From Inhella sp. (lineage in GTDB: Bacteria > Pseudomonadota > Gammaproteobacteria > Burkholderiales > Burkholderiaceae_C), in NCBI RefSeq assembly GCF_027532025.1, contig NZ_JAPZSY010000017.1, positions 1-64,000 of the forward strand: a stretch of DNA of 64,000 bases, given 5' to 3'. Numbering within the stretch: the first letter of the stretch is position 1; each line of letters opens with the position of its first letter. The notes under the pieces are model-generated. The model saw only the letters and a list, made by a program, of their open reading frames with translations. It did not search any database and was not told the origin of the DNA. Of this stretch, positions 1-64,000 are shown piece by piece. Made by a program: the position numbers and the translations under genes.

Positions 1-75
1 CCTGGGGCTGGCGCTGCCAGCCCTTTTTCTCACCGGAGGCTTGGTCGCGAGCCCCCGACTCACTTGGAGTGAACC

Positions 76-699
76 ATGAACTTCGTCGCTTTTGAGCGCA
101 AATTGCAAGGCACTGGTGCGAGCCGCCGCCTGCGCATCTCGGGCAAGGTCCCCGGCATCGTCTTCGGTGCGGGCGAGCCCACCATGATCGAACTCGATCA
201 CAACGCCCTGTTCTTCGCCTTGAAGAAGGAAGCCTTCCACAGCTCCATCCTCGACATGGAGCTGAACGGCCAAGCCGTCAAGGTGCTGCTGCGCGACGTG
301 CAATACCACCCCTGGAAGCCTCAAGTCCTGCACGTGGACTTCCAGCGCGTGGACAACACCACCAAGATCACCAAGAAGGTGCCGCTGCACTACATCGGCG
401 AAGCCGAATCGCCGGCCGTCAAGACCGACAAGTGCACCGTAACCCACGTCGTCACCGAGTTGGAAATCAGCTGCCTGGCCGTGGAACTGCCCGAGTTCAT
501 CGAAGTGAACCTGGCCAACCTGACCAAGGGCCACAGCGTGCACGTGAACGACATCGTCCTGCCCAAGGGCGTGAAGGTCGTGACCCACGGCAAGCCGAAC
601 CCGGTGATCGCCACCCCGGTGGAACCCAAGGTCGAAGAGATCGTGGTGGCCGCCGCCCCGGCCCCGGCCAAAGGCAAGGACGCCAAGAAGAAGAAGTGA
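76..699 (+). CDS. rplY: 50S ribosomal protein L25, long (Ctc/TL5) form
   Basis: Ribosomal protein that binds 5S rRNA in the large subunit. The 207-residue length fits the two-domain Ctc form: an N-terminal L25 domain (about residues 1-95, with the conserved [10 protein letters not shown]-type stretch) and a C-terminal TL5 beta domain (about 100-185). The end is a lysine-rich tail (KGKDAKKKK). The start is the ATG preceded by GGAGTGAACC. In related Burkholderiales rplY normally lies between prs and pth; here pth is about 14 kb downstream because an opposite-strand pilus operon lies between them. A hairpin terminator follows the stop codon. Confidence 0.96.
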
Positions 700-732
700 T
701 GCCTTGGACCCATTGCGGTCCGCGCAACACCC

Positions 733-756
733 AAAGCCTCGCCTCGGCGGGGCTTT
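733..756. terminator. Hairpin terminator between rplY and the msh operon
   Basis: An AAAGCC(T)CGCC / GGCGGGGCTTT stem of about 10-11 bp with a very small loop and one G-T wobble follows the rplY stop. A-rich and T-rich flanks on both sides allow it to end transcripts from either strand. This fits its place between the convergent ends of rplY and mshP. Confidence 0.75.
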
Positions 757-769
757 GTCGTTTCGGGGA

Positions 770-1222
770 TCAGTCGGTGACGGTGACCGAGCGCGCCCGC
801 TCGACGTACTGCGCGCCGGCTGCCGCCGCGTTGTCGGGGCAGGTGCCGCTGCTGCCGTTGCAGGCCACGGCTTGCAGGCGGTAAAGGCGCACGGTGCGCG
901 TCACCCCAGGGCTGATCTCGCCCTCCTCGTAGCTTTGGCCGCTGCAACTGACCGTGACGCGCATGCCCGTGTCGGCGCGCAGGTCCAGGGTTTGGGTTTG
1001 CGTGGCGGTGCAGCCCGCCCAGCCCCCTTTGAGCACCTGAAAGAGGCCCCAATCGATGCCGGCCCGGGCGGCGGATTGCGCACGCGCGGCCTGCACGTCC
1101 TGCGACAAGCTGGCCTGGCTGCCGCTGCTGAAGCGCACCACGGTGGCCGCCAACACGGCCAGCAGGACGAGCACGACGACGGCGCCGATCGCGCCGAAGC
1201 CCCGTTGCGGCGTTGGCTTCAT
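770..1222 (-). CDS. mshP: MSHA-type minor pilin-like protein MshP
   Basis: Last gene of the minus-strand pilus operon, 150 residues. It begins with a short basic leader (MKPTPQRG) followed by a hydrophobic helix (FGAIGAVVVLVLLAVLAA), as in prepilin-like proteins. The usual glutamate at position 5 after the cleavage site is absent (FGAIG), as in PilX/GspK-type minor subunits that sit at the pilus tip. The C-terminal half has several cysteines (CTATQ, SCSG, CNGSSGTC) that could form disulfides. It overlaps the upstream mshO stop by 4 nt (ATGA). The MshP assignment rests on operon position and N-terminal pattern. Confidence 0.75.
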   Translation of the reverse strand: MKPTPQRGFGAIGAVVVLVLLAVLAATVVRFSSGSQASLSQDVQAARAQSAARAGIDWGLFQVLKGGWAGCTATQTQTLDLRADTGMRVTVSCSGQSYEEGEISPGVTRTVRLYRLQAVACNGSSGTCPDNAAAAGAQYVERARSVTVTD

Positions 1223-2070
1223 GGCACGTTGCTCGTCATGGCGCTGTATTGCAGGCTGGCGCGCTCGCCGTTGCGCATCAGCTCGAGGCGCAGGCTCATG
1301 ACGCCGAATTCGCTGAGCGATCGCTGGTCGAACACGAAGCTGCAGGCCGCCACCCGCGTGGCGATGACGGCACCCACGGAGGTGGGACAGGCTGTGGGGT
1401 AGGCGGCGTTGAAGCCATAACCGGTGATGCGCGTGAGCGTGCCAGTGCCCTCGCCGTTGCTGACCCCCGCGCCACTGCAGCGGTAGAACACCGCCGGCTC
1501 GGATGCCGGCACGACAAAAAAGCGACCGCCGCCATAACCGACCGGGAACTGGATGGCGTTCACACTGAAGCGCTGCTGGCCGTAAACGGCCGAGGGCGGC
1601 GCGGCAATGGCCGTGATGGCGCTGCGGTTGCTGCCCTGGTAGGCCTCGTTGCTGCTTTGGTTGCCGACCACGACCCAGTCGCCCACGGCGGCAGCGCCGT
1701 TCAGGTCGCCCAGCACGTCGAAGGCCGAGGTGACGGTGCTGGTGTCGAGCACGGCCGACAAGTCCGGGCTTTGGCTCGGCGCCCCGGCCATGCGGTAGCG
1801 GCCGCCACCGCGCGTGGGGATGAGTTCAAAGCATTGGTCGCCGGGCGTGCGAATGGAATTGGGCAGGGCCAGGCGCACGTCGCAGGCCATGGCCTGCAAG
1901 GCGGCGTGCGCCGCCGCCTGCATCTCGCTGCGGCCACGCTGCGCGCTGTAACTGTCGATGGCCGGACGCACGAACACGGTGAGCACGCCAGCCAGCACGC
2001 CGGTGATGACGATCACCAACACCAGCTCCACCAAGCTGAAGCCACGTTGGGCGGGGCGCCAGGTCATCAT
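1219..2070 (-). CDS. mshO: Prepilin-type minor pilin MshO
   Basis: A 283-residue pilin-like protein. A classic type IV prepilin leader is visible, RG|FSLVELVLVIVITGVLAG, with cleavage after Gly and Glu at mature position 5. The long globular part (about residues 40-283) contains paired cysteines (CFELIP, YRCSGAG, ACSF). Length and position between mshD and mshP match MshO of MSHA operons. It overlaps mshD and mshP by 4 nt on each side, indicating translational coupling. Confidence 0.82.
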   Translation of the reverse strand: MMTWRPAQRGFSLVELVLVIVITGVLAGVLTVFVRPAIDSYSAQRGRSEMQAAAHAALQAMACDVRLALPNSIRTPGDQCFELIPTRGGGRYRMAGAPSQSPDLSAVLDTSTVTSAFDVLGDLNGAAAVGDWVVVGNQSSNEAYQGSNRSAITAIAAPPSAVYGQQRFSVNAIQFPVGYGGGRFFVVPASEPAVFYRCSGAGVSNGEGTGTLTRITGYGFNAAYPTACPTSVGAVIATRVAACSFVFDQRSLSEFGVMSLRLELMRNGERASLQYSAMTSNVP

Positions 2071-2519
2071 GGGATGGCGTAGCCGGTGCGCCAGCCCACG
2101 AGGCTGAGGGAGTCGGAGCGGCTGCTGGCCGTGACGACGATGCGCCGCGCTTGGGCCACACCGCCCAAGGTGGTCGCTTGAACGCTGACGCTGACCGAAT
2201 AGCCGGCCAAGGCGGCCACCTCGGCGCCGTCCACGGTGCAGATGCGGCCACTGGTGGCATAGCCGTTGTAGTCGTCCAAGTCGTTGAAGGCGCTGCGCTC
2301 GCAGCCCGCGCCGCCGCCGCCAGGCACGGCCGCGAAGGGGCGACTCTGAACCTCTTCCATCAGGCCTTCGGCCAGGGCCAGCAATTGGCGTTGGACCAAG
2401 GCATCGCCCGAGGCGCGTGTCGTGGTGGAGAAGGCCACCAGCACGCCGGCCAAGCCGATGCCGATGACGACGATGGCGATGACCAATTCCACCAACGTGA
2501 AGCCGCGCTCATTCGACAT
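2067..2519 (-). CDS. mshD: Prepilin-type minor pilin MshD
   Basis: I place the start at the internal ATG giving MSNERG|FTLVELVIAIVVIG, because the longer ORF adds a low-complexity proline-rich N-terminus that is only the mshC coding region in another frame. The product is about 150 residues. The leader peptide, cleavage site and Glu5 are typical of prepilin peptidase substrates. A short globular domain follows. The start lies 11 nt inside the end of mshC, and the stop overlaps the mshO start. Confidence 0.82.
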   Translation of the reverse strand: MSNERGFTLVELVIAIVVIGIGLAGVLVAFSTTTRASGDALVQRQLLALAEGLMEEVQSRPFAAVPGGGGAGCERSAFNDLDDYNGYATSGRICTVDGAEVAALAGYSVSVSVQATTLGGVAQARRIVVTASSRSDSLSLVGWRTGYAIP

Positions 2520-2997
2520 GGCCGCTGGCTCCGTAGACGGTGATGGCGGCCACATCGGTGGCCGAAATGGTGAAGGTGGCGGTGCTGGCACCGGCCCCAT
2601 CGCTGGTGACTCGGCCATCGGGCTGGAAGAACAAGGGGCCAGCGGGGCTCACGGTCACCGTGGTGCCGGCGGCGGGCGCCGTGTCGTCCCACGTCGTTTG
2701 CCCGTCCGGGCCGCGCAAGGCCGCGTCGCAGGTCGTGGCCGGGTTGGCGCTGGCGACCTGAAGCGTCAGCCGGTTACCACCCAAGCTGGCACAAACTAGG
2801 CGACGGTGGCCAGTGGCGGTGGACTGCGCCAGCCGCAAACCCGCCACCACCTGCTCGCGCCAGCCTTGGCTGCGAAACGCATCGATGACCCCCAAGCGCG
2901 GCAGGGCCACCACCGCGAGGATGCTGATGAGGATGAGCACGGCCACCAGCTCCACGATGGTGAAGCCTCGCGGCCGCTCAGTACAGCTGGCGTTCAT
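2509..2997 (-). CDS. mshC: Prepilin-type minor pilin MshC
   Basis: The start is set at MNASCTERPRG|FTIVELVAVLILIS, which puts the prepilin cleavage site 11 residues in, a normal leader length. The protein is about 162 residues. A hydrophobic N-terminal helix is followed by a GspH/FimT-like domain ending in a Gly/Ser-rich strand region and a C-terminal YGASGHVE. A cysteine pair (VCASLGG, TTCDAALRG) is present. The start lies 20 nt upstream of the mshQ stop, so the genes overlap. Confidence 0.82.
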   Translation of the reverse strand: MNASCTERPRGFTIVELVAVLILISILAVVALPRLGVIDAFRSQGWREQVVAGLRLAQSTATGHRRLVCASLGGNRLTLQVASANPATTCDAALRGPDGQTTWDDTAPAAGTTVTVSPAGPLFFQPDGRVTSDGAGASTATFTISATDVAAITVYGASGHVE

Positions 2998-5900
2998 GCA
3001 CACGGCGTTGGCTTTCCACGGTGGCTGCGCCAAAGCTGGCGCGAGCGCTGGGGTCGCTGCTCCAGGCCCCGCTGCAGGCCAGGCCCACACCCGCGCTGCC
3101 CCAACGGCTGCGCAGCCATGCGCGGCTTGCGCCGGTGGTGGCGGGGCGAGGGCTGCTCAGGCAGGCTTGGTCGGCGGTGCTGTCGCCCAAGTTCAGGGCC
3201 ACCCCCACGGTGCCGGCCCCCGCAGCGGGCGTGGGGGCGCTGAGCCTCACCCAGCCGATGCCGGTGGCATTGCTCAGGCTGACGCCCGCCACCGTGGTCG
3301 TCCAAGTCGGCGTGCCCGGGCTGAGGGCCGCGTAGGGACCCAAGGCCACTTGACTGGCGGCCAGGCTGGTGCAGGTGTCGGCGGTCTCGAGCACCCAGGC
3401 CTTGCCGCTCCAGGTCTCCAAACGCACGGGCAGGTCCAGGGTGCGCGCCGATGAGCCCACGGCCGATTGCAGCGCGAGGCGTCCGCTCTTGACGAGCAGC
3501 ACCGGCTCGGCCTCGGGCGCGGCCGAGCTGACCCCCAACGCGTCGGTGGCTCGCAGCCGCAAACTGGGCACTGGGCCGGCTTCTTTGGCGGAGAGCACGG
3601 GCGCCACATCCGTGACGGTGGCCACGCCAGCCGCAAAGCGCGAGGCGGCGACAGTGCCAGGGGTCAGGCTCAATCCCGTGAAGGCATTGGCGTCGCTGAG
3701 CGTCACGTCGCGCGCCCAGGTACCGGCGTGGTTGACCGTCGTGGCGTTCAAGGCGTTGCGGGCGGTGACGGTCACGCTGCCGAAGGGCTGGCCGGCATAG
3801 GTGAAGGCCGACCCGCAACCGGCACTGGCGTCCACCCGGTAATGGCGCGCCCGGAAGGGGCCGACGCCCACCAAGGTGCCGGTGACGTTCAAGCCCGATC
3901 CCAGGTAATTGGTGGCGGTGACGGCCAGATTGCCCTGGCCCACCTCGCTCCAGACGAGGTTGCTGGCGTCGGCCACACCCGAGGTGGCATTGGCGCTGCC
4001 GGTGAACGTGCCATCCACGGTGCCGGCACCCAAGGGAGCGGTACGCGTCCAGCTCCAAGCCAGGGTCGAACGCTCGCTCCCGCCTTCGTTGCCAAACGCC
4101 GCGGTCGTGGCGCCCGCGCTGTTGCGCGCGGTGGCACGCGCCGCGAAGGCCTGCCCCGCAACCAAGGCCACGGCATCGGTCCGCTGCACGGAAAAGTCTT
4201 GAGGCACAGCGACGAACTGGGTGCTGCCGTTCAGCAGCAGCCCTGTGTTGTTGTCGGCGCTCGATCCAGCGTACGAGGCGGTGAGCGTGATGCGGCCTGC
4301 ATCGGCGTACTGGAGGTTGGGGGTGGCACGGCCTTGGCCGTCGAAACTCAAGGCCAAGGCGCGGCTGCCACAGCTGGCATTGGCCACGTTGCTGGCGTTC
4401 AGGGCTTGACCGGCCACACGCACGGAGACCGTTCCCGTGCTGGGGTTGGCGTAAGCGCAACCCAAGGTGACGGTGCGGGTGACGTTGGCAAACGCCGGCG
4501 TGCAGGCCAAGCTGTTGTCGCTTTGGCGCACGGCGCTCAGGGTCAATGTGCTGGTGGTTTCGCTCCGATGCGCCGGCACGCTCACCAAGAAACCGGCACT
4601 GGCCGCCGTGAGCGTGCAAGCTGGGGCGCCGAAGTCGCAGGTGGACGCGTTCACCGCCGGCGGTGAGTTGGCCGTGGCCCCGATCACCGCCGAGCCGACC
4701 TGCGTGACTTGCACGGGCACCGCGATGCTGCTGCTGCCCGGCGGGATGCTCACCACATTGCCCGACGGCCACACGACGCTGGGCGTGCCCGTGGCCGACA
4801 AGGTGAAGGTCACCCCACCGTCGAACGGAACGAGGCAAGCCGCGTCGCTGCAGGCCCGCACCGTGAGCGTGGTGGGCGTGCACGTCAAAGCGCTGCCATT
4901 GGGGTGCTGGATTTGCAGGCGGTTGACCGGTGACACGCACAGGCGGGTGTCGGTGCGGTCCAGGGCGACCTCGGCCGGTCCGATGTCGTAGTTGTAGACC
5001 CGGAGTTCGTCAAAGAAACCATTGGCGGAGTTGAGCGTACCGCCCGTGGATGCCGTGCTGGTGCGAGCGTCGCCCACCAACAGGGTGGACAAGCTGCCCA
5101 CCAGGGCGCCTGTCGTGGTACCGACTGTGGTGGCCGCCAAGGAACCATTCACAGAAATGCGAATGACCGATTGGTTGGTGCCTGCAGCCACCCGCCAGCT
5201 GATGGCCACGTGGGTCCAGGTGTTGGCCGCGATGTTTTGTACCGGCGTGGTCGCGGTGAGGGCGGTGCCCGCGCTGTCGGTGATGCGAAAGCGCAGCGCC
5301 CCGTTGGCATCGCGCTGCAAATAAAACGGGGCAGCGGGATTGGCACTGCCGTCGATCAACATGCCCGCGGGCCCCACGGTCCAGGCCGCCGTGCTGCGGT
5401 GGTGGAAAGTGACGCCCCCCGAATTGCCAATGCTGGCGTTCACGTTGAGCAAGGTGTCTGCACCCGCCTGCGTGGCGGTCGTGTTGGCGGGAACCTCCAG
5501 CGCCCGGCACACCACCGCGGTGCTGCTGCTGATGGGCGAACCCACCGTGAGCCCGTGGTTGGCGTTGCCGGAACTGTCCAACACCTCACCCACCCGGCCG
5601 GTGTACTGGTACTCGTCGAAACGGTAGCTGGCCACCCGCTGGGGCGTGCTGGTGGGCCGGTACCAGCGGATGGCCGTGCCATTGGCGTTGTAGCCGCTGT
5701 TGAAGGAGTACAGCGTGAAGTCGCTGTTGCTCACCTGCACCCCGATGGTGGCCTGGGAGCCGGTGGCGTTGGAATTGCCGTACTGGTACTTGAATTCACC
5801 GTTCTCGTAAAGGATGACTTGCAGCGCGTAGGGCGTGCTCGTGCCGTACTGGAACACGCTGTTCCAGGAGACCACCACATAGCGGTTGGGCGCCGTGCCC

Positions 5901-6382
5901 TTCTGCTGCCAAGTGACGTTGCCGCTGCCCGATTGAGACGGATTCAAATCCGTCCAATAGGCCATCAACGCGTTGGTTGTGGGCCCGGCCACGCAGCCCG
6001 ATTGAACGGTGGCAGCCCCCGCCGGCAAATTGGTGTTGGCAAAGTTGCGAAAGAAGCCCGTGTCCGCACCGAACTGCAAGACCCCGTTGGACAACACCCG
6101 CACACTGCCGTAGTTCGTGCCCGCAAAAGGGAAGACGAAACCACCCGTGAAGGTCAGGGTGGCTTGGTCGTCGTCGCCGCGGTAGGCCGTGCACGACCGA
6201 TCCCAGCTCACCACCGTGCTGGCGGTTTCCCACAAATAACTGTCACTGCGATAGGTGTAGGTCTGGGCCAAGGCAGCGCTGCCCCAAAATCCCAGGCTCA
6301 CCAGGACCCACAGCCAGCGCCAGCACCGGGCGAGCGTGCTGTGGCACGACGGGCCTGGCAAAGGCGGCCAGGGGCGGTTCAT
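2978..6382 (-). CDS. mshQ: Large MshQ-like surface protein with LamG-type domain and DUF6701-like region
   Basis: A 1134-residue exported protein. The true start is the ATG giving MNRPWPPLPG, followed by a signal peptide ending around SAALAQ; the ORF-track start 255 codons upstream overlaps mshA. A nidogen/beta-rich region follows (about 40-260, WTDLNPSQSG, VVVSWNSVFQYG). Then comes a LamG/concanavalin-like domain (about 260-480, FDEYQYTGRVGEVLDSSGNA, FFDELRVYNYDIGPAEV), and finally a long Ser/Thr/Ala-rich beta-repeat part resembling the DUF6701 region of MshQ. In the usual MSHA operon mshQ is the last gene; here it lies between mshA and mshC. It probably decorates the pilus or the outer surface (inference). 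Confidence 0.8.
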   Translation of the reverse strand: MNRPWPPLPGPSCHSTLARCWRWLWVLVSLGFWGSAALAQTYTYRSDSYLWETASTVVSWDRSCTAYRGDDDQATLTFTGGFVFPFAGTNYGSVRVLSNGVLQFGADTGFFRNFANTNLPAGAATVQSGCVAGPTTNALMAYWTDLNPSQSGSGNVTWQQKGTAPNRYVVVSWNSVFQYGTSTPYALQVILYENGEFKYQYGNSNATGSQATIGVQVSNSDFTLYSFNSGYNANGTAIRWYRPTSTPQRVASYRFDEYQYTGRVGEVLDSSGNANHGLTVGSPISSSTAVVCRALEVPANTTATQAGADTLLNVNASIGNSGGVTFHHRSTAAWTVGPAGMLIDGSANPAAPFYLQRDANGALRFRITDSAGTALTATTPVQNIAANTWTHVAISWRVAAGTNQSVIRISVNGSLAATTVGTTTGALVGSLSTLLVGDARTSTASTGGTLNSANGFFDELRVYNYDIGPAEVALDRTDTRLCVSPVNRLQIQHPNGSALTCTPTTLTVRACSDAACLVPFDGGVTFTLSATGTPSVVWPSGNVVSIPPGSSSIAVPVQVTQVGSAVIGATANSPPAVNASTCDFGAPACTLTAASAGFLVSVPAHRSETTSTLTLSAVRQSDNSLACTPAFANVTRTVTLGCAYANPSTGTVSVRVAGQALNASNVANASCGSRALALSFDGQGRATPNLQYADAGRITLTASYAGSSADNNTGLLLNGSTQFVAVPQDFSVQRTDAVALVAGQAFAARATARNSAGATTAAFGNEGGSERSTLAWSWTRTAPLGAGTVDGTFTGSANATSGVADASNLVWSEVGQGNLAVTATNYLGSGLNVTGTLVGVGPFRARHYRVDASAGCGSAFTYAGQPFGSVTVTARNALNATTVNHAGTWARDVTLSDANAFTGLSLTPGTVAASRFAAGVATVTDVAPVLSAKEAGPVPSLRLRATDALGVSSAAPEAEPVLLVKSGRLALQSAVGSSARTLDLPVRLETWSGKAWVLETADTCTSLAASQVALGPYAALSPGTPTWTTTVAGVSLSNATGIGWVRLSAPTPAAGAGTVGVALNLGDSTADQACLSSPRPATTGASRAWLRSRWGSAGVGLACSGAWSSDPSARASFGAATVESQRRVHERQLY

Positions 6383-6387
6383 GGCCC

Positions 6388-6795
6388 TCAGATCGCGGCG
6401 CCGATGGCGATGAAGGTGGCGTTGATGCCGGTCTCGTTGGTGAGGCGAACCGTGCAGGTCTGGTTGGCCCCGTTGCTCGCGATGGCCGCAGCGACCACGC
6501 TGTAGCCTTCGGGCAAGCCCCCCTGCAGGAGACTCTCCGTGTCGTCGCAGTCGTTCACCTGCACGCATTTGTTGGGGGTGGCGACGTTGTTGGTGATCAC
6601 GCAACCGCTGAAATTCAAGGTGTGGGCCGACGCCGCGGCGCCCGCCACGGCCTTGACGGCGGCCCTCTTGGCGTCGCCGCTGAGGTCCACGAACTTGGGC
6701 AGCGCCGTGGCGGCCAGGATGCCCAAGATGACGATGACCACGATGAGTTCGATGAGGGTGAAGCCGGTTTGAGCGGCGGGGGCGATGCGCTTCAT
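6388..6795 (-). CDS. mshA: Major pilin MshA (type IV prepilin)
   Basis: A 135-residue prepilin with leader [11 protein letters not shown] and mature start [20 protein letters not shown], including Glu5 and the kinked hydrophobic helix of type IVa pilins. The motif [17 protein letters not shown] after the helix is characteristic of MshA. Four cysteines (GCVIT, KCVQ, DCDD, TCTV) could form disulfides. It has the best ribosome-binding site in the operon (TTAGGAGAGCACC before ATG), consistent with being the most abundant product. It lies directly upstream of mshQ with a 5-nt gap. Confidence 0.88.
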
Positions 6796-6828
6796 GGTGC
6801 TCTCCTAACCCAGGGGGGCGAACTGGAA

Positions 6829-7320
6829 CTATCGACAAACAGTTTGCACATCCTGCACGCGGACCGGTTGCTCCGGTCCGGGCCAGTGCAGGGAAAAACG
6901 GCATTGCGGCACGTCTTGCAGCGTCACTTGCAAGGTGCGGTCCCCGTCGGCTTCCCACCGCCAGGCACGGCCAGGCTCCGCGGATGCCGACAACCCCGCG
7001 GCGCGCGCAATGCTTTGCAGCAGGGCCAAAACGGTGACGGCCTCGGGCGGGGGCACCGCACGCGGGTCGTCGGCTGGGCGCCAGCGGGCGAGTTGCGATG
7101 GATCCTGGGCCGCTTGCCAACACGCCGGATCCAACGCACCGCCGCAACGCAAGAACAGCAACTGGGCATGGATGCGGGTGCTTTCCGCTGCCATTTGCAG
7201 TTGCACGCGACGGGCCTGCTGACTGACCTCCGCCAATCGGTGAAGCAGCACGGTGGCCAGCACCGCGATCAGGCTCAGCACGACGAGGACTTCCAGCAGC
7301 GAGACACCTTGGCGTCGCAT
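6829..7320 (-). CDS. mshB: Prepilin-like protein in the MshB position
   Basis: About 163 residues. ATG and GTG starts are both possible; the ATG giving MRRQG|VSLLEVLVVLSLIAVL places the cleavage glycine at residue 5 and keeps Glu5. The globular part is rich in Gln and Arg and contains three cysteines (LRCGG, PACW, QCRF) plus a C-terminal one. It sits between mshG and mshA, where MshB is encoded in MSHA operons. Sequence similarity to known MshB is not obvious by eye, so the symbol rests mainly on position. Confidence 0.65.
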   Translation of the reverse strand: MRRQGVSLLEVLVVLSLIAVLATVLLHRLAEVSQQARRVQLQMAAESTRIHAQLLFLRCGGALDPACWQAAQDPSQLARWRPADDPRAVPPPEAVTVLALLQSIARAAGLSASAEPGRAWRWEADGDRTLQVTLQDVPQCRFSLHWPGPEQPVRVQDVQTVCR

Positions 7321-7321
7321 C

Positions 7322-8566
7322 TCATCGGCCACGCAGCGAGGCGCGACCCAGGTCCCAGATGGGCAGGAACACGCCCAGCGCCAGGATGAGGACGAGCACG
7401 CCCAGGAAGACGATCAAGATGGGCTCGATCTGTTGCCCCAAGGTCTTCAGCTCGTACTCGACGTCGTTGCTGTACAGGTCGGCCACCTCCTGCATCAGGT
7501 CGTCGACGGCGCCGGTTTCTTCGCCCACGGCGATCATTTGCAAGACCACCGGCGTGAAGACCTGGGCCTGGATCGCTGCGCGCAGCAACGATTCACCGCG
7601 CTCGATGGCGCCACGCATGCCTTCCACCTTGCGAGCGATGTGCAGGTTGTCGCAGGTCTGTGCCACGACGACGAGCGCTTGCTCGATGGACACACCGCTG
7701 CGCAGTGCCAAGGCCAAGCTGCGGGACAGACGCGCCAGCTGGGCCTTGAGCACGATGGGCCCCGCGATGGGCAAGCGCAACTTGAACCGGTCGAAAGCCA
7801 ACCGTCCCGCTTCGGTGGCCACCCACTGGCGGAACACCAGGAAGGCCGCGACCGCGGCCGCCACGATGGCCCAACCGTACTGCAGCGTGAAGTTGGACGT
7901 GGCCAGCAAGATGCGGGTCGCCAGGGGCAACTCGGCGCCGAGGTTCTTGAACACCCCGGCAAACGCCGGGATGACCAGCACATTGATGACGCCAATGGCC
8001 ACCACCATGGCGATGACCACGAACATCGGGTAGCGCAGCGCCGACTTGACCTGCTGGCGCATGAACTGCTCGAAGCTCATGTGGTGATAGAGCCGCAGGA
8101 AGATCTCGTCCAAACGGCCGGTCATCTCACCCACGCGCACCATGGCCACGAAAAAGCTGTCGAACACGCTCGGATGCTGGGCGAAGCTGCGGCTGAGCTC
8201 AACGCCCGATTCCAGGCTGAGCCGCACGGCCTGCAGGGTTTCGCGCAAGCGCTGGCTGGTGGCCGACTCGGTCAGTCCAGCCAGAGCCCGCAGGATGGGG
8301 ACGCCCGCCTTGAGCAGGGTGTGCAACTGCCGCGCGAACAGCAGCAGGTCCACCGGGTCGATGCCCCGCCGCAACCACCGCTGGAGGCCCTCCATCCATG
8401 CCGATCCGACCTCGGTCGAAGCGCCAGCAGCCGCGACCGGCTCGATCCGCGTGGGCACGATGCCCTGCGCCTGCAAGGCGTCGGCCGCGGCGCTGGCATT
8501 GGGGGCCTCCAACTCCCCCTGCTGCGCGCCTTGCGCGCCGTAGCCGGTGTAAGCAAAACGAGGCAC
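7322..8566 (-). CDS. mshG: Inner-membrane platform protein MshG (GspF/PilC family)
   Basis: A 414-residue polytopic membrane protein that anchors the assembly ATPase. It starts MPRFAYTGYGAQG, as GspF/PilC proteins do. Two duplicated GspF domains are visible: the first (about 75-195) has LLLFARQLHTLLKAGVPIL, and the second (about 275-400) has LARLSRSLALALRSGVSIEQAL. Three transmembrane segments are expected (about 180-205, 225-245, 380-405). Its start directly abuts the mshE stop. Confidence 0.93.
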   Translation of the reverse strand: MPRFAYTGYGAQGAQQGELEAPNASAAADALQAQGIVPTRIEPVAAAGASTEVGSAWMEGLQRWLRRGIDPVDLLLFARQLHTLLKAGVPILRALAGLTESATSQRLRETLQAVRLSLESGVELSRSFAQHPSVFDSFFVAMVRVGEMTGRLDEIFLRLYHHMSFEQFMRQQVKSALRYPMFVVIAMVVAIGVINVLVIPAFAGVFKNLGAELPLATRILLATSNFTLQYGWAIVAAAVAAFLVFRQWVATEAGRLAFDRFKLRLPIAGPIVLKAQLARLSRSLALALRSGVSIEQALVVVAQTCDNLHIARKVEGMRGAIERGESLLRAAIQAQVFTPVVLQMIAVGEETGAVDDLMQEVADLYSNDVEYELKTLGQQIEPILIVFLGVLVLILALGVFLPIWDLGRASLRGR

Positions 8567-10282
8567 TCAGTCGTCCTCGTCGAGGTACACGGAGACACGC
8601 AGCGCCTCGTCCAGGGTGGTCAATCCTTGGATGACACGCCGGGTGGCGTCATGGCGCAGCGTGTTGCCGCGCATGCGCTGTCGTCCCAATTGGGTGAACC
8701 CTTCGCTGTCGCCCCGGTTCATCAGGGTGATGAGCTCGCCGTCCATCTCCAAGAACTCGTAAACACCCATGCGCCCGGCGTAGCCCGTGTCGTTGCAATG
8801 CACACAGCCGCGCCCGCGCATGAAGCGTGCACCATCCAGGCTGAGCCCCAAGCCCTCGACCAAGGCCATCTCGCGGGCATCGGGTTCGTGGGGCTCGGCG
8901 CAGTGGGTGCACACGGTTCGCACCAGGCGTTGGGCCAGCACGAGGTGCAGGGACAGCGCCACCATGTAGCGCGGCACGCCCATGTCGAGCAGCCGGGTGG
9001 CGGTGGACAAGGCGTCGTTCGTGTGCAGGGTGCTCAGCACCAAGTGGCCCGTCATGGCCGCGCGCATGCCCACCTCGGCGGTGGTTTGGTCGCGCATCTC
9101 GCCCACCAGCACGACGTCCGGGTCCTGACGCAGCGCCGCCCGCAGCACCCGCTCGAAGCCGAGGTCGATCTTTTCATGCACCTGCACCTGGTTCAGCCCG
9201 GCCAGGCGGTACTCCACCGGGTCTTCGACGGTGATGATCTTGCGCTCGGTGTTGTTCAGCGCATTGAGGGTGGCGTACAGCGTGGTGGTCTTGCCGCTGC
9301 CGGTGGGCCCCGTCACCAAGAACATGCCGCTGGGGCGGTCAATCGCGCGCTGGATGGCGCCCTGCACATGCTCGGGCAGTTGAAGGCCTGGCAAGCTGAG
9401 CAAGCCGGTGCTCTGGTTGAGCAGTCGCATCACCACGGATTCGCCGAACTGCGTGGGCATGGTGGAAATGCGAACGTCCACGCCCCCACCCTTGAGCTTG
9501 ACGTGGAAGCGACCATCTTGGGGCAGGCGTCGCTCCGAAATGTCGAGACCACTCATCAGCTTGATGCGCAAGGCCACGGCGGCGCTGATCTTGGCGTCGG
9601 TCTCGGTCTGCACGTGCAGCACACCGTCGATGCGGAAGCGGATCCTCAAGCTGGCCTGTTGGGGCTCGATGTGGATGTCGCTGGCGCGGCGACGCAAAGC
9701 CTCCTCGAACACCGTTTGCAGCAGACGCACCACCGGGGCGTCTTCGGCGCCCACCGCGCTCAGGCCCAGCAGGTCGCCCAGCGCATCGTCAACACTGGCG
9801 AGGTCGCTCGTGAGCTGCTCGGCCAGGCTGGCCATCTCGCTGGCGCCGGTGTAGCTGCGGTCGATGAGCGCCATCAGCTGGGTCTCGGCCACGGCCACGA
9901 GCTGGAAATCGCGCTTGAGGATCCGGCCGATTTCGTCGAAGCCCGCCATGTCGGTCGGGTCGGCCATCGCCACCCGCAAGGCGCTGCCGGCCGCCGCCTC
10001 GATGACCATCGCCCGCAGGCGACGCGCCTGGCCTTCGGGCAGCAGGCCCGCGATGTCGCCACGCACCGACAGATTGCTCACGTCCTGGAACGGGACGCGA
10101 AGCTGGCGGGCCACGGTCTTGGCGATCTGCACCTCGGTGACCCAGCCGCGCTCCACGAAGATGCGCCCGAGCTTGCGGCCGGTGGCTTTTTGCTCGGTCA
10201 GTGCCTCTTGCAGTTGAGCCGGCTGCAGCAAGCCCTCCTGCGTCAGCAGGTCGCCCAGGCGGATGCGGGCGGGCTGGTTCAT
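8567..10282 (-). CDS. mshE: Pilus assembly ATPase MshE with cyclic-di-GMP-binding MshEN domain
   Basis: A 571-residue GspE/PilB-type ATPase. The start is the ATG giving MNQPARIRLGDLL, overlapping the mshL stop by 4 nt. Residues 8-31 (RLGDLLTQEGLLQPAQLQEA...Q) match the 24-residue MshEN motif exactly at the conserved positions. A second copy follows five residues later (about 37-60, KLGRIFVERGW...Q), with Lys for the first Arg. These motifs form the cyclic-di-GMP site in this family. The ATPase part has Walker A GPTGSGKTT, Walker B-like DPDVVLVGEMRD and a zinc-type CxxC...CxxC. It powers pilus extension on the cytoplasmic side. Confidence 0.95.
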   Translation of the reverse strand: MNQPARIRLGDLLTQEGLLQPAQLQEALTEQKATGRKLGRIFVERGWVTEVQIAKTVARQLRVPFQDVSNLSVRGDIAGLLPEGQARRLRAMVIEAAAGSALRVAMADPTDMAGFDEIGRILKRDFQLVAVAETQLMALIDRSYTGASEMASLAEQLTSDLASVDDALGDLLGLSAVGAEDAPVVRLLQTVFEEALRRRASDIHIEPQQASLRIRFRIDGVLHVQTETDAKISAAVALRIKLMSGLDISERRLPQDGRFHVKLKGGGVDVRISTMPTQFGESVVMRLLNQSTGLLSLPGLQLPEHVQGAIQRAIDRPSGMFLVTGPTGSGKTTTLYATLNALNNTERKIITVEDPVEYRLAGLNQVQVHEKIDLGFERVLRAALRQDPDVVLVGEMRDQTTAEVGMRAAMTGHLVLSTLHTNDALSTATRLLDMGVPRYMVALSLHLVLAQRLVRTVCTHCAEPHEPDAREMALVEGLGLSLDGARFMRGRGCVHCNDTGYAGRMGVYEFLEMDGELITLMNRGDSEGFTQLGRQRMRGNTLRHDATRRVIQGLTTLDEALRVSVYLDEDD

Positions 10283-11904
10283 CGCGGCTGGCGCTCCGGC
10301 ACCGCGGGGGCGCTGGCGGCAGGGCTTTCGGGCCAACTGCCAGCGTCCTTGATGACGGTGGGCTTGATGAGGATGACCAACTCGCGCTTGCGGTTGACCT
10401 TGCTCTTCTGGCCGAACAAGCTGCCAAACACCGGCAAGCTGGACAGCCCCGGCAGGCCGGTGCGGTCGCCGCGCAGCTCTTGCGTCATGAGCCCCCCGAT
10501 GGCGACGATGTGGCCGTCGCGCACGCGCACGATGGCGTCGGTTTCGCTGATGGCCGTGCTGGCCAGCGGCAGGCGGAAGTTGCCCAAAGTGCCCAGGTTG
10601 AGCACCTTCTCGCGCTCGCTCACCAGGCTGATGGAGGGGTGGATGTGCAGCATGACCTGACCTTCGGCGTCGATCTGCGGGGTGACGTCAAGCACGATGC
10701 CGCTGAAGAAGGGCGTCACCGTCAACGAGGGCGAGCTGGTGGTGCCGCCGCCCGTGGCGTTGGTGGTTTGGTTGGTGGTCACCCCGGTGACGTACAGATC
10801 GTCAGAACCCACCTTGAGCAGGGCCTTCTGGTTGTTCAGGGTGGCGATGCGTGGGCTGGAGAGCACATGCACGTCGCCCTGCGTCTCCAGGAAGTTCAGC
10901 ATGGCGGCGAAATTGGTCGCTTGGAAGGCCAAGCCGTAAAAGCCGCGACCGACCCCGCTGGCATCGATGCTGACGCCCGGCACGCTGATGTTGGTGCCGT
11001 CGGTGATGGGGCCGGTTCGCCCCACCACAGCGCCGGGCTGGCCGACGCCGATGCTGAGCTGGCCCCCGCGAGCGCCACCCAAGAGCTGCCCGAAGGCGCC
11101 CCAGTTCACCCCGGTCTTGGCGTCGTCGGTCAGGCTCACCTCGAGGATCTTGGCTTCGAGCATCACCTGCCGTTCGATGCTGATCTGGATGGCCTGCAGG
11201 TACTCCTCCACCTGACGCAGCTCCGGCCCCGTGGCGCGCACGACGATGACCCCCGCCGCAGGGTTCAGCACCACGGAGCGCCCCCGCTCAGACCCCACCA
11301 ACAGTTGGAGCGAGGCACGAACCTCGGCCCAAAAGTCGGCGTCGGAGGTGGTGCGCACCTTGGCGCTGTCGGTCACGCGCAGGGTCTGTCCGCTGCCGCC
11401 GCTGCCCGTGGCACTGCCCCCGGTGCTGCCAGCGCCGCCGTTTTGACCTCCGCTCTCCCCTGAAAACGCCCCGCTGCTCACGCGCAGGTCGCTCTCGCCC
11501 TGCCGGCGCCCGGGCAGGTAGTTGATGCGGAAGATCCGCGTCTGCACCGCATTGGAGTAAACGAAGACCTTGTCGCCCTGGACACGGTAGTCGTAGCCGT
11601 ACAGCTCCTTGACGGCATCCAAGGCTTCCAGCACCGTGGTGTTGCGCAGGTTCAGGCTGATGCGCCCCTCCACCTCGGGCGACACCAGCACCTGCAAGGG
11701 GCTGCCCTGGACGATCTGCAAAAAGACTTGGCTGGCCGGCGCATCGACCAGGGCGATGTCGAAGCGGTCGCTGCGCGCCGCCGCGGCTTGGGGCGGCGGC
11801 GGCGTGGGGGCTGCCCGCGGCACGCGAGGGCTTTGCGCCTCGGCCAAGGGAGCCAGGGCGATGACCCAGGCCAGAGCAAGGAGAGTGGTTCGCAGCATCG
11901 TCAT
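10279..11904 (-). CDS. mshL: Outer-membrane secretin MshL
   Basis: A 541-residue secretin forming the outer-membrane pore for the pilus. The start is placed at MTMLRTTLL, which gives a signal peptide ending near LAEAQ. A proline-rich linker follows. Next come a STN/short N-terminal domain (DIALVDAPASQVFLQIVQGS) and N-domains with the ITVRA-like strand VVRATGPELRQVEEYL. A Gly/Ser-rich insert (GGSATGSGGSGQ) is present. The C-terminal secretin core carries VLSSPRIATLNNQKA and IGGLMTQELR. It overlaps both neighbours by 4 nt (ATGA). Confidence 0.93.
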   Translation of the reverse strand: MTMLRTTLLALAWVIALAPLAEAQSPRVPRAAPTPPPPQAAAARSDRFDIALVDAPASQVFLQIVQGSPLQVLVSPEVEGRISLNLRNTTVLEALDAVKELYGYDYRVQGDKVFVYSNAVQTRIFRINYLPGRRQGESDLRVSSGAFSGESGGQNGGAGSTGGSATGSGGSGQTLRVTDSAKVRTTSDADFWAEVRASLQLLVGSERGRSVVLNPAAGVIVVRATGPELRQVEEYLQAIQISIERQVMLEAKILEVSLTDDAKTGVNWGAFGQLLGGARGGQLSIGVGQPGAVVGRTGPITDGTNISVPGVSIDASGVGRGFYGLAFQATNFAAMLNFLETQGDVHVLSSPRIATLNNQKALLKVGSDDLYVTGVTTNQTTNATGGGTTSSPSLTVTPFFSGIVLDVTPQIDAEGQVMLHIHPSISLVSEREKVLNLGTLGNFRLPLASTAISETDAIVRVRDGHIVAIGGLMTQELRGDRTGLPGLSSLPVFGSLFGQKSKVNRKRELVILIKPTVIKDAGSWPESPAASAPAVPERQPR

Positions 11905-12287
11905 GGGCGGTTCCCGCGCGGCGCCGGGGCGGCCGCTGAAGGGGAGGAAGGAAGCAGCAGGAGTCGCAACAAGCGGCCCTCGGGGTCGCGCAGCACCGCG
12001 GCGTCGGTTTCCAAACGCAGCAAGGTGTGGCCCTGCCATCGCTGGCCCGGGCTGAGCACCTGGCCGTTGATCAGCGCGCTGGGCATGGGCCCCAGCCGCA
12101 AGCCTTGCAGACGCAGGCGCTCCGGCACCGCTGCCGCCGGCGCGGCGGACGCCGTGGCCGCCGCCGGTAGCGCGCGCAGCACAGCCGGGGGTTGGGTGGG
12201 ATCGAGCGCGGCCGCCGGTGTCCCCCAGACCAAGAGCACGGCAGCCGCCAGCAACCGCCGCAGGAAAGGGGTCACAGCGCCAGCCAT
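11901..12287 (-). CDS. mshK: Pilus biogenesis protein MshK
   Basis: A 128-residue exported protein. An N-terminal signal peptide ends near TPAAA, followed by LDPTQPP, which resembles the start of mature MshK/GspC-like periplasmic proteins. The region LGPMPSALINGQVLSPGQ is the short beta domain typical of MshK (SAxINGxxxxxGxxV). It probably links the inner-membrane MshI/J complex with the MshL secretin. It overlaps mshJ by 16 nt and mshL by 4 nt. Confidence 0.82.
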   Translation of the reverse strand: MAGAVTPFLRRLLAAAVLLVWGTPAAALDPTQPPAVLRALPAAATASAAPAAAVPERLRLQGLRLGPMPSALINGQVLSPGQRWQGHTLLRLETDAAVLRDPEGRLLRLLLLPSSPSAAAPAPRGNRP

Positions 12288-12967
12288 GTGGGATCCGTGC
12301 TCAGGGTTTCGAGGTCGACGGTCAGCTCCAACGTGGGGTGCTCCACCACGTCCAAAGACAGGCCGCGCAGGCGCAGGGGCAGCTCACCCGCCCGGGCCAA
12401 GGCTTGCACATAGGCCTGCAAGGCCTCGTAGCGGCCCGTGAGCACGAGTTGCACCCCATGCCGGTAAACCCGTGGGGCGCTCGGCGCACTGGCTGCCGGG
12501 CTGGGAGGCGCCACGTCGGGCACTGCGCGCAGGGCCACCAACTGCAAGGCCCCCGCCGGGGCCGCCTGGGCCTGGCGCTGAACCAGCGATTCAAGCAGGG
12601 CCAAGGTGCGCGCCGCATCGGCTTGCGCCACCTGGGGCTGTTGCTGCTGCAGCGCCGACCATTGGTCGCGCAAGCGTTTGAGCTCCAACTGGCGTTGGGC
12701 TGCTTCGGTGGCGCGCTGCTGGATGGTGGACTGCAGCTCCTGCTGCACCTGCTGCTGCCCCTGCAGCAGCGTGGCTTCTCGAGCCAACGCGGCTTTGCGC
12801 TGAGCCAGCGCGGGTGTGAGCCAAAGGGCGTCAATCACCCAAAACACCAACAGGGCCAACACGGCCACGAGCATGAGCTGCTCGCGCACCGAACGGGCGG
12901 TGAAGCGGGCCCACGCCCCCCGCCAGCGGGCCTGTTGCTGCTGCCAAGCGGTGCGTACGGCGCTCAT
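12272..12967 (-). CDS. mshJ: Pilus biogenesis protein MshJ (PilO/GspM-like)
   Basis: A 231-residue inner-membrane protein. I start it at [12 protein letters not shown], since the longer ORF begins inside the neighbouring gene. One transmembrane helix lies at about residues 30-50 ([20 protein letters not shown]). A Gln-rich coiled coil follows (about 60-115), then a small ferredoxin-like fold typical of GspM/PilO ([20 protein letters not shown]). It overlaps its neighbours and forms the alignment complex with MshI and the PilN-like protein. Confidence 0.85.
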
Positions 12968-13578
12968 CGGCCCCCCGTCGGCGCAGGCCCAGGGCTGCGC
13001 AACACGAACTGGAACACGGCAACCGGGGCTGCCGGAGCCCCCGTGGCCACCGGCACTGGCGTGGCCTCCACCTGGGCGAAGCGCTGACCGTGGAGCGGGC
13101 CCTGGGCCTCCAGGCGGCGCAAATAGGCCGGCAGCCGGCCTGGATCCAGCATGCGACCCTCCAACGCCACGCTGCCGCCTGGGCCCGCCTGCCAGCGCAC
13201 CTTGTCGAGCCACACATCGCCGGGCGCCGCCTGAGCCAGCGCCTGCAAGAAGGCCGCGGCGGCGTCGCGACCATCCACCGCACCCGCTTGTGCATTGGCC
13301 AGCGTTTGCGCGCCCAGCAAGCGCTGGCGCAGCTGCTCGATTTCAGCCCGCTGGGCCGCGCCGTCCGCCACGGCCGGCACCTGGGCGGCCAGTTGGCGCA
13401 ATTGGGTTTCGATGGCGTCCGACCGCTGCTCGGCGGCCCGAGCCTGCTGCTGCACCTGCCAACCCGCAGCCCCGGTGAGTGCGGCCACGGTCAGCAACAG
13501 CACCACCACGCGGCCGGGCGTGACCCACACCCGCGGCGGGCGCAGGCGGTCGTCGAACAGATTGAGGTGTTGAGCCAT
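12964..13578 (-). CDS. PilN-like fimbrial assembly protein (MshI2)
   Basis: A 204-residue single-pass inner-membrane protein. The N-terminus [16 protein letters not shown] resembles the short cytoplasmic PilN motif (xxNLxxxR) that docks on a PilM-like partner. The transmembrane helix is at about 23-42 ([17 protein letters not shown]). A coiled coil (45-90) and a PilN-type domain with the [18 protein letters not shown] strand-helix follow. It sits between mshI (6-nt gap) and mshJ (4-nt overlap) and would be the PilN half of a PilM/N/O-like complex. Confidence 0.85.
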
Positions 13579-13584
13579 GGGCGA

Positions 13585-14517
13585 TCAGTCCATCCGCAGC
13601 GCAGCGCCCAAAGCCAGGAGCCAAGGCGCCGCGCGAGCACCGCTCAGCTCTGGCGTGGCGCTCAGGTCCAGGGCTTCGGCCAGGTCGAAGGGCAGCACGG
13701 GGACGTAGGTGAGGGTTCGCAGGTGTTCGGTGAGGGCGGCCATGCCTGGGCCGGGAACGACGAGCAGTCGCGCCAAACTGAGATGGCTGTGCAAGCGGTC
13801 GAAGCTGTCCAGCGTGCGCTGGACTTCCAGGCCGATGCGATCCAGCGCTGCCTCGCGACGGGCGTCGTCCTCGGTATTCAGCGAATCGGCGGTCACGTCG
13901 ATCTGGCGGTACATCACCAAGTCCTCGCCGGCCGTGACGACCAGACTCCCCGTGCCGGCACTGAAACTGAGCAAAGCCTGGGCCCTGCCCTCGGGGGCCA
14001 CGCGGTGACTGAGGTTGCGCAAGGCGGTTTCCGGGATGTCGATGGCCGTCAGCGGGGCCTTGGCCGCCACCGCGGCGTGCACCACCGGGCGCAACGCTGC
14101 GTGGGGCGCCAGCACCGCCAACAGCTGCTTTCGGCGCTGCAAATGGCGATCGCCCGGCAGGGTGAGCAGGTCGATGGACGCGTCGGCCACGTCGAAGTCC
14201 ACCTGGCCCTTGAGCTGCCATCGCAGCACGTCACGCCACGCTTCAGGCGGCACATCGGCCGGTGCCTCACCCGCCACGATGCGGTAGTGCTCGGGCGGCA
14301 GCACCCAAACCCGCCGAGTGTGGCCATGCGCGCGGGTCAAAGCCGCCAGTGCGGCGCGCTGACCGGGCGCATCGCTCGGCCACAGGCCTTCCCACGCCCA
14401 GGCCACGCGCGGCCGCGCCTGACCCGCTTGCGGCAACACGGCCACGGCGCGCAATCGCTCGCCGCTGGCCACCATGGCCATCCAAGCTGCCGAAGAATGG
14501 GCTCGAAACCAGGGCAC
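13585..14517 (-). CDS. mshI: Pilus biogenesis protein MshI (PilM-like, actin fold)
   Basis: First gene of the msh operon, about 310 residues. I choose the GTG start giving (M)PWFRAHSS, which has GGGAAGG just upstream and the aromatic/basic start seen in MshI proteins. The alternative is ATG at 14481 ([11 protein letters not shown]). Typical features are a hydrophobic opening strand, the [19 protein letters not shown] segment, and the [13 protein letters not shown] and [17 protein letters not shown] strands of the split ATPase/actin fold. The ORF-track version runs antisense through pth and is not real. The gene is divergent from pth with about 78 bp between starts, so the operon promoter should lie there. 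Confidence 0.85.
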
Positions 14518-14583
14518 CGACCGACCTTCCCAAGAGGCAACAGGCCCGGAGTATTCCAGCCGCGCATCCACCCCTCGCCCCGG

Positions 14584-14589
14584 GATAAT
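14584..14589 (+). promoter_or_regulatory. Possible -10 element of pth
   Basis: GATAAT lies 7 nt before the pth ATG, inside GGGATAATCCC. If it is the -10 hexamer, the transcript would start at or next to the ATG, giving a leaderless mRNA. No convincing -35 box is visible. Confidence 0.3.
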
Positions 14590-14595
14590 CCCGCG

Positions 14596-15228
14596 ATGCT
14601 CAAACTGCTGGTGGGCCTGGGCAATCCTGGCGCTGAATACGACGACACGCGACACAACGCCGGCTTCGCCTGGGTGGACGCGGTGGCCCGCGAACTCAAG
14701 GTCACCTTGCAGCCCGAGCGCAGCTACTTTGGCTTGGCAGCCAGGGCGAATGGCCCCCAAGGGCCGGTGTGGCTGCTGGAGCCACAAACCTACATGAACC
14801 TGAGCGGCAAATCGGTGGCGGCGCTGGCTCGGTTTTTCAAGGTGCAGCCCGACGAGATCCTGGTCGCCCACGACGAGCTCGACCTGCCACCGGGCGAGAT
14901 GAAGCTCAAGAAGGGCGGGGGCACGGGCGGCCACAACGGTCTGAAGGACATGCAGGCGCAGTTGGGCAGTGGCGACTTCTGGCGCCTGCGCCTGGGCATC
15001 GGTCACCCGGGGCAGAAAGACGCCGTGGCCGGCTACGTGCTCCGCCGTGCACCGGCCACCGAGCGCGAGCTCTTGCAAGCGTGCATCGACAAAACCCTGC
15101 CCGTGCTGCCCCTGCTGCTGGCCGGCCAAATGGACGCGGCGCTGCAAAAGCTGCATGCCAAGCCGCCGCGCCCGAAGCCCCCCAAACCCAATGCGCCCAG
15201 CCCGACCACCGCAGGCTCGCCATCATGA
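14596..15228 (+). CDS. pth: Peptidyl-tRNA hydrolase
   Basis: Releases peptides from peptidyl-tRNA that drops off ribosomes. The 210-residue protein has the opening [24 protein letters not shown] with the catalytic His of TRHNAGF, the YMNLSGKSV motif, the [10 protein letters not shown] motif and the [11 protein letters not shown] loop. The C-terminus carries an extra Lys/Pro-rich tail ([10 protein letters not shown]). The long ORF-track start is antisense to the msh genes; the real start is at MLKLLVG. The stop overlaps the next gene by 4 nt (ATGA). Confidence 0.96.
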
Positions 15229-15656
15229 ATCGTCGGCTCTGGTGCCTGTGGGCGGGTGGCATGGCCTTGGGAGGCGGCGCGCTGGCGCAAACCCGCCGCG
15301 AGCAACGCCCCATCTACCGCTGCGGCAACACGGTGAGCGATCGTCCCTGTGGCCCCGAGGCCGAGGCCTCGGCCGTGGGCTTCGATCAACCCAGTGAGGC
15401 CGACCGCCGCGCCGCCGCGCAACGCGCCCGGACCGAGCAGGCGCGGGCCGCGCAGCAGCAAAAGGAACGCGAGGCGGCCGAACGGGCGGCCCTGCGGGCC
15501 AACACGCCCCGCCCACCGCCCCCGCCACCCCCGGCCGCGCCAGAGGCGCGCCCCCCCAAGCCGGAGCCCCGCGTGCGGCATGCACGTGGCCCCAAGCCCG
15601 CCCAACGCCCGCAGCGGCCCAAGCCCACCCCGGCGGACCCAGCCTCCAAGCCCTGA
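15225..15656 (+). CDS. Exported DUF4124-type protein, proline-rich C-terminus
   Basis: A 143-residue protein coupled to pth by an ATGA overlap. A signal peptide ([22 protein letters not shown]) is followed by a small DUF4124-like domain with [13 protein letters not shown]. An Ala/Arg/Glu-rich coiled-coil stretch (about 65-90) and a Pro/Lys-rich tail come after. DUF4124 proteins are periplasmic proteins of unknown role; I can assign no more than that. Confidence 0.8.
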
Positions 15657-15679
15657 TCGCCAAGCGGCACAATGCTGGC

Positions 15680-15896
15680 CGTTGGTGCTCGCGACGCCCG
15701 CCCGGGGGTCGCAGTTGAACGGGAATCGGGGGGGTGGATGGCCAGCGGCCGGCAACCCAACCCGAGCTGTCCCCGCAACGGTAAGCGGCCAGGATCGGGA
15801 TTCGCACCCCGCCCCTCGGCCCGACCACAGCCACTGGTGCGTCAGCGCTGGGAAGGCGGTCGGGTTGGCGCCGTCAGCCCGGAGACCGGCCAACAA
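15680..15896 (+). ncRNA. Cobalamin (adenosylcobalamin-type) riboswitch
   Basis: The conserved elements occur in the right order: GGTGC near the 5' end, GTTGAACGGGAA, the core GCTGTCCCCGCAACGGTAA, AGCCACTG, GGGAAGGCGG, and the closing AGCCCGGAGACCGGCC version of the B12 box. It lies between the DUF4124 gene and btuB and should shut off the btuBFCD operon when cobalamin is plentiful. An AATGCT-type -10 element just before it (about 15671) could be its promoter. Confidence 0.95.
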
Positions 15897-15979
15897 CGGG
15901 GGCTCGGGACCTGAGTGCCGAGCCCGTGTCGCCGCAGCGAACGGGGATGTTCGCGCGCGGCCTCGTTCGCTGTTTCACC

Positions 15980-17830
15980 ATGTCCATCCTTGTTTGGCGC
16001 ACTTCGCGCCTGTTCCGCCTGTCCCTGTTGACTGGGGCGGCGGTGGCGGCCTGCCCGTCCCACGCCCAAACCCTCGCCGCCCTCGACCCCGTCGTCGTCA
16101 CCGCGGCGCGAACCCCCCAACGCCTGAGCCAAGCCGTGGCCGATGTGCGAGTGATCGACCGCGCCGCCATCGAACGCTTGGGCATCGGCGGCTTGGCCGA
16201 CCTGCTGCGCCGCGAGGCCGGCTTGGAGATGAGCCGCAACGGCGGCCCGGGTGCCAGCACCTCCGTTTACCTGCGCGGCGCCGATTCCCGGCACACCGTG
16301 GTGCTGCTCGATGGCGTTCGCATCGACTCTCAAGCCACCGGCGGCGCCAGTTGGTCGGGCATCGCCCTGACCGACATCGAGCGGGTGGAAATCGTGTCCG
16401 GCCCGGCCAGCGCCTTGTACGGCAGCGACGCCATCGGCGGCGTCGTGCAACTGTTCACCCGCCAGGGCAGCGCGGGGGTGCAGGGCGAGGCCCTGCTCGC
16501 CGCCGGCAACTTGGGTCAGCGCCGGGTCGAGGCGTCCGTCGGCGGGCGCGATGGCGGGCTGCACGGCCGCTTGGGCCTGCTGCACGAGCGCGCCACTGGC
16601 TTCAACGCCAGCACCGACCCCAGCGGCTTCGCCTGGAGCCCGGACCGCGACGGTTGGCAGCGCCGCAGCGCCACGCTGCGGGCCGGCGCGACCGTGGCCG
16701 AGGGACACACACTGGACGCCACCGTCAGTGCCGCTCGCACACGCACGCAGTTCGATGGCTGGGACGCCAACGCCGACGACCGCGACGTCCAACGCCAAAC
16801 GGCGGTGCAACTCGGCTGGCAAAGCGCTTGGTCGAGCGCGCTGCGCACTGAGGTGCAGGCCGGCGAGAGCCGCGACCGCTACGCCATCCCGAACTTCAGC
16901 TACCAGGCCGACACCCGGGTGCGCCAGAGCGGCATCGTGGCCTTCTGGACGCCACAACGCGGCCAGCAGTGGCAAGCCGTGCTGGAACGACGGGACGACC
17001 GGCTGCGCGACGCTGGCCTGAGCGGCGCCGGGGCCGAGCGTCAACTCGACAGCCTGGGCCTGGGCTGGAGCCTCACCGACCCCACGCACACGGTGCAACT
17101 CAACGCTCGGCGCGACCGCGACAGCCAGCACGGCACGGTTCACACCGGGCTCCTGGGTGCCTCGGTCACGCTGGCGCCCGGTTGGCGCCTGGCCGGCAGC
17201 GCGGGCACTGGCTTCCGCTCGCCCACGGTGTACCAACTGGCCAGTCCTTACGGCGTTCGCAGCCTGCGCCCCGAGCGCAGCCGCAACGCCGAGCTGGCCT
17301 TGCGCTGGCAAGACGGCGACATCCGCGCCTCGCTCACGGCCTACCGCCAGACGGTGCGAGACCTGATCGGCTTCGGCGCCGCCGGCCCTTGTGCCAGCGC
17401 CTTCGGCTGCTACGAGAACGTGGCCCGCGCCACACTGCAAGGCCTGAGCCTGCGCGCCGATGGCCGCTGGGGCAGCAGCCTGGGCTGGCGCGCCAGCGCC
17501 GATTGGAGCGACCCGACCAACGCCGTCACCGGCAAGCGTCTGGCCCGCCGGGCCGAGCGACATGGTCGGCTGAGTCTGGACTGGCAGCCGGCACCCGGCT
17601 GGAGCGTCGGCGCCCACGCCCTGCTGAGCAGCGCCCGCTTCGACGACGCCGCCAACACGCGGCGCTTGGGCGGCTACGTTCAGCTCGACCTGGACGCGCG
17701 CTGGCAGTTCCACCGCGACTGGGCGCTGGAAGCCCAGCTCGGCAACGCCACCCAGCAGGCCCAGGCACTGGCCCGCGGCTACGCCGTCACCCCGCGCAGC
17801 CTCTTGGTGGGCCTGCGCAGCCGCTGGTGA
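15980..17830 (+). CDS. btuB: TonB-dependent vitamin B12 outer-membrane receptor BtuB
   Basis: About 616 residues. I choose the ATG giving MSILVWRTSRLF because it yields a signal peptide ending at PSHAQ; starts at 15926 and 15947 are possible. A TonB box (LDPVVVTAAR) follows, then the plug domain (VRVIDRAAIERLG, GGPGASTSVYLRGADSRHTVVLLDGVRID, ALYGSDAIGGVVQLFTRQG). A 22-strand-type beta barrel ends in the aromatic RSRW. It sits directly behind a cobalamin riboswitch and ahead of btuF, btuC and btuD, which supports B12 as the ligand. Confidence 0.93.
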   Translation: MSILVWRTSRLFRLSLLTGAAVAACPSHAQTLAALDPVVVTAARTPQRLSQAVADVRVIDRAAIERLGIGGLADLLRREAGLEMSRNGGPGASTSVYLRGADSRHTVVLLDGVRIDSQATGGASWSGIALTDIERVEIVSGPASALYGSDAIGGVVQLFTRQGSAGVQGEALLAAGNLGQRRVEASVGGRDGGLHGRLGLLHERATGFNASTDPSGFAWSPDRDGWQRRSATLRAGATVAEGHTLDATVSAARTRTQFDGWDANADDRDVQRQTAVQLGWQSAWSSALRTEVQAGESRDRYAIPNFSYQADTRVRQSGIVAFWTPQRGQQWQAVLERRDDRLRDAGLSGAGAERQLDSLGLGWSLTDPTHTVQLNARRDRDSQHGTVHTGLLGASVTLAPGWRLAGSAGTGFRSPTVYQLASPYGVRSLRPERSRNAELALRWQDGDIRASLTAYRQTVRDLIGFGAAGPCASAFGCYENVARATLQGLSLRADGRWGSSLGWRASADWSDPTNAVTGKRLARRAERHGRLSLDWQPAPGWSVGAHALLSSARFDDAANTRRLGGYVQLDLDARWQFHRDWALEAQLGNATQQAQALARGYAVTPRSLLVGLRSRW

Positions 17831-18720
17831 TGGCCGGGCGGCACGCGGCAGGCGTCTGGCGCGCGGCCTGGGCCGCGCTCGGCCTGAGCCTGCACACCCT
17901 GCTGAGCGCCGCCCCGCTGACCCACACCGACGACCTGGGGCGGCGGGTGACCCTGCCCGCGCCGCCCCAGCGCATCGTGGCCATCGGCCCGTCCATCGTC
18001 GAGAGCCTGTGCGCGGTGGGCGGCTGCGACCGTCTGGTGGGGGTGGACCGTTTTTCCAACCACCCCGCCTCGGTGCAAAGCCTGCCCAAGCTCGGTGGGC
18101 TGGGCGAGGCGTCGCTCGAGCAAATCGTCGGCCTCAAGCCCGACCTCGTGCTGCTGCTGCCCGCATCGCGCCTGCACGACCGGCTCTCGCAACTGGGCGT
18201 ACCGGTGCTGGCCTTGGACGCACAAAGCCTGCCCGAGATGCATCGCCTGCTGCGCCACCTGGCCGCGCTGATGGGCGAGCCCGCGCGGGCCGAGCAGGTG
18301 TGGGCGCAGATGCTGCGCGAGGTGGACGCCGCCGCCGCGCCATTGCCGGCGGCCTGGCGGGGTCGCTCCGTGTACTTCGAGGTCGACCCCACGCCTTTCG
18401 CGGCCGGCGAGGCCTCGTACATCGGCGCCTTGCTGGCGCGCCTGGGCCTGCGCAACATCGTGCCGGCAGCGCTCGGCACCTTCCCGCAGCTCAACCCGGA
18501 ATTCGTGTTGCGCGCGCAGCCCGAGCTCATCGTCGTGGGGCAGCGCGAAGCGCCTAACCTGGCGGCGCGGCCGGGCTGGGCGCGATTGCCGGCCGTGCGG
18601 CAAGGCCGCGTGTGCGCGCTGCCCCGAGACGACGGCGAAGTCGTGGGCCGCCCAGGCCCCCGCATGGGCGAAGCCGCCAGGGCGTTGGTGCGCTGCATCG
18701 CCGCCCTTCCCGCACCTTGA
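17830..18720 (+). CDS. btuF: Periplasmic cobalamin-binding protein BtuF
   Basis: A 296-residue substrate-binding protein of the helical-backbone (class III) type. The start overlaps the btuB stop (TGATG). A signal peptide ends around LLSAA. The mature part opens THTDDLGRRVTLPAPPQRIVAIGPSIVESLCAVG, typical of BtuF/FecB proteins, and contains LPKLGGLGEASLEQIVGLKPDLVL. No lipobox cysteine is visible, so it is probably soluble in the periplasm. It hands cobalamin to BtuCD encoded next. Confidence 0.93.
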   Translation: MAGRHAAGVWRAAWAALGLSLHTLLSAAPLTHTDDLGRRVTLPAPPQRIVAIGPSIVESLCAVGGCDRLVGVDRFSNHPASVQSLPKLGGLGEASLEQIVGLKPDLVLLLPASRLHDRLSQLGVPVLALDAQSLPEMHRLLRHLAALMGEPARAEQVWAQMLREVDAAAAPLPAAWRGRSVYFEVDPTPFAAGEASYIGALLARLGLRNIVPAALGTFPQLNPEFVLRAQPELIVVGQREAPNLAARPGWARLPAVRQGRVCALPRDDGEVVGRPGPRMGEAARALVRCIAALPAP

Positions 18721-18760
18721 CCGGCGGCGAGATCATCCGGGCCCCACGAGCTTGCGCCCC

Positions 18761-19738
18761 ATGAGCCTGCGTCCCCTCCCCCTGGCCCTCGCCCTGTCGC
18801 TCACCTGCGCCGCCTTGTTGGTGTTGGGCGCCAGCGTGGGAGCCCACGGCCTGGACGCGGCGCTGTGGGCCGCGCCGAGCCTGGTCACCGAGCTGCGGCT
18901 GCCCCGCAGCTTGGCCGCCTGGGGCTGCGGCGCGCTGCTCGGGCTGGCGGGCGCCATCGCCCAAGGCCTGTTCCGCAACCCCCTGGCCGACCCCTACCTG
19001 TTGGGCGCCAGCGCGGGTGCCAGCTTGGGCGTGGCCCTGGCGTTGGTGCTGGCCGGCAACAGCGCGGGCGCCCTGCTGGCCGGCAGCGGCTGGGGCCTGA
19101 ACTTGGCGGCCTTCGCCGGCGCCTGGGGGGCCTTGGGCCTGACGGTGCTGCTCAGCCGCGGGGTGTCGCACACCCCCCGGCTGCTGCTGGCGGGCGTGAT
19201 CGTCGGGGTCGTGCTGGCAGCCGCCACACAGGGGCTGACCTTGTTGGATCCGAGCACCCTGCGGCCCATGCAGCAGTTCATGCTGGGCAGCACCAGCCTG
19301 TTGGGCTGGCCCCAGGTGGCGCTAAGCCTGCCGCTCTTGGCGCTGGCCCTGACCGCCGCCCTGGTGGGCAGCCGCACCCTGGATGCGCTGGGCCTGGGCG
19401 AGGCCACCGCGCGCAGCCTCGGTCTGCCGCTGGACGGCACGCGCGCCCTGCTGCTGGCCTTGCTCGCCCTGTGCAGCGGCGCCGCGGTGGCGCAGTGCGG
19501 GCTGGTCGCCTTCGTCGGCCTGGTTGCGCCCCACACGGTGCGGGCCCTGGGCGTGAGCCGCTACCGTTGGCTGCTGCCGCTGTCGGCCTTGAGCGGCGGC
19601 GCCTTGCTGCTGGCGGCCGACATCGTGGCCCGGTGGGTGATGGCCCCCATCGAGCTGCCCGTGGGCCTGCCCACAGCCTTGTTGGGCGGGGCTTACTTGC
19701 TGAGCCGCTTGGCGCACAGCACGGGGGCCGCCCGATGA
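18761..19738 (+). CDS. btuC: Cobalamin ABC transporter permease BtuC
   Basis: A 325-residue FecCD-family permease with about ten hydrophobic segments. Family motifs are present: LRLPRSLAAWGCGALLGLAGAIAQGLFRNPLADPYLLGASAGA near the N-terminus and CGLVAFVGLVAPHTVRALG near the C-terminus. The ATG at 18761 (MSLRPLPL) is preferred to the TTG used by the ORF track. There is a 40-nt gap after btuF and a 4-nt overlap with btuD. Confidence 0.94.
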   Translation: MSLRPLPLALALSLTCAALLVLGASVGAHGLDAALWAAPSLVTELRLPRSLAAWGCGALLGLAGAIAQGLFRNPLADPYLLGASAGASLGVALALVLAGNSAGALLAGSGWGLNLAAFAGAWGALGLTVLLSRGVSHTPRLLLAGVIVGVVLAAATQGLTLLDPSTLRPMQQFMLGSTSLLGWPQVALSLPLLALALTAALVGSRTLDALGLGEATARSLGLPLDGTRALLLALLALCSGAAVAQCGLVAFVGLVAPHTVRALGVSRYRWLLPLSALSGGALLLAADIVARWVMAPIELPVGLPTALLGGAYLLSRLAHSTGAAR

Positions 19739-20502
19739 CCCCCACCCTGCACTTGAGCCTGGACCGCCTGTGCCTCGGCGAGCGGGAGGTGCTGCACGCC
19801 ATGCAGCTCACGCTGCGACCCGGCGAGTGGGTGGCCCTGGTGGGCCCCAACGGCGCGGGCAAAAGCACCCTGCTGCGCGTCCTGGCCGGGCTGCTGCCCA
19901 TCCAAGGGTCGCTGCGTCTCGGCGATACCCCCTGGCCCCTGCTGTCACGCCGGCAACGCGCCCAGCGTCTGGCGTGGCTGGGCCCAGCCGAGTTGGACGG
20001 CACGGGCACCGAGTTGCGCGCCGAAGAAGCCGTGATGTTGGGCCGCCTGCCCCACCAAGGCTGGATGGGTCTGGCCAGCGAGGCCGACCGGCAGGCGGTG
20101 GACGCCGCGCTCAGCGCCGTCGACGCCCTGCCCTGGCGCCAGCGCCCCCTGCACAGCCTGTCGGCAGGCGAACGCCAGCGCGTGCTGTTGGCGCGGGCAC
20201 TGGCCGTCGAGGCGCCCGTGTTGCTGCTGGACGAGCCGCTGACCCACCTCGACAGCCCCCATCAGGCCGACTGGTTGCGCCTGATGCGCGCGCTGGCAAA
20301 GCAGGGTCGCGCCGTTTGCAGCGTGCTGCACGAGCTGCACCTGGCCCTGCGCGCTGACCGCTTGTGGGTGGTGCACGAAGGCCGCGTCCTCCACGATGGG
20401 CCCGCTGGCGACCCCGCCGCCCGCGAGGCGCTGCAACAGGCATTTGGCCATCGCTTGCGCTTCGTGGCCGACGCCGACGGCTGGCTGGCCCTGCCGGCCT
20501 GA
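19735..20502 (+). CDS. btuD: Cobalamin ABC transporter ATPase BtuD
   Basis: A 255-residue ATPase that drives BtuC. It has Walker A GPNGAGKST, signature LSAGERQRVLLARAL, Walker B VLLLDEPLTHLD and the switch histidine in SVLHELH. The start overlaps btuC by ATGA. The long ORF-track entry beginning at 18865 runs in another frame through btuC and is not the gene start. Confidence 0.94.
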   Translation: MTPTLHLSLDRLCLGEREVLHAMQLTLRPGEWVALVGPNGAGKSTLLRVLAGLLPIQGSLRLGDTPWPLLSRRQRAQRLAWLGPAELDGTGTELRAEEAVMLGRLPHQGWMGLASEADRQAVDAALSAVDALPWRQRPLHSLSAGERQRVLLARALAVEAPVLLLDEPLTHLDSPHQADWLRLMRALAKQGRAVCSVLHELHLALRADRLWVVHEGRVLHDGPAGDPAAREALQQAFGHRLRFVADADGWLALPA

Positions 20503-20598
20503 GCGCGTCACGCCCCCCCTCAGTCGAAGGCTGAATCGGGTCTGCTGGCGAAATCCCCTCTGGCATCATGGTTGCGCTCGCGCTGACGCCTCACGCCC

Positions 20599-22905
<2,307 letters not shown>

Positions 22906-22954
22906 GGCGGGTCTGGGTTTCAGCGGACGGCGCGACGGCGCCCCCTCTCGGCCT

Positions 22955-23482
22955 TCAATTGTCCCGGGCAAACAGGTGGGCGTGCACGGCACCTGCTTTG
23001 AGGTGGCGGTGCAGTCGGTAGCCCGCGGGGGGCTCAAAGGCCGCGGGAGCTTCCAGGTAAATCCAGCCCGCACCGGCCGCCGCGCTCAAGGCCTTGGCAA
23101 ACCCGTTGGCCTCGAACGGCGGGTCGATCAACACCAAGTCCCAGCGGCCAGCCAAGGCGGCAAAGCCATCGCCGACGATGAGGGTCACCCGGTCGCCGGC
23201 GCCCTGCAGCCTGGCGATCACCTGCTTCAAGCTGGCGGCGGCCTTGGGCTCGCGCTCCACCAAGTGCACCGTCGCGCCTCGCGAAGCGGCCTCCAGGCCC
23301 AGCGCACCGCTGCCGGCAAAGGCGTCCAACACGCGCCAGCCGCTCAGGTCGTGCGGCAACCAGTTGAAGAGCGTTTCGCGCAGGCGGTCGCCACTGGGGC
23401 GCAAGCCGGGGAGGTTGAGCACCGGCAGCTTGGAGCGGCGCCACACACCGCCAATGATGCGAACTTCGCCGGACTTGGTCAT
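22955..23482 (-). CDS. rsmD: 16S rRNA (guanine966-N2)-methyltransferase RsmD
   Basis: Methylates G966 of 16S rRNA during small-subunit assembly. The 175-residue protein begins MTKSGEVRIIGGVWRRSKL; RIIGG is the family opening. The SAM-binding motif VLDAFAGSGALGLEAASRGA is at about residues 50-70, and the catalytic LIDPPFE (N/DPPF/Y motif) at about 120. It precedes coaD, a common pairing. The longer ORF start is inside hisF and is rejected. Confidence 0.94.
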   Translation of the reverse strand: MTKSGEVRIIGGVWRRSKLPVLNLPGLRPSGDRLRETLFNWLPHDLSGWRVLDAFAGSGALGLEAASRGATVHLVEREPKAAASLKQVIARLQGAGDRVTLIVGDGFAALAGRWDLVLIDPPFEANGFAKALSAAAGAGWIYLEAPAAFEPPAGYRLHRHLKAGAVHAHLFARDN

Positions 23483-23516
23483 GACGCAAGCAAGCGCAGC
23501 CGCGCAGCGTGGGGGC

Positions 23517-24278
<762 letters not shown>

Positions 24279-24327
24279 GGACGAAGGCCAGCCCAGCGTC
24301 AGCGCCGGCCAGCCAGAGGAGGATCGA

Positions 24328-24576
24328 TCAGCGAATGGATTTGAGCTTCTTGCCCACACCGGACTTCTTCTTGACGGCCTTCTTCTGTGTCTTCTTGTGC
24401 GTCTTCTTGACCGTCGCCTTCTTCTTCACCGCATGGGCCTGCTTGGCCGCGGGCTTGGCGTGGATGGCGTGGGCGCCGCCTGTGCGCGATTGGGCTTGCG
24501 CGGAAACGGGGCTCAAGGCCGAGACCGACAAGGCCACGGCAAAGGACAGGAGGGTGGAGGACAGCAAACGGCTCAT
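24328..24576 (-). CDS. Small exported lysine-rich protein, function unknown
   Basis: An 82-residue protein between hisA and hisF. It has a clear signal peptide ([29 protein letters not shown]) followed by a mature part of about 50 residues made mostly of Lys, Ala, Thr and His ([21 protein letters not shown]), strongly basic. A GAGAG-type ribosome site precedes the ATG. It could bind nucleic acid, lipopolysaccharide or peptidoglycan, but nothing in the sequence decides this. It interrupts an otherwise standard hisA-hisF pair. Confidence 0.72.
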
Positions 24577-24603
24577 GGTGGCTCTCAGTGGGTCGAACAG
24601 GTT

Positions 24604-25344
24604 TCAGGAGCGCAGCGCGTCGGCCCGGGCCTGGGCATCGGCCAAGTCGAGCGCGCCGGTGTAGATCGCCTTGCCGCAAATGACGCCGCTGATGCCTTCG
24701 TCTTCCACCTTGCACAGGGCTTCGATATCGGCCCAGCCCTTGAGGCCGCCGCTGGCCACCACGGGAATGGTCAGGGCCTGAGCCAGCTTGACCGTGGCCT
24801 CGATGTTGATGCCGCTGAGCATCCCGTCGCGACCGATGTCGGTGTAGATCACGCCTTCGATGCCGTAGTCCTCGAACTTCTTGGCCAGGTCCACGACCTC
24901 GTGGCCAGAGAGCTTGCTCCAGCCGTCGGTGGCCACCTTGCCGTCTTTCGCGTCCAGGCCCACCCAGATGTGGCCGCCAAAGGCCGTGCAAGCGTCGCGG
25001 ATGAAGCCGGGGTTCTTCACCGCTGCCGTGCCCACGATGACGGCGCTGATGCCGTCGTCGAGGTAGCGCTCGATGGTGTCGAGGTCGCGGATGCCGCCGC
25101 CCAACTGCACCGGGATCTCATCGCCCACTTCCTTGAGGATGGCCTTTACCGCCGCCTCGTTGACCGGCTTGCCCGCGAAGGCGCCGTTCAGGTCGACGAG
25201 GTGCAAGCGACGCGCGCCCGCGTCCAGCCAGCGGCGGGCCATGGCCGCAGGGTCTTCGCCGAAGGTGGTGGAGGCGTTCATGTCGCCCTGTTGAAGGCGC
25301 ACGCAATGGCCGTCTTTGAGGTCGATGGCGGGGATCAGCAGCAT
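24604..25344 (-). CDS. hisA: ProFAR isomerase (phosphoribosylformimino-AICAR-phosphate isomerase)
   Basis: Fourth step of histidine synthesis, an Amadori rearrangement. The 246-residue TIM barrel starts [20 protein letters not shown] with the catalytic Asp in IDLKDG. The second Asp is in YTDIGRDGM. The first phosphate loop is GGGIRD and the second ASGGLKG. It lies 94 nt downstream of hisH; that spacer carries a C/G-rich hairpin. Confidence 0.97.
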
Positions 25345-25395
25345 GGTGAAGAAGCGTTGCGAAGAAGCGGGCGCAGGGCCACCCCAGGCCCGCGT

Positions 25396-25414
25396 GCGCC
25401 CCCTTGGGGGGTGG
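25396..25414. repeat. GC-rich hairpin in the hisH-hisA spacer
   Basis: GCGCCCCCTTGGGGGGTGG forms a CCCCC/GGGGG stem with a TT loop. A closely similar element lies in the murA-hisG spacer at 37909. Both look like copies of a short dispersed intergenic hairpin; there is no T-tract, so a terminator role is not evident. Confidence 0.5.
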
Positions 25415-25438
25415 CGACCGGCAGGGAGACTGGGGGCC

Positions 25439-26089
25439 TCATGGATTCCAGGTTAAGAAGTTTCGGTAAAGACGGAGCCCGTCAGCGGCGCTCTTTTCCG
25501 GGTGGAATTGCGTGGCAAAAATGGTATCGCGTGCGATGGCACAGGCAAACGCGTCGCCGTAGGTGGTGGTGGCGGCCACATGATGGCTCTGGGCCGGCAC
25601 CGCATGGAAGCTGTGCACGAAGTAGAAGTGGCTGCCGCTGGCCACGCCGGCCCACACGGGGTGGGGTCGGGCGATGTCGACGCGGTTCCAGCCCATTTGC
25701 GGCACCTTGAAGCGGCTGCCGTCGGGCTGCAGGCGGCCCTCCAGCCGGAAGCGCTTCACCTCGCCCGGGAACAGGCCCAGGCCCGGGGTGTCTTGCTCTT
25801 CGCTGCGCTGCAGCAGCATCTGCATGCCCACGCACACGCCCATCAGCGGCTTGCCGTTCGCCACCTCGTCCAACACCGCCTGCTGGGCGCCGCTGTCGGC
25901 GAAGTGGGCCATGCAATCGCGCATGGCGCCTTGGCCGGGCAGCACGATGCGGTCGGCATCGCGCACCTGCTGCGGGTCGTGACCGACGACCACCCTGACG
26001 CCGGTGTCGGCCGAGGCCGCCTGCACGGCTTGGGCCACGCTGCGGAGATTGCCCATGCCGTAATCGAGCACGAGCACGGTCTTGGTCAC
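25439..26089 (-). CDS. hisH: Imidazole glycerol phosphate synthase, glutaminase subunit
   Basis: A class I glutamine amidotransferase that feeds ammonia to HisF. The 216-residue protein starts at a GTG giving (M)[20 protein letters not shown] and overlaps the hisB stop by GTGA. The catalytic triad is visible: Cys in [10 protein letters not shown] and His/Glu in QFHPEKS. The oxyanion-strand motif LPGQGAM is also present. The extra ORF-track residues before the GTG come from hisB in another frame. Confidence 0.96.
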
Positions 26090-26676
26090 AAGCTGCCTTT
26101 CGTGCTGGGGATGGTGCCGGCCGCGCGCGGGTCGGGCGTGACGGCCATGCGCAGCGCGCGGGCGAAGGCCTTGAAGATCGTCTCGCACTGGTGGTGCGCG
26201 TTGTGGCCCTTCAGGTTGTCGATGTGCAGGCTCACGCCAGCGTGGTTCACGAAGCCCTGGAAGAACTCGAACACCAGCTGCGTGTCCAGTTGGCCGATGC
26301 TGCCGGCCGTGAAGGTCACGTCCATGTGCAGACCCGGGCGGCCGGAGCAATCCAGCACCACGCGGCTCAGGGCTTCGTCGAGCGGCACGTAGGCGTGGCC
26401 GTAGCGGGTGATGCCGCGCTTGTCGCCCAAGGCCTGCGCGAAAGCCTGGCCCAGCGTGATGCCCACGTCTTCCACCGTGTGGTGGCCGTCGATGTGCAGG
26501 TCGCCCTTGGCATCGATCGACAGGTCGATCAGGCCGTGGCGGGCGATCTGGTCGAGCATGTGGTCGAAGAAACCGATGCCGGTGACGAAATGCGCCTGGC
26601 CGGTGCCATCGAGGTTCAGTTCGACGCGAATCTGCGTCTCGGCGGTGTTGCGCTGGACGGTGGCGGTGCGGGTCAT
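26086..26676 (-). CDS. hisB: Imidazoleglycerol-phosphate dehydratase
   Basis: Sixth step of histidine synthesis, a Mn-dependent dehydration. The 196-residue monofunctional form starts [24 protein letters not shown]. Metal-binding motifs are [24 protein letters not shown] and, in the second half, [19 protein letters not shown]. There is no HisN phosphatase domain. It overlaps hisC and hisH by 4 nt each. Confidence 0.97.
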
Positions 26677-27746
26677 GTCAAAGCCTGGATGAGCTGGGAA
26701 GTTTCGTCGGGCGTGCCCACGGTCAGGCGCAGGCAGTTTGTCAGCATCGGGTGCATCGCGCTCACGTTCTTCACCAAGATGCCCTTGGCCTTCAGAAGGG
26801 CAAAGGTGGCGGCGGCATCGGGGAAGCGGGCCAGCACCATGTTGGCTTGGCTGGGAAAGGGCGTGACCCCCGGCAGGGCTTGCAGCGCCGTGAACAAGCG
26901 CTCGCGCTGGGCGCGGATCTGGGCGGCTTGGCGGGCGTACTCGGCCTCGTGCTCCAGCGCGAACAGCGCGGCCTCGGTGTTGAGCACGCTGACGTTGAAG
27001 GGCGGGCGCAGTTTTTCCACCTCGGCGACCAAGGCGGCGTCGCCCATCAGGTAGCCGATGCGCACCCCGGCCAGGCCGAACTTGCTCATGGTGCGCATCA
27101 CCAGCACGTGGGGCTGGCGCAGGCGGTGCAGCGAGTCGTTCGCGGCGAAGGGCTGGTAGGCCTCGTCCATCACCACCAAGCCCGGGTTGGTGCCGTCCAG
27201 GGCCATGGCCTCCACCAGCGCGTCGATGGTGGCCGCGTCCCACAGCGTGCCCGTGGGGTTGTTGGGGTAGGCCAGCCACAGCAGCGCCGGCTTTTCGGCC
27301 GCGATGGCGGCGAGCATGGCCTCGCGGTCGAGCTGGAAGTCGTCGGCCCGGCAGGGCACGCCCACGAAGCGCACGCCCAGCAACTGCGCGCTCATCGCGT
27401 ACATGACGAAGCTGGGCAGCGGGCTCATCACGCAAGCGCCCGGCTTGGCGATGGCCTGGGTGAGCAGGCTGATCAGTTCGTCGGAGCCGTTGCCCAGCAT
27501 CAGCGCGCCCCCAGCCGGCAGTCGGGCATGGCGGGCCAGCGCGCTGCGCAGGACTTCGGTGCGCTCGGCCGGGTAGCGGTTCAGGGCCACGGCACCCAGG
27601 CGCTGGCCGAGTTCGGCCTGCAGCGCCGCGGGCAGCGGGAAGGGGTTCTCCATCACGTCCAGCTTCACCAAGCCGGCGGCGGGCTGGACGGCGTAGGCGT
27701 GGAGGGCGCGTACGTCGTCGCGGAAGACATCAAGCGGCGAATTCAT
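26673..27746 (-). CDS. hisC: Histidinol-phosphate aminotransferase
   Basis: A PLP-dependent class I/II aminotransferase, 357 residues. Motifs include [12 protein letters not shown] near the N-terminus, YPNNPTG, the [10 protein letters not shown] aspartate, and the PLP lysine in [17 protein letters not shown]. The start codon lies 17 nt inside the end of the upstream PIN-toxin gene, so hisC is probably translated in coupling with a toxin-antitoxin operon. In the standard Burkholderiales order hisD would be upstream instead. Confidence 0.96.
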
Positions 27747-28188
27747 CGAGCAGTTCCGGGCCTTGCAGGAAGGGGTTGACGATCCGCAGGCTGTCGATGG
27801 TTTGGCCGTGCTGGAGGTCTTCGGTCAGCAGGTGGGTGCAGGCCTGCTGCTGGGCGGCGGCCACCACCAGGGCGTCCCAGTAGCTCAGGCCCCAGCGGCT
27901 TTCCACGGCCCAGGCCGATTCGACCGTGGCGTGGTCCGTCTGCCAGGGCTGCCAGAGCTGGTAGCGGCGCACCTCGGCACGCGCATCGCCGGCCGACAGT
28001 GCGCTGGAAAACTTCTTGCGAGCGTTCCAGTAGAACTCGTGCAGCACCTGGTTGCTGACGCGGCCGCAGCGCTGGGCCCAGCAGGCGCGCAGCCAGGCGC
28101 GGGCGGCGTCGCGCTTGACCGGCTCGCGGTCGTCAAAGGCGTAGAGCAGGACGTTGGTGTCGACGAACACCAGAACCGGCGTGCTCAT
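27730..28188 (-). CDS. PIN-domain toxin, VapC-like
   Basis: A 152-residue predicted ribonuclease. It has the PIN hallmark acidic residues: Asp in VFVDTNVLLYAFD, Glu in NQVLHEFYWNARKK, Asp in GLSYWDALVVAAA and a final acidic residue in LLTEDLQHG. VapC toxins cut tRNA or rRNA when free of antitoxin. The start overlaps the antitoxin by ATGA and the 3' end overlaps hisC by 17 nt. Its product could instead be a non-toxic PIN nuclease, but the genetic layout fits a toxin. Confidence 0.88.
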   Translation of the reverse strand: MSTPVLVFVDTNVLLYAFDDREPVKRDAARAWLRACWAQRCGRVSNQVLHEFYWNARKKFSSALSAGDARAEVRRYQLWQPWQTDHATVESAWAVESRWGLSYWDALVVAAAQQQACTHLLTEDLQHGQTIDSLRIVNPFLQGPELLDEFAA

Positions 28189-28418
28189 CGGGCGTTACGG
28201 TCGTAGATCTCGTCGCGGCTGAGGTAACGACCGCTGGACTCGCCGAAGCTCTTGAACTCCAAGGCCTCACGCATGGCGCGCTCGTAAGCGTCGTCATGGC
28301 GCATCTTGTCGGCCAGCATGTCGCCCACCAGGCGCGACACGCTGGTGTTGCGGCGGGCCGCTTCCATCCGCGCCCAGTCGGCGACGGCGTCTTCCATGGT
28401 GACAGTGACGTTGCGCAT
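28185..28418 (-). CDS. Ribbon-helix-helix antitoxin, VapB-like
   Basis: A 77-residue partner of the PIN toxin. The start MRNVTVTMEDAVADWARMEAARRNTSVSRLVGDML has the short beta strand followed by two helices of CopG/Arc-type DNA-binding antitoxins. The C-terminal part (EFKSFGESSGRYLSRDEIYD) probably wraps the toxin. Three palindromic sites immediately upstream fit self-repression. The longer ORF-track version runs back through these operator sites and is unlikely. Confidence 0.85.
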   Translation of the reverse strand: MRNVTVTMEDAVADWARMEAARRNTSVSRLVGDMLADKMRHDDAYERAMREALEFKSFGESSGRYLSRDEIYDRNAR

Positions 28419-28430
28419 GGCCTGAGTATG

Positions 28431-28475
28431 CACGAAGTTCGTGGAACACGAAGTTCGTGCTGCACGATCTTCGTG
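28431..28475 (-). promoter_or_regulatory. Triple palindromic operator of the toxin-antitoxin operon
   Basis: Three 13-bp palindromes stand in a row with 3-nt spacers: CACGAAGTTCGTG (28431-28443), the identical CACGAAGTTCGTG (28447-28459) and CACGATCTTCGTG (28463-28475). The period is 16 bp, and the first copy ends 13 nt upstream of the antitoxin ATG. The arrangement suits cooperative binding of RHH antitoxin dimers. Confidence 0.82.
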
Positions 28476-28525
28476 CCACACGGGGCACGGGGCCGGCGGA
28501 GCCTGCCTCGCTATGCTGGGCCGCC

Positions 28526-29740
28526 ATGAGCCATGCCCTGCACATCTGGGAGCGACCGCTGCCCACCTCTCTGGCCGACGCCCAAGCCGCCAAGTCCCGG
28601 TTGAGCGCTGAAAGCGGGCCCGACCCCGAGGGCTTTGCGCATTTGCGCAAGGCACTGACCAGCGCGCTGGCCGACGAGCCCGCGTTGGCCGGCATGCGCT
28701 TTGAAGGGCTGGACGATGGGTTGCTCACCGGCCCGGTGCGCAGGGTGGGCGTGCCGCAGCCATTCAGCGCCGAGCTGGTGCCGCTGTTGGTGGCCGGGGC
28801 CTTGGCCCTGGGCTTGGCGGTGTACGACGAGCAGGCCGGCGTTTGCTACCACCCACTGCGTCACAAGCTGACGCTGGATGGCCAGCAGCCGATCCGGCCG
28901 AGCGACTTGCTGCCGCGGCCCTTGAAAGCTGCTGGCGTTTGGCTGGAGGCCCAGCCAAAGCCCCAAGAGCTGGGCCCTGACGAGCAGGCCCGCGCCTGGA
29001 TCGCACAGCGGCGGCGCCTGCCGGCTTTCCAGGACGCCCTACTGGCCAAGGGCCCTCAAGGGCTCGAGCCCATGGACAGCGACAACCTGTGGATGCAGGC
29101 CCGCGTGCTGCGCCATCTGGGCCCCTGGTTCACGGCCCAAGGCTTTGTTGAACGCTCGCGCAGTGCCGAAGCCACCGAGTTCGCCCGGCTCACCGCAGGC
29201 GGCCTCCAGTCCTGGAGCCTGAGTCATTTTTTGCAGGGCAGCACGCCCAGCGGCACAGGGCCCGGCTTCAGCGTGCGCTGTGCGATCCGACCTTGGCTGC
29301 CCGAGATGCTGGACGGACCGGGCAACGCGTTCCCGCTGGTGCCGCCACCGCATGAGCCGCAGAGTTGGGGCCACGGCCGCCCCACAAGCGAGACGCGGGT
29401 GCTGGTGCGCACCCGCGCCGAACTCGAGCGCGTGTTGGCCGCCTTCAGGCCCAGCCTGGACACGGGGCTGCTGCCCCTGCTCGAGGCCTGTCGAACGCCG
29501 GAAGGGATCTTGGCGCTTGCGCGCCAGACGGGCACGCCCCACCCCTTGGTGCCCACCGCAGCACTGAAAAAACTGGCCCACTGGGAAGGCGCGCCCGATC
29601 ACCAGGCCTTGTTGCAGCAACTCCACCAGCGTGACCGCGCGCTGGGGGGCCACCCGGCCAACCTCATTTGGCCCGCTTGCAGGCTACGGGCGCTGCCCCA
29701 GGCTTTCGGCACGATGCGGCCGCGGGCGCCTGGGCCTTAG
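28526..29740 (+). CDS. Unrecognised 404-residue protein
   Basis: I do not recognise this gene. The start is set at ATG 28526 (MSHALHIWERPLPTSLADAQ); the ORF track begins inside the operator region. No signal peptide or strong membrane helix is present apart from a short hydrophobic run (LVPLLVAGALALGLAVYDE). The N-terminal third looks like a small alpha/beta domain. A later stretch (VLRHLGPWFTAQGFVERSRSAEATEFARL) faintly recalls DUF4304-type domains. TATGCT about 10 nt before the ATG could be a -10 box. It is divergent from the antitoxin operon and its 3' end overlaps the photolyase-like gene by 4 nt. Confidence 0.6.
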   Translation: MSHALHIWERPLPTSLADAQAAKSRLSAESGPDPEGFAHLRKALTSALADEPALAGMRFEGLDDGLLTGPVRRVGVPQPFSAELVPLLVAGALALGLAVYDEQAGVCYHPLRHKLTLDGQQPIRPSDLLPRPLKAAGVWLEAQPKPQELGPDEQARAWIAQRRRLPAFQDALLAKGPQGLEPMDSDNLWMQARVLRHLGPWFTAQGFVERSRSAEATEFARLTAGGLQSWSLSHFLQGSTPSGTGPGFSVRCAIRPWLPEMLDGPGNAFPLVPPPHEPQSWGHGRPTSETRVLVRTRAELERVLAAFRPSLDTGLLPLLEACRTPEGILALARQTGTPHPLVPTAALKKLAHWEGAPDHQALLQQLHQRDRALGGHPANLIWPACRLRALPQAFGTMRPRAPGP

Positions 29741-31185
29741 GCGCCGGCCAGCAGTTCATCGACTTGGCGCAGGCGCCGCGTACCCAAGCGCCAGTAAGCG
29801 CTGAAGGAGCTGGCCACTGGCGCGTCGGGGCGGTCCAGCTCGGGGAACAGTGAATCGGCCGGCCGATCAAGCAAAGCGCGCAAGGGCTCGGGAAGGCCTG
29901 GATGGTCGAAACCCGACGTGTGAGCGCCCGCCAACCGCTCAACCAAGCTCTCAGCCGGGCCCACCCACTGCCAGGGCGTGAGGGCCTTCAGGCGCTGCGC
30001 AACGGCCGCCCAGCGCTCGGCGCGCCAAGCGATGTGTGCCCACGCCTCCAGCGGCCACAGCGCAACAACGGCATCGAAGCCGGGCGGCGGGTCGCCAAGG
30101 GCCCAGGGGTGGGCCAACCACACGCGTCGGCCGTGCTGGTCCGGGCCCCAATTGGCTTGGACGGTCGAGGCGGGGGGCGTGTGGCTCACCATGGGTTCGG
30201 CCACCGCCTCGCCGCCGCGCCCGGCTGGCAGCGGGGGCTTGCCGCCCCGGGCGCGGGCTTCGTGCACGTCGTAGCCGGTGTCCAGCACCGAGCCGGGCAC
30301 CTGCCAATCGGCGGGGGCGAACCGGGCCACGTTGTCGGCGTTGAACAGGTAAGGCTTGTGGCTGCCCGTGCCGGCCACCCACTGCCAGGAGCCGTGGTTG
30401 GGGCCCACGTCGCCGTCCATCAGCCAGCTCAACATCCAATCGGCCCCGGCGCGCCAGTGCACGCGGCGGCCATGCACCAGGTAGCTGGCCAGCCACAGGC
30501 GGGCGTGGTTGTGCAGCCAGCCGGTGGTGGCCAGGGTGCGCACGGCCTGGTCGATGACGGCCAGGCCGGTGCGGGCCTCGCGCACGTCGGCAGGCACATC
30601 CAGGAGTCTGCGCGGCAGAAGGTCAGGCTGTCGCCGAGATCCCGGGGGCGACAGGCTAGGCGCTGGCGACGCCGCGTGGCGGGCCACGTCAGGAGCCAGC
30701 AACGACGCTTGTCGCCCCCGGGGCTCGGCCCGAAGGGTGGCCCCTGGATCCGGCGCAAGCGTTGTCGCTCCTTCTTTTGGACACGCGTCCACGGCGGCGT
30801 CGCTCCGAGCCTGCGCCGGCCCAGGGGCCACGCCAGCCTGACCTTCTGCCGCGCAGACTCCTGCGGCGTACTCGCCCTCGGGCAGCGGGCCTTCGTGCCG
30901 GCTGTGCCACACGGTGTCGGGCTCGCGCATCAAGCGGTGCTGGAAGAAGCCGCGCCAGGCCAGTTCCTGCACCCAGCGGTGGTCCAGCGGCAGCGGCGTG
31001 CGGGCGTGCACCGCGGCCAAGGCCTCGCGCAGGCTCAAGGCGCCATGCACGATCCAGGGCGACAGGCCCGACACCGCGCCTTGCAGGTGGTTGCGGGTGG
31101 CGGCGTAAGCGGCAGCGTCCACGCGGGCCAGGCGTTCGCGGGCGGTGGCGGGGCTCAGGTCCAGATCCACGCTGAGCGTCATCAC
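29737..31185 (-). CDS. Photolyase-like FAD-binding domain protein lacking the antenna domain, with in-frame insertion
   Basis: A 482-residue protein resembling only the helical FAD-binding half of photolyases and cryptochromes. Conserved blocks are WVQELAWRGFFQHRL, DQAVRTLATTGWLHNHARLWLASYLVHGRRVHWRAGADWML, DGDVGPNHGSWQWVAGTGSHKPY and FNADNVARF. The usual N-terminal Rossmann/antenna domain is absent. Residues about 108-195 are foreign to the family: they are the translation of a 263-bp element with perfect inverted ends that keeps the frame open between GEYAA and DVPADVREA. Whether the protein still works is uncertain. It is coupled to the cryptochrome gene upstream by ATGA. Confidence 0.85.
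   Translation of the reverse strand: MMTLSVDLDLSPATARERLARVDAAAYAATRNHLQGAVSGLSPWIVHGALSLREALAAVHARTPLPLDHRWVQELAWRGFFQHRLMREPDTVWHSRHEGPLPEGEYAAGVCAAEGQAGVAPGPAQARSDAAVDACPKEGATTLAPDPGATLRAEPRGRQASLLAPDVARHAASPAPSLSPPGSRRQPDLLPRRLLDVPADVREARTGLAVIDQAVRTLATTGWLHNHARLWLASYLVHGRRVHWRAGADWMLSWLMDGDVGPNHGSWQWVAGTGSHKPYLFNADNVARFAPADWQVPGSVLDTGYDVHEARARGGKPPLPAGRGGEAVAEPMVSHTPPASTVQANWGPDQHGRRVWLAHPWALGDPPPGFDAVVALWPLEAWAHIAWRAERWAAVAQRLKALTPWQWVGPAESLVERLAGAHTSGFDHPGLPEPLRALLDRPADSLFPELDRPDAPVASSFSAYWRLGTRRLRQVDELLAGA
30601..30863. mobile_element. MITE-like element, 263 bp, with perfect 30-bp terminal inverted repeats
   Basis: The sequence starting CAGGAGTCTGCGCGGCAGAA at 30601-30630 recurs as its exact reverse complement at 30834-30863 (ending CTGCCGCGCAGACTCCTG). 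The interior contains a second nested inverted pair (CCGAGATCCCGGGGGCGA at about 30634 and TCGCCCCCGGGGCTCGG at about 30710). No transposase is encoded. I see no clear target-site duplication. It splits a photolyase-like gene without a stop or frameshift. Confidence 0.85.
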
Positions 31186-32756
31186 AGGCCACTCCCTCCG
31201 GCCTTCCAGGCTTCGGCCTGCAGGCGAATGACCTTGCGCTCCGCCTCATCCATGCGGGCCAGGTTTTTCACTTGCAGCGCCAATCGTGGGTGCTTGGCAA
31301 AGCGGGCCTCGTGGCGCAGCAGGAAGTCCCAGTACAGCGTCGTGTACGGGCAGGCGTCGGGCCCCGTGCGCTTGGCGGGCTTGAAGCGGCAGCCTTGGCA
31401 GGCCGCGCCGCCGCTCATGCGCTGGATGTACTGGCCGCTGGCGATGTAGGGCTTGCTGGCCATGGCGCCGAAGGGCGCGGGCCGGCCGTCGGGCAGCGTG
31501 CCGTCGGCGAACTGGCTCATGCCCAGGGTGTTGGGCAGTTCCACCCACTCCACGGCGTCCACGTACACCGCCAGGTACCACTCGTGCACGCGTTGCGGTC
31601 GCACGCCCAGCAGCAGCGCGTACAGGCCGGTCACCATCAGGCGCTGGATGTGGTGGGCGTAACCGTGGCGCAGCGTCTGGCCGATGGCGTCGCGCAGGCA
31701 GGCCATGCCCACCTCGCCCGTCCAGTACCAAGCCGGCAGCTCGGCCTGCGCGTCGAGCGCGTTGCGCTCGGCGTAGTCGGGCATCTGCGTCCAGTAGATG
31801 CCGCGCACGTACTCGCGCCAGCCCAAGATCTGCCGGATGAAGCCCTCGGCCGCGGCCAGGGGCACGTGGCCGGCGCGGTGCGCGGCTTCGGCCTTGGCCA
31901 CCACCTCGCGCGGGGTGATGAGCTTGAGGTTCAGGCTGCTGGCCAGCAGGCTGTGCCAGAGAAAGGGCTCGCCCGGCCACATCGCGTCTTGCCACAGGCC
32001 GAACTGCGGCAGGCGGTGCTCGATGAAGTCGTCCAGCGCCTGCAGGGCCTGCGCGCGGGTGACGGGCCAGGCGAAGTCGTCGAGCTGCCCCGGGTGGGCG
32101 GCGAAGCGATCGCGCACCAGGGCCAGCACGCCGGCCGTGCGCGCGTCGGGCGCGAAGCGCGGCGCAGGGGGCACCAAGCCCGGGCCTTGCGGCCCGAAGG
32201 CCTCGCGGTTCTCGGCATCAAAGTTCCACTGCCCACCCAGGGGTTCGCCAGCCTCGTCCAACAGCACACGGTGCCTGGCGCGCTGCTCCCGGTAGAAGTA
32301 CTCCATGCGAAGCTGCTTGCGGCCCTTCGTGTGGGCGGCGAATTCGCGCACGGTGGCAAAGAAGTGGCGGTCGTCGCGCAGGTCCAGCGGCAAGCCCAAG
32401 TCCTTCGCCACGCCGCGCAAGGCCTGCAGCACGCGCCAGTCGCCGGGGGCGGTCATCACCAAGGTTTGGGGCTGCAGCGCGCGAATGTCGCGCGCCAGGG
32501 CCTCGGCCAGGCTGGGCGCGGCCTGCGCGTCGTCCAGGTGCTGGTAGTGCAGCGGCCAGCCGCGCTCGCGCAAGGACTGCGCAAAGGCGCGCATGGCCGC
32601 CAGGAACAGCGCCGTGCGCGGCTGGCTGCTCCAGACATGCGTGCTCTCTTCGGCCACCTCGGCCATCCACACGGCGTCTTGCGCGGTGTCGAAGTCGTCG
32701 AAGGCGCTGGCGGCTTCGTCGAGCTGGTCGCCAAGAACAAGAACAAGATGCCTCAT
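31182..32756 (-). CDS. FeS-BCP type cryptochrome/(6-4) photolyase family protein
   Basis: A 524-residue protein of the bacterial iron-sulfur cryptochrome/photolyase family, related to Agrobacterium PhrB. The start is MRHLVLVLGDQLDEAASAF, a family opening. The FAD-binding part has FIRQILGWREYVRGIYW and the long VELPNTLGMSQFADG. Four cysteines fit the [4Fe-4S] site: one in GMACLRDAIG and three in CQGCRFKPAKRTGPDACPY. These enzymes repair (6-4) lesions or act as light sensors. It overlaps the DUF2256 gene upstream and the FAD-domain gene downstream by 4 nt each. Confidence 0.93.
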   Translation of the reverse strand: MRHLVLVLGDQLDEAASAFDDFDTAQDAVWMAEVAEESTHVWSSQPRTALFLAAMRAFAQSLRERGWPLHYQHLDDAQAAPSLAEALARDIRALQPQTLVMTAPGDWRVLQALRGVAKDLGLPLDLRDDRHFFATVREFAAHTKGRKQLRMEYFYREQRARHRVLLDEAGEPLGGQWNFDAENREAFGPQGPGLVPPAPRFAPDARTAGVLALVRDRFAAHPGQLDDFAWPVTRAQALQALDDFIEHRLPQFGLWQDAMWPGEPFLWHSLLASSLNLKLITPREVVAKAEAAHRAGHVPLAAAEGFIRQILGWREYVRGIYWTQMPDYAERNALDAQAELPAWYWTGEVGMACLRDAIGQTLRHGYAHHIQRLMVTGLYALLLGVRPQRVHEWYLAVYVDAVEWVELPNTLGMSQFADGTLPDGRPAPFGAMASKPYIASGQYIQRMSGGAACQGCRFKPAKRTGPDACPYTTLYWDFLLRHEARFAKHPRLALQVKNLARMDEAERKVIRLQAEAWKAGGSGL

Positions 32757-32953
32757 CGTGCGGCCTTGGCTTCGCGGCGGCAGCGCTCGCTGCAGAACTT
32801 CACCTCGCTCCAGGTCTTGGCCCAGGCCTTGCGCCAAGTCATCTCACGCCCGCAGTGCGCGCAGGGCTTGCTTGGCAGCGCCTGCTTGTTGCCCCGGAAC
32901 CCAGAAACGGCAGTTGACCGCTTCCCTCCGCCTGCCAGTTTTCGCTCCATCAT
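32753..32953 (-). CDS. DUF2256 small zinc-finger-like protein
   Basis: A 66-residue protein with a C-terminal four-cysteine motif, PCAHCGREMTWRKAWAKTW followed by KFCSERCRR. This matches the DUF2256 pattern, a short protein often encoded beside photolyase/cryptochrome genes and of unknown role. Two ATG codons (MM) start the ORF. It overlaps the cryptochrome gene by 4 nt, so the two are probably translated together. Confidence 0.9.
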   Translation of the reverse strand: MMERKLAGGGKRSTAVSGFRGNKQALPSKPCAHCGREMTWRKAWAKTWSEVKFCSERCRREAKAAR

Positions 32954-33140
32954 CGGATTGAGCCCACGGCGCTGTTCACCGCTTGGGCGACACCGCTACA
33001 CAGCCGATTGCACCGCGCTGCAGCACGCTGGCGGCGTTGCTCGTCCTTGCGGGCAAGAGCCCGCGGCGTCCTCGCGCCTTGCCAGCGCACCGCATCACGG
33101 CGCACTCGGCCGTGTCCAACTGCCGCTTCTGGGTTGAAGC

Positions 33141-34721
33141 TCAAAACAACTCTCCCTGGGGCGAAGGGGGTGACGGCGTCGCCGGTGCCGGCGCTGGTTT
33201 GGCGCGCCGTGATTTCGTCGTGCTCGGCAGCCCGCTCTTGCGCGAGCCGTGCTTCTCTTGCACGCCATCGGCCTGCGCGCGGGCCTCGGGCCGGCGGCGC
33301 TCGGTCCACATCGCGTCCTTGGCCGCGCGGATGGCGCTGCGCTCGTCCACCAGCGGTGCCGGGTAGTGCGTGCCGATGACGCAGCCGCTGGCCCGCTGCG
33401 TGGCCGCATCCATGCGCCAGGGCGTGGCCAAGTGAGGCAACGGCACGCCGGCCAGCTCGGGCACCCAGCGGCGGATGAACACCCCGTCGGGGTCTTGGTC
33501 CAGCGCCTGCTTGGTGGGCGAGTAAATGCGCAGGGTGTTGATGCCCGTGGTGCCCGATTGCATCTGCATCTGGCTCCAGTGGATGCCGGCTTCGAAGTCC
33601 AGGAACTGCCGCGCCAGGTGCAGGCCCGTGGGCCGCCAGTGCAGCCACAGCGGGTAGCTCGCCACGCTGACCAGCATGGCGCGCATGCGGAAGTTCAGCC
33701 AGCCGGTGGCCTTGAGGCTGCGCATGCAGGCGTCCACCATCGGCCAGCCGGTGTGGCCCGTGGCCCAGGCGTGGAAGCGGGCCTGGTCGGACTCGGTGAA
33801 GGGCGCGGTGTCGCCCGGGCGCAGGCCGTCGAAGGCCGGCACGAAGGCGCGGCGCTCGATGGCCGGCTCGTCCTCCAGCTTCTGCATGAAGTGGCAGTGC
33901 CAGCGCAGGCGCCCGGCAAAGCCGCGCAGCGCGTAAGCCCAACTGCGCTCGCCCAAAGCCTGCGCCTCGGCGATGCGCGCCTCGGTGGCCTGGTGTGCGC
34001 GGCGCAGGCTCAGGGTGCCCCAGGCCAGGTGGGGCGAGAGGCGGCTGCAGCCGGCTTCGGCGCTCAGCGGGCTGCTCATCGCGCGACGGTAGTCGTGGCC
34101 GCGGCGGGTCAGGAAGTCGTCCAGCGTGGCCAGCGCGGCGCGCTCGCCCCCCACCTGGCCGGCTCGCGCGTCCGGCGCCACGCCCAGGGCCTCGGGCGTG
34201 GGCAGCGGCTCGGTGGGGAAGTCGCCTGCGGGCGACCAACCATCGGGCACCGGCGCCTCGTCGGCGTCCATGCGCGCCTGCCATTGTCCGGCCCAGCCGT
34301 TGCGGCTGCGCAGGCGCCGCACCACGCCGTGCTGCGGCAGCTCGGTCCACGCGACCCCGGCCTGTCGGCACCACGCCGCCACGGCCAGGTCGCGCGCGTA
34401 GGTCCAACCCGGCCCGGTTTCTTCGTGGCTCAGCAAGTGCGTCACCCCCAGCTCGCGCTGCAGCGCGGCCAGGCCCTCCACCGCCGGCGCCACGCGCACG
34501 TGCAGCGGCAGGCCGCGCCGATGCAGCCGCAAGCGCAGGCCCTGCAAGCTTTGCAGCACGAAACGCAGGTGCTGGGGGTCGAACTCCGGCGAGGCCAACC
34601 ATGCGGGCTCGATGAAGAACACCGCCGCCGTGCGCTCGAAGGCGGCCGCCCGCGCCAGCGGGGCGTGGTCGTGCAAGCGCAGGTCGCGCTTCAGCCAAAC
34701 GAGTGCGGTGGACGCGGCCAT
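33141..34721 (-). CDS. Cryptochrome/deoxyribodipyrimidine photolyase (class I type)
   Basis: A 526-residue flavoprotein that probably reverses cyclobutane pyrimidine dimers in blue light. The N-terminal antenna domain starts MAASTALVWLKRDLRLHDHAPL. The FAD-binding half has SRLSPHLAWGTLSLRRAHQA, TGHTGWPMVDACMRSLKATGWLNFRMRAMLVS, HWSQMQMQSGTTGINTLRIYSP and a C-terminal VPELAGVP. About 45 extra residues at the C-terminus are Lys/Arg/Pro/Ser-rich and look unstructured. The gene lies about 190 bp upstream of the DUF2256 gene, in the same orientation. Confidence 0.92.
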   Translation of the reverse strand: MAASTALVWLKRDLRLHDHAPLARAAAFERTAAVFFIEPAWLASPEFDPQHLRFVLQSLQGLRLRLHRRGLPLHVRVAPAVEGLAALQRELGVTHLLSHEETGPGWTYARDLAVAAWCRQAGVAWTELPQHGVVRRLRSRNGWAGQWQARMDADEAPVPDGWSPAGDFPTEPLPTPEALGVAPDARAGQVGGERAALATLDDFLTRRGHDYRRAMSSPLSAEAGCSRLSPHLAWGTLSLRRAHQATEARIAEAQALGERSWAYALRGFAGRLRWHCHFMQKLEDEPAIERRAFVPAFDGLRPGDTAPFTESDQARFHAWATGHTGWPMVDACMRSLKATGWLNFRMRAMLVSVASYPLWLHWRPTGLHLARQFLDFEAGIHWSQMQMQSGTTGINTLRIYSPTKQALDQDPDGVFIRRWVPELAGVPLPHLATPWRMDAATQRASGCVIGTHYPAPLVDERSAIRAAKDAMWTERRRPEARAQADGVQEKHGSRKSGLPSTTKSRRAKPAPAPATPSPPSPQGELF

Positions 34722-35008
34722 GCCGCGATTGTGGAAAGCGTGGGCTCGGCTCGGCGGGGAGGCGCCGCGATGCCCTGGCGGGTTGATCCGCTGATCGGCG
34801 GCAAAGCCGCGTCAAGGGGCGGAGGCCACCCGATGCCAGCAACGCCCCTCAGCAAGCCCTCAGACAGGCGACTGTTTGCCTGCAACGGGCCAACTGCAAT
34901 CGATCAATCGTCGGCCAAGGAGGCTGCTGTCGACCTACAGCTGCCGTAGCAGTTGCATACCTGGGCAGCCGCTGGGAAGCGGTAGCCGGCGTTCGCGATG
35001 GCGAGGTA

Positions 35009-35527
35009 TCAGCGCCTCAGCAGTGGAACGAAGCGCCACCCAACAACAGAAACGCAAACCAAGGTTGGCACTAGATACCAAGCCAAGAAGGGCACGATAC
35101 CGATGAGCATCGTGCCTTCCATCACTTCAAGCCGCCACACTCGAGAGAGGTTGGCCCAGAAATGCTCACCAGCGGGCACCAACTGGCTTCCTCGCAAATA
35201 CAGAGATGGCCCCTGAAGCAGCAGTACGACCACCATGCCGACCGCCTGTGCAAGCAGCAAACGGTGCCAGGGTCGTCGGTCGCCGGAGAAACCGGGCCAT
35301 AGCCTCACGGCAGCGAACAAGCCTACACAGCAAAGCAGGCCGTACAAGAGGGCCTGCAGCATTCCGGAAAGGTAGCCAAAGCCGAGAAGAACAAGCATGC
35401 CTCCACCCTGCCAATAGCTCCACCCCTTGATTGCACTGAGCCAAAGTCCTGTCAAGGTGACAGCAACGAGTGGGCCGAGAAGTGCAAACACGAGGCAAGT
35501 GGAAAGGGTGAACTTGATACGGGTCAT
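35009..35527 (-). CDS. Small integral membrane protein, function unknown
   Basis: A 172-residue protein with four likely membrane helices: about residues 8-30 (LVFALLGPLVAVTLTGLWLSA), 42-75, 88-107 (LLLAQAVGMVVVLLLQG) and 138-165. I do not recognise the family. Base composition is visibly less GC-rich than the surroundings, with more A/T at third positions, suggesting recent acquisition. It sits alone between the photolyase gene and hisD, with non-coding DNA of about 290-300 bp on each side. Confidence 0.65.
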   Translation of the reverse strand: MTRIKFTLSTCLVFALLGPLVAVTLTGLWLSAIKGWSYWQGGGMLVLLGFGYLSGMLQALLYGLLCCVGLFAAVRLWPGFSGDRRPWHRLLLAQAVGMVVVLLLQGPSLYLRGSQLVPAGEHFWANLSRVWRLEVMEGTMLIGIVPFLAWYLVPTLVCVSVVGWRFVPLLRR

Positions 35528-35828
35528 CGAAAGGGGTGCAAGTTCAGGTGCTGACCTGAACGAGAGAGGACTGATGCTTGAAGGCCGCCACGATACCTGT
35601 GGCTCTTTGCTGTCGACCGACGGTCTGAAGAGGCAACCCCACTACCGACAAAGCGCTTTCCAGCTGCGTTGTGAATGTCTGCTCTTGGCCTTGTCTTGCT
35701 CTGCAGTGTGGGGGTCCGAACACCGGCTCCTGGCCGACAGGCGACTCTTTGACTTGAGTGCGGCGGACGGCTTCAGCCCTTGCGACCAGCACCCCAGCAA
35801 AGCGAGTCGCCTTGCGCTCAGCGGCGAC
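35528..35828. other. Non-coding spacer between the membrane protein gene and hisD
   Basis: About 300 bp of lower-GC sequence. The only ORF (35544-35792, minus) has no recognisable domain. Repeated GGCGACTC / GAGTCGCC segments near 35740-35830 form long-spaced inverted repeats. It looks like decayed or acquired DNA marking the left edge of the insertion between hisC and hisD. Confidence 0.4.
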
Positions 35829-37145
35829 TCATCCGCCGCTGGCGTCCACCCGCATCGCCGCCGACCGGGCATGCGCCTGCAGGCCCTCGCCCTGCGCCAG
35901 CGTGTCGGCCACCGGCCCCAGCACCTGGGCGCCGCGGTGGCTGATGTCGATCAGGCTGCTGCGCTTGACAAAGTCGTACACGCCCAGGGGCGAGCTGAAG
36001 CGGGCGGTGCCACTGGTGGGCAGCACGTGGTTGGGGCCGGCGCAGTAGTCGCCCAAGGACTCCGAGGCGTAGGTGCCCAGGAAGATGGCGCCGGCGTGCT
36101 TCAGGTGCGGCAGCCACTGGCGCGGGGCCGTGCTGCTCACCTCCAAGTGCTCGGGCGCGATGCGGTTGCTGACCGCGCAGGCCTCTTCCATGCTGCGCGT
36201 GTGGATCAGGCCGCCGCGGCCCTCCAGGCTGGCGCGGATGACGGCGGCGCGCGGCATGTCGGGCAGCAGGCGGTTCATCGAGGCCTCGACGGCGTCGAGG
36301 TAGGCGGCGTCGGGGCACAGCAGGATGCTTTGCGCCAGCTCGTCGTGCTCGGCCTGGCTGAACAGGTCCATGGCCACCCAGTCGGGCGGCGCGCTGCCGT
36401 CGGCCAGCACCAGGATCTCGCTCGGGCCGGCGATCATGTCGATGCCCACCTGCCCGAACACGCGGCGCTTGGCCGCGGCCACGTAGGCGTTGCCGGGGCC
36501 GGTGATCTTGTCCACGCGCGGGATGGTGGCCGTGCCGTAGGCCAGGGCGGCCACGGCCTGCGCGCCGCCAATCGTGAAGACCTGGGCCACGCCGGCCAGG
36601 TGCGCGGCGGCCAGCACCAGGGCGTTCTTTTCTCCGCGGGGCGTGGGCACGACCATGACGATCTGGCCCACGCCGGCCACCTGCGCGGGGATGGCGTTCA
36701 TCAGCACCGAGCTGGGGTAGGCCGCTTTGCCACCGGGCACGTACAGGCCCACGCGGTCCAACGGGGTGACCTGCTGGCCCAGGCGGTTGCCGTCTTCGTC
36801 CTCGAACTCGAAGCCTTGGCAGGTGACCTCGAACTGGCGCTGGTGGTAGCGGCGCACGCGCTCGGCGGCCACCTGCAGGGCCTGGCGCTGCACCTCGGGC
36901 AGGCCGTCGAAGGCGGCCTTCAGCTCGGCCGGGGGGATGGCCAAGTCGGCCACCGAGGCGGCTTGCACGCCGTCGAACTTGTGCGTCAGCGCCAACACCG
37001 TGGCGTCGCCGTCGCGGCGCACGTCGGCAATGATTTTCGCGACCGTGGTCTCGATGCCGGCGTCGGTCTCCTCGCTCCAATGCAGCAGCTGCTCGAGCTC
37101 GGCGTCGAACGTGGCGGCGGTGGTGGCGAGGCGGCGGATCTTCAT
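35829..37145 (-). CDS. hisD: Histidinol dehydrogenase
   Basis: Zn-dependent enzyme that makes histidine from histidinol in two NAD-linked oxidations. The 438-residue protein has [23 protein letters not shown], the NAD-binding [13 protein letters not shown], the zinc/catalytic segment [13 protein letters not shown], the catalytic Glu-His pair in [10 protein letters not shown] and the final zinc ligands near [14 protein letters not shown] and HRG. It is 4 nt downstream of hisG. Downstream is non-coding DNA and then accessory genes rather than hisC. Confidence 0.97.
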
Positions 37146-37149
37146 GACT

Positions 37150-37836
37150 TCAGGCGTTGGCAGTGGAGGCAGCGAGGGCGCGGCGGAAGGCGTCCATCAG
37201 CGGTTGCAGGCGCGCGCGCTTGAGCTTGGCGGCGCCGGGGTTGACGACGAGGTGGGCCGACACGGGGAGGATGTCTTCGACCTCGACGAGGTGGTTGGCC
37301 TTGAGCGTGCTGCCGGTGCTGACCAGGTCGACGATGGCGTCGGCCAGGCCGGTCAGCGGGGCGAGCTCCATCGAGCCGTAGAGCTTGATGAGGTCGACGT
37401 GCACGCCTTTGTCGGCGAAGTGCTGGCGGGCCAACTGGGTGTACTTGGTGGCCACGCGGATGCGCGCGCCTTGGCGCACGGCGGCGGCGTAGTCGAAGTC
37501 GGCGCGGGTGGCCACGCTCAGGCGGCAGCGGGCCAGCCGCAAGTCGATGGGGCGCAGCAGCGAAGCGCCGCCCTCCCCGCCGCCGTAGGGCCCCAGCTCG
37601 TGCTCCAGCACCACGTCCAAGCCGGCCACGCCGACGTCGGCGCCGCCGAACTGCACGTAGGTCGGCACGTCGCTGGCGCGCACCAGCACCACGCGCACGT
37701 CGGGCTGGTTGGTGGGCAGGATGAGCTTGCGCGTCTTCTCGGGGTCTTCCAAGACCTCGATGCCCGCCGCACGCAGCAGCGGCAGCGTGTCGTCAAAGAT
37801 GCGGCCCTTGCTCAGGGCCAATGTCAATTGAGTCAT
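37150..37836 (-). CDS. hisG: ATP phosphoribosyltransferase, short form
   Basis: First enzyme of histidine synthesis, 228 residues from the ATG giving [21 protein letters not shown]. The PRPP-binding loop is in [18 protein letters not shown]. The C-terminal ACT-like regulatory domain of long HisG is absent, so this form needs the regulatory subunit HisZ, which is not in the window. It follows murA after a 115-bp spacer carrying GC-rich hairpins. Confidence 0.96.
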
Positions 37837-37908
37837 GGGGTGAACCAGCAATCCAGGCAGTCAGCCCCCAAGCGGCCACCGCGGAACCGGCTTGGCCGGG
37901 CCGCCAGC

Positions 37909-37944
37909 GGCGCCCCCTTGAGGGGGAGGCGCGAAGCGCTTCGG
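37909..37944. repeat. GC-rich hairpin pair in the murA-hisG spacer
   Basis: CCCCCTTGAGGGGG is directly followed by a second palindrome, GAAGCGCTTC. The first resembles the hairpin in the hisH-hisA spacer. Both could be copies of a dispersed intergenic repeat of this lineage; processing, attenuation or mRNA protection are possible roles. Confidence 0.5.
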
Positions 37945-37951
37945 GGGTGGG

Positions 37952-39226
37952 TCATTTCACGCGTTCGATGTCGGCACCCAGGGCGCGCAGCTTGGCTTCC
38001 ATCTGCTCGTAGCCGCGGTCCAGGTGGTAGATGCGGTCCACCACGGTCTGCCCTTCGGCCACCAGGCCGGCGATGACCAGGCTGGCGCTGGCGCGCAGGT
38101 CGGTGGCCATCACGGTGGCGCCGCTCAGGCGCTCCACGCCGGTGACGACCGCCGTCTTGCCGTCGACCTCGATGCGGGCGCCCAGGCGCACCAACTCGTT
38201 GACGTGCATGAAGCGGTTTTCGAAGATGGTCTCGCTGATCTTGGCCGAGCCCTGGGCCACGCAGTTCACGGCCATGAGCTGGGCCTGCATGTCGGTCGGG
38301 AAGGCGGGGTACTCGCTGGTGCGAAAGCCCACCGCGATGGGCCGCGTGCCCATGGTGACGCGCAGCTGGCCGTTGATGGCGTTGATGCTGGCGCCAGCCT
38401 CACGAAGCTTGTCGATGACAGCGTCCAGGTGGTCGGCGCGCGAGCCCACCAAGGCCACGTCGCCACCCGTGGCGGCCACGGCGCACAGGAAGGTTCCGGC
38501 TTCGATGCGGTCGGGCACGATGGCGTGCGGCTCGCGCGGGGCGTGCAGCTTGTCGACGCCGCGGATCACGATGCGGCTGGTTCCGTGGCCTTCGATCTTC
38601 GCGCCCATCTTGATGAGCAGCTCGGCCAGGTCCACCACCTCGGGCTCTTGCGCGGCGTTTTCCAGCACGGTCTCGCCCTCGGCCAGCGCGGCGGCCATCA
38701 GGAAGTTTTCGGTGCCGGTCACCGTGATCATGTCGGTGGTGATGCGCGCGCCCTTCAGGCGGCCGCCCGCCGGGCACTTGGCCAGGATGTAGCCGTGCTC
38801 AACGACGATCTCAGCGCCCATCAACTGCAGGCCCTTGATGTGCTGGTCCACGGGGCGCGAACCGATGGCGCAGCCGCCGGGCAGGCTGACCGTGGCCTCG
38901 CCGAAGCGGGCCAGCAGCGGGCCCAGCGCCAAGATGCTGGCGCGCATGGTCTTCACCAGCTCGTAGGGCGCCTCGGGGTTGCTGACTGGGCCGGCGTTCA
39001 GCGTCAGGCGGTGGCCGGTGTCGCTGTCCCATTCCACGCTGGCGCCCATGTTGCGCAGCAGCTTGATCATGGTGTGGACGTCTTGCAGGCGCGGCACGTT
39101 GTCCAGCACCACCGGCTCGGCCGTCAGCAGCGCGGCGCACAGCTCGGGCAGGGCGGCGTTCTTGGCGCCCGAGATGGTGACGGTGCCGTGCAGCGGCTTG
39201 CCGCCGCGTATGAGGAGTTTGTCCAT
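37952..39226 (-). CDS. murA: UDP-N-acetylglucosamine 1-carboxyvinyltransferase
   Basis: First committed step of peptidoglycan synthesis, transfer of enolpyruvate from PEP to UDP-GlcNAc. The 424-residue protein starts [34 protein letters not shown] with the conserved Lys of SGAKNAALP. The reactive, fosfomycin-targeted cysteine is in [15 protein letters not shown]. The end GADIERVK is typical. It lies 3 nt downstream of the bolA-like gene, the usual order in beta- and gammaproteobacteria. Confidence 0.97.
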
Positions 39227-39229
39227 GGC

Positions 39230-39484
39230 TCAGGCGTTCCCGGGGTTGTCGGCGTGTTCGGCGGGGGTCAGGGTCTTCATCGAGAGGGCGTGGATCTGCT
39301 CCTTCATGCGCTCGCCCAGCGCGGCGTACACGCGCTGGTGGCGGCGCACGCGGCTCAGGCCCTCGAATTCCGCGCTCACGATGGTGGCGAAGAAGTGGCG
39401 GCCGTCGCCGTTCACCTCGAGGTGTGCGCAGGGCAGGCCGGCGGCGATGTAGGAACGCACCTCGTCGGGCGTGGGATCGGCCAT
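39230..39484 (-). CDS. BolA/IbaG family protein
   Basis: An 84-residue BolA-fold protein. Motifs include AHLEVNGDGRHFFATIVSAEFEGLSRVRRHQRVYAAL and the C-terminal IHALSMKTLTPAE. The Cys in AAGLPCAHLEV and the His residues of the fold may coordinate an Fe-S cluster with a monothiol glutaredoxin. Its place directly upstream of murA identifies the IbaG-type member. Translation is nearly continuous with the ABC permease (1-nt gap). Confidence 0.93.
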   Translation of the reverse strand: MADPTPDEVRSYIAAGLPCAHLEVNGDGRHFFATIVSAEFEGLSRVRRHQRVYAALGERMKEQIHALSMKTLTPAEHADNPGNA

Positions 39485-39485
39485 G

Positions 39486-40250
39486 TCAATGTCTCACTTT
39501 GTAGCCGCGCTGCAGCAGCTGCAGCGCCAGGGTGGCAACAACGGCAAAGGCCAGCGCCACGATGCCCAGGCTGATCCAGGGGTTCGTGTCGCTGACGCCG
39601 AAGAAGCCGTGGCGGAAGCCGTCCACCATGTAGAAGAAAGGGTTCAGGTGAGAGGCCGCGCGCCAGAAGGGCGGCAGCGAATCCACCGAATAGAACACGC
39701 CCGCCAAGAAGGTCATGGGCATGACGATGAAGTTTTGGAACGCAGCCAGTTGGTCGAACTTGTCTGCCCACAGGCCGGCGATCAGGCCCAGCGAGCCCAT
39801 CAGCCCCGCGCCCAGCAGGCCGAAGGCCAGGGCCCAAGGCAGGTGCTGCAGCGCCCAGCCCTGCCAGGGCACGAACCACAGCGTGGCCAGCGCCACGCCC
39901 AGGCCCACGGCCAGGCCGCGCACCATGGCCGCGCCCACGTAGGCCAAGAACCAAGCCCGCGGGCTCAGGGGCGTGAGCAGCAAGAACACGAGGTTGCCCG
40001 TGACCTTGCTTTGGATGAGGCTGGAGCTGCTGTTGGCGAAGCTGTTTTGCAGCACGCTCATCATCACCAGGCCCGGCAAGAGGAAGGCGCCGTAGGGCAC
40101 GCCGTGCACCTGCACGTGGTCCTCCAGCACGTGGCCGAAGATCATCAGGTAGAGCACCGAAGTGAGCACCGGCGCGGCGATGGTCTGGAAGCTGACCTTC
40201 CAGAAGCGCAGCAGCTCTTTTTTGAACAGGGTCGACGCACCGGGCTTCAT
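39486..40250 (-). CDS. ABC-2 type transporter permease
   Basis: A 254-residue membrane protein with about six helices. It starts MKPGASTLFKKELLRFWKVSFQTIAAPVLTSVLYLMIFG and has the PLSPRAWFLAYVGAAMVRG and LAGVFYSVDSLPPFWRAASHLNPFFYMVDGFRHG segments of the YadH-type permeases. It pairs with the ATPase upstream (4-nt overlap). The substrate is unknown; in this neighbourhood a cell-envelope lipid or polymer is plausible (inference). Confidence 0.9.
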   Translation of the reverse strand: MKPGASTLFKKELLRFWKVSFQTIAAPVLTSVLYLMIFGHVLEDHVQVHGVPYGAFLLPGLVMMSVLQNSFANSSSSLIQSKVTGNLVFLLLTPLSPRAWFLAYVGAAMVRGLAVGLGVALATLWFVPWQGWALQHLPWALAFGLLGAGLMGSLGLIAGLWADKFDQLAAFQNFIVMPMTFLAGVFYSVDSLPPFWRAASHLNPFFYMVDGFRHGFFGVSDTNPWISLGIVALAFAVVATLALQLLQRGYKVRH

Positions 40251-41155
40251 CGCGCGTCCCCTTGCATGATTTCCAGGAACACGTCCTCCAGGTCGGCGCG
40301 GCCGATCTCCAGGTCCTCCACCGGCACCTGGGCTTGGCGCAGGCGGCCCAAGATCTGCTCGACCTCGGCGGCGTCGTGCGCCTTGATCTGCGCGATGCGC
40401 CCGGTCACACGCGCATCGAGCCCTTCGGGCAAGGCGGCGTCGGTTTTGAAGCGCAGCACCTGGTGGCTGCGGTGGCTCAGCAGCGCGCTGGTGCGGTCCA
40501 AGGCCACGAGCTGGCCAGCCTTGAGCATGCCGATGCGGCCGCACAGGGCCTCGGCCTCTTCCAGGTAGTGCGTGGTCAGCAGCACGGTGGTGCCTTGCGC
40601 TTTGTTCAGGCGAGCGATGAACTGCCACAGGGTTTGGCGCAGCTCCACGTCCACGCCGGCGGTGGGTTCGTCCAGCACGATGACCGGCGGCTTGTGCACC
40701 AGCGCTTGCGCCACCAACACGCGGCGCTTCATGCCACCGCTGAGTTGGCGCATGTTGGCGTCGGCCTTGGCGGCCAGGCCCAGCTCGCCCAGAAGCTCGT
40801 CGATCCAGGCGTCGGTGGCCGTCACGCCAAAGTAGCCGGCCTGGAAGCGCAGGGTTTCGCGCACGCTGAAGAAGGGGTCGAACACCAACTCTTGGGGCAC
40901 CACGCCCAGGGCGCGGCGCGCTTGCGCGTAGTCCGTGACCACGTCGTGCCCCATGACAGCCACACGCCCCTGCGTGGCCTGCGAGAGGCCGGCCAGGATG
41001 CTGATCAGGCTGGTTTTGCCGGCGCCATTGGGCCCCAGAAGCCCGAAGAACTCGCCGGGGGCGATGTCGAAGGACACATCGGTCAAGGCCGGGGAGTTGG
41101 CGCCGCGGTAGGTCTTGTGCACCCGCTCGAAGCGGATGGCGGGCGTCGCGGTCAT
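40247..41155 (-). CDS. ABC transporter ATP-binding protein (YadG-type)
   Basis: A 302-residue ATPase of the DrrA/YadG group. The start is MTATPAIRFERVHKTYRG. Walker A GPNGAGKTS, the Q-loop in VVPQELVFDPFF, signature LSGGMKRRVLVAQAL, Walker B VIVLDEPTAGVD and the switch His in LTTHYLEEAE are all intact. The C-terminal 80 residues form the regulatory extension of this group. The promoter should lie in the 91 bp shared with the divergent TetR gene, so that regulator may control it. Confidence 0.92.
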   Translation of the reverse strand: MTATPAIRFERVHKTYRGANSPALTDVSFDIAPGEFFGLLGPNGAGKTSLISILAGLSQATQGRVAVMGHDVVTDYAQARRALGVVPQELVFDPFFSVRETLRFQAGYFGVTATDAWIDELLGELGLAAKADANMRQLSGGMKRRVLVAQALVHKPPVIVLDEPTAGVDVELRQTLWQFIARLNKAQGTTVLLTTHYLEEAEALCGRIGMLKAGQLVALDRTSALLSHRSHQVLRFKTDAALPEGLDARVTGRIAQIKAHDAAEVEQILGRLRQAQVPVEDLEIGRADLEDVFLEIMQGDAR

Positions 41156-41246
41156 GGCGGTAATTGTAGGAACGACGCGCCAAATCCCTAGGCTGGGCGC
41201 TGCGCGAGCGGGTATCGTTGGCCCGCCCCGCCACGAACCCTCGAAC

Positions 41247-41903
41247 ATGGCCACGCCCAAAAAGCCCCGTCGCACCGCCGAGCGCATCCTCGAAGTGACG
41301 CTCGACCTGTTCAACCGCTTTGGCGAACCCAACGTCAGCACCACGCTGATCAGCGCCGAGCTGAACATCAGCCCCGGCAACCTGTATTACCACTACCCGG
41401 CCAAAGACGAGCTGATCAATGCGCTGTTCCAGCGCTTCGACACCGAACTGGCCGACCTGCTGCTCGCCGCCGACAACGTGCGCAACGTGGAGGACGCCTG
41501 GTTCTTCTTCCACACCCTGTACGAGCTGATCTGGAAGCACCGCTTCCTGTACCGGGACCTGAACGACCTGCTCAGCAAGAACCGCAAGCTCGAAACCCAC
41601 TTCCAAACCGTGCTGGCCCGCAAGCAAGAGGCCATGCGCGGCGTGCTGGCGGGCCTCAAGATCGGCGGCGCGCTCAAGATGGACCCCCGCGAAGCAGCGC
41701 CCGTGGCCGCCTCCATGGTGGTGCTGCAGAGCTACTGGCTCAGCTTCGAGTACGTGAAAGACCCGCGCCACGCGCTGGAACCCGAACGCGCCGGAGCCGC
41801 CTTGCTGCGCGGTGCCTTCCACGTGTTGAGCCTGCTGATGCCCTATCTCGAACCCCAATCCCGCGAGCACCTGTTCAGGCTGGCGGGCAACTACCAGTCC
41901 TGA
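41247..41903 (+). CDS. TetR-family transcriptional regulator
   Basis: A 218-residue regulator. The N-terminal helix-turn-helix spans about residues 9-55: RRTAERILEVTLDLFNRFGEPNVSTTLISAELNISPGNLYYHYPAKDELINALF. The C-terminal ligand/dimer domain contains FFFHTLYELIWKHRFLYRDLNDLL, a pattern of the TetR group often linked to lipid metabolism. It is divergent from the ABC exporter operon and 11 nt upstream of the repeat-rich protein gene. Confidence 0.92.
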   Translation: MATPKKPRRTAERILEVTLDLFNRFGEPNVSTTLISAELNISPGNLYYHYPAKDELINALFQRFDTELADLLLAADNVRNVEDAWFFFHTLYELIWKHRFLYRDLNDLLSKNRKLETHFQTVLARKQEAMRGVLAGLKIGGALKMDPREAAPVAASMVVLQSYWLSFEYVKDPRHALEPERAGAALLRGAFHVLSLLMPYLEPQSREHLFRLAGNYQS

Positions 41904-41914
41904 GGAGACGCGCC

Positions 41915-42970
41915 ATGGCCCCAGCCACCCCGAAGACGCCCGCCAAGAAGACCAGCCCCGCGCCGGCGGTCAAGAAGGTCGCTGCCAAGGCTGCGGCCAA
42001 GGCGCCTGCCAAAGCGCCTGCCAAAGCGCCTGCCAAGGTTCCTGCCAAGGCCCCTGCCAAAGCACCTGCCAAAGCACCTGCCAAAGCTCCTGCCAAAGCT
42101 CCTGCCAAAGCACCTGCCAAAGCACCGGCCAAGGCTCCAGCCAAAGCACCGGCCAAGGCTCCAGCCAAGGCTCCTGCCAAGGCTCCTGCCAAAGCTCCTG
42201 CCAAGGCCCCCGCAGCGCCCAAAGCCCAGGCTGGTTTCGCCTACGACGACGCCACGCTGAAAGCCCTGTGGCCGGAGTTGCACCGAGGCGATGCGGAGCC
42301 CTGGCCCAAGTCGGCGGCCGTGGTGGAGGCCTGGCGTTTGTTCCATGCCGGCGACTTCAAGGCCGCCATGGCGGCCGGTCTCAAGGCAGGTGGCGATGGC
42401 CTGACCGTGGCCAACAAGGCGCAGGCCATCCAGGCCAACTACCTGGAGAAGAACGAGAAGGCCAAGCTCGACGCCTTCTTGGCCGTGGCGGCCCGGGCCG
42501 AGGCGCAGCAGGCCAGCCAGCCCAACAACCCCAATGCCCACTACCTGGAGGCCTATGCCCTGGGCCGCTACAGCCAGGGCATCAGCATCGCCGAGGCCTT
42601 GGTGCAAGGCTTGGGGGTCAAGATCAAGTCGGCCCTCGAACGCGCCATCGCGCTGCAACCCAAGCACGCCGACGCCCACGTGGCCTTGGGCGCCTTTCAT
42701 GCCGAGGTGATCGACAAGGTGGGGCGGCTGCTGGCCCGCGGCCAGGGCGCCGACTTGCGCACGGGGCTGCAGATGTTGGACACCGCGCTCAAGCTCAACC
42801 CCAAGAGCGCCATCACCCTGATGGAGTGCGCCAACGGCTACGTGATGCTCGAGGGCGACAAACGCATGCCCGAAGCCGAGAAGCTCTACGCCAGCGCGGC
42901 CGCCCTCACCCCCCGGGACGCGATGGAGCGCCTGGACGTCGAAATGGCCAAGGCCGAGTTGGAAGACTGA
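41915..42970 (+). CDS. Protein with N-terminal AKAP repeat tail and TPR-like C-terminal domain
   Basis: A 351-residue protein. Residues about 1-110 are a basic Ala/Lys/Pro tail built from the tetrapeptide KAPA, like histone H1-type or AlgP-type tails, which can bind DNA or polyphosphate. Residues about 115-351 form a helical domain with TPR-like repeats (LVQGLGVKIKSALERAIALQPKHADAHVALGAFHAEV and NPKSAITLMECANGYVMLEGD). No signal peptide is present, so it is cytoplasmic. It has a strong GAGGAGACGC ribosome site, follows the TetR gene and is closed by a terminator. The function is unknown; a nucleoid or granule-associated role is a guess. Confidence 0.78.
   Translation: MAPATPKTPAKKTSPAPAVKKVAAKAAAKAPAKAPAKAPAKVPAKAPAKAPAKAPAKAPAKAPAKAPAKAPAKAPAKAPAKAPAKAPAKAPAKAPAKAPAAPKAQAGFAYDDATLKALWPELHRGDAEPWPKSAAVVEAWRLFHAGDFKAAMAAGLKAGGDGLTVANKAQAIQANYLEKNEKAKLDAFLAVAARAEAQQASQPNNPNAHYLEAYALGRYSQGISIAEALVQGLGVKIKSALERAIALQPKHADAHVALGAFHAEVIDKVGRLLARGQGADLRTGLQMLDTALKLNPKSAITLMECANGYVMLEGDKRMPEAEKLYASAAALTPRDAMERLDVEMAKAELED
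42000..42215 (+). repeat. Tandem 12-bp coding repeat (KAPA)
   Basis: About 17-18 imperfect copies of a 12-bp unit such as CCTGCCAAAGCG, CCTGCCAAGGCT or CCAGCCAAAGCA, each encoding PAKA. Third positions vary, but the unit length is constant, so copy number can change without frameshift. Confidence 0.9.
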
Positions 42971-42989
42971 GGGCTGCATCCTGAGGCGC

Positions 42990-43015
42990 GACGGCGGCGG
43001 AGCCGCCGTCTTTTT
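42990..43015 (+). terminator. Rho-independent terminator
   Basis: GACGGCGGC, loop GGA, GCCGCCGTC, then TTTTT: a perfect 9-bp stem with a T run, 20 nt after the AKAP-repeat gene stop. Confidence 0.92.
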
Positions 43016-43035
43016 GCACCCACCTGGGCTCGCGC

Positions 43036-43080
43036 CATGACCGATTCCGTCATGGGGCTGTCACCGCAGGTCTAGATGAT
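43036..43080 (+). promoter_or_regulatory. Candidate PhnF operator region upstream of phnC
   Basis: CATGAC-N7-GTCATG (43036-43054) is an inverted repeat, and GGTCTAGATGAT (43069-43080) shares TCTAGATGA with the perfect palindrome in front of phnG. Both lie within 75 bp of the phnC ATG. This suggests that the same GntR-type repressor, PhnF, controls both transcripts. Confidence 0.55.
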
Positions 43081-43109
43081 TCGCGGCGTCGCCAACGTGG
43101 AGATGCCCG

Positions 43110-43994
43110 ATGAACACGACGCCATCCGTCGCCTCAGCCCCCGCCATCGAAGTCCGCTCGCTGTCCAAGCGCTTCGGCACTGCGCAGCCCGCCTTGCGCG
43201 AGGTTTCGCTGTCGGTCCAACCGGGCGAGATGGTGGCCCTGCTGGGCGCCTCGGGCTCGGGCAAGTCCACCTTGCTGCGTCATTTGAACGGCCTGCACCG
43301 GGCCGATGCGGGTTCGGTGTCGGAGGTGAAGCTGCTGGGCCGCCGGCTGCAAAGCGGCGGTCGACTCAGCGCGGAGACCCGCGCGCTGCGCCGCGAAGTG
43401 GCCTCGATCTTCCAGCAGTTCAACCTGGTCGATCGCCTGCCGGTGATGAGCAATGTGTTGGTGGGCGCTCTGCACCGCCTGCCACTGTGGCGCAGCCTGC
43501 TGCGGGCCTTCCCGGCGCATGAGCTGCAAGGGGCTTACGAGGCCTTGCAACACGTGGGCATCGACGCCTGCGCGTGGCAGCGGGCGTCCACGCTCTCGGG
43601 GGGTCAGCAACAGCGGGCCGCCATCTCTCGCGCCTTGGTTCAGGGCGCCAAGATCATCCTGGCCGACGAACCCATCGCGTCGCTCGACCCCGCATCCAGC
43701 CGCCGGGTGATGGAGCTGCTGGCGCAGGTGAACCGCGAACGCGGCGTGACGGTGATGGTGTCGCTGCACCAAATCGACTACGCCTTCGCTTACTGCCCCC
43801 GCACCGTCGCCTTGCGCCATGGGCAAGTGGTGTACGACGGGCCCACGGCGGCGCTCAGCGAAGAGCGTTTGCACCAGCTGTACGGAACGCAGGCGGGCGA
43901 ACTGCTGACGCCTGCGCGCGACCCCGCACCCGCAGTCGCCAGTGCCAGCCGCGGGCCGGTTCCCCCACTGGTGGCCGTTCCACAAGCCGCCTGA
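43110..43994 (+). CDS. phnC: Phosphonate ABC transporter ATPase PhnC
   Basis: A 294-residue ATPase for phosphonate import. It has Walker A GASGSGKST, the Q-loop in IFQQFNLVDRLPVMSNVLVGALHRLPLWRSL (the MxNVLxGxL segment is typical of PhnC), signature LSGGQQQRAAISRAL, Walker B ILADEPIASLD and SLHQIDYA. The C-terminus has about 30 extra residues of Pro/Ala-rich sequence. The start has GTGGAG upstream. It opens the phnCDE-HD transcript. Confidence 0.94.
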   Translation: MNTTPSVASAPAIEVRSLSKRFGTAQPALREVSLSVQPGEMVALLGASGSGKSTLLRHLNGLHRADAGSVSEVKLLGRRLQSGGRLSAETRALRREVASIFQQFNLVDRLPVMSNVLVGALHRLPLWRSLLRAFPAHELQGAYEALQHVGIDACAWQRASTLSGGQQQRAAISRALVQGAKIILADEPIASLDPASSRRVMELLAQVNRERGVTVMVSLHQIDYAFAYCPRTVALRHGQVVYDGPTAALSEERLHQLYGTQAGELLTPARDPAPAVASASRGPVPPLVAVPQAA

Positions 43995-44069
43995 GCGGGC
44001 GCCGCTGGCCGGCACCCCACCCTCCAGCAAGTCTGTCCCCTCGCATCCTTTTCATCAGGAGAGTCACTC

Positions 44070-45050
44070 ATGTTCCCAGTTCAGCGTCGCGCCTTGACCA
44101 TCCTGGCGCTTGCGGCTGCTACCGCTCTGCCCCAGGCCCACGCGCAGGCCCCGAAAGAGATCAGCTTCGGCATCATCTCCACCGAATCGTCGGCCAACCT
44201 GAAGTCGGCTTGGCAGCCGCTGCTGGAGGACCTGCAACAGGCCACGGGCCTGAAGATCAATGCCTTCTTCGCACCCGACTACGCCGGGGTCATCGAGGGC
44301 ATGCGCTTCAACAAAGTGCAGGTGGCCTGGATGGGCAACAAGTCGGCGATGGAGGCCGTGGACCGCGCGCAGGGCGAGGTCTTTGCCCGCATGGTGCAGC
44401 CCGATGGTGGCATCGGCTACTGGGGCTTCATCATCGCCCGCAAGGACAGCCCGCTGCAGAACCTGCAGGACGTGCGCAAGCAGCGCCAAGAGTTGACCCT
44501 GGGTTACGGCGACCCCAATTCCACCAGCGCCGCATTTGTGCCGGGCTTTTACGCCTTCGGCCAAAACAAGGTCGACCCGACCCGTGACTTCAAGCGCATG
44601 GTGCGCGCCAACCACGAGACCAACATCCTGGCCGTGCACGGCCGGCAGGTGGACATCGCCACCGTGGCCAGCGACGCCATGGAGCGCATGAAGCTCAAGC
44701 AACCCGAGAAGCACGACGAGCTGAAGGTGATTTGGCGCTCGCCGCTGATCGCCAGCGACCCCATGGTGTGGCGTGCGGACCTCGACGCTGGGACGAAGAA
44801 GAAGGTGTCCGACTTCTTCCTGACCTATGGCAAGCAGCCCCGCGAAAAGGAAATCCTGGCCAAGCTCACCATCGGCGGCTTCATGAAGTCCGACAACAAC
44901 CAGCTCACGCCGATTCGCCAACTCAGCCTGGTGGCCGAGCGCAACAAGATCGAGGCCGATGTCAACCTGAGCGCCGACGACAAGAACCGTCGCCTGCAGG
45001 CCGTCGACGTCAAGCTCGCCGAGCTGAGCCGGCAGACCAACACCAACTGA
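44070..45050 (+). CDS. phnD: Phosphonate-binding periplasmic protein PhnD
   Basis: A 326-residue substrate-binding protein. A signal peptide ends at PQAHAQA, and the mature part opens [27 protein letters not shown]. Ligand-pocket motifs include [31 protein letters not shown], the [19 protein letters not shown] loop and [17 protein letters not shown]. It has a strong CAGGAGAGTCACTC ribosome-binding site, expected for an abundant binding protein. It lies 75 nt after phnC. Confidence 0.95.
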
Positions 45051-45061
45051 CCGGCAGCGCC

Positions 45062-45859
45062 ATGAGCCTCGCGACGATCGACAAGCCCATGGTGCCGCAG
45101 GCGCCCAAGCCCAGCCTGTGGAGCCTGCTGGGCTGGGGCCTGCTCATCGCCTTGCTGCTCGGTTCCTGGCAGGGCGCCGACATGCGTCCCCTGGACCTGC
45201 TGCGCGACAGCGGCAACATGGCGGAATACGCGGGCGGCTTCTTCCCGCCCGACTTTCGCGAGTGGCGCCAGTACCTGCAGGAACTGATCGTCACGTTGCA
45301 AATCGCGCTGTGGGGCTCGGCCATGGCCGTGCTGTGCTCGGTACCGCTGGCGCTTCTGGCCGCCAGCAACATCACACCGTGGTGGATTCACCAGCCCGTT
45401 CGCCGCGTGCTGGACGCCTTTCGCTCGATCAACGAGATGGTGTTCGCCCTGCTCTTCGTGGTGGCCGTGGGCCTGGGGCCGTTTGCCGGTGTGCTGGCGC
45501 TGTGGGTGCACACCACGGGCACGCTGGCCAAGCTGTTCAGCGAGGCGGTGGAGGCCATCGATCCGCAGCCCGTCGAGGGCATCCGGGCCACTGGAGCGCA
45601 CAGCCTGGAGGAGATCGCTTACGGCGTGCTGCCGCAGGTGATGCCGCTGTGGATCTCCTACGCCCTGTATCGCTTCGAGGCCAATGTCCGATCGGCCTCG
45701 GTGGTGGGCATGGTGGGCGCCGGTGGCATCGGCATGCTGCTGTGGGAGGTGATTCGCGGGTTCGAGTACGGCAAGACCGCGGCCATCCTGCTGATGCTCA
45801 TTGGCACCGTGAGCCTCATCGACATGTTGTCGGCCCAACTGCGCAAGAAGCTGGTATGA
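45062..45859 (+). CDS. phnE: Phosphonate ABC transporter permease PhnE
   Basis: A 265-residue inner-membrane permease with about six helices. The conserved EAA-type loop is in [33 protein letters not shown], the PhnE signature. [32 protein letters not shown] is the C-terminal family block. The start ATG at 45062 follows the phnD stop by 11 nt. Its stop overlaps the HD-domain gene by 4 nt. Confidence 0.94.
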
Positions 45860-46491
45860 ACGCCGCCCTGCCTCCCCTCATGGATCGCATCGGCCACATG
45901 TTGGCCCGCCAAGCCGACCGCGCCTACGAGGGGCAACGCACCGAGTCGGTGAGCGCCCTGGCGCACGCGCTGCAATGCGCGCAACTGGCCGAGTGGGCTG
46001 GTGCGTCCAACAGCTTGGTGGCGGCTGCGTTGCTGCACGACATCGGTCACTTCGCCGACGACGAGGTGATGAGCCTGGGCGACGCCGTGGACGACGAGCA
46101 CGAGTTGCGCGCCCTGCCCTTGCTGGCCGAGGGCTTTGGCCCGGCCGTGTTGGAGCCGATCCGCTTGCACGTGGCCGCCAAACGCTACCTGGTGGCCGCC
46201 GAGCCCGCCTACCTGTCCACCTTGTCGCCGGCGTCGGTGCATTCGCTGATGCTGCAGGGCGGCCCCATGCGCCCCGACGAGTGCGAGGCCTTCGCGGCAC
46301 GACCGCACGCGGCCGATGCCATCGCCTTGCGGCGCTGGGACGATCTGGCCAAGGAGCCGGGCCGGCCCACACCCTCGCTGGACTACTACCTGGCGCTGCT
46401 GGCGGAAGTGGTCCAGCCTCCAGCGGGCCTGGGCGGGCGCTCAGGCCAGCGGGTAGCGTCGCTCGATCACGAAGGCGTCGTCGGGCGCTGA
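45856..46491 (+). CDS. HD-domain protein of phosphonate operons (PhnZ-like)
   Basis: A 211-residue HD-domain protein. It contains [37 protein letters not shown], with the HD dyad and the preceding His/Gln typical of phosphonate-operon HD proteins. Later metal ligands include the His in [10 protein letters not shown]. Related PhnZ is a mixed-valence di-iron oxygenase cleaving 2-amino-1-hydroxyethylphosphonate, but it works after the hydroxylase PhnY, which I do not see here. The last 51 nt overlap the opposite-strand DUF1045 gene, giving an unusual Gly/Arg-rich C-terminus. Confidence 0.82.
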
Positions 46492-47127
46492 TTGCTTGAA
46501 GAGGCAGAGGTCGGCGCAGCGAAGGGGCAGCGTGGCCAAAACGGGCGCGAAGTGCGCCCGAGCCTGCTGCAAGCACGCCTCGCGCTGCGTGCCTGGCGGC
46601 AGGCTGTTGCTCAGCGTCATGTGAAAGCGCCACCCCTCCAGCACGTGCGGGTAGCCCCAACGCTGCAAGCGCTCGAGGGCTGCGGCGTCGGTCGCCGAGG
46701 CCGCGCGGCGCGCCTGTTCGGCCGACGAGGCGGGGGCGCGGAAGGGGTCGAGTTCGACCACGCAAGCATCGGCCAGTTGCCACAGCGGGTGGTCGCGCGG
46801 CAAGGCTTCGGCGGGCCGCAGGGCGACGAAATCGGCCAGGGTACTCACCTCCAAGGACGGGATGAGGAAGGCGGGATGGCGACGCGACAGCGCCGACAGG
46901 GCCCGGTCCAACTCGGCTGCGTCCTGGCCTGATGACAAGCGGAAGGGGGCCTTCAAGGTGGCATGAAAGCCATAGCGCCAGGGCTCGTCGCGCTGCGCAG
47001 GTGCGGGGCCCCGATCGGACGCGACCGCCGCATCCCGACCCAACCAGGCGCAACCGGCCCGCCACAGGGGGTGGTCGAGTTGAGGCGCGAAGTAAACAGC
47101 CCAGCGCGGTGCGGGTGGTGCGGTCAT
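46441..47127 (-). CDS. DUF1045 phosphonate-operon protein, 2H phosphoesterase fold
   Basis: A 228-residue protein starting MTAPPAPRWAVYFAPQLDHPLWRAGCAWLGRDA, the DUF1045 opening. Two HxT motifs (YGFHATLKAPF and WRFHMTLSNSL) mark the 2H phosphoesterase family, whose members open cyclic phosphates. In C-P lyase pathways the cyclic ribose phosphate product is normally opened by PhnP, which is missing in this window; this protein is the obvious candidate to do that or a related job (inference). It overlaps phnF by 4 nt. Confidence 0.86.
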   Translation of the reverse strand: MTAPPAPRWAVYFAPQLDHPLWRAGCAWLGRDAAVASDRGPAPAQRDEPWRYGFHATLKAPFRLSSGQDAAELDRALSALSRRHPAFLIPSLEVSTLADFVALRPAEALPRDHPLWQLADACVVELDPFRAPASSAEQARRAASATDAAALERLQRWGYPHVLEGWRFHMTLSNSLPPGTQREACLQQARAHFAPVLATLPLRCADLCLFKQSAPDDAFVIERRYPLA

Positions 47128-47876
47128 GCCAGCCCCTCGCCCGCCTCGACCTGCAACTGGACGGCATCGGCGGCGAACAGGGTGGTCGCCGCCTCCACCG
47201 GCACGCCCTCGGGGTCGACGTTGGTGTACTGCACCACCAGCAAGGGCTGGGTCAAGGCGCGGGCGAGCGCATCGGCCTCGCTCGCGGTCGGCAAGCGGGC
47301 GGAAATGCTGGAGCGCAAGCGCGTGTAGTCGCTCACCCCAAAGCGCTGCAGCGTGGCGGTGACCGAGCGCTCTTGCGCGAACACCTCGGCGATGCCCGAA
47401 AAGCGCGCGCTGGGGTAGGCCGCCGTGCTCAGGCTGATGGGCCGGCCGCGCACGCGGGAGCGTGTGTGGAGCAACTCCACGCGGCCGTGAGGCGGCAGCT
47501 TCAGGGCCTGGGCCCAGACGCCCGCAGGCTGCGCGGACTCGTGACCCAGGAGTTCGCGCTCGGCCCGCTCGCCGGCTTCGGCCAGGTTTTGGCTCAAGCG
47601 GGTGCGACGCTGCAACGCGTAGTCCAGCACCAGCTCTCGAACCCACGTGCCGCTGCCTTGGCGCACGCTGACGAAGCCTTCGCGCACCAGCGCTTGCACC
47701 GCCTGGCGCAGCGTGTGCCGGTTCACGGCAAAGCGCTCGGCCAGCTGGGCCTCGTTCGGCAAACGCGAGCCGGGCGGGAAATGCCCGCTGGCGATGTCGG
47801 CACGCAGGCTGCTGGCGATCTGCTCCCAGCGGCGCGTGCCCGCCGGCAGGGACTCGTTCGAAACGGGCGTATTCAT
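47124..47876 (-). CDS. phnF: GntR-family repressor PhnF
   Basis: A 250-residue regulator of the HutC/FarR subgroup of GntR. I choose ATG 47876 (MNTPVSNESLPAGTRRW) because the ORF-track start at 47945 would run through the palindromic operators. The winged helix is RWEQIASSLRADIASGHFPPGSRLPNEAQLAERFAVNRHTLRQAVQAL. The UTRA ligand domain follows, with the GRPISLSTAAYPSARF strand. It is divergent from phnG and should repress the phn genes when phosphonate is absent. Confidence 0.92.
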   Translation of the reverse strand: MNTPVSNESLPAGTRRWEQIASSLRADIASGHFPPGSRLPNEAQLAERFAVNRHTLRQAVQALVREGFVSVRQGSGTWVRELVLDYALQRRTRLSQNLAEAGERAERELLGHESAQPAGVWAQALKLPPHGRVELLHTRSRVRGRPISLSTAAYPSARFSGIAEVFAQERSVTATLQRFGVSDYTRLRSSISARLPTASEADALARALTQPLLVVQYTNVDPEGVPVEAATTLFAADAVQLQVEAGEGLA

Positions 47877-47921
47877 CGCATCGGGTGTCGTTCGATTCAA
47901 GAAACTGTCACGGTGTCTGTC

Positions 47922-47954
47922 GATACTGGCGTCAGTATCAGTCATCTAGATGAC
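47922..47954. promoter_or_regulatory. Divergent phnF/phnG operator: two palindromes
   Basis: GATACTG-GCGT-CAGTATC (47922-47939) is a perfect 7-bp-arm inverted repeat. It is followed at once by the perfect 14-bp palindrome GTCATCTAGATGAC (47941-47954), which ends at the phnG ATG. The region is only 78 bp between the two start codons. The second palindrome shares TCTAGATGA with the phnC upstream region. Confidence 0.78.
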
Positions 47955-48467
47955 ATGCCCATGAACTCGACCCCCATCGAACTGGCAAGCTGCGCACCGG
48001 AACCCGACGCCGTGAGGCAGCGACAGCACTGGCTGTCGGTGCTGGCGCAGGCACCACGCCACGCGCTGGCCGCACACGGCCAGCGCGTGCTGGCCGACTA
48101 CCGTTTCGAGACGCTGCGAGCGCCCGAAGCGGGCCTGGTGATGCTGCGCGCCCGCGCCAGCAACCGCGGTGCGCGCTTCAACCTGGCCGAGGCCACGGTG
48201 ACCCGCTGCGCCCTGCGCTGGCGACCCGCTGGGGCCTCGCCCAGCGTGGGTGTGGGCTATGTGATGGGGCGCGACGAGGAGCGCGCCCAGTGGGTGGCGG
48301 CGCTGGACGCCCTGCTGCAACAGCCCGCCGAGCGGCCGCTGTTGCTGGCCGAGGTGATCGCGCCGCTGGACGCCCTGCGGGCGCAGCAACAGGCTGCGCA
48401 ACGCGCGCATGTGGCGGCCAGCCGCGTGCAGTTCTTCACCTTGCAAAACGAAGGAGCTGCCGCATGA
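47955..48467 (+). CDS. phnG: C-P lyase subunit PhnG
   Basis: A 170-residue core subunit of the PhnGHIJ complex. Family features are RQHWLSVLAQAPRHAL, the LMLRARASNRGARFNLAEATVTRCALR core (GxxFxLGExxVTRC-type) and the C-terminal VAASRVQFFTL. Two in-frame ATG codons (47955 and 47961) are possible; a good ribosome site is not visible because the operator palindrome lies directly upstream. PhnG forms the scaffold with PhnI for methylphosphonate-type breakdown. Confidence 0.93.
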   Translation: MPMNSTPIELASCAPEPDAVRQRQHWLSVLAQAPRHALAAHGQRVLADYRFETLRAPEAGLVMLRARASNRGARFNLAEATVTRCALRWRPAGASPSVGVGYVMGRDEERAQWVAALDALLQQPAERPLLLAEVIAPLDALRAQQQAAQRAHVAASRVQFFTLQNEGAAA

Positions 48468-49108
48468 GCGCGCCTGGGAGTCTGCGCGACAGCGCCCACT
48501 TGGCGGAATTGGCGCCCGCCTTCGGCGACCCCGTGCACGATGCTCAGGCGGTGTTCCGCGTGCTGCTGGAGGCCATGAGCCGCCCGGGGCGCGTGCAGTC
48601 GCTGCCCGTGCCGTGCCGCGACCGCTTGGGCCGGCCCGACGGATTGGCCCCGGCCCTGGCCGCCAGCCTGCTGACCCTGCTCGATGCCGACACCACGCTG
48701 TGGATCGGGCCGACGCATGACACGGCCATCGTGCGCGCCTGGCTGCGCTTCCACACCGGCGTCACCCTCGCTGAGCACGCGGAGCAGGCCGACTTCGTGC
48801 TGCTGGCTGCGCATGAAGCGAGCCCGGCTCTGCTGGATCGGTTGTACGCCGGCAGCGACGTGGCGCCGCAGGACAGCGCGACCGTGCTCACGGTGGTGGA
48901 CGCCATCGCGCCAAGCAACGCGGCCCAGCGCTGGCGGGGCCCGGGCATCGAGCATGAACACGGCGTGGCCGTGCTCGGCCCAAGGCCTGAGTTTTGGGCC
49001 TGGCGCCGTGCCCAGCAGGGTCACTACCCCTGCGGGCTGGACTGGGTCTTCTTCGCCGAGGAGCGCCTCGTGGCGCTGCCGCGCAGCACCGTCGTGGAGG
49101 TGAACTGA
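48464..49108 (+). CDS. phnH: C-P lyase subunit PhnH
   Basis: A 214-residue subunit of the C-P lyase core. The start ATG overlaps phnG by 4 nt and has AAGGAG upstream. Motifs include GDPVHDAQAVFRVLLEAMSRPGRV (typical PhnH opening), LLTLLDADTTLWIG, and the C-terminal RGPGIEHEHGVAVLG and GLDWVFFAEERLVALPR. The fold is PLP-transferase-like without PLP. Confidence 0.95.
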   Translation: MSAPGSLRDSAHLAELAPAFGDPVHDAQAVFRVLLEAMSRPGRVQSLPVPCRDRLGRPDGLAPALAASLLTLLDADTTLWIGPTHDTAIVRAWLRFHTGVTLAEHAEQADFVLLAAHEASPALLDRLYAGSDVAPQDSATVLTVVDAIAPSNAAQRWRGPGIEHEHGVAVLGPRPEFWAWRRAQQGHYPCGLDWVFFAEERLVALPRSTVVEVN

Positions 49109-50202
49109 TGTATGTGGCCGTCAAAGGCGGCGAAGCCGCCATCGCCGCGTCGCTGCGGCTGTTGGATGAACAGCGCCGGGGGCCTGCCGAAATCCGGGAG
49201 CTGGAGGTGGCCCAACTTCAGGCGCAGATGGGCTTGGCGGTGTCGAGGGTGATGGGCGAGGGCTCGCTCTTCGACCCCGAGCTGGCCGCGCTGGCGCTCA
49301 AGCAGGCCCAAGGCGATGCGCTCGAGGCCGTCTTCTTGCTGCGCGCTTACCGCAGCACGCTACCGCGCCTGGGCTACACGGAGCCCCTGGACACGGCCGC
49401 GATGCGTTGCGAGCGCCGCATCAGCTCCGTCTTCAAAGACCTCCCCGGTGGCCAGCTGCTGGGCGCCAGCTTCGACTACAGCCAACGCCTGCTGGAGTTC
49501 GGCCTGCTGCAGACCGGCGCGCCCGCCGAAATCCTGCCGGCCCCAGCCGAACCAACGCAACCCGAGCCCATGCCCCATGCCCTGCTGGCCCTGGGCGAAG
49601 CTGGGCTGATCGAGCAAGAACAACCGCCCGAAGGCGACCCCGAGCCGTTCGACATCACGCGCGACCCACCCCTGTACCCACTGAGCCGAGCAGCCCGCCT
49701 GCAAATGTTGGCGCGCGGCGACGAGGGCTGGGTGCTGGGCTTGGCTTACAGCACGCAGCGCGGGTACGCGAACACCCACCCCTTTGCCGGTGAGATCCGC
49801 CACGGGCACGCCACCGTCTCGCTGGTGCCGGACGAGCTGGGCTTCCCCATCGAGATCGGCGAGGTGGCGCTGACCGAGTGCCAGATGGTCAACCAGTTCG
49901 TGGGCAGCGATGGGCAGCCGCCGCAGTTCACCCGCGGCTACGGCCTCGTGCTGGGCCATGCCGAGCGCAAGGCCATGGCGATGAGCCTGGTGGACCGCGC
50001 CTTGCGGGCCGACGAATTCAGCGAACCCCTCACCAGCCCCGCCCAGCAGCAGGAGTTTGCGCTGGCGCACAGCGACAACGTCGAAGCCTCGGGCTTCGTA
50101 CAGCACCTGAAGCTGCCGCACTACGTGACCTTCGAGTCCGAGCTGCAGATGCTGCGCGCCATCCGCGCCGACCGGGCCACGCCGCCGGAGACCCAGCCAT
50201 GA
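49108..50202 (+). CDS. phnI: C-P lyase subunit PhnI
   Basis: A 364-residue subunit which, with PhnG, PhnH and PhnL, swaps the base of ATP for the phosphonate to form 5'-triphosphoribosyl phosphonate. The start MYVAVKGGEAAIAASLRLLDEQRRG is the family opening. Also visible are AYRSTLPRLGYTEPLDTAAMRCERRISSVFKDLPGGQLLGASFDYSQRLL and EIGEVALTECQMVNQF. The start overlaps phnH (TGATG) and the stop overlaps phnJ (ATGA). Confidence 0.96.
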   Translation: MYVAVKGGEAAIAASLRLLDEQRRGPAEIRELEVAQLQAQMGLAVSRVMGEGSLFDPELAALALKQAQGDALEAVFLLRAYRSTLPRLGYTEPLDTAAMRCERRISSVFKDLPGGQLLGASFDYSQRLLEFGLLQTGAPAEILPAPAEPTQPEPMPHALLALGEAGLIEQEQPPEGDPEPFDITRDPPLYPLSRAARLQMLARGDEGWVLGLAYSTQRGYANTHPFAGEIRHGHATVSLVPDELGFPIEIGEVALTECQMVNQFVGSDGQPPQFTRGYGLVLGHAERKAMAMSLVDRALRADEFSEPLTSPAQQQEFALAHSDNVEASGFVQHLKLPHYVTFESELQMLRAIRADRATPPETQP

Positions 50203-51056
50203 ACGCCTCCTTGCCCACCGCGCGCGGCTACAACTTCGCCTACCTGGACGAGCGCGCCAAGCGCATGATTCGGCGCAGCCTGCTCAAGGCGGTGGCCGTG
50301 CCCGGCCACCAAGTGCCTTTCGGCTCGCGCGAGATGCCACTGGCCTATGGCTGGGGCACTGGCGGCATCCAGGTGACGGCCGCGGTGATCGGCCGCACCG
50401 ACACGCTCAAGGTCATCGACCAGGGCTCGGACGACACCACCAATGCGGTGAACATCCGACGCTTCTTTGAGCGCACCACCGGCGTGGCCACCACCGAGCG
50501 CACCCGCGAGGCCACCTTGATCCAAACGCGGCATCGCATCCCCGAAGCGCCGCTGACCGAGTCGCAGATCCTGGTCTACCAGGTGCCCCAACCCGAGCCG
50601 CTCTACAAGCTGGAGCCGCGTCGTCGGGAAGCGGCACAGCTGCACGCCTTCCAGGAGTACGGCCTCGTCCACGTCAAGCTCTACGAGGACTTGGCACGCT
50701 GGGGCCGCATCGACACCAGCTACGACCACCCGGTGTTGGTCCATGGTCGCTACGTGATGGCGCCCTCGCCCATCCCCAGCTTTGACAACCCCAAGATGGA
50801 CCGCATGCCGGCGCTGCAATTGTTCGGCGCTGGCCGCGAGAAGCGGCTGTACGCCGTGCCGCCTTACACCGACGTGAAGAGCCTGGACTTTGCCGACCGC
50901 CCCTTCCGGGTTGAACCCCAGGGTCACGCCTGTGCGCTGTGCGGCAGCACCACCAGCTTCCTCGACGAGGTGCCCATGGCCGGCGGCGAAACCTTGTGGG
51001 CCTGCTCCGACACCGACCACTGCCGCGAACAGCAGGAGATGCAACGCCATGCTTGA
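50199..51056 (+). CDS. phnJ: C-P lyase radical-SAM catalytic subunit PhnJ
   Basis: A 285-residue enzyme that cleaves the carbon-phosphorus bond by radical chemistry. The opening YNFAYLDERAKRMIRRSLLKAVAVPGHQVPF and the YGWGTGGIQVTAAVIG block are typical. Four C-terminal cysteines, CALCGSTTSFLDE then WACSDTDHC, supply three ligands for the [4Fe-4S] cluster and the final thiyl-radical cysteine. The last 8 nt overlap the GNAT gene. Confidence 0.97.
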   Translation: MNASLPTARGYNFAYLDERAKRMIRRSLLKAVAVPGHQVPFGSREMPLAYGWGTGGIQVTAAVIGRTDTLKVIDQGSDDTTNAVNIRRFFERTTGVATTERTREATLIQTRHRIPEAPLTESQILVYQVPQPEPLYKLEPRRREAAQLHAFQEYGLVHVKLYEDLARWGRIDTSYDHPVLVHGRYVMAPSPIPSFDNPKMDRMPALQLFGAGREKRLYAVPPYTDVKSLDFADRPFRVEPQGHACALCGSTTSFLDEVPMAGGETLWACSDTDHCREQQEMQRHA

Positions 51057-51552
51057 AACACGACGGCCCACGATCGCGGCGGCACAGCTGCGCCGCGCCA
51101 CCGCTGACGATCTGCCCGCTGTGCTGGATCTCTTCGTCGCCAGCGGGCTCGACGAACCCGAGGACGTGCCGCTGGCCGGCGCCCAGGAAAGCTGGCAAGC
51201 CATGCAGGCGATGGGAGCCGACCTTTGGCTGGTGGAATGCCGGCTGGACGACGTGGGCCCCATCGAGGTGCTGGGCTGCTTGACGCTGTACGTGCTGCCC
51301 CTGCTGGCGCATCGGCAAGCGCCCGAGGCCTTGGTCGAGGACGTGGCCGTGCACCCCAAGGCCCAGGGCCTGGGCCTGGGGCGCCTGCTGATGGAACAGG
51401 CCATGGCCGTGGCGCAAGGCCGCGGTTGCTACAAGCTGGCCTTGTCCAGCAACGCACGGCGGGTGGACGCCCACGCCTTCTACGCGCACTTGGGCTTCCG
51501 CCAGCACGGCTTCAGCTTTCATGTGCCGCTGACTGGGAGGCTCACCCGATGA
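51049..51552 (+). CDS. GNAT acetyltransferase in the phn operon (PhnO-like role)
   Basis: A 167-residue GNAT-fold protein starting MLETRRPTIAAAQLRRATADDLPAVLDLF. The acetyl-CoA loop region is LVEDVAVHPKAQGLGLGRLLMEQAMAVAQ (Q/RxxGxG/A-like QGLGLGR). The C-terminal YAHLGFRQHGFSFHV is typical. In other phn operons PhnO N-acetylates aminoalkylphosphonates; this protein sits between phnJ and phnK and probably does the same, though the sequence alone does not prove the substrate. It overlaps both neighbours. Confidence 0.85.
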   Translation: MLETRRPTIAAAQLRRATADDLPAVLDLFVASGLDEPEDVPLAGAQESWQAMQAMGADLWLVECRLDDVGPIEVLGCLTLYVLPLLAHRQAPEALVEDVAVHPKAQGLGLGRLLMEQAMAVAQGRGCYKLALSSNARRVDAHAFYAHLGFRQHGFSFHVPLTGRLTR

Positions 51553-52352
51553 GCGCCCCCCAAGCGACCCAACCCCTGCTGAAGGTGACCGGCCTGAGCC
51601 ACCGCTTTGCAGCGGCGCGTCCGGGCACCTGGGCGGTGCATGACGCCAGCCTGCAGCTGTACCCGGGCGAGGTTTTGGCCATCGTCGGCGAGTCGGGCTC
51701 GGGCAAGAGCACCCTGCTGAACTGCATCGCCGGTCGCATCGCTGGTGCACCGGGCCAGGTGCATTACCGCCGCGGCCACGACAACGCTTGGGTGGACGTG
51801 CATGCCTTGCCCGAGCGCGAACGTCGCCAACTGGCCCGAACCGAGTGGGGCTTCGTCGAACAGCATGCGGCCGAGGGCCTGCGCATGGCCGTCAGCGCCG
51901 GCGCCAACGTGGGCGAGCGGCTGATGGCCGCGGGGGAACGCCGCTACGACACGCTGCGCGAGCAAGGGCGGCGCTGGATGGAGGCCGTGGAGCTGGACCC
52001 CGCGCGCATCGACGACAGCCCGCGCGCCTTTTCCGGCGGCATGCGCCAGCGCCTGCAAATCGCCCGCAACCTGGTCACCCACCCGCGACTGGTGCTGATG
52101 GACGAGCCCACCTCGGGGCTGGACGTGTCGGTGCAGGCGCGATTGCTGGACCTGATCCGGCAATTGGTCAGTCGCCTGCAGCTCTCGGCCCTGGTCGTCA
52201 CGCACGACTTGGGCGTGGCCCGCCTGTTGGCCCAGCGCACCTTGGTCATGCGACAAGGCCGCATCGTGGAGCAAGGCCTGACCGACCGCGTGCTCGACGA
52301 CCCGCAGCACCCCTACACCCAGCTCTTGGTCTCTTCGGTGGTGGCGCCATGA
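51549..52352 (+). CDS. phnK: C-P lyase ATPase-like subunit PhnK
   Basis: A 267-residue ABC-type ATPase that docks on the PhnGHIJ core rather than on a membrane permease. Walker A GESGSGKST, signature FSGGMRQRLQIARNL, Walker B LVLMDEPTSGLD and switch VVTHDLGVARLLA are intact. The insertion RTEWGFVEQHAAEGLRMAVSAGANVGERLMA is characteristic of PhnK. ATGA overlaps at both ends. Confidence 0.95.
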   Translation: MSAPQATQPLLKVTGLSHRFAAARPGTWAVHDASLQLYPGEVLAIVGESGSGKSTLLNCIAGRIAGAPGQVHYRRGHDNAWVDVHALPERERRQLARTEWGFVEQHAAEGLRMAVSAGANVGERLMAAGERRYDTLREQGRRWMEAVELDPARIDDSPRAFSGGMRQRLQIARNLVTHPRLVLMDEPTSGLDVSVQARLLDLIRQLVSRLQLSALVVTHDLGVARLLAQRTLVMRQGRIVEQGLTDRVLDDPQHPYTQLLVSSVVAP

Positions 52353-53083
52353 CGACTTCGCCTGTGCTCGACGTGCGCGGCCTGCGCAAGACCTTCACGC
52401 TGCACCTGCGCGAGGGCCTGCAACTGCCGGTGCTGCAAGGCGTCTCGCTGTCGGTGGGGCGGGGCGAATGCTTGGCCTTGGTCGGCCCTTCTGGGCAGGG
52501 CAAAAGCACCCTGATGAAGTGCCTTTACGGCAGCTACGGCGCGCAGGGCGGTCAGATCCTCGTGCGCACCGCCGATGGCGCGGTGCTGGACTTGGTCACC
52601 GCCACGCCGCAGCAGGTGCTGGCGCTGCGCCGCCAGGCGCTGGCTTACGTCAGCCAGTTCTTGCGCGTGTTGCCGCGGGTGTCCGCACTGGACGTGGTGG
52701 CCGACCGCGCCATCGCCGCCGGAGAGGCTGATGAACAGCGCGCCCGCGACCGTGCTGCCGAATTGCTGGCGCGGCTGAACCTGCCGCGCGGCCTGTGGGG
52801 CTTGCCACCGGCCACCTTCTCGGGCGGTGAACAGCAGCGCGTGAACATCGCGCGCGGCTTCATCGCCCCCGCCGAGTTGCTGCTGCTGGACGAACCGACG
52901 GCCTCGCTGGACGCGTTGAACCGGCGCGTCGTCGTCCAACTGATCCAAGAAGCCCAAGCGCGCGGCACGGCCATCGTTGGCATTTTCCACGACGAGGAGG
53001 TGCGCGACGCCGTGGCCAGCTGCGCTTACACCATGGGCCCGAGCCCCGCCAACGAGCCCGTCGAACACCAGGAAGCCGCATGA
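52349..53083 (+). CDS. phnL: C-P lyase ATPase-like subunit PhnL
   Basis: A 244-residue ABC-type ATPase needed for the nucleosidase-type step with PhnGHI. It has Walker A GPSGQGKST, the Q-loop region AYVSQFLRVLPRVSALDVVADR (PhnL signature), signature FSGGEQQRVNIARGF, Walker B LLLLDEPTASLD and the switch GIFHDEEVR. Overlaps phnK and phnM by 4 nt each. Confidence 0.95.
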   Translation: MTTSPVLDVRGLRKTFTLHLREGLQLPVLQGVSLSVGRGECLALVGPSGQGKSTLMKCLYGSYGAQGGQILVRTADGAVLDLVTATPQQVLALRRQALAYVSQFLRVLPRVSALDVVADRAIAAGEADEQRARDRAAELLARLNLPRGLWGLPPATFSGGEQQRVNIARGFIAPAELLLLDEPTASLDALNRRVVVQLIQEAQARGTAIVGIFHDEEVRDAVASCAYTMGPSPANEPVEHQEAA

Positions 53084-54228
53084 GCACCCCGCTGACCCGC
53101 CACATCCACAACGCCCGCATCGTGCTCGCGGGTGAGACCTTCCACGGCCAGCTCCGGGTCGAGAACGGCCGCATCGCCGCCATCGACCCCGGCCGCAGCA
53201 GCCTGAGCACGGCCGAGGACTGGAACGGCGACTGGCTGCTGCCCGGCTTGGTGGAGATCCACACCGACAACCTGGAGCGCCACGTCACGCCCCGGCCCAA
53301 GATCAACTTCCCGATGCTGGGAGCCGTGCAAGCCCACGACGCCGAGGTGGCGGCCGCGGGCATCAGCACGGTGTTCGACGCCATCGGCGTGGGCGACCCG
53401 TATGGCGAGGGCTTCCGGGCGCGCAGCCAAGCGGGCGTTCTGGACGTGCTGGACCGGCTGGACGCCGCCGGCGCGCTGCGCGCCGACCACTTGATCCACA
53501 TCCGCTGCGAACTGCCGGCGCCCAATGCGCGCGAGCTGTTCGAACCGTTTGCCAACCACCCGCGCCTGAAGCTGCTGTCGCTCATGGACCACACGCCCGG
53601 ACAGCGGCAGTGGCGCGACGTCGAGCATGCACGCATCTACTACACGGGCAAAAAGGGTTGGAGCGACGCGCAGTTCGAGGAGGAGGTGCGCATCGCCCCC
53701 GAACGCCAGCGCCTGCACGCCCAGCCGCATCGCGCGTGGTTCTCGCAGTTCGCCCGCCAAACGGGCTTGGCCTTGGCCACTCACGACGACACCACGGTCG
53801 AGCACGTGGACGAAGCCCTGGCCCTGGGCGCTTGCATGAGCGAGTTCCCCACCACGCTGGCAGCGGCCCAACGCGCCCACCAATTGGGGCTGGCCACCGT
53901 GGCCGGCGCGCCCAACGTGATTCGGGGCGGATCGCACTCGGGCAATGTGGCGGCGCTAGAGTTGGCGCGCGCCGGCGTGCTGGACATGCTGTCGTCCGAC
54001 TACGTGCCCAGCAGCCTGCTGCAGGCCGCCTGGACCCTGCAGCGCGAGGCGGGCTTCAGTCCGTCGGAAGCCCTGCAGGTGGTGAGCCTGAACCCCGCCA
54101 AGGCCTGCGGCCTGAACGATCGGGGCCAGATCGCCGTGGGCCTGCGCGCCGACCTGCTGCGGGTGACCGAGGTGGATGGCTTTCCCATCGTGCGCGAGCT
54201 GAGCGTGCTGGGTCGGCGGGTGGCCTGA
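53080..54228 (+). CDS. phnM: Alpha-D-ribose 1-methylphosphonate 5-triphosphate diphosphatase PhnM
   Basis: A 382-residue amidohydrolase-fold enzyme that removes pyrophosphate from the triphosphoribosyl phosphonate before PhnJ acts. The metal-site motif is LLPGLVEIHTDNLERHVTPRP. Further ligands lie in LMDHTPGQRQ, LATHDDTTVEHVDEA, and SSDYVPSSLLQAA near the C-terminus. It overlaps phnL by 4 nt, and phnN starts 4 nt after its stop. Confidence 0.96.
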   Translation: MSTPLTRHIHNARIVLAGETFHGQLRVENGRIAAIDPGRSSLSTAEDWNGDWLLPGLVEIHTDNLERHVTPRPKINFPMLGAVQAHDAEVAAAGISTVFDAIGVGDPYGEGFRARSQAGVLDVLDRLDAAGALRADHLIHIRCELPAPNARELFEPFANHPRLKLLSLMDHTPGQRQWRDVEHARIYYTGKKGWSDAQFEEEVRIAPERQRLHAQPHRAWFSQFARQTGLALATHDDTTVEHVDEALALGACMSEFPTTLAAAQRAHQLGLATVAGAPNVIRGGSHSGNVAALELARAGVLDMLSSDYVPSSLLQAAWTLQREAGFSPSEALQVVSLNPAKACGLNDRGQIAVGLRADLLRVTEVDGFPIVRELSVLGRRVA

Positions 54229-54232
54229 GGCC

Positions 54233-54823
54233 GTGAACGGGCGCTTGATCTACGTGATGGGCCCCTCGGGCAGCGGCAAGGACAGCCTGTTGCGCCAAGC
54301 CCGTGACACCCTGGCCCAGCAACCCGGCGGCTTGGCGCGGGTTTGTTTTGCCCACCGCTACATCACGCGGCCGGTGGGCATGGACGCGGAAAACCACATC
54401 GCGCTGAGCGCGGCCGAGTTCCAGGCCCGCTGCAGAGCCGGCCTGTTCGCCTTGCACTGGCACAGCCATGGGCAGGATTACGGCATCGGCCTGGAGATTG
54501 AGCAGTGGCTGGCGCGCGGCTTCACCGTGGTCGTGAACGGTTCGCGGGCCCACCTGGACGTGGCCCGCCGGCGCTACGCCGCACTGACGGCCGTGCTCGT
54601 GTCGGTGAGCCCCGAAACCCAGCGCCGCCGGCTCCTGGCCCGCGGCCGCGAAAGCGTCGCCGCCATCGAGGCAAGGCTGGCGCGCACCATGTCCTTGGAC
54701 GGGGGGACCGAGGCCGGCGCCTGGCTCATCGACAACGAAGGGCCGCTGATCGAAGCCACCCAACAGCTGTTGCGTCTGGTTGCGCCGGCCGAGCACCCGA
54801 TGTCGGCCTTGCCCACCGCATGA
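54233..54823 (+). CDS. phnN: Ribose 1,5-bisphosphate phosphokinase PhnN
   Basis: A 196-residue kinase that converts ribose 1,5-bisphosphate to PRPP, closing the C-P lyase pathway. The start is a GTG giving (M)NGRLIYVMGPSGSGKDSLL with an intact P-loop. HRYITRP, FALHWHSHGQDYGIGLEIEQWL and VVVNGSRAHL are PhnN motifs. The stop overlaps the EamA permease start by 4 nt. Confidence 0.94.
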   Translation: MNGRLIYVMGPSGSGKDSLLRQARDTLAQQPGGLARVCFAHRYITRPVGMDAENHIALSAAEFQARCRAGLFALHWHSHGQDYGIGLEIEQWLARGFTVVVNGSRAHLDVARRRYAALTAVLVSVSPETQRRRLLARGRESVAAIEARLARTMSLDGGTEAGAWLIDNEGPLIEATQQLLRLVAPAEHPMSALPTA

Positions 54824-55701
54824 GCAGCGCTGCGCTCGCCCTGAGCGCTTCGGTGGCCATGCACGTGAGCTGGAACCTGCTGGCCCGCCGCGCGCCCGCG
54901 GACGCCTGGCCGCTGTGGTGGGCCTTGCTGGGCCACCTCTTGCTGTTTGCGCCCTGGGGTTGGTGGGCGCTGTGGCAGGAGGCGCACGCCAGTTGGGCCC
55001 TGACAGGCTTGACGCTCCTGTCGTCGGTGGCCAACGCGCTGTACTTCATCGGCCTGGCCCGCGCCTACGAACGGGCGCCCGTGTCGTTGGTCTATCCCAT
55101 GGTGCGCAGCTCGCCGCTGCTCATCGCCCTTTGGGGCCAATGGTTCTTCGGCCAAGTGCTGGCCGCGGGCACGTGGTGGGGGCTGGGCATCAGCGCGCTG
55201 GGCTTGCTGACGATGGCCTGCAGTGCCTGGGGCAGCAGCCGACCCACGGCCGCGGGCCAGCCCGGCAGCCGCGTGAGCAGCGCCCTGCCCTGGGCCTTGC
55301 TCGCCATGCTGTGCACCAGCGTCTACTCCCTGAGCGACCAAGCGGCCACCGCCCACTTGCCCAGCACGGCAGCACTCCTGGGCTACGTTTCGGTGGGCTA
55401 CCTCGCGGCCTTCGCGGTGCTGAGCCTGAGCTTGAAGCGACGCACCGGCCGATGGCGCCCCCAGCGTCGCTTGCCCTGGCCACTCTTTCTGGTCGGCAGC
55501 TTGTGCATCGGTTGGGCCTACGTGCTGGTCATGCGCGCCATGCGCGACATGCCCGCCGCCGAAGTGGTGGGCTACACCAACGCCGGCATCGTCATCGCCA
55601 CACTGGTGGGCTTGCTGGTCTTTCGCGAAACCCACCGTTGGCCGCTGCGCGTGATCGGCGCGCTGCTCATCAGCGCCGGTCTGGCCACCATGACCCTGTG
55701 A
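54820..55701 (+). CDS. EamA-type (DMT superfamily) permease at the end of the phn operon
   Basis: A 293-residue membrane protein with about ten helices in two EamA halves. The first half has ANALYFIGLARAYERAPVSLVYPMVRSSPLLIALWG and the second WAYVLVMRAMRDMPAAEVVGYTNAGIVIATLVGLLVFRE. The ATGA overlap with phnN shows that it is part of the phn transcript. DMT permeases usually export small metabolites; possible cargo is an amine or by-product from phosphonate breakdown, but this is inference. Confidence 0.88.
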   Translation: MSSAALALSASVAMHVSWNLLARRAPADAWPLWWALLGHLLLFAPWGWWALWQEAHASWALTGLTLLSSVANALYFIGLARAYERAPVSLVYPMVRSSPLLIALWGQWFFGQVLAAGTWWGLGISALGLLTMACSAWGSSRPTAAGQPGSRVSSALPWALLAMLCTSVYSLSDQAATAHLPSTAALLGYVSVGYLAAFAVLSLSLKRRTGRWRPQRRLPWPLFLVGSLCIGWAYVLVMRAMRDMPAAEVVGYTNAGIVIATLVGLLVFRETHRWPLRVIGALLISAGLATMTL

Positions 55702-55719
55702 TGGCTCAGTGCCAGGAGG

Positions 55720-56184
55720 TCAGCCGACCCCGGGCGCCGTCGCACGACGGCGGAACGAGGCCATGGCGCGCACGTAGTCGTCGGCCATGTCTGGCGTCAT
55801 CAACTCCAGCATCACGGCGTTTTCGATCCAGAACTCGATGACGTGGTTGGGCCCGCGGGACAGCTCGATGGCGCGCCAGCCCTCGCGCTGCGCCAGGGCC
55901 AGGATTTCCTGGCGGCTGCGCGGCACCGACACCGCGGCGTGCGTCGCGCCGTAGCGCGAAGCCACCGTTGCGGCGCGGAACCGCGCTTGCCCAGCGCCGG
56001 GGTCGGGCAGCATTTCGGTGCCCAGAGGGTAGACCTCGATGGCGGTGCCGACCTCGTCGCCCGCCCAGGCGATGTAGGCATCGTGCCAGGGACCGAAACC
56101 GGTCAGCGTGCCGCCGAACAGCTCGACCAAGACCTCGGCCACATGGCGCGGGTCGCGGGCGGGGATGGAGACGTGGTGAATCAT
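55720..56184 (-). CDS. VOC (glyoxalase/dioxygenase fold) family protein
   Basis: A 154-residue protein beginning MIHHVSIPARDPRHVAEVLVELFGG, the usual opening of vicinal-oxygen-chelate proteins with a metal-ligand His. The second half has THAAVSVPRSRQEILALAQREGW and the ligand-type Glu in VIEFWIENAVMLELMTPD. The reaction is unknown. It follows the SnoaL-like gene by 45 bp in the same orientation and is probably co-regulated with it by the divergent LysR protein. Confidence 0.85.
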   Translation of the reverse strand: MIHHVSIPARDPRHVAEVLVELFGGTLTGFGPWHDAYIAWAGDEVGTAIEVYPLGTEMLPDPGAGQARFRAATVASRYGATHAAVSVPRSRQEILALAQREGWRAIELSRGPNHVIEFWIENAVMLELMTPDMADDYVRAMASFRRRATAPGVG

Positions 56185-56229
56185 GGAAGGGCTCCTTCTG
56201 TTCGGGATCGGGGTCAGGGCGGCGGGCCT

Positions 56230-56751
56230 TCAGGGCGTGGGTTGGAAGCCGCCAAACGGGTTGTCGATGCGGTAGTGCCAGTGCCCAACCGGGCTGCGGG
56301 CCACCACGTCGGTGGCGGTGCCCCTCATGTCCACCGGGCGGCCGTCGGCGCCGACGCCGCGGATGGCCCAGTCCACCACCAACAAGGCGGTGTCGCCCGC
56401 CTCGTAAACGTGACGCACGGCCATCTCGATGGGCAGGCCGATGGCCAGAAAACCCTCCAGCGCCTGGCGCACCGCCACGGGCGACACCAAGGCTTGGCCG
56501 GGCGCCGGCACGAAGACGCTGCCGGCGGGGTACAGGACCATCAGGGCGTCCAGGTCGCGGGCATTGAAGGCGCGGGCAAAGGCCTGGGCCACGGCGGCCG
56601 GACCCGAGGGACTGGCGGCGCCGGCGGCGCCCAGGGCGGTGGCAGGCAGCAGCGCGGCGGCGGCCACGGCCGCAGCGGCCTGCACCAGCGCACGGCGCTC
56701 GGCCTGCGGGGCGGGGTGGGAGGTGGTTTCAGGGCGGAAGGAGCGGTTCAT
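56230..56751 (-). CDS. Exported SnoaL/NTF2-like protein
   Basis: A 173-residue protein. The start is the ATG giving MNRSFRPETTSHPAPQAERRALVQ. A twin-arginine-containing hydrophobic leader (ERRALVQAAAAVAAAALLPATALGAAGA) suggests export, possibly by Tat. The mature domain AVAQAFARAFNARDLDALMVLYPAGSVFVPAPG matches the SnoaL-like/DUF4440 opening and forms a small cone-shaped pocket in the family. The substrate is unknown. The ORF-track extension to 57657 is antisense to the LysR gene. Confidence 0.8.
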   Translation of the reverse strand: MNRSFRPETTSHPAPQAERRALVQAAAAVAAAALLPATALGAAGAASPSGPAAVAQAFARAFNARDLDALMVLYPAGSVFVPAPGQALVSPVAVRQALEGFLAIGLPIEMAVRHVYEAGDTALLVVDWAIRGVGADGRPVDMRGTATDVVARSPVGHWHYRIDNPFGGFQPTP

Positions 56752-56787
56752 GGCGAACTCCACGAGGCGTTGACGAGGACCGCATTG

Positions 56788-56844
56788 TTTTGTTTGACAA
56801 ACAAACGATAAAGAGCCGTAATTCGCCAAGTCTGTCAAACAAAA
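56788..56844. promoter_or_regulatory. LysR-type divergent operator
   Basis: The 17-bp palindrome TTTGTTTG-A-CAAACAAA (56789-56805) is followed 27 nt later by TGTCAAACAAAA (56833-56844), matching the palindrome's right half. Together they make a TTTTGTTTGACA...TGTCAAACAAAA inverted repeat between the SnoaL-like gene and the LysR gene. This AT-rich island stands out from its GC-rich surroundings. Confidence 0.75.
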
Positions 56845-56856
56845 GTGAACAACGTC

Positions 56857-57894
56857 ATGGACAAGCTGAGCGCCATGCAGACCTTCGTGCAGATCGTGGA
56901 GGCGGGCAGCTTCACCCGAGCGGCCGAGCGGATGCAACTGCCCAAGGCCCGGGTCTCGCAGCGCCTGCAGGCGCTGGAAGCCGAGCTGGGGGTGCGCCTG
57001 CTGGAGCGCACGACGCGCGCGCTGCGCCTGACGAACGACGGTCGCGCGTACCACGAGCGCTGCGTGCAACTGCTGGCCGACTTGGAAGAGGCGGAGCAAG
57101 CGCTGCGCGGCGATCACGCCCGCCCGAGCGGCGTGTTGCGCGTGGACGTGGTGGCCGCCATCGCGCGGCACGTGCTGGCGCCGGCCCTGGGCGACTTCAG
57201 CCGGCATTACCCGGAGCTGGCCGTGCACCTGCACAGCCGAGACCGCATCAGCCACTTGCTGGAGGACGGCATCGACTGCGCCATCCGGGGGGGGCCGCTG
57301 CCTGACGCCAGCCATGTGGCCATCAGCGCCTGCACGGTGCACCTGGGGCTGTACGCGGCGCCCGAATGCTTGGCGCGGCACGGCACACCTCAGGCGCCCG
57401 AGGTGCTGGCGCGCCTGCCGCGCCTGGGCTGGGTGGATCAACGCAGCGGCGGGGTGCTGCCTTGGCGTTTGGCCCGCGACGACGGCGCTGGGTTCGACGT
57501 GCCCGGCCTGCCGACCCTGGCCTTCGATGACGGCGATGCCGCCATCGCGGCCGCTTTGGGTGGGGCGGGGGTGGTGGTGGCGGCGCCCTTTGCCGTGCGA
57601 GCGGCCGTTCAGTCGGGCACGCTGTGCCCGGTGCTGCCGGCGTGGGAGGCGGGTCAACGCACGGTCAGCGTGCTGTGGCCCTCACGCCGCCAGCGCTCGG
57701 CCCGCCTGCGCTGTTTCGTGGACTGGGCCGTCGAGCGGCTGCGCCACGACCCCGCGCTGGCGCTTCGCCCGCGCGATCTCGTGCCGGCCGACACCGGTCG
57801 CCCCAAGCCGCGCCGCCCCCGTCAGGAGGCCAAGGGCCAGCGCCACCACGCGGCCGACGACAGCGGCTCGGGCACAGGCCCCGTCAAGGGCTGA
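56857..57894 (+). CDS. LysR-family transcriptional regulator
   Basis: A 345-residue regulator. The ATG at 56857 (MDKLSAMQTFVQIVEAGSFTRAAERM) is preferred to a GTG 12 nt upstream. The N-terminal helix-turn-helix spans residues about 5-60 (SFTRAAERMQLPKARVSQRLQALEAELGVRLLERTTR). The substrate-binding domain has HLLEDGIDCAIRGG. About 30 residues at the C-terminus are polar and low-complexity; their coding DNA overlaps the convergent Crp-type gene by 73 nt. It probably controls the divergent SnoaL-VOC pair. Confidence 0.93.
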   Translation: MDKLSAMQTFVQIVEAGSFTRAAERMQLPKARVSQRLQALEAELGVRLLERTTRALRLTNDGRAYHERCVQLLADLEEAEQALRGDHARPSGVLRVDVVAAIARHVLAPALGDFSRHYPELAVHLHSRDRISHLLEDGIDCAIRGGPLPDASHVAISACTVHLGLYAAPECLARHGTPQAPEVLARLPRLGWVDQRSGGVLPWRLARDDGAGFDVPGLPTLAFDDGDAAIAAALGGAGVVVAAPFAVRAAVQSGTLCPVLPAWEAGQRTVSVLWPSRRQRSARLRCFVDWAVERLRHDPALALRPRDLVPADTGRPKPRRPRQEAKGQRHHAADDSGSGTGPVKG

Positions 57895-58718
57895 GCCACG
57901 GCGGCGGTCCGGGGGGGCAGGTCGCCGTGCAGGCTCAAGCCGCGGGTGGTGCGGGCCCGCAGCCGGAGCGCGGCCATGTCGAGGATTTCGATTTCCCGGT
58001 TGTCCACGCGCAGGCAGCGGCTTTGCGAGAGCAAGGTGAAGGAGCGGCTGACCGTTTCGTGGGCCAGGCCGAGCAGGCTGGCGATGTCGCGGCGTGACAA
58101 GCGCAGCCGGATGCGGTGGCCCGATTGCCCCATGTCGGTCATGCGGGCCGACAGCCACAGCACGAAGCGGGCCAGCCGGACGTCCGAGGCCACGGCCGAC
58201 ATCATTTCGGCGATTTGCGCCGAGCGCGTCAGTTGCCGGCTCAAACCATGGCGCACGGCCTCGTCCAGGGCCGGGCAACGCTGCTGCAGATCCCGCAACT
58301 CGCCCAAGGGCAGCGCGTACACGGTGGCATCCTCCAGCGCGAGCGCCGTGGCCTGACGCGGGCTGGCGTGCAGGGCCTCAAAGCCCAGCAGGTCGCCCAC
58401 CTGGGCCAGGGTCAGCACCTTTTCGTAGCCATCTTCCATGGTGCGCACGCACTTGAAGCTGCCCGAGCGCACCACGTAAAGCGATTGCCCTGGGGTGCCC
58501 TCGTGCAACAAGGCGCTCTCGGCTCGCACCCTCAGGATGGGGATGTGAACGGTCCAGCTCGGGTCGACCCGGCTCGCGGACGAGGCGGTCAGCAACCTCA
58601 CCAGTTCTTGCAAAGAGCCGCCGCCGGACCCGGCGAAGGTGGCGACGGGCAGCCCGTCGGGCCTGGCGTTGGAAAGCGCCCTTTGGGCGGACGAGTCGGT
58701 CAACATCGATGCGTTCAT
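57822..58718 (-). CDS. Crp/Fnr-family transcriptional regulator, non-oxygen-sensing type
   Basis: A 298-residue regulator. The cyclic-nucleotide-type beta barrel spans about residues 58-150 (LHEGTPGQSLYVVRSGSFKCVRT, LGFEALHASPRQATALALEDATVYALP). The winged helix (about 205-250) contains LSRRDIASLLGLAHETVSRSFTLL; the ETVSR recognition helix is Fnr-type, suggesting TTGAT-N4-ATCAA sites. The N-terminal cysteine cluster of true FNR is missing, so oxygen sensing through Fe-S is unlikely. About 50 N-terminal and 40 C-terminal residues are extra compared with the family. Confidence 0.9.
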   Translation of the reverse strand: MNASMLTDSSAQRALSNARPDGLPVATFAGSGGGSLQELVRLLTASSASRVDPSWTVHIPILRVRAESALLHEGTPGQSLYVVRSGSFKCVRTMEDGYEKVLTLAQVGDLLGFEALHASPRQATALALEDATVYALPLGELRDLQQRCPALDEAVRHGLSRQLTRSAQIAEMMSAVASDVRLARFVLWLSARMTDMGQSGHRIRLRLSRRDIASLLGLAHETVSRSFTLLSQSRCLRVDNREIEILDMAALRLRARTTRGLSLHGDLPPRTAAVAQPLTGPVPEPLSSAAWWRWPLAS

Positions 58719-58931
58719 GCAGCCCCCGGTCGGTCAAGGAATGGTTCAGGAATCCGACGTGATGCCGATCCCATGAACGAGAGCATCGAGAACACCGCAG
58801 CGGCCGGCAATCGGCCAAAGATGCATTGCAGGGTCGGTCAAAACCCCTTTCGTCGCGCGGTCTTTCTGCCGCCGGCGTCGGAACAGCCGCCGGCCACGGG
58901 CGGCGACGTCCGAATGGCGTTCGGACGATTC

Positions 58932-59711
58932 CTAAGGCTCGGCCGAATCCACGACCACCAGAAACCGGCCGGGCCAGGGCACCGGCTCGCGCTGGGCTTG
59001 CAAGATCCATTGCGGCCGACCGGCCGCCTGGGCCTCGAGGTAGGCGCGGTCGAGCACCCCATGGTGGTCGATGAAGGTATTGAGCGACGCCGGGATGCGG
59101 ATGCAGCCCTTGGAGGCGGGGCGGCCCAGCAGCGGCTCCAGGCGCGCCGGGTCGGTGGCGTGCATCTGCAGGCGCATGAGGCTGCGCCCCCCAGCGCCCC
59201 AGCCGCGTTCGGCGAGCACCCAACCGAAGTCGTAAACGCGCATGCCGCGTCGGCCGTAGCCGCGGATGTGCTGGCTGTTGAAGCTGCCCTCGGCCCGAAA
59301 GTCGGGGTGGTCGGGGCTGTGCAGGAAGGCGCCCACCGGGGTGAGAAAGTGGTCGAAAGAACCCACGCGTCCCGTGGACACGGGGGCGGCGCCCAACCAG
59401 AACCAGCCGCAGCTCACCGACTTCAACAGCAGGAAGACGGTCTGCACCCGGGGGTTGCGGTCCACGACGAGCACCAGCTCGGTCGGGTCCAGCGGCCCCG
59501 TCACCTCGGCCAGCGCCTCGTCCACCTGCTGGGCGTAGCGAGCGCGCTGGGGCCCCGGTGGAGGCAGGGGCAGACGGCGACTCACTTCGGTCCCGAAACG
59601 GGCTTGCCAGGCCGTGGCCTCCCGTTGCAGGCCGGCGCAAGGCTCTGGGTCTGGTACCCCGGGCCCGAGCAGGCCCAGCAGCACGGGCAGCACGGGCAGA
59701 CCGAGGGCCAT
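58932..59711 (-). CDS. YkuD-type L,D-transpeptidase, exported
   Basis: A 259-residue protein; the start is set at MALGLPVLPVLLGLLGPG, which gives a signal peptide. The catalytic block is LMRLQMHATDPARLEPLLGRPASKGCIRIPASLN, with the His and the SKGCI/R cysteine motif of YkuD enzymes that cross-link or modify peptidoglycan. The upstream part (about 70-150) contains ELVLVVDRNPRVQTVFLLL. ATG lies 1 nt after the sensor kinase stop, so it is the last gene of that operon, linking the two-component system with envelope modification (inference). Confidence 0.87.
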   Translation of the reverse strand: MALGLPVLPVLLGLLGPGVPDPEPCAGLQREATAWQARFGTEVSRRLPLPPPGPQRARYAQQVDEALAEVTGPLDPTELVLVVDRNPRVQTVFLLLKSVSCGWFWLGAAPVSTGRVGSFDHFLTPVGAFLHSPDHPDFRAEGSFNSQHIRGYGRRGMRVYDFGWVLAERGWGAGGRSLMRLQMHATDPARLEPLLGRPASKGCIRIPASLNTFIDHHGVLDRAYLEAQAAGRPQWILQAQREPVPWPGRFLVVVDSAEP

Positions 59712-59712
59712 G

Positions 59713-62280
59713 TCAGGCGGCACCGTCTCCGGGGGCGGGCGCCTCCGGCGCTTCGATCCCATCCGACGCGCCGACGGCCGGGTCCGACGCTGGCACCCAA
59801 GCGGTGATGGCGGTGCCCTGACCCGGCGCGCTGTCGATCTGCAACCGACCGCCCAAGGCTCGCAGGCGCTCGCGCATGCCCAGCAGGCCGAAGGAGCCCG
59901 CCTTGCCGGGGTCGGTGGCTTCCATGCCCCGACCGTCGTCGTGGATGTTCAGCTGCCAGCTCCCGTCTTCGAGGCGATCGACCCCGAGGAACACCTGCCG
60001 AGCCTGGGCGTGCTTGATCACGTTGTTCAAGCCTTCTTGCGCCACGCGGTAGAGGCACAAGGCGACGTTTTCGTCGGGCTCTGAGCCACGGGCGGCTGCC
60101 GTCGCGTGGACCTCGCAGACGATGCTGTTGCGGTGCGACACCGCTTGGGCCAGGCGCTGGATCGCCGGCAGGAAGCCGGCTTCGAGCGCGGGCGGTCGCA
60201 GGTCGTTGATCAAGCGGCGGGTGGACGCGATGGTCGCAGCGGCCAATTCGTCGATGCGCTCGCCGATGGCCATGGCTTCGCTGCAGGACAAGGTCACGTC
60301 GCTGTCGCGCAGCATGCTGGCGTCCATGCGGATGCTGGCCAAGGTTTGCTGCATGTCGTCGTGCAACTCCCGCGAAATGCGCCGCCGCTCATCATCTTGG
60401 GCGCGATCCAACTCGGCCAGCAGCCGCGTGAGGTCGGCGTGCGAGGCTTGCAGCGCCGCCTGCGCCTGCCGCAGCGGCGTGGTGTCGCGCAGCACCACGA
60501 TGATGGATCGGTCACCGTTGTCCTCCACCAAGGTGCCCAAGGTGTCGACCCGCCGGCGCTCGCCGTCCAGGCGGGCGATGGTCACCTCCGCGAGGGCAGA
60601 CACCGGGGTCGCGCGCGTGAGCCCGGCGATGCGCCGCCGCACCAGGGCCTGCGAGCTTTCGTCGATCAGCTCCAGGGGCGAGCGTCCGAGCAACTCGACC
60701 TCCGTGCCGCCAAACAGCTCCTGCGCTGCTTGGTTGACGTAGCTGATGCGACCGTTGCGGTTGACGAACACGGCCTCGGGCAGGTTCATCATCAAGCGAC
60801 GCAAATTGGCTTCGCTGGCGCGCAACTCGGCCTCGGCTTGGCGAGCCGGGCTGAGGTCACGCAGGATGACGGTGTAGTACTCCACGCCGTCGATGGCCAT
60901 GTGCGTGATGGTGGCCTCCACCGGCAACTCACGGCCGTCGGCGCGCAGCGCATGGACCTCGCTGCGCCGGCCCATGGTGCGGGTAGCCGATTGCCGATGG
61001 CCAAAGGCGCGCACGGCGTTGGCATGGCCGGGCCGGTTGCGGTAGGGGATGAAGCGCTCGATGGGCGAGCCCAGCAGCTCGTCCATCGGACACGCCAGCA
61101 GGCGCGCGGCAGCGGGGTTGGCGTGCACGATGAGCTGCGTGGTGTCGGTGGTGATGATGGCGTCCAGGGCCGCATCGAAGATGCCCTGCAAGCGCGTGGT
61201 GGCGATTTGCCGCTCATCGAGCATGCGGTTGAAGGCCGTGGCGAGTTGGCGGATCTCGGGCGGGCCGTCGAGGGTGGCGCGGGTCTCCAGATCGCCGCTG
61301 GCGATTCGAACCGCACGCTCCCGAAGCTGGGCAATTGGCCGAGCGATGGTGCCGCTCAAGGCCACCGCCAAGCTCAAGGCGAACACCGAGACCCAGGCGC
61401 CGATGGCCAGCGCCTGCAGCTTGGTCTCGCGGTGAACGGCCAGTGCCTCCAAGCGCGGTGCGCCGGCCATGACGCGCCAGCCCAGGGTCTCGAGGCGAGC
61501 GCTGGCGTACAGGTGGGGAAGACCGTCCAGCGCACGGGCATCGGCGTCCACGTCGTCGATGCTTGGCAGCCCATGGGCAGGCATCTGATCGCCAGGGCCC
61601 AGCGGACCCAGCAGGGCCTCGGCCTGGGTCGAGCGCATGACGAGGCGCTGCTGCGCGTCGGTCACGACGACCACCGCGCCGCTGGGCTGCACGCTCAGCA
61701 CCTCCTGCTGAAGAGCCTCCAAGTCGACCGCCAGGCACAGCACGCCCATGGCCTGGCCGGTGGCATCGAGCAGGGTGTGGCTGAGCACCAGGGTGGCGCG
61801 TTGGCCGGCCTGCCGCCGGAACGGGGCGCTGATGCTGAGGTCCGTGCCGGGGTGGGCCGCGGCCATGGGGCGGGTCTCTTCAGCGCTCAAGGGCGTCGCC
61901 GACTGACTGTGGTGGCACAGCAAACGGCCGTCCAAGTCCCACAGGGTCAGCCCGTCGAACTCGGGGTTGATCTGGGCCAGATCGGCCAAGGCTTTGTCGC
62001 ACTGAGGAGGCCGCAGGTGCAACAAGGAGGGCCATCTTGAGACCTGGAGCAAGGCCGACTCGGACTGCTGCAGCCTCGCGAGAACCTGGGCCGCGGTGCT
62101 GCCCGCCAGGACGCGAACTTGGGACAACGCGGCGTTGCGGGCTTGTCGCAACTCGGAGGTGAGCTGCCACGCCAAAGCGCCGCCAGCCGGCACGATCACC
62201 ACCAGCATCAGCAGCAGGATGCGGGTGCGGATGGACAGCCGGGCGATCAGGCCCTGGGCCAGCCGACGCACCGCCCTCAC
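59713..62280 (-). CDS. PAS-containing NarL-type sensor histidine kinase
   Basis: An 855-residue membrane kinase. I start it at the GTG overlapping the alcohol dehydrogenase stop (GTGA); the ORF-track extension lies in that gene. Domains: TM1 at about 20-38 (ILLLMLVVIVPAGG), a periplasmic Cache-like sensor (40-285), TM2 (about 288-310), HAMP (RPIAQLRERAVRIASGDLE), PAS1 (from about 362), PAS2 (from about 492, NLPEAVFVNRNGRISYVN), HisKA_3 with the phosphorylated His in RRRISRELHDDMQQ (about 635), and an HATPase domain (VAQEGLNNVIKHA, DDGRGM, GLLGMRERL). Its partner is the response regulator two genes upstream. Confidence 0.93.
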   Translation of the reverse strand: MRAVRRLAQGLIARLSIRTRILLLMLVVIVPAGGALAWQLTSELRQARNAALSQVRVLAGSTAAQVLARLQQSESALLQVSRWPSLLHLRPPQCDKALADLAQINPEFDGLTLWDLDGRLLCHHSQSATPLSAEETRPMAAAHPGTDLSISAPFRRQAGQRATLVLSHTLLDATGQAMGVLCLAVDLEALQQEVLSVQPSGAVVVVTDAQQRLVMRSTQAEALLGPLGPGDQMPAHGLPSIDDVDADARALDGLPHLYASARLETLGWRVMAGAPRLEALAVHRETKLQALAIGAWVSVFALSLAVALSGTIARPIAQLRERAVRIASGDLETRATLDGPPEIRQLATAFNRMLDERQIATTRLQGIFDAALDAIITTDTTQLIVHANPAAARLLACPMDELLGSPIERFIPYRNRPGHANAVRAFGHRQSATRTMGRRSEVHALRADGRELPVEATITHMAIDGVEYYTVILRDLSPARQAEAELRASEANLRRLMMNLPEAVFVNRNGRISYVNQAAQELFGGTEVELLGRSPLELIDESSQALVRRRIAGLTRATPVSALAEVTIARLDGERRRVDTLGTLVEDNGDRSIIVVLRDTTPLRQAQAALQASHADLTRLLAELDRAQDDERRRISRELHDDMQQTLASIRMDASMLRDSDVTLSCSEAMAIGERIDELAAATIASTRRLINDLRPPALEAGFLPAIQRLAQAVSHRNSIVCEVHATAAARGSEPDENVALCLYRVAQEGLNNVIKHAQARQVFLGVDRLEDGSWQLNIHDDGRGMEATDPGKAGSFGLLGMRERLRALGGRLQIDSAPGQGTAITAWVPASDPAVGASDGIEAPEAPAPGDGAA

Positions 62281-63302
62281 GGTGGCGGCTCCGTTGAGTT
62301 GCACAGCACGGCGGCGCCAGTGAAGGCGCCATGGCGCAGGTCGTCCAGGGCTTGCTGGGCTTGCGTCAGCGGGTAGCGATGCACCTGGGTGCGCAGCGGC
62401 AACTCGGCCGCCACGCGCAAGAAGGCCTCGGCATCGGCACGGGTGAGGTTGGCCACCGACACCAAGCGCCGCTCGCCCCACAGCCAGCGGTAGGGGAAGC
62501 TGGGGATGTCGCTCATGTGGATGCCGGCACACACCACGGTGCCGCCCGGACGCACCGCCTGCAGCGCCCAGGGCACGAGCTCACCCGCCGGGGCGAACAG
62601 CAAGACCGCGTCCAAGGGCGCGGTCGCGGCTTCGTCGGAGCCGCCGGCCCAGGTGGCGCCCAGTTGGCGCGCGAGGGCCTGGGCCGCCGTGTCGCCAGGC
62701 CGCGTGAAGGCGTGCACTTCGCAACCCTGCTGCACCGCCACCTGGGCGATGAGATGCGCCGCCGCCCCGAAGCCAACCAGCCCGAGGCGCTTCAACCCGG
62801 GTCCTGCGGCTTGGTAGGCGCGCCAGCCGATGAGCCCCGCGCACAGCAGGGGCGCGGCTTCGGCGTCGTCGTAACGCTCGGGCAGGCGAAACACGTAACG
62901 GGCGTCGGCCCAGGCGAGGTCGGCGTAGCCGCCCTCGATGTGCCAGCCCGTGAAGCGGGCCTGGGGGCACAGGTTCTCGCGGCCGCTGAGGCAAGGCTCG
63001 CAGCGCCCGCAGGTCCAGCCCAGCCACGGCACGCCCACCCGATCGCCCACTGCCCAGCCCGTCACACCGGGGCCCACAGCGTCCACGGTGCCAACGATTT
63101 CGTGACCCGGCACGACGGGGTGACCGGGAAAGGGCAACTCGCCATCCAGCAGGTGCAGGTCGGTGCGACACACGCCGCAGGCGCTCACCCGAAGGCGCAT
63201 GTGACCCGGTGCCGGCGCGGGCCGGTCCAGGCGCCACGTCAGTTGCAGCGGCTGCCCCGGGGCCGAGAGCCGCATCGATCGCCAGGGAGCGGCCTGCACC
63301 AT
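62277..63302 (-). CDS. Zinc-dependent alcohol dehydrogenase
   Basis: An MDR-family dehydrogenase of about 341 residues from ATG 63302 (MVQAAPWRSMRLSAPGQPL); the ORF-track GTG start would overlap the response regulator. The catalytic zinc site is CGVCRTDLHLLDGE plus HPVVPGHEIVG. The structural zinc site is CGRCEPCLSGRENLC. The nucleotide-binding loop LGLVGFGAAAHL is present. It probably oxidises or reduces a small alcohol/aldehyde with NAD(P). It lies between the response regulator and the kinase of the same operon. Confidence 0.92.
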   Translation of the reverse strand: MVQAAPWRSMRLSAPGQPLQLTWRLDRPAPAPGHMRLRVSACGVCRTDLHLLDGELPFPGHPVVPGHEIVGTVDAVGPGVTGWAVGDRVGVPWLGWTCGRCEPCLSGRENLCPQARFTGWHIEGGYADLAWADARYVFRLPERYDDAEAAPLLCAGLIGWRAYQAAGPGLKRLGLVGFGAAAHLIAQVAVQQGCEVHAFTRPGDTAAQALARQLGATWAGGSDEAATAPLDAVLLFAPAGELVPWALQAVRPGGTVVCAGIHMSDIPSFPYRWLWGERRLVSVANLTRADAEAFLRVAAELPLRTQVHRYPLTQAQQALDDLRHGAFTGAAVLCNSTEPPP

Positions 63303-63327
63303 GGGGGGAGGCCGTGGCACGAGCGGC

Positions 63328-64000
63328 TCAATCGCCGTCGGCGGCGGCTGCGCGGTCGCCACCCAGGCCGTGTTCCATGCCGTACCGGATGAGCGCGGCC
63401 AAGTTGGGCAGTTGCAGGCGTTCTTGGATCCGACTCTTGTGGGTGCTGACGGTTTTCACCGACAGGTGCAGGGCTTGGGCGATGTCGGTGGGGCGTTGCC
63501 CCGCGACCAGGCGCTGCAGCACGTCGAGTTCGCGGTCGGAAAGTTGGCTGTGAAGTTGCTGCGAGGGGCTGCCGCTGAGTTGCAGCACGGCGCGTTCGGC
63601 CAACTGGGCACTGACATAGGTGCCCCCCGCTGCCACTTTGCGAACGGCCGCCAACAGCTCCTGCCCGGCGCAGTCTTTGGTCAGGTAGCCGCGGGCACCC
63701 GCCCGCAGCGCCCGCATGGCGAACTGGTCTTCGTCGTGCATGCTCAGCACGAGGATGTGAAGCCGTGGCGCCTCGCTGCGGGCGCGACGCACGAAGTCCA
63801 ACCCGTTCATGCCGGGCATGGAGACATCGACGATGGCCACGTCGAACGGGTGCTGTCGCAAGGCGCTCAGAGCCGCCAACCCGGAGTCGGCCTCGGTGAC
63901 GCGCCAGCCGGCACCGCTGCGCTCGAGCAGGCGCTTGAGTCCCTCACGCACGATGACGTGATCGTCGACGACGAGGATGTGGAGCGGGGTGTCACTGGAC
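63328..64000 (-). CDS. NarL/LuxR-family response regulator, 5' end outside the window
   Basis: Partial gene. The ORF track starts at an internal GTG (REGLKRLLERSG), but the frame stays open to the window edge and reads SSDTPLHILVVDDHVIVREGL, which supplies the acidic pocket DD of the receiver domain. So the true start is just past 64000. The phospho-acceptor Asp is in FDVAIVDVSMPGMNG. The C-terminal helix-turn-helix is SDRELDVLQRLVAGQRPTDIAQALHLSVKTVSTHKSRIQERL. It is the likely partner of the HisKA_3 kinase downstream. Confidence 0.93.
   Translation of the reverse strand, partial: SSDTPLHILVVDDHVIVREGLKRLLERSGAGWRVTEADSGLAALSALRQHPFDVAIVDVSMPGMNGLDFVRRARSEAPRLHILVLSMHDEDQFAMRALRAGARGYLTKDCAGQELLAAVRKVAAGGTYVSAQLAERAVLQLSGSPSQQLHSQLSDRELDVLQRLVAGQRPTDIAQALHLSVKTVSTHKSRIQERLQLPNLAALIRYGMEHGLGGDRAAAADGD

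Follow-up and report, generated by a model that had tools for sequence, protein, structure and literature searches.

A putative VapBC operator that probably also controls histidine genes in Inhella sp. and related Burkholderiales

Structure of the locus

In Inhella sp. three short palindromes lie just before a VapBC-like toxin-antitoxin pair, and genes of histidine biosynthesis follow directly behind the pair. Which of these genes does the palindrome array serve? We analyzed the first 64,000 nucleotides of contig NZ_JAPZSY010000017.1, here called the window, together with related loci. The relevant features of the window were:

23517..26672, minus strand: hisB, hisH, hisA and hisF, continuing in that order
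26673..27746, minus strand: hisC, overlapping the end of vapC by 17 nt
27730..28188, minus strand: vapC-like PIN toxin gene, 152 aa, starting 4 nt inside vapB
28185..28418, minus strand: vapB-like antitoxin gene, 77 aa, with a predicted ribbon-helix-helix (RHH) N-terminus
28425..28430, minus strand: CATACT, a weak -10-like hexamer (4 of 6) abutting P3, candidate promoter element
28431..28443, minus strand: palindrome P3, CACGAACTTCGTG, ending 12 nt before the vapB ATG
28447..28459, minus strand: palindrome P2, CACGAACTTCGTG
28463..28475, minus strand: palindrome P1, CACGAAGATCGTG in antitoxin sense, the promoter-distal copy in the window
28526..29740, plus strand: divergent orphan gene, 404 aa, between a photolyase gene and the array
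35829..37145, minus strand: hisD, about 7.4 kb upstream of vapB
37150-37851: hisG

Read on the plus strand, CACGAAGTTCGTG occupies 28431-28443 and 28447-28459, and CACGATCTTCGTG, which contains one mismatched pair, occupies 28463-28475. The coordinates confirmed the three 13-bp palindromes with 3-nt spacers and a 16-bp period that the first-pass annotation had described at 28431-28475; the period is strict and the spacers are GAA and CTG. The distance to the antitoxin ATG (28418) had been given as 13 nt and was measured here as 12 nt. In 100 dinucleotide-shuffled versions of the window the number of 13-mer matches never reached the observed one, and two sites in 16-bp register occurred in none of 1399 random 200-bp control windows drawn from the fetched loci.

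A search of the genome for the 13-mer had been proposed earlier, as scattered copies would speak against an operator. The motif was not scattered. Zero-mismatch 13-mers elsewhere in the 3.5-Mb genome were single copies only, located on contigs C53 and C94 and both within open reading frames. A pattern search of the whole 3.5-Mb genome revealed no second array.

The interval between hisD/hisG and vapB is filled by photolyase-type genes (29737-34721, minus strand), which part hisGD from vapBC-hisCBHAF in this genome, and by the one opposite-strand orphan gene. Additionally, a Lys/Ala-rich ORF of 82 aa with a signal-like start was found between hisA and hisF (24328-24576, minus strand).

The toxin and the antitoxin

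The antitoxin gene is located directly upstream of the toxin gene, with a 4-nt overlap in the window and in most relatives. For the toxin, the earlier designation of the pair as VapBC-like was borne out by Pfam and by the predicted fold. The window VapC contained a PIN domain (PF01850, E 3.6e-13, above the cut-off), and its AlphaFold model (pLDDT 94) had Foldseek matches including the VapC structures 5x3t and 5wz4. By sequence and fold, the nearest solved structure was PcrIIC1, a PIN protein belonging to a Cas9 complex (8wmm).

The acidic residues D10, E51, D105 and D124 were all present in the window VapC. Over 81 loci D10 was found in 80, D105 in 78, E or D at position 51 in 79 and D124 in 58, and VapC was mostly intact. 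Loci of the Roseateles/Mitsuaria group (L117, L123, L125, L126, L129 and others) carried E51 replaced by D and D124 replaced by A, S or T; judged from these substitutions, the nuclease activity of VapC may be weaker in this group.

The RHH assignment of the antitoxin made in the first-pass annotation stood by way of its relatives but found no direct match for the window protein. The profile search with the window VapB returned no RHH model and DUF6364 alone, below the cut-off, whereas free-standing VapB relatives matched RHH_1 (2.1e-4) and FitA-like_RHH (4.4e-4). The monomer model of the window VapB was a long helix which did not show the RHH fold, and Foldseek gave no match for it. From the profiles of the relatives an RHH fold is likely. 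A PADLOC search for a defence system was without a match. A mobile element was considered as well and rejected, as the window VapB and one free-standing relative had no homologue among 72,556 plasmids.

Conservation among relatives

A search for the antitoxin in 84,980 species genomes led to 80 loci, all of Burkholderiales type; as these relatives were gathered by VapB similarity, the set cannot reveal how often VapB was lost. VapC followed by HisC was found in all 80 and in the window, usually with an overlap (gaps of -17 to 28 nt, with the exception of L060). In L060 (3867-4160) the HisC match lacked the first 258 residues, which represents either a truncated hisC after vapC in a metagenome-assembled genome or an assembly fault. 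Among 200 relatives selected by kinship the antitoxin was present in 43 genomes of 38 genera, with one match each, and in whole genomes HisC adjoined VapBC in 34 of 34 same-family loci examined. The position of vapBC and its coupling with the his genes are hence conserved across species. Judged from these genomes, the link to the histidine operon is fixed in dozens of related bacteria; it had no part in the earlier reading of the locus.

The end of hisD was at most 200 nt from vapB in 40 of the 62 loci where hisD was found. In L080, L089 and L099 HisC was only ~33% identical to that of the window and still had the 4-nt overlap with vapC; from this, hisC seems to have been replaced in place.

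Palindromic sites were present in 80/80 relatives, and in 79 of them two or three copies stood in exact 16-bp register. The remaining locus, L081, had one copy at the scan threshold, and degenerate copies were visible in its sequence. In each of the 80 relatives, and also among free-standing homologues from other families (see below), the array and VapB were conserved together, which strongly supports the first-pass view of the array as a putative operator of the downstream antitoxin.

CACGAA and CACTGA are the half-site sequences. In each palindrome the CAC core and the GTG core are spaced at 10 bp, roughly one turn of the helix, a geometry that would accommodate two RHH dimers on the same face of the DNA. 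Over 199 sites, positions 4/10 were G/C in 149, G/A in 21 and T/C in 18, and never T/A. Such one-sided changes indicate independent half-sites, as expected for separate protein subunits.

For vapB, dN/dS was mostly below 0.1 in close pairs, and for vapC it was about that of hisC. Residues 1-48 of VapB had a mean identity of 89% between loci, the tail 42%. Mantel tests of VapB/VapC against HisB/HisC distances gave positive, moderate correlations (r 0.27 to 0.50), and since these are only moderate, they do not prove purely vertical descent.

Origin of the module

From genomes without the antitoxin we fetched 20 his regions, 19 of them of the same family. Here hisB was used as marker, the aminotransferase family search for hisC being too broad. 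The palindrome was present in 0/20 of these regions. In 15 of them (15/19 of the same family) hisD and hisC were direct neighbours. VapB homologues outside the family, with about 45 to 50% identity, belonged to free-standing vapBC pairs whose flanks contained no HisC. Most of these pairs retained paired sites of like design, e.g. CACGAACCCAGTG-TTA-CACTGGATTCGTG in L143.

Because his operons without vapBC lack the palindrome and free vapBC pairs carry it, the sites travel with vapB and not with his. The polarity suggested by this distribution thus runs from a free module to a captured one. Given the adjacency of hisD and hisC without vapBC and the free-standing pairs in other families, the module was most likely inserted at the hisD/hisC junction in Burkholderiales and then retained.

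Promoter elements within the array

In about half of the relatives the array was fused to a sigma-70 promoter, a layout here named type A. TTGACA abutted P1 in 35 of 37 three-copy relatives, the other two having TTGACG and CTGACA, and at 25 loci the TGA within TTGACA was the stop codon of hisD. In type A relatives a -10 hexamer (e.g. GAAAAT, GAGAAT or TAGAGT) lay within P2, exactly 17 bp after TTGACA. The mean match to TATAAT was 3.9 of 6 for the P2 hexamer and 2.0 for the corresponding hexamers of P1 and P3, so that P2 deviates from the ideal palindrome toward a -10 element. In a second layout there were two palindromes and, in most cases, a TTANNCT-like sequence behind them that may be an extended -10.

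The window fitted neither layout cleanly. It has three copies, but GTGGCA replaces TTGACA, the P2 hexamer is GAACTT, and a consensus scan found no consensus promoter at the array. Type A relatives carry a palindromic operator overlapping a promoter; the window carries the operator without a recognisable promoter. Compared with type A, the consensus promoter is eroded in the window. In I. crocodyli, whose VapB is 96% identical to that of the window, TTGACA is kept and directly follows a photolyase gene. On this comparison, the orphan gene of the window has probably displaced the -35.

Proposed mechanism and alternatives

We consider the array to be the operator of a VapBC module captured in the his operon, where VapB(C) would autorepress a promoter that also transcribes hisCBHAF (probability about 0.8). 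VapB dimers, with VapC as the likely co-repressor, would sit on the CACGAA half-sites, and bound VapB(C) would block the promoter built into the same palindromes. A single transcript would cover vapB-vapC-hisC-hisB-hisH-hisA-hisF, so that the operator would set both the level of VapB and the supply of the downstream histidine enzymes. Were VapB lost under stress, expression of vapBC and of these enzymes would rise. From the arrangement of genes and sites we infer VapB binding, repression, co-transcription and release upon VapB degradation; control of the downstream histidine genes by the operator is probable. More tentative, with the odds somewhat against it, is the further proposal that domestication has turned VapBC into a regulator of histidine biosynthesis, such that degradation of VapB, e.g. 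in amino acid starvation, leads to stronger vapBC-hisCBHAF transcription.

The array might instead regulate vapBC alone. In that case transcription of hisC to hisF would mainly start at the hisG promoter and read through, or start at promoters within vapC, and the module would be a passive hitch-hiker. The overlap of VapC and HisC could be due to compaction alone, and read-through is possible at the 40 of 62 loci with a near hisD end; where hisD adjoins, it may even dominate. In the window and in several relatives, however, the gene before the array has the opposite orientation, and hisD is either far away or missing from the flanking sequence. Transcription of hisCBHAF at these loci therefore requires a promoter at the array or within vapBC. 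We therefore regard regulation of vapBC alone as unlikely.

The genes upstream of the array varied widely among loci and several were on the opposite strand, among them genes for a chemotaxis receptor (L087), a beta-lactamase-like protein (L116) and an acetyltransferase (L059). At such loci no promoter region is closer to vapBC-hisCBHAF than the array. L083 has another VapBC-like pair at this place (2223-2974), its antitoxin being of MazE type; the pair lies immediately upstream of the array in opposite orientation.

This variety also bears on the earlier suggestion that the array could additionally control the divergent gene at 28526. The gene does start at a distance of 50 bp and is directed away from the array. 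Nevertheless, neither Pfam nor NCBIfam gave a match for its 404-aa product, 100 relatives contained no homologue, and the gene was absent from the 80 other loci, while the array was conserved regardless. The array has no conserved divergent partner, and by its distribution the gene at 28526 is an orphan insertion of this genome. With upstream neighbours differing so widely, control of this gene could only be a local side effect; the suggestion found no support, and a bidirectional array is a poorer explanation than regulation of vapBC alone.

A regulator other than VapB, e.g. a histidine-responsive repressor, could be imagined on the array, as VapB is a deduced binding partner. The palindromes were missing in same-family his operons without vapBC and present with vapBC without his in other families, which makes such a regulator very improbable. 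Least credible of all is a role of the palindromes as attenuator or terminator hairpins in the his mRNA. Although the array contains one terminator-like match and each site is self-complementary, substitutions affect one side of a site only, positions 4/10 show no compensatory double change, the hairpins would have very small loops, no attenuator family of Rfam was found between 22 and 42 kb in the window, and the exact 16-bp register across loci better fits DNA binding.

Comparison with known systems

Type II VapBC modules with RHH antitoxins include FitAB of Neisseria and VapBC3 and VapBC30 of M. tuberculosis (PMC4803016). The module described here shares with these a small antitoxin gene in first position, an overlapping PIN toxin gene and a palindromic operator over the promoter. 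It differs in the two or three 13-mers at a 16-bp period, in the overlap of the toxin gene with hisC and in its fixed place inside a biosynthetic operon of many genera.

Palindromic toxin-antitoxin operators overlapping a promoter are known (PMC4803016). The YefM-YoeB operator of E. coli consists of a long and a short palindrome, one overlapping the -10 (PMC4803016). Several palindromes upstream of the antitoxin, one with the -10, and conservation across genomes are common to both systems. YefM-YoeB differs in antitoxin fold, in its 12-bp spacing and in having no biosynthetic genes downstream.

Acidovorax citrulli belongs to the same order as the bacterium of the window and also carries VapBC. 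According to the accessible part of the report, this module is active and its transcription is induced by amino acid starvation (PMC4701950). The same part describes it as horizontally acquired, confined to group II strains and closest to Xanthomonas, and mentions no link to his genes (PMC4701950). Internal secondary promoters are also known from the enterobacterial his operon (reviewed in PMC10138114), which resembles our case in having secondary promoters inside the operon and differs in having neither toxin-antitoxin genes nor a toxin-antitoxin operator. A report of toxin-antitoxin genes near scattered his genes (PMC3948609) concerned a RelBE pair elsewhere, in another arrangement. In the open-access literature, most subscription papers being outside this scope, we found no account of a VapBC module that is fixed in a his operon and whose operator serves as an internal promoter.

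The role of chromosomal toxin-antitoxin modules is still debated. The vapBC genes described here are neither scattered nor strain-specific; they are single-copy and occupy an identical position within the operon across dozens of genera. They are under purifying selection near that of hisC, and their operator is fused to a promoter that apparently feeds an essential amino acid pathway. A specific physiological role for a chromosomal module thereby becomes directly testable. In this way such a module could become difficult to lose, because deleting it would also delete the promoter of the genes downstream. If domestication were true, a toxin-antitoxin operator would act as a stress-responsive promoter of a housekeeping biosynthetic operon.

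In L182 (6381-8082), a locus of another family (genome G403), a distant vapBC-like pair was located right after hisF, with TTGACACGATCTCCGCGTTACACGAAGATCGTG before the pair. This is possibly an independent association with a his operon.
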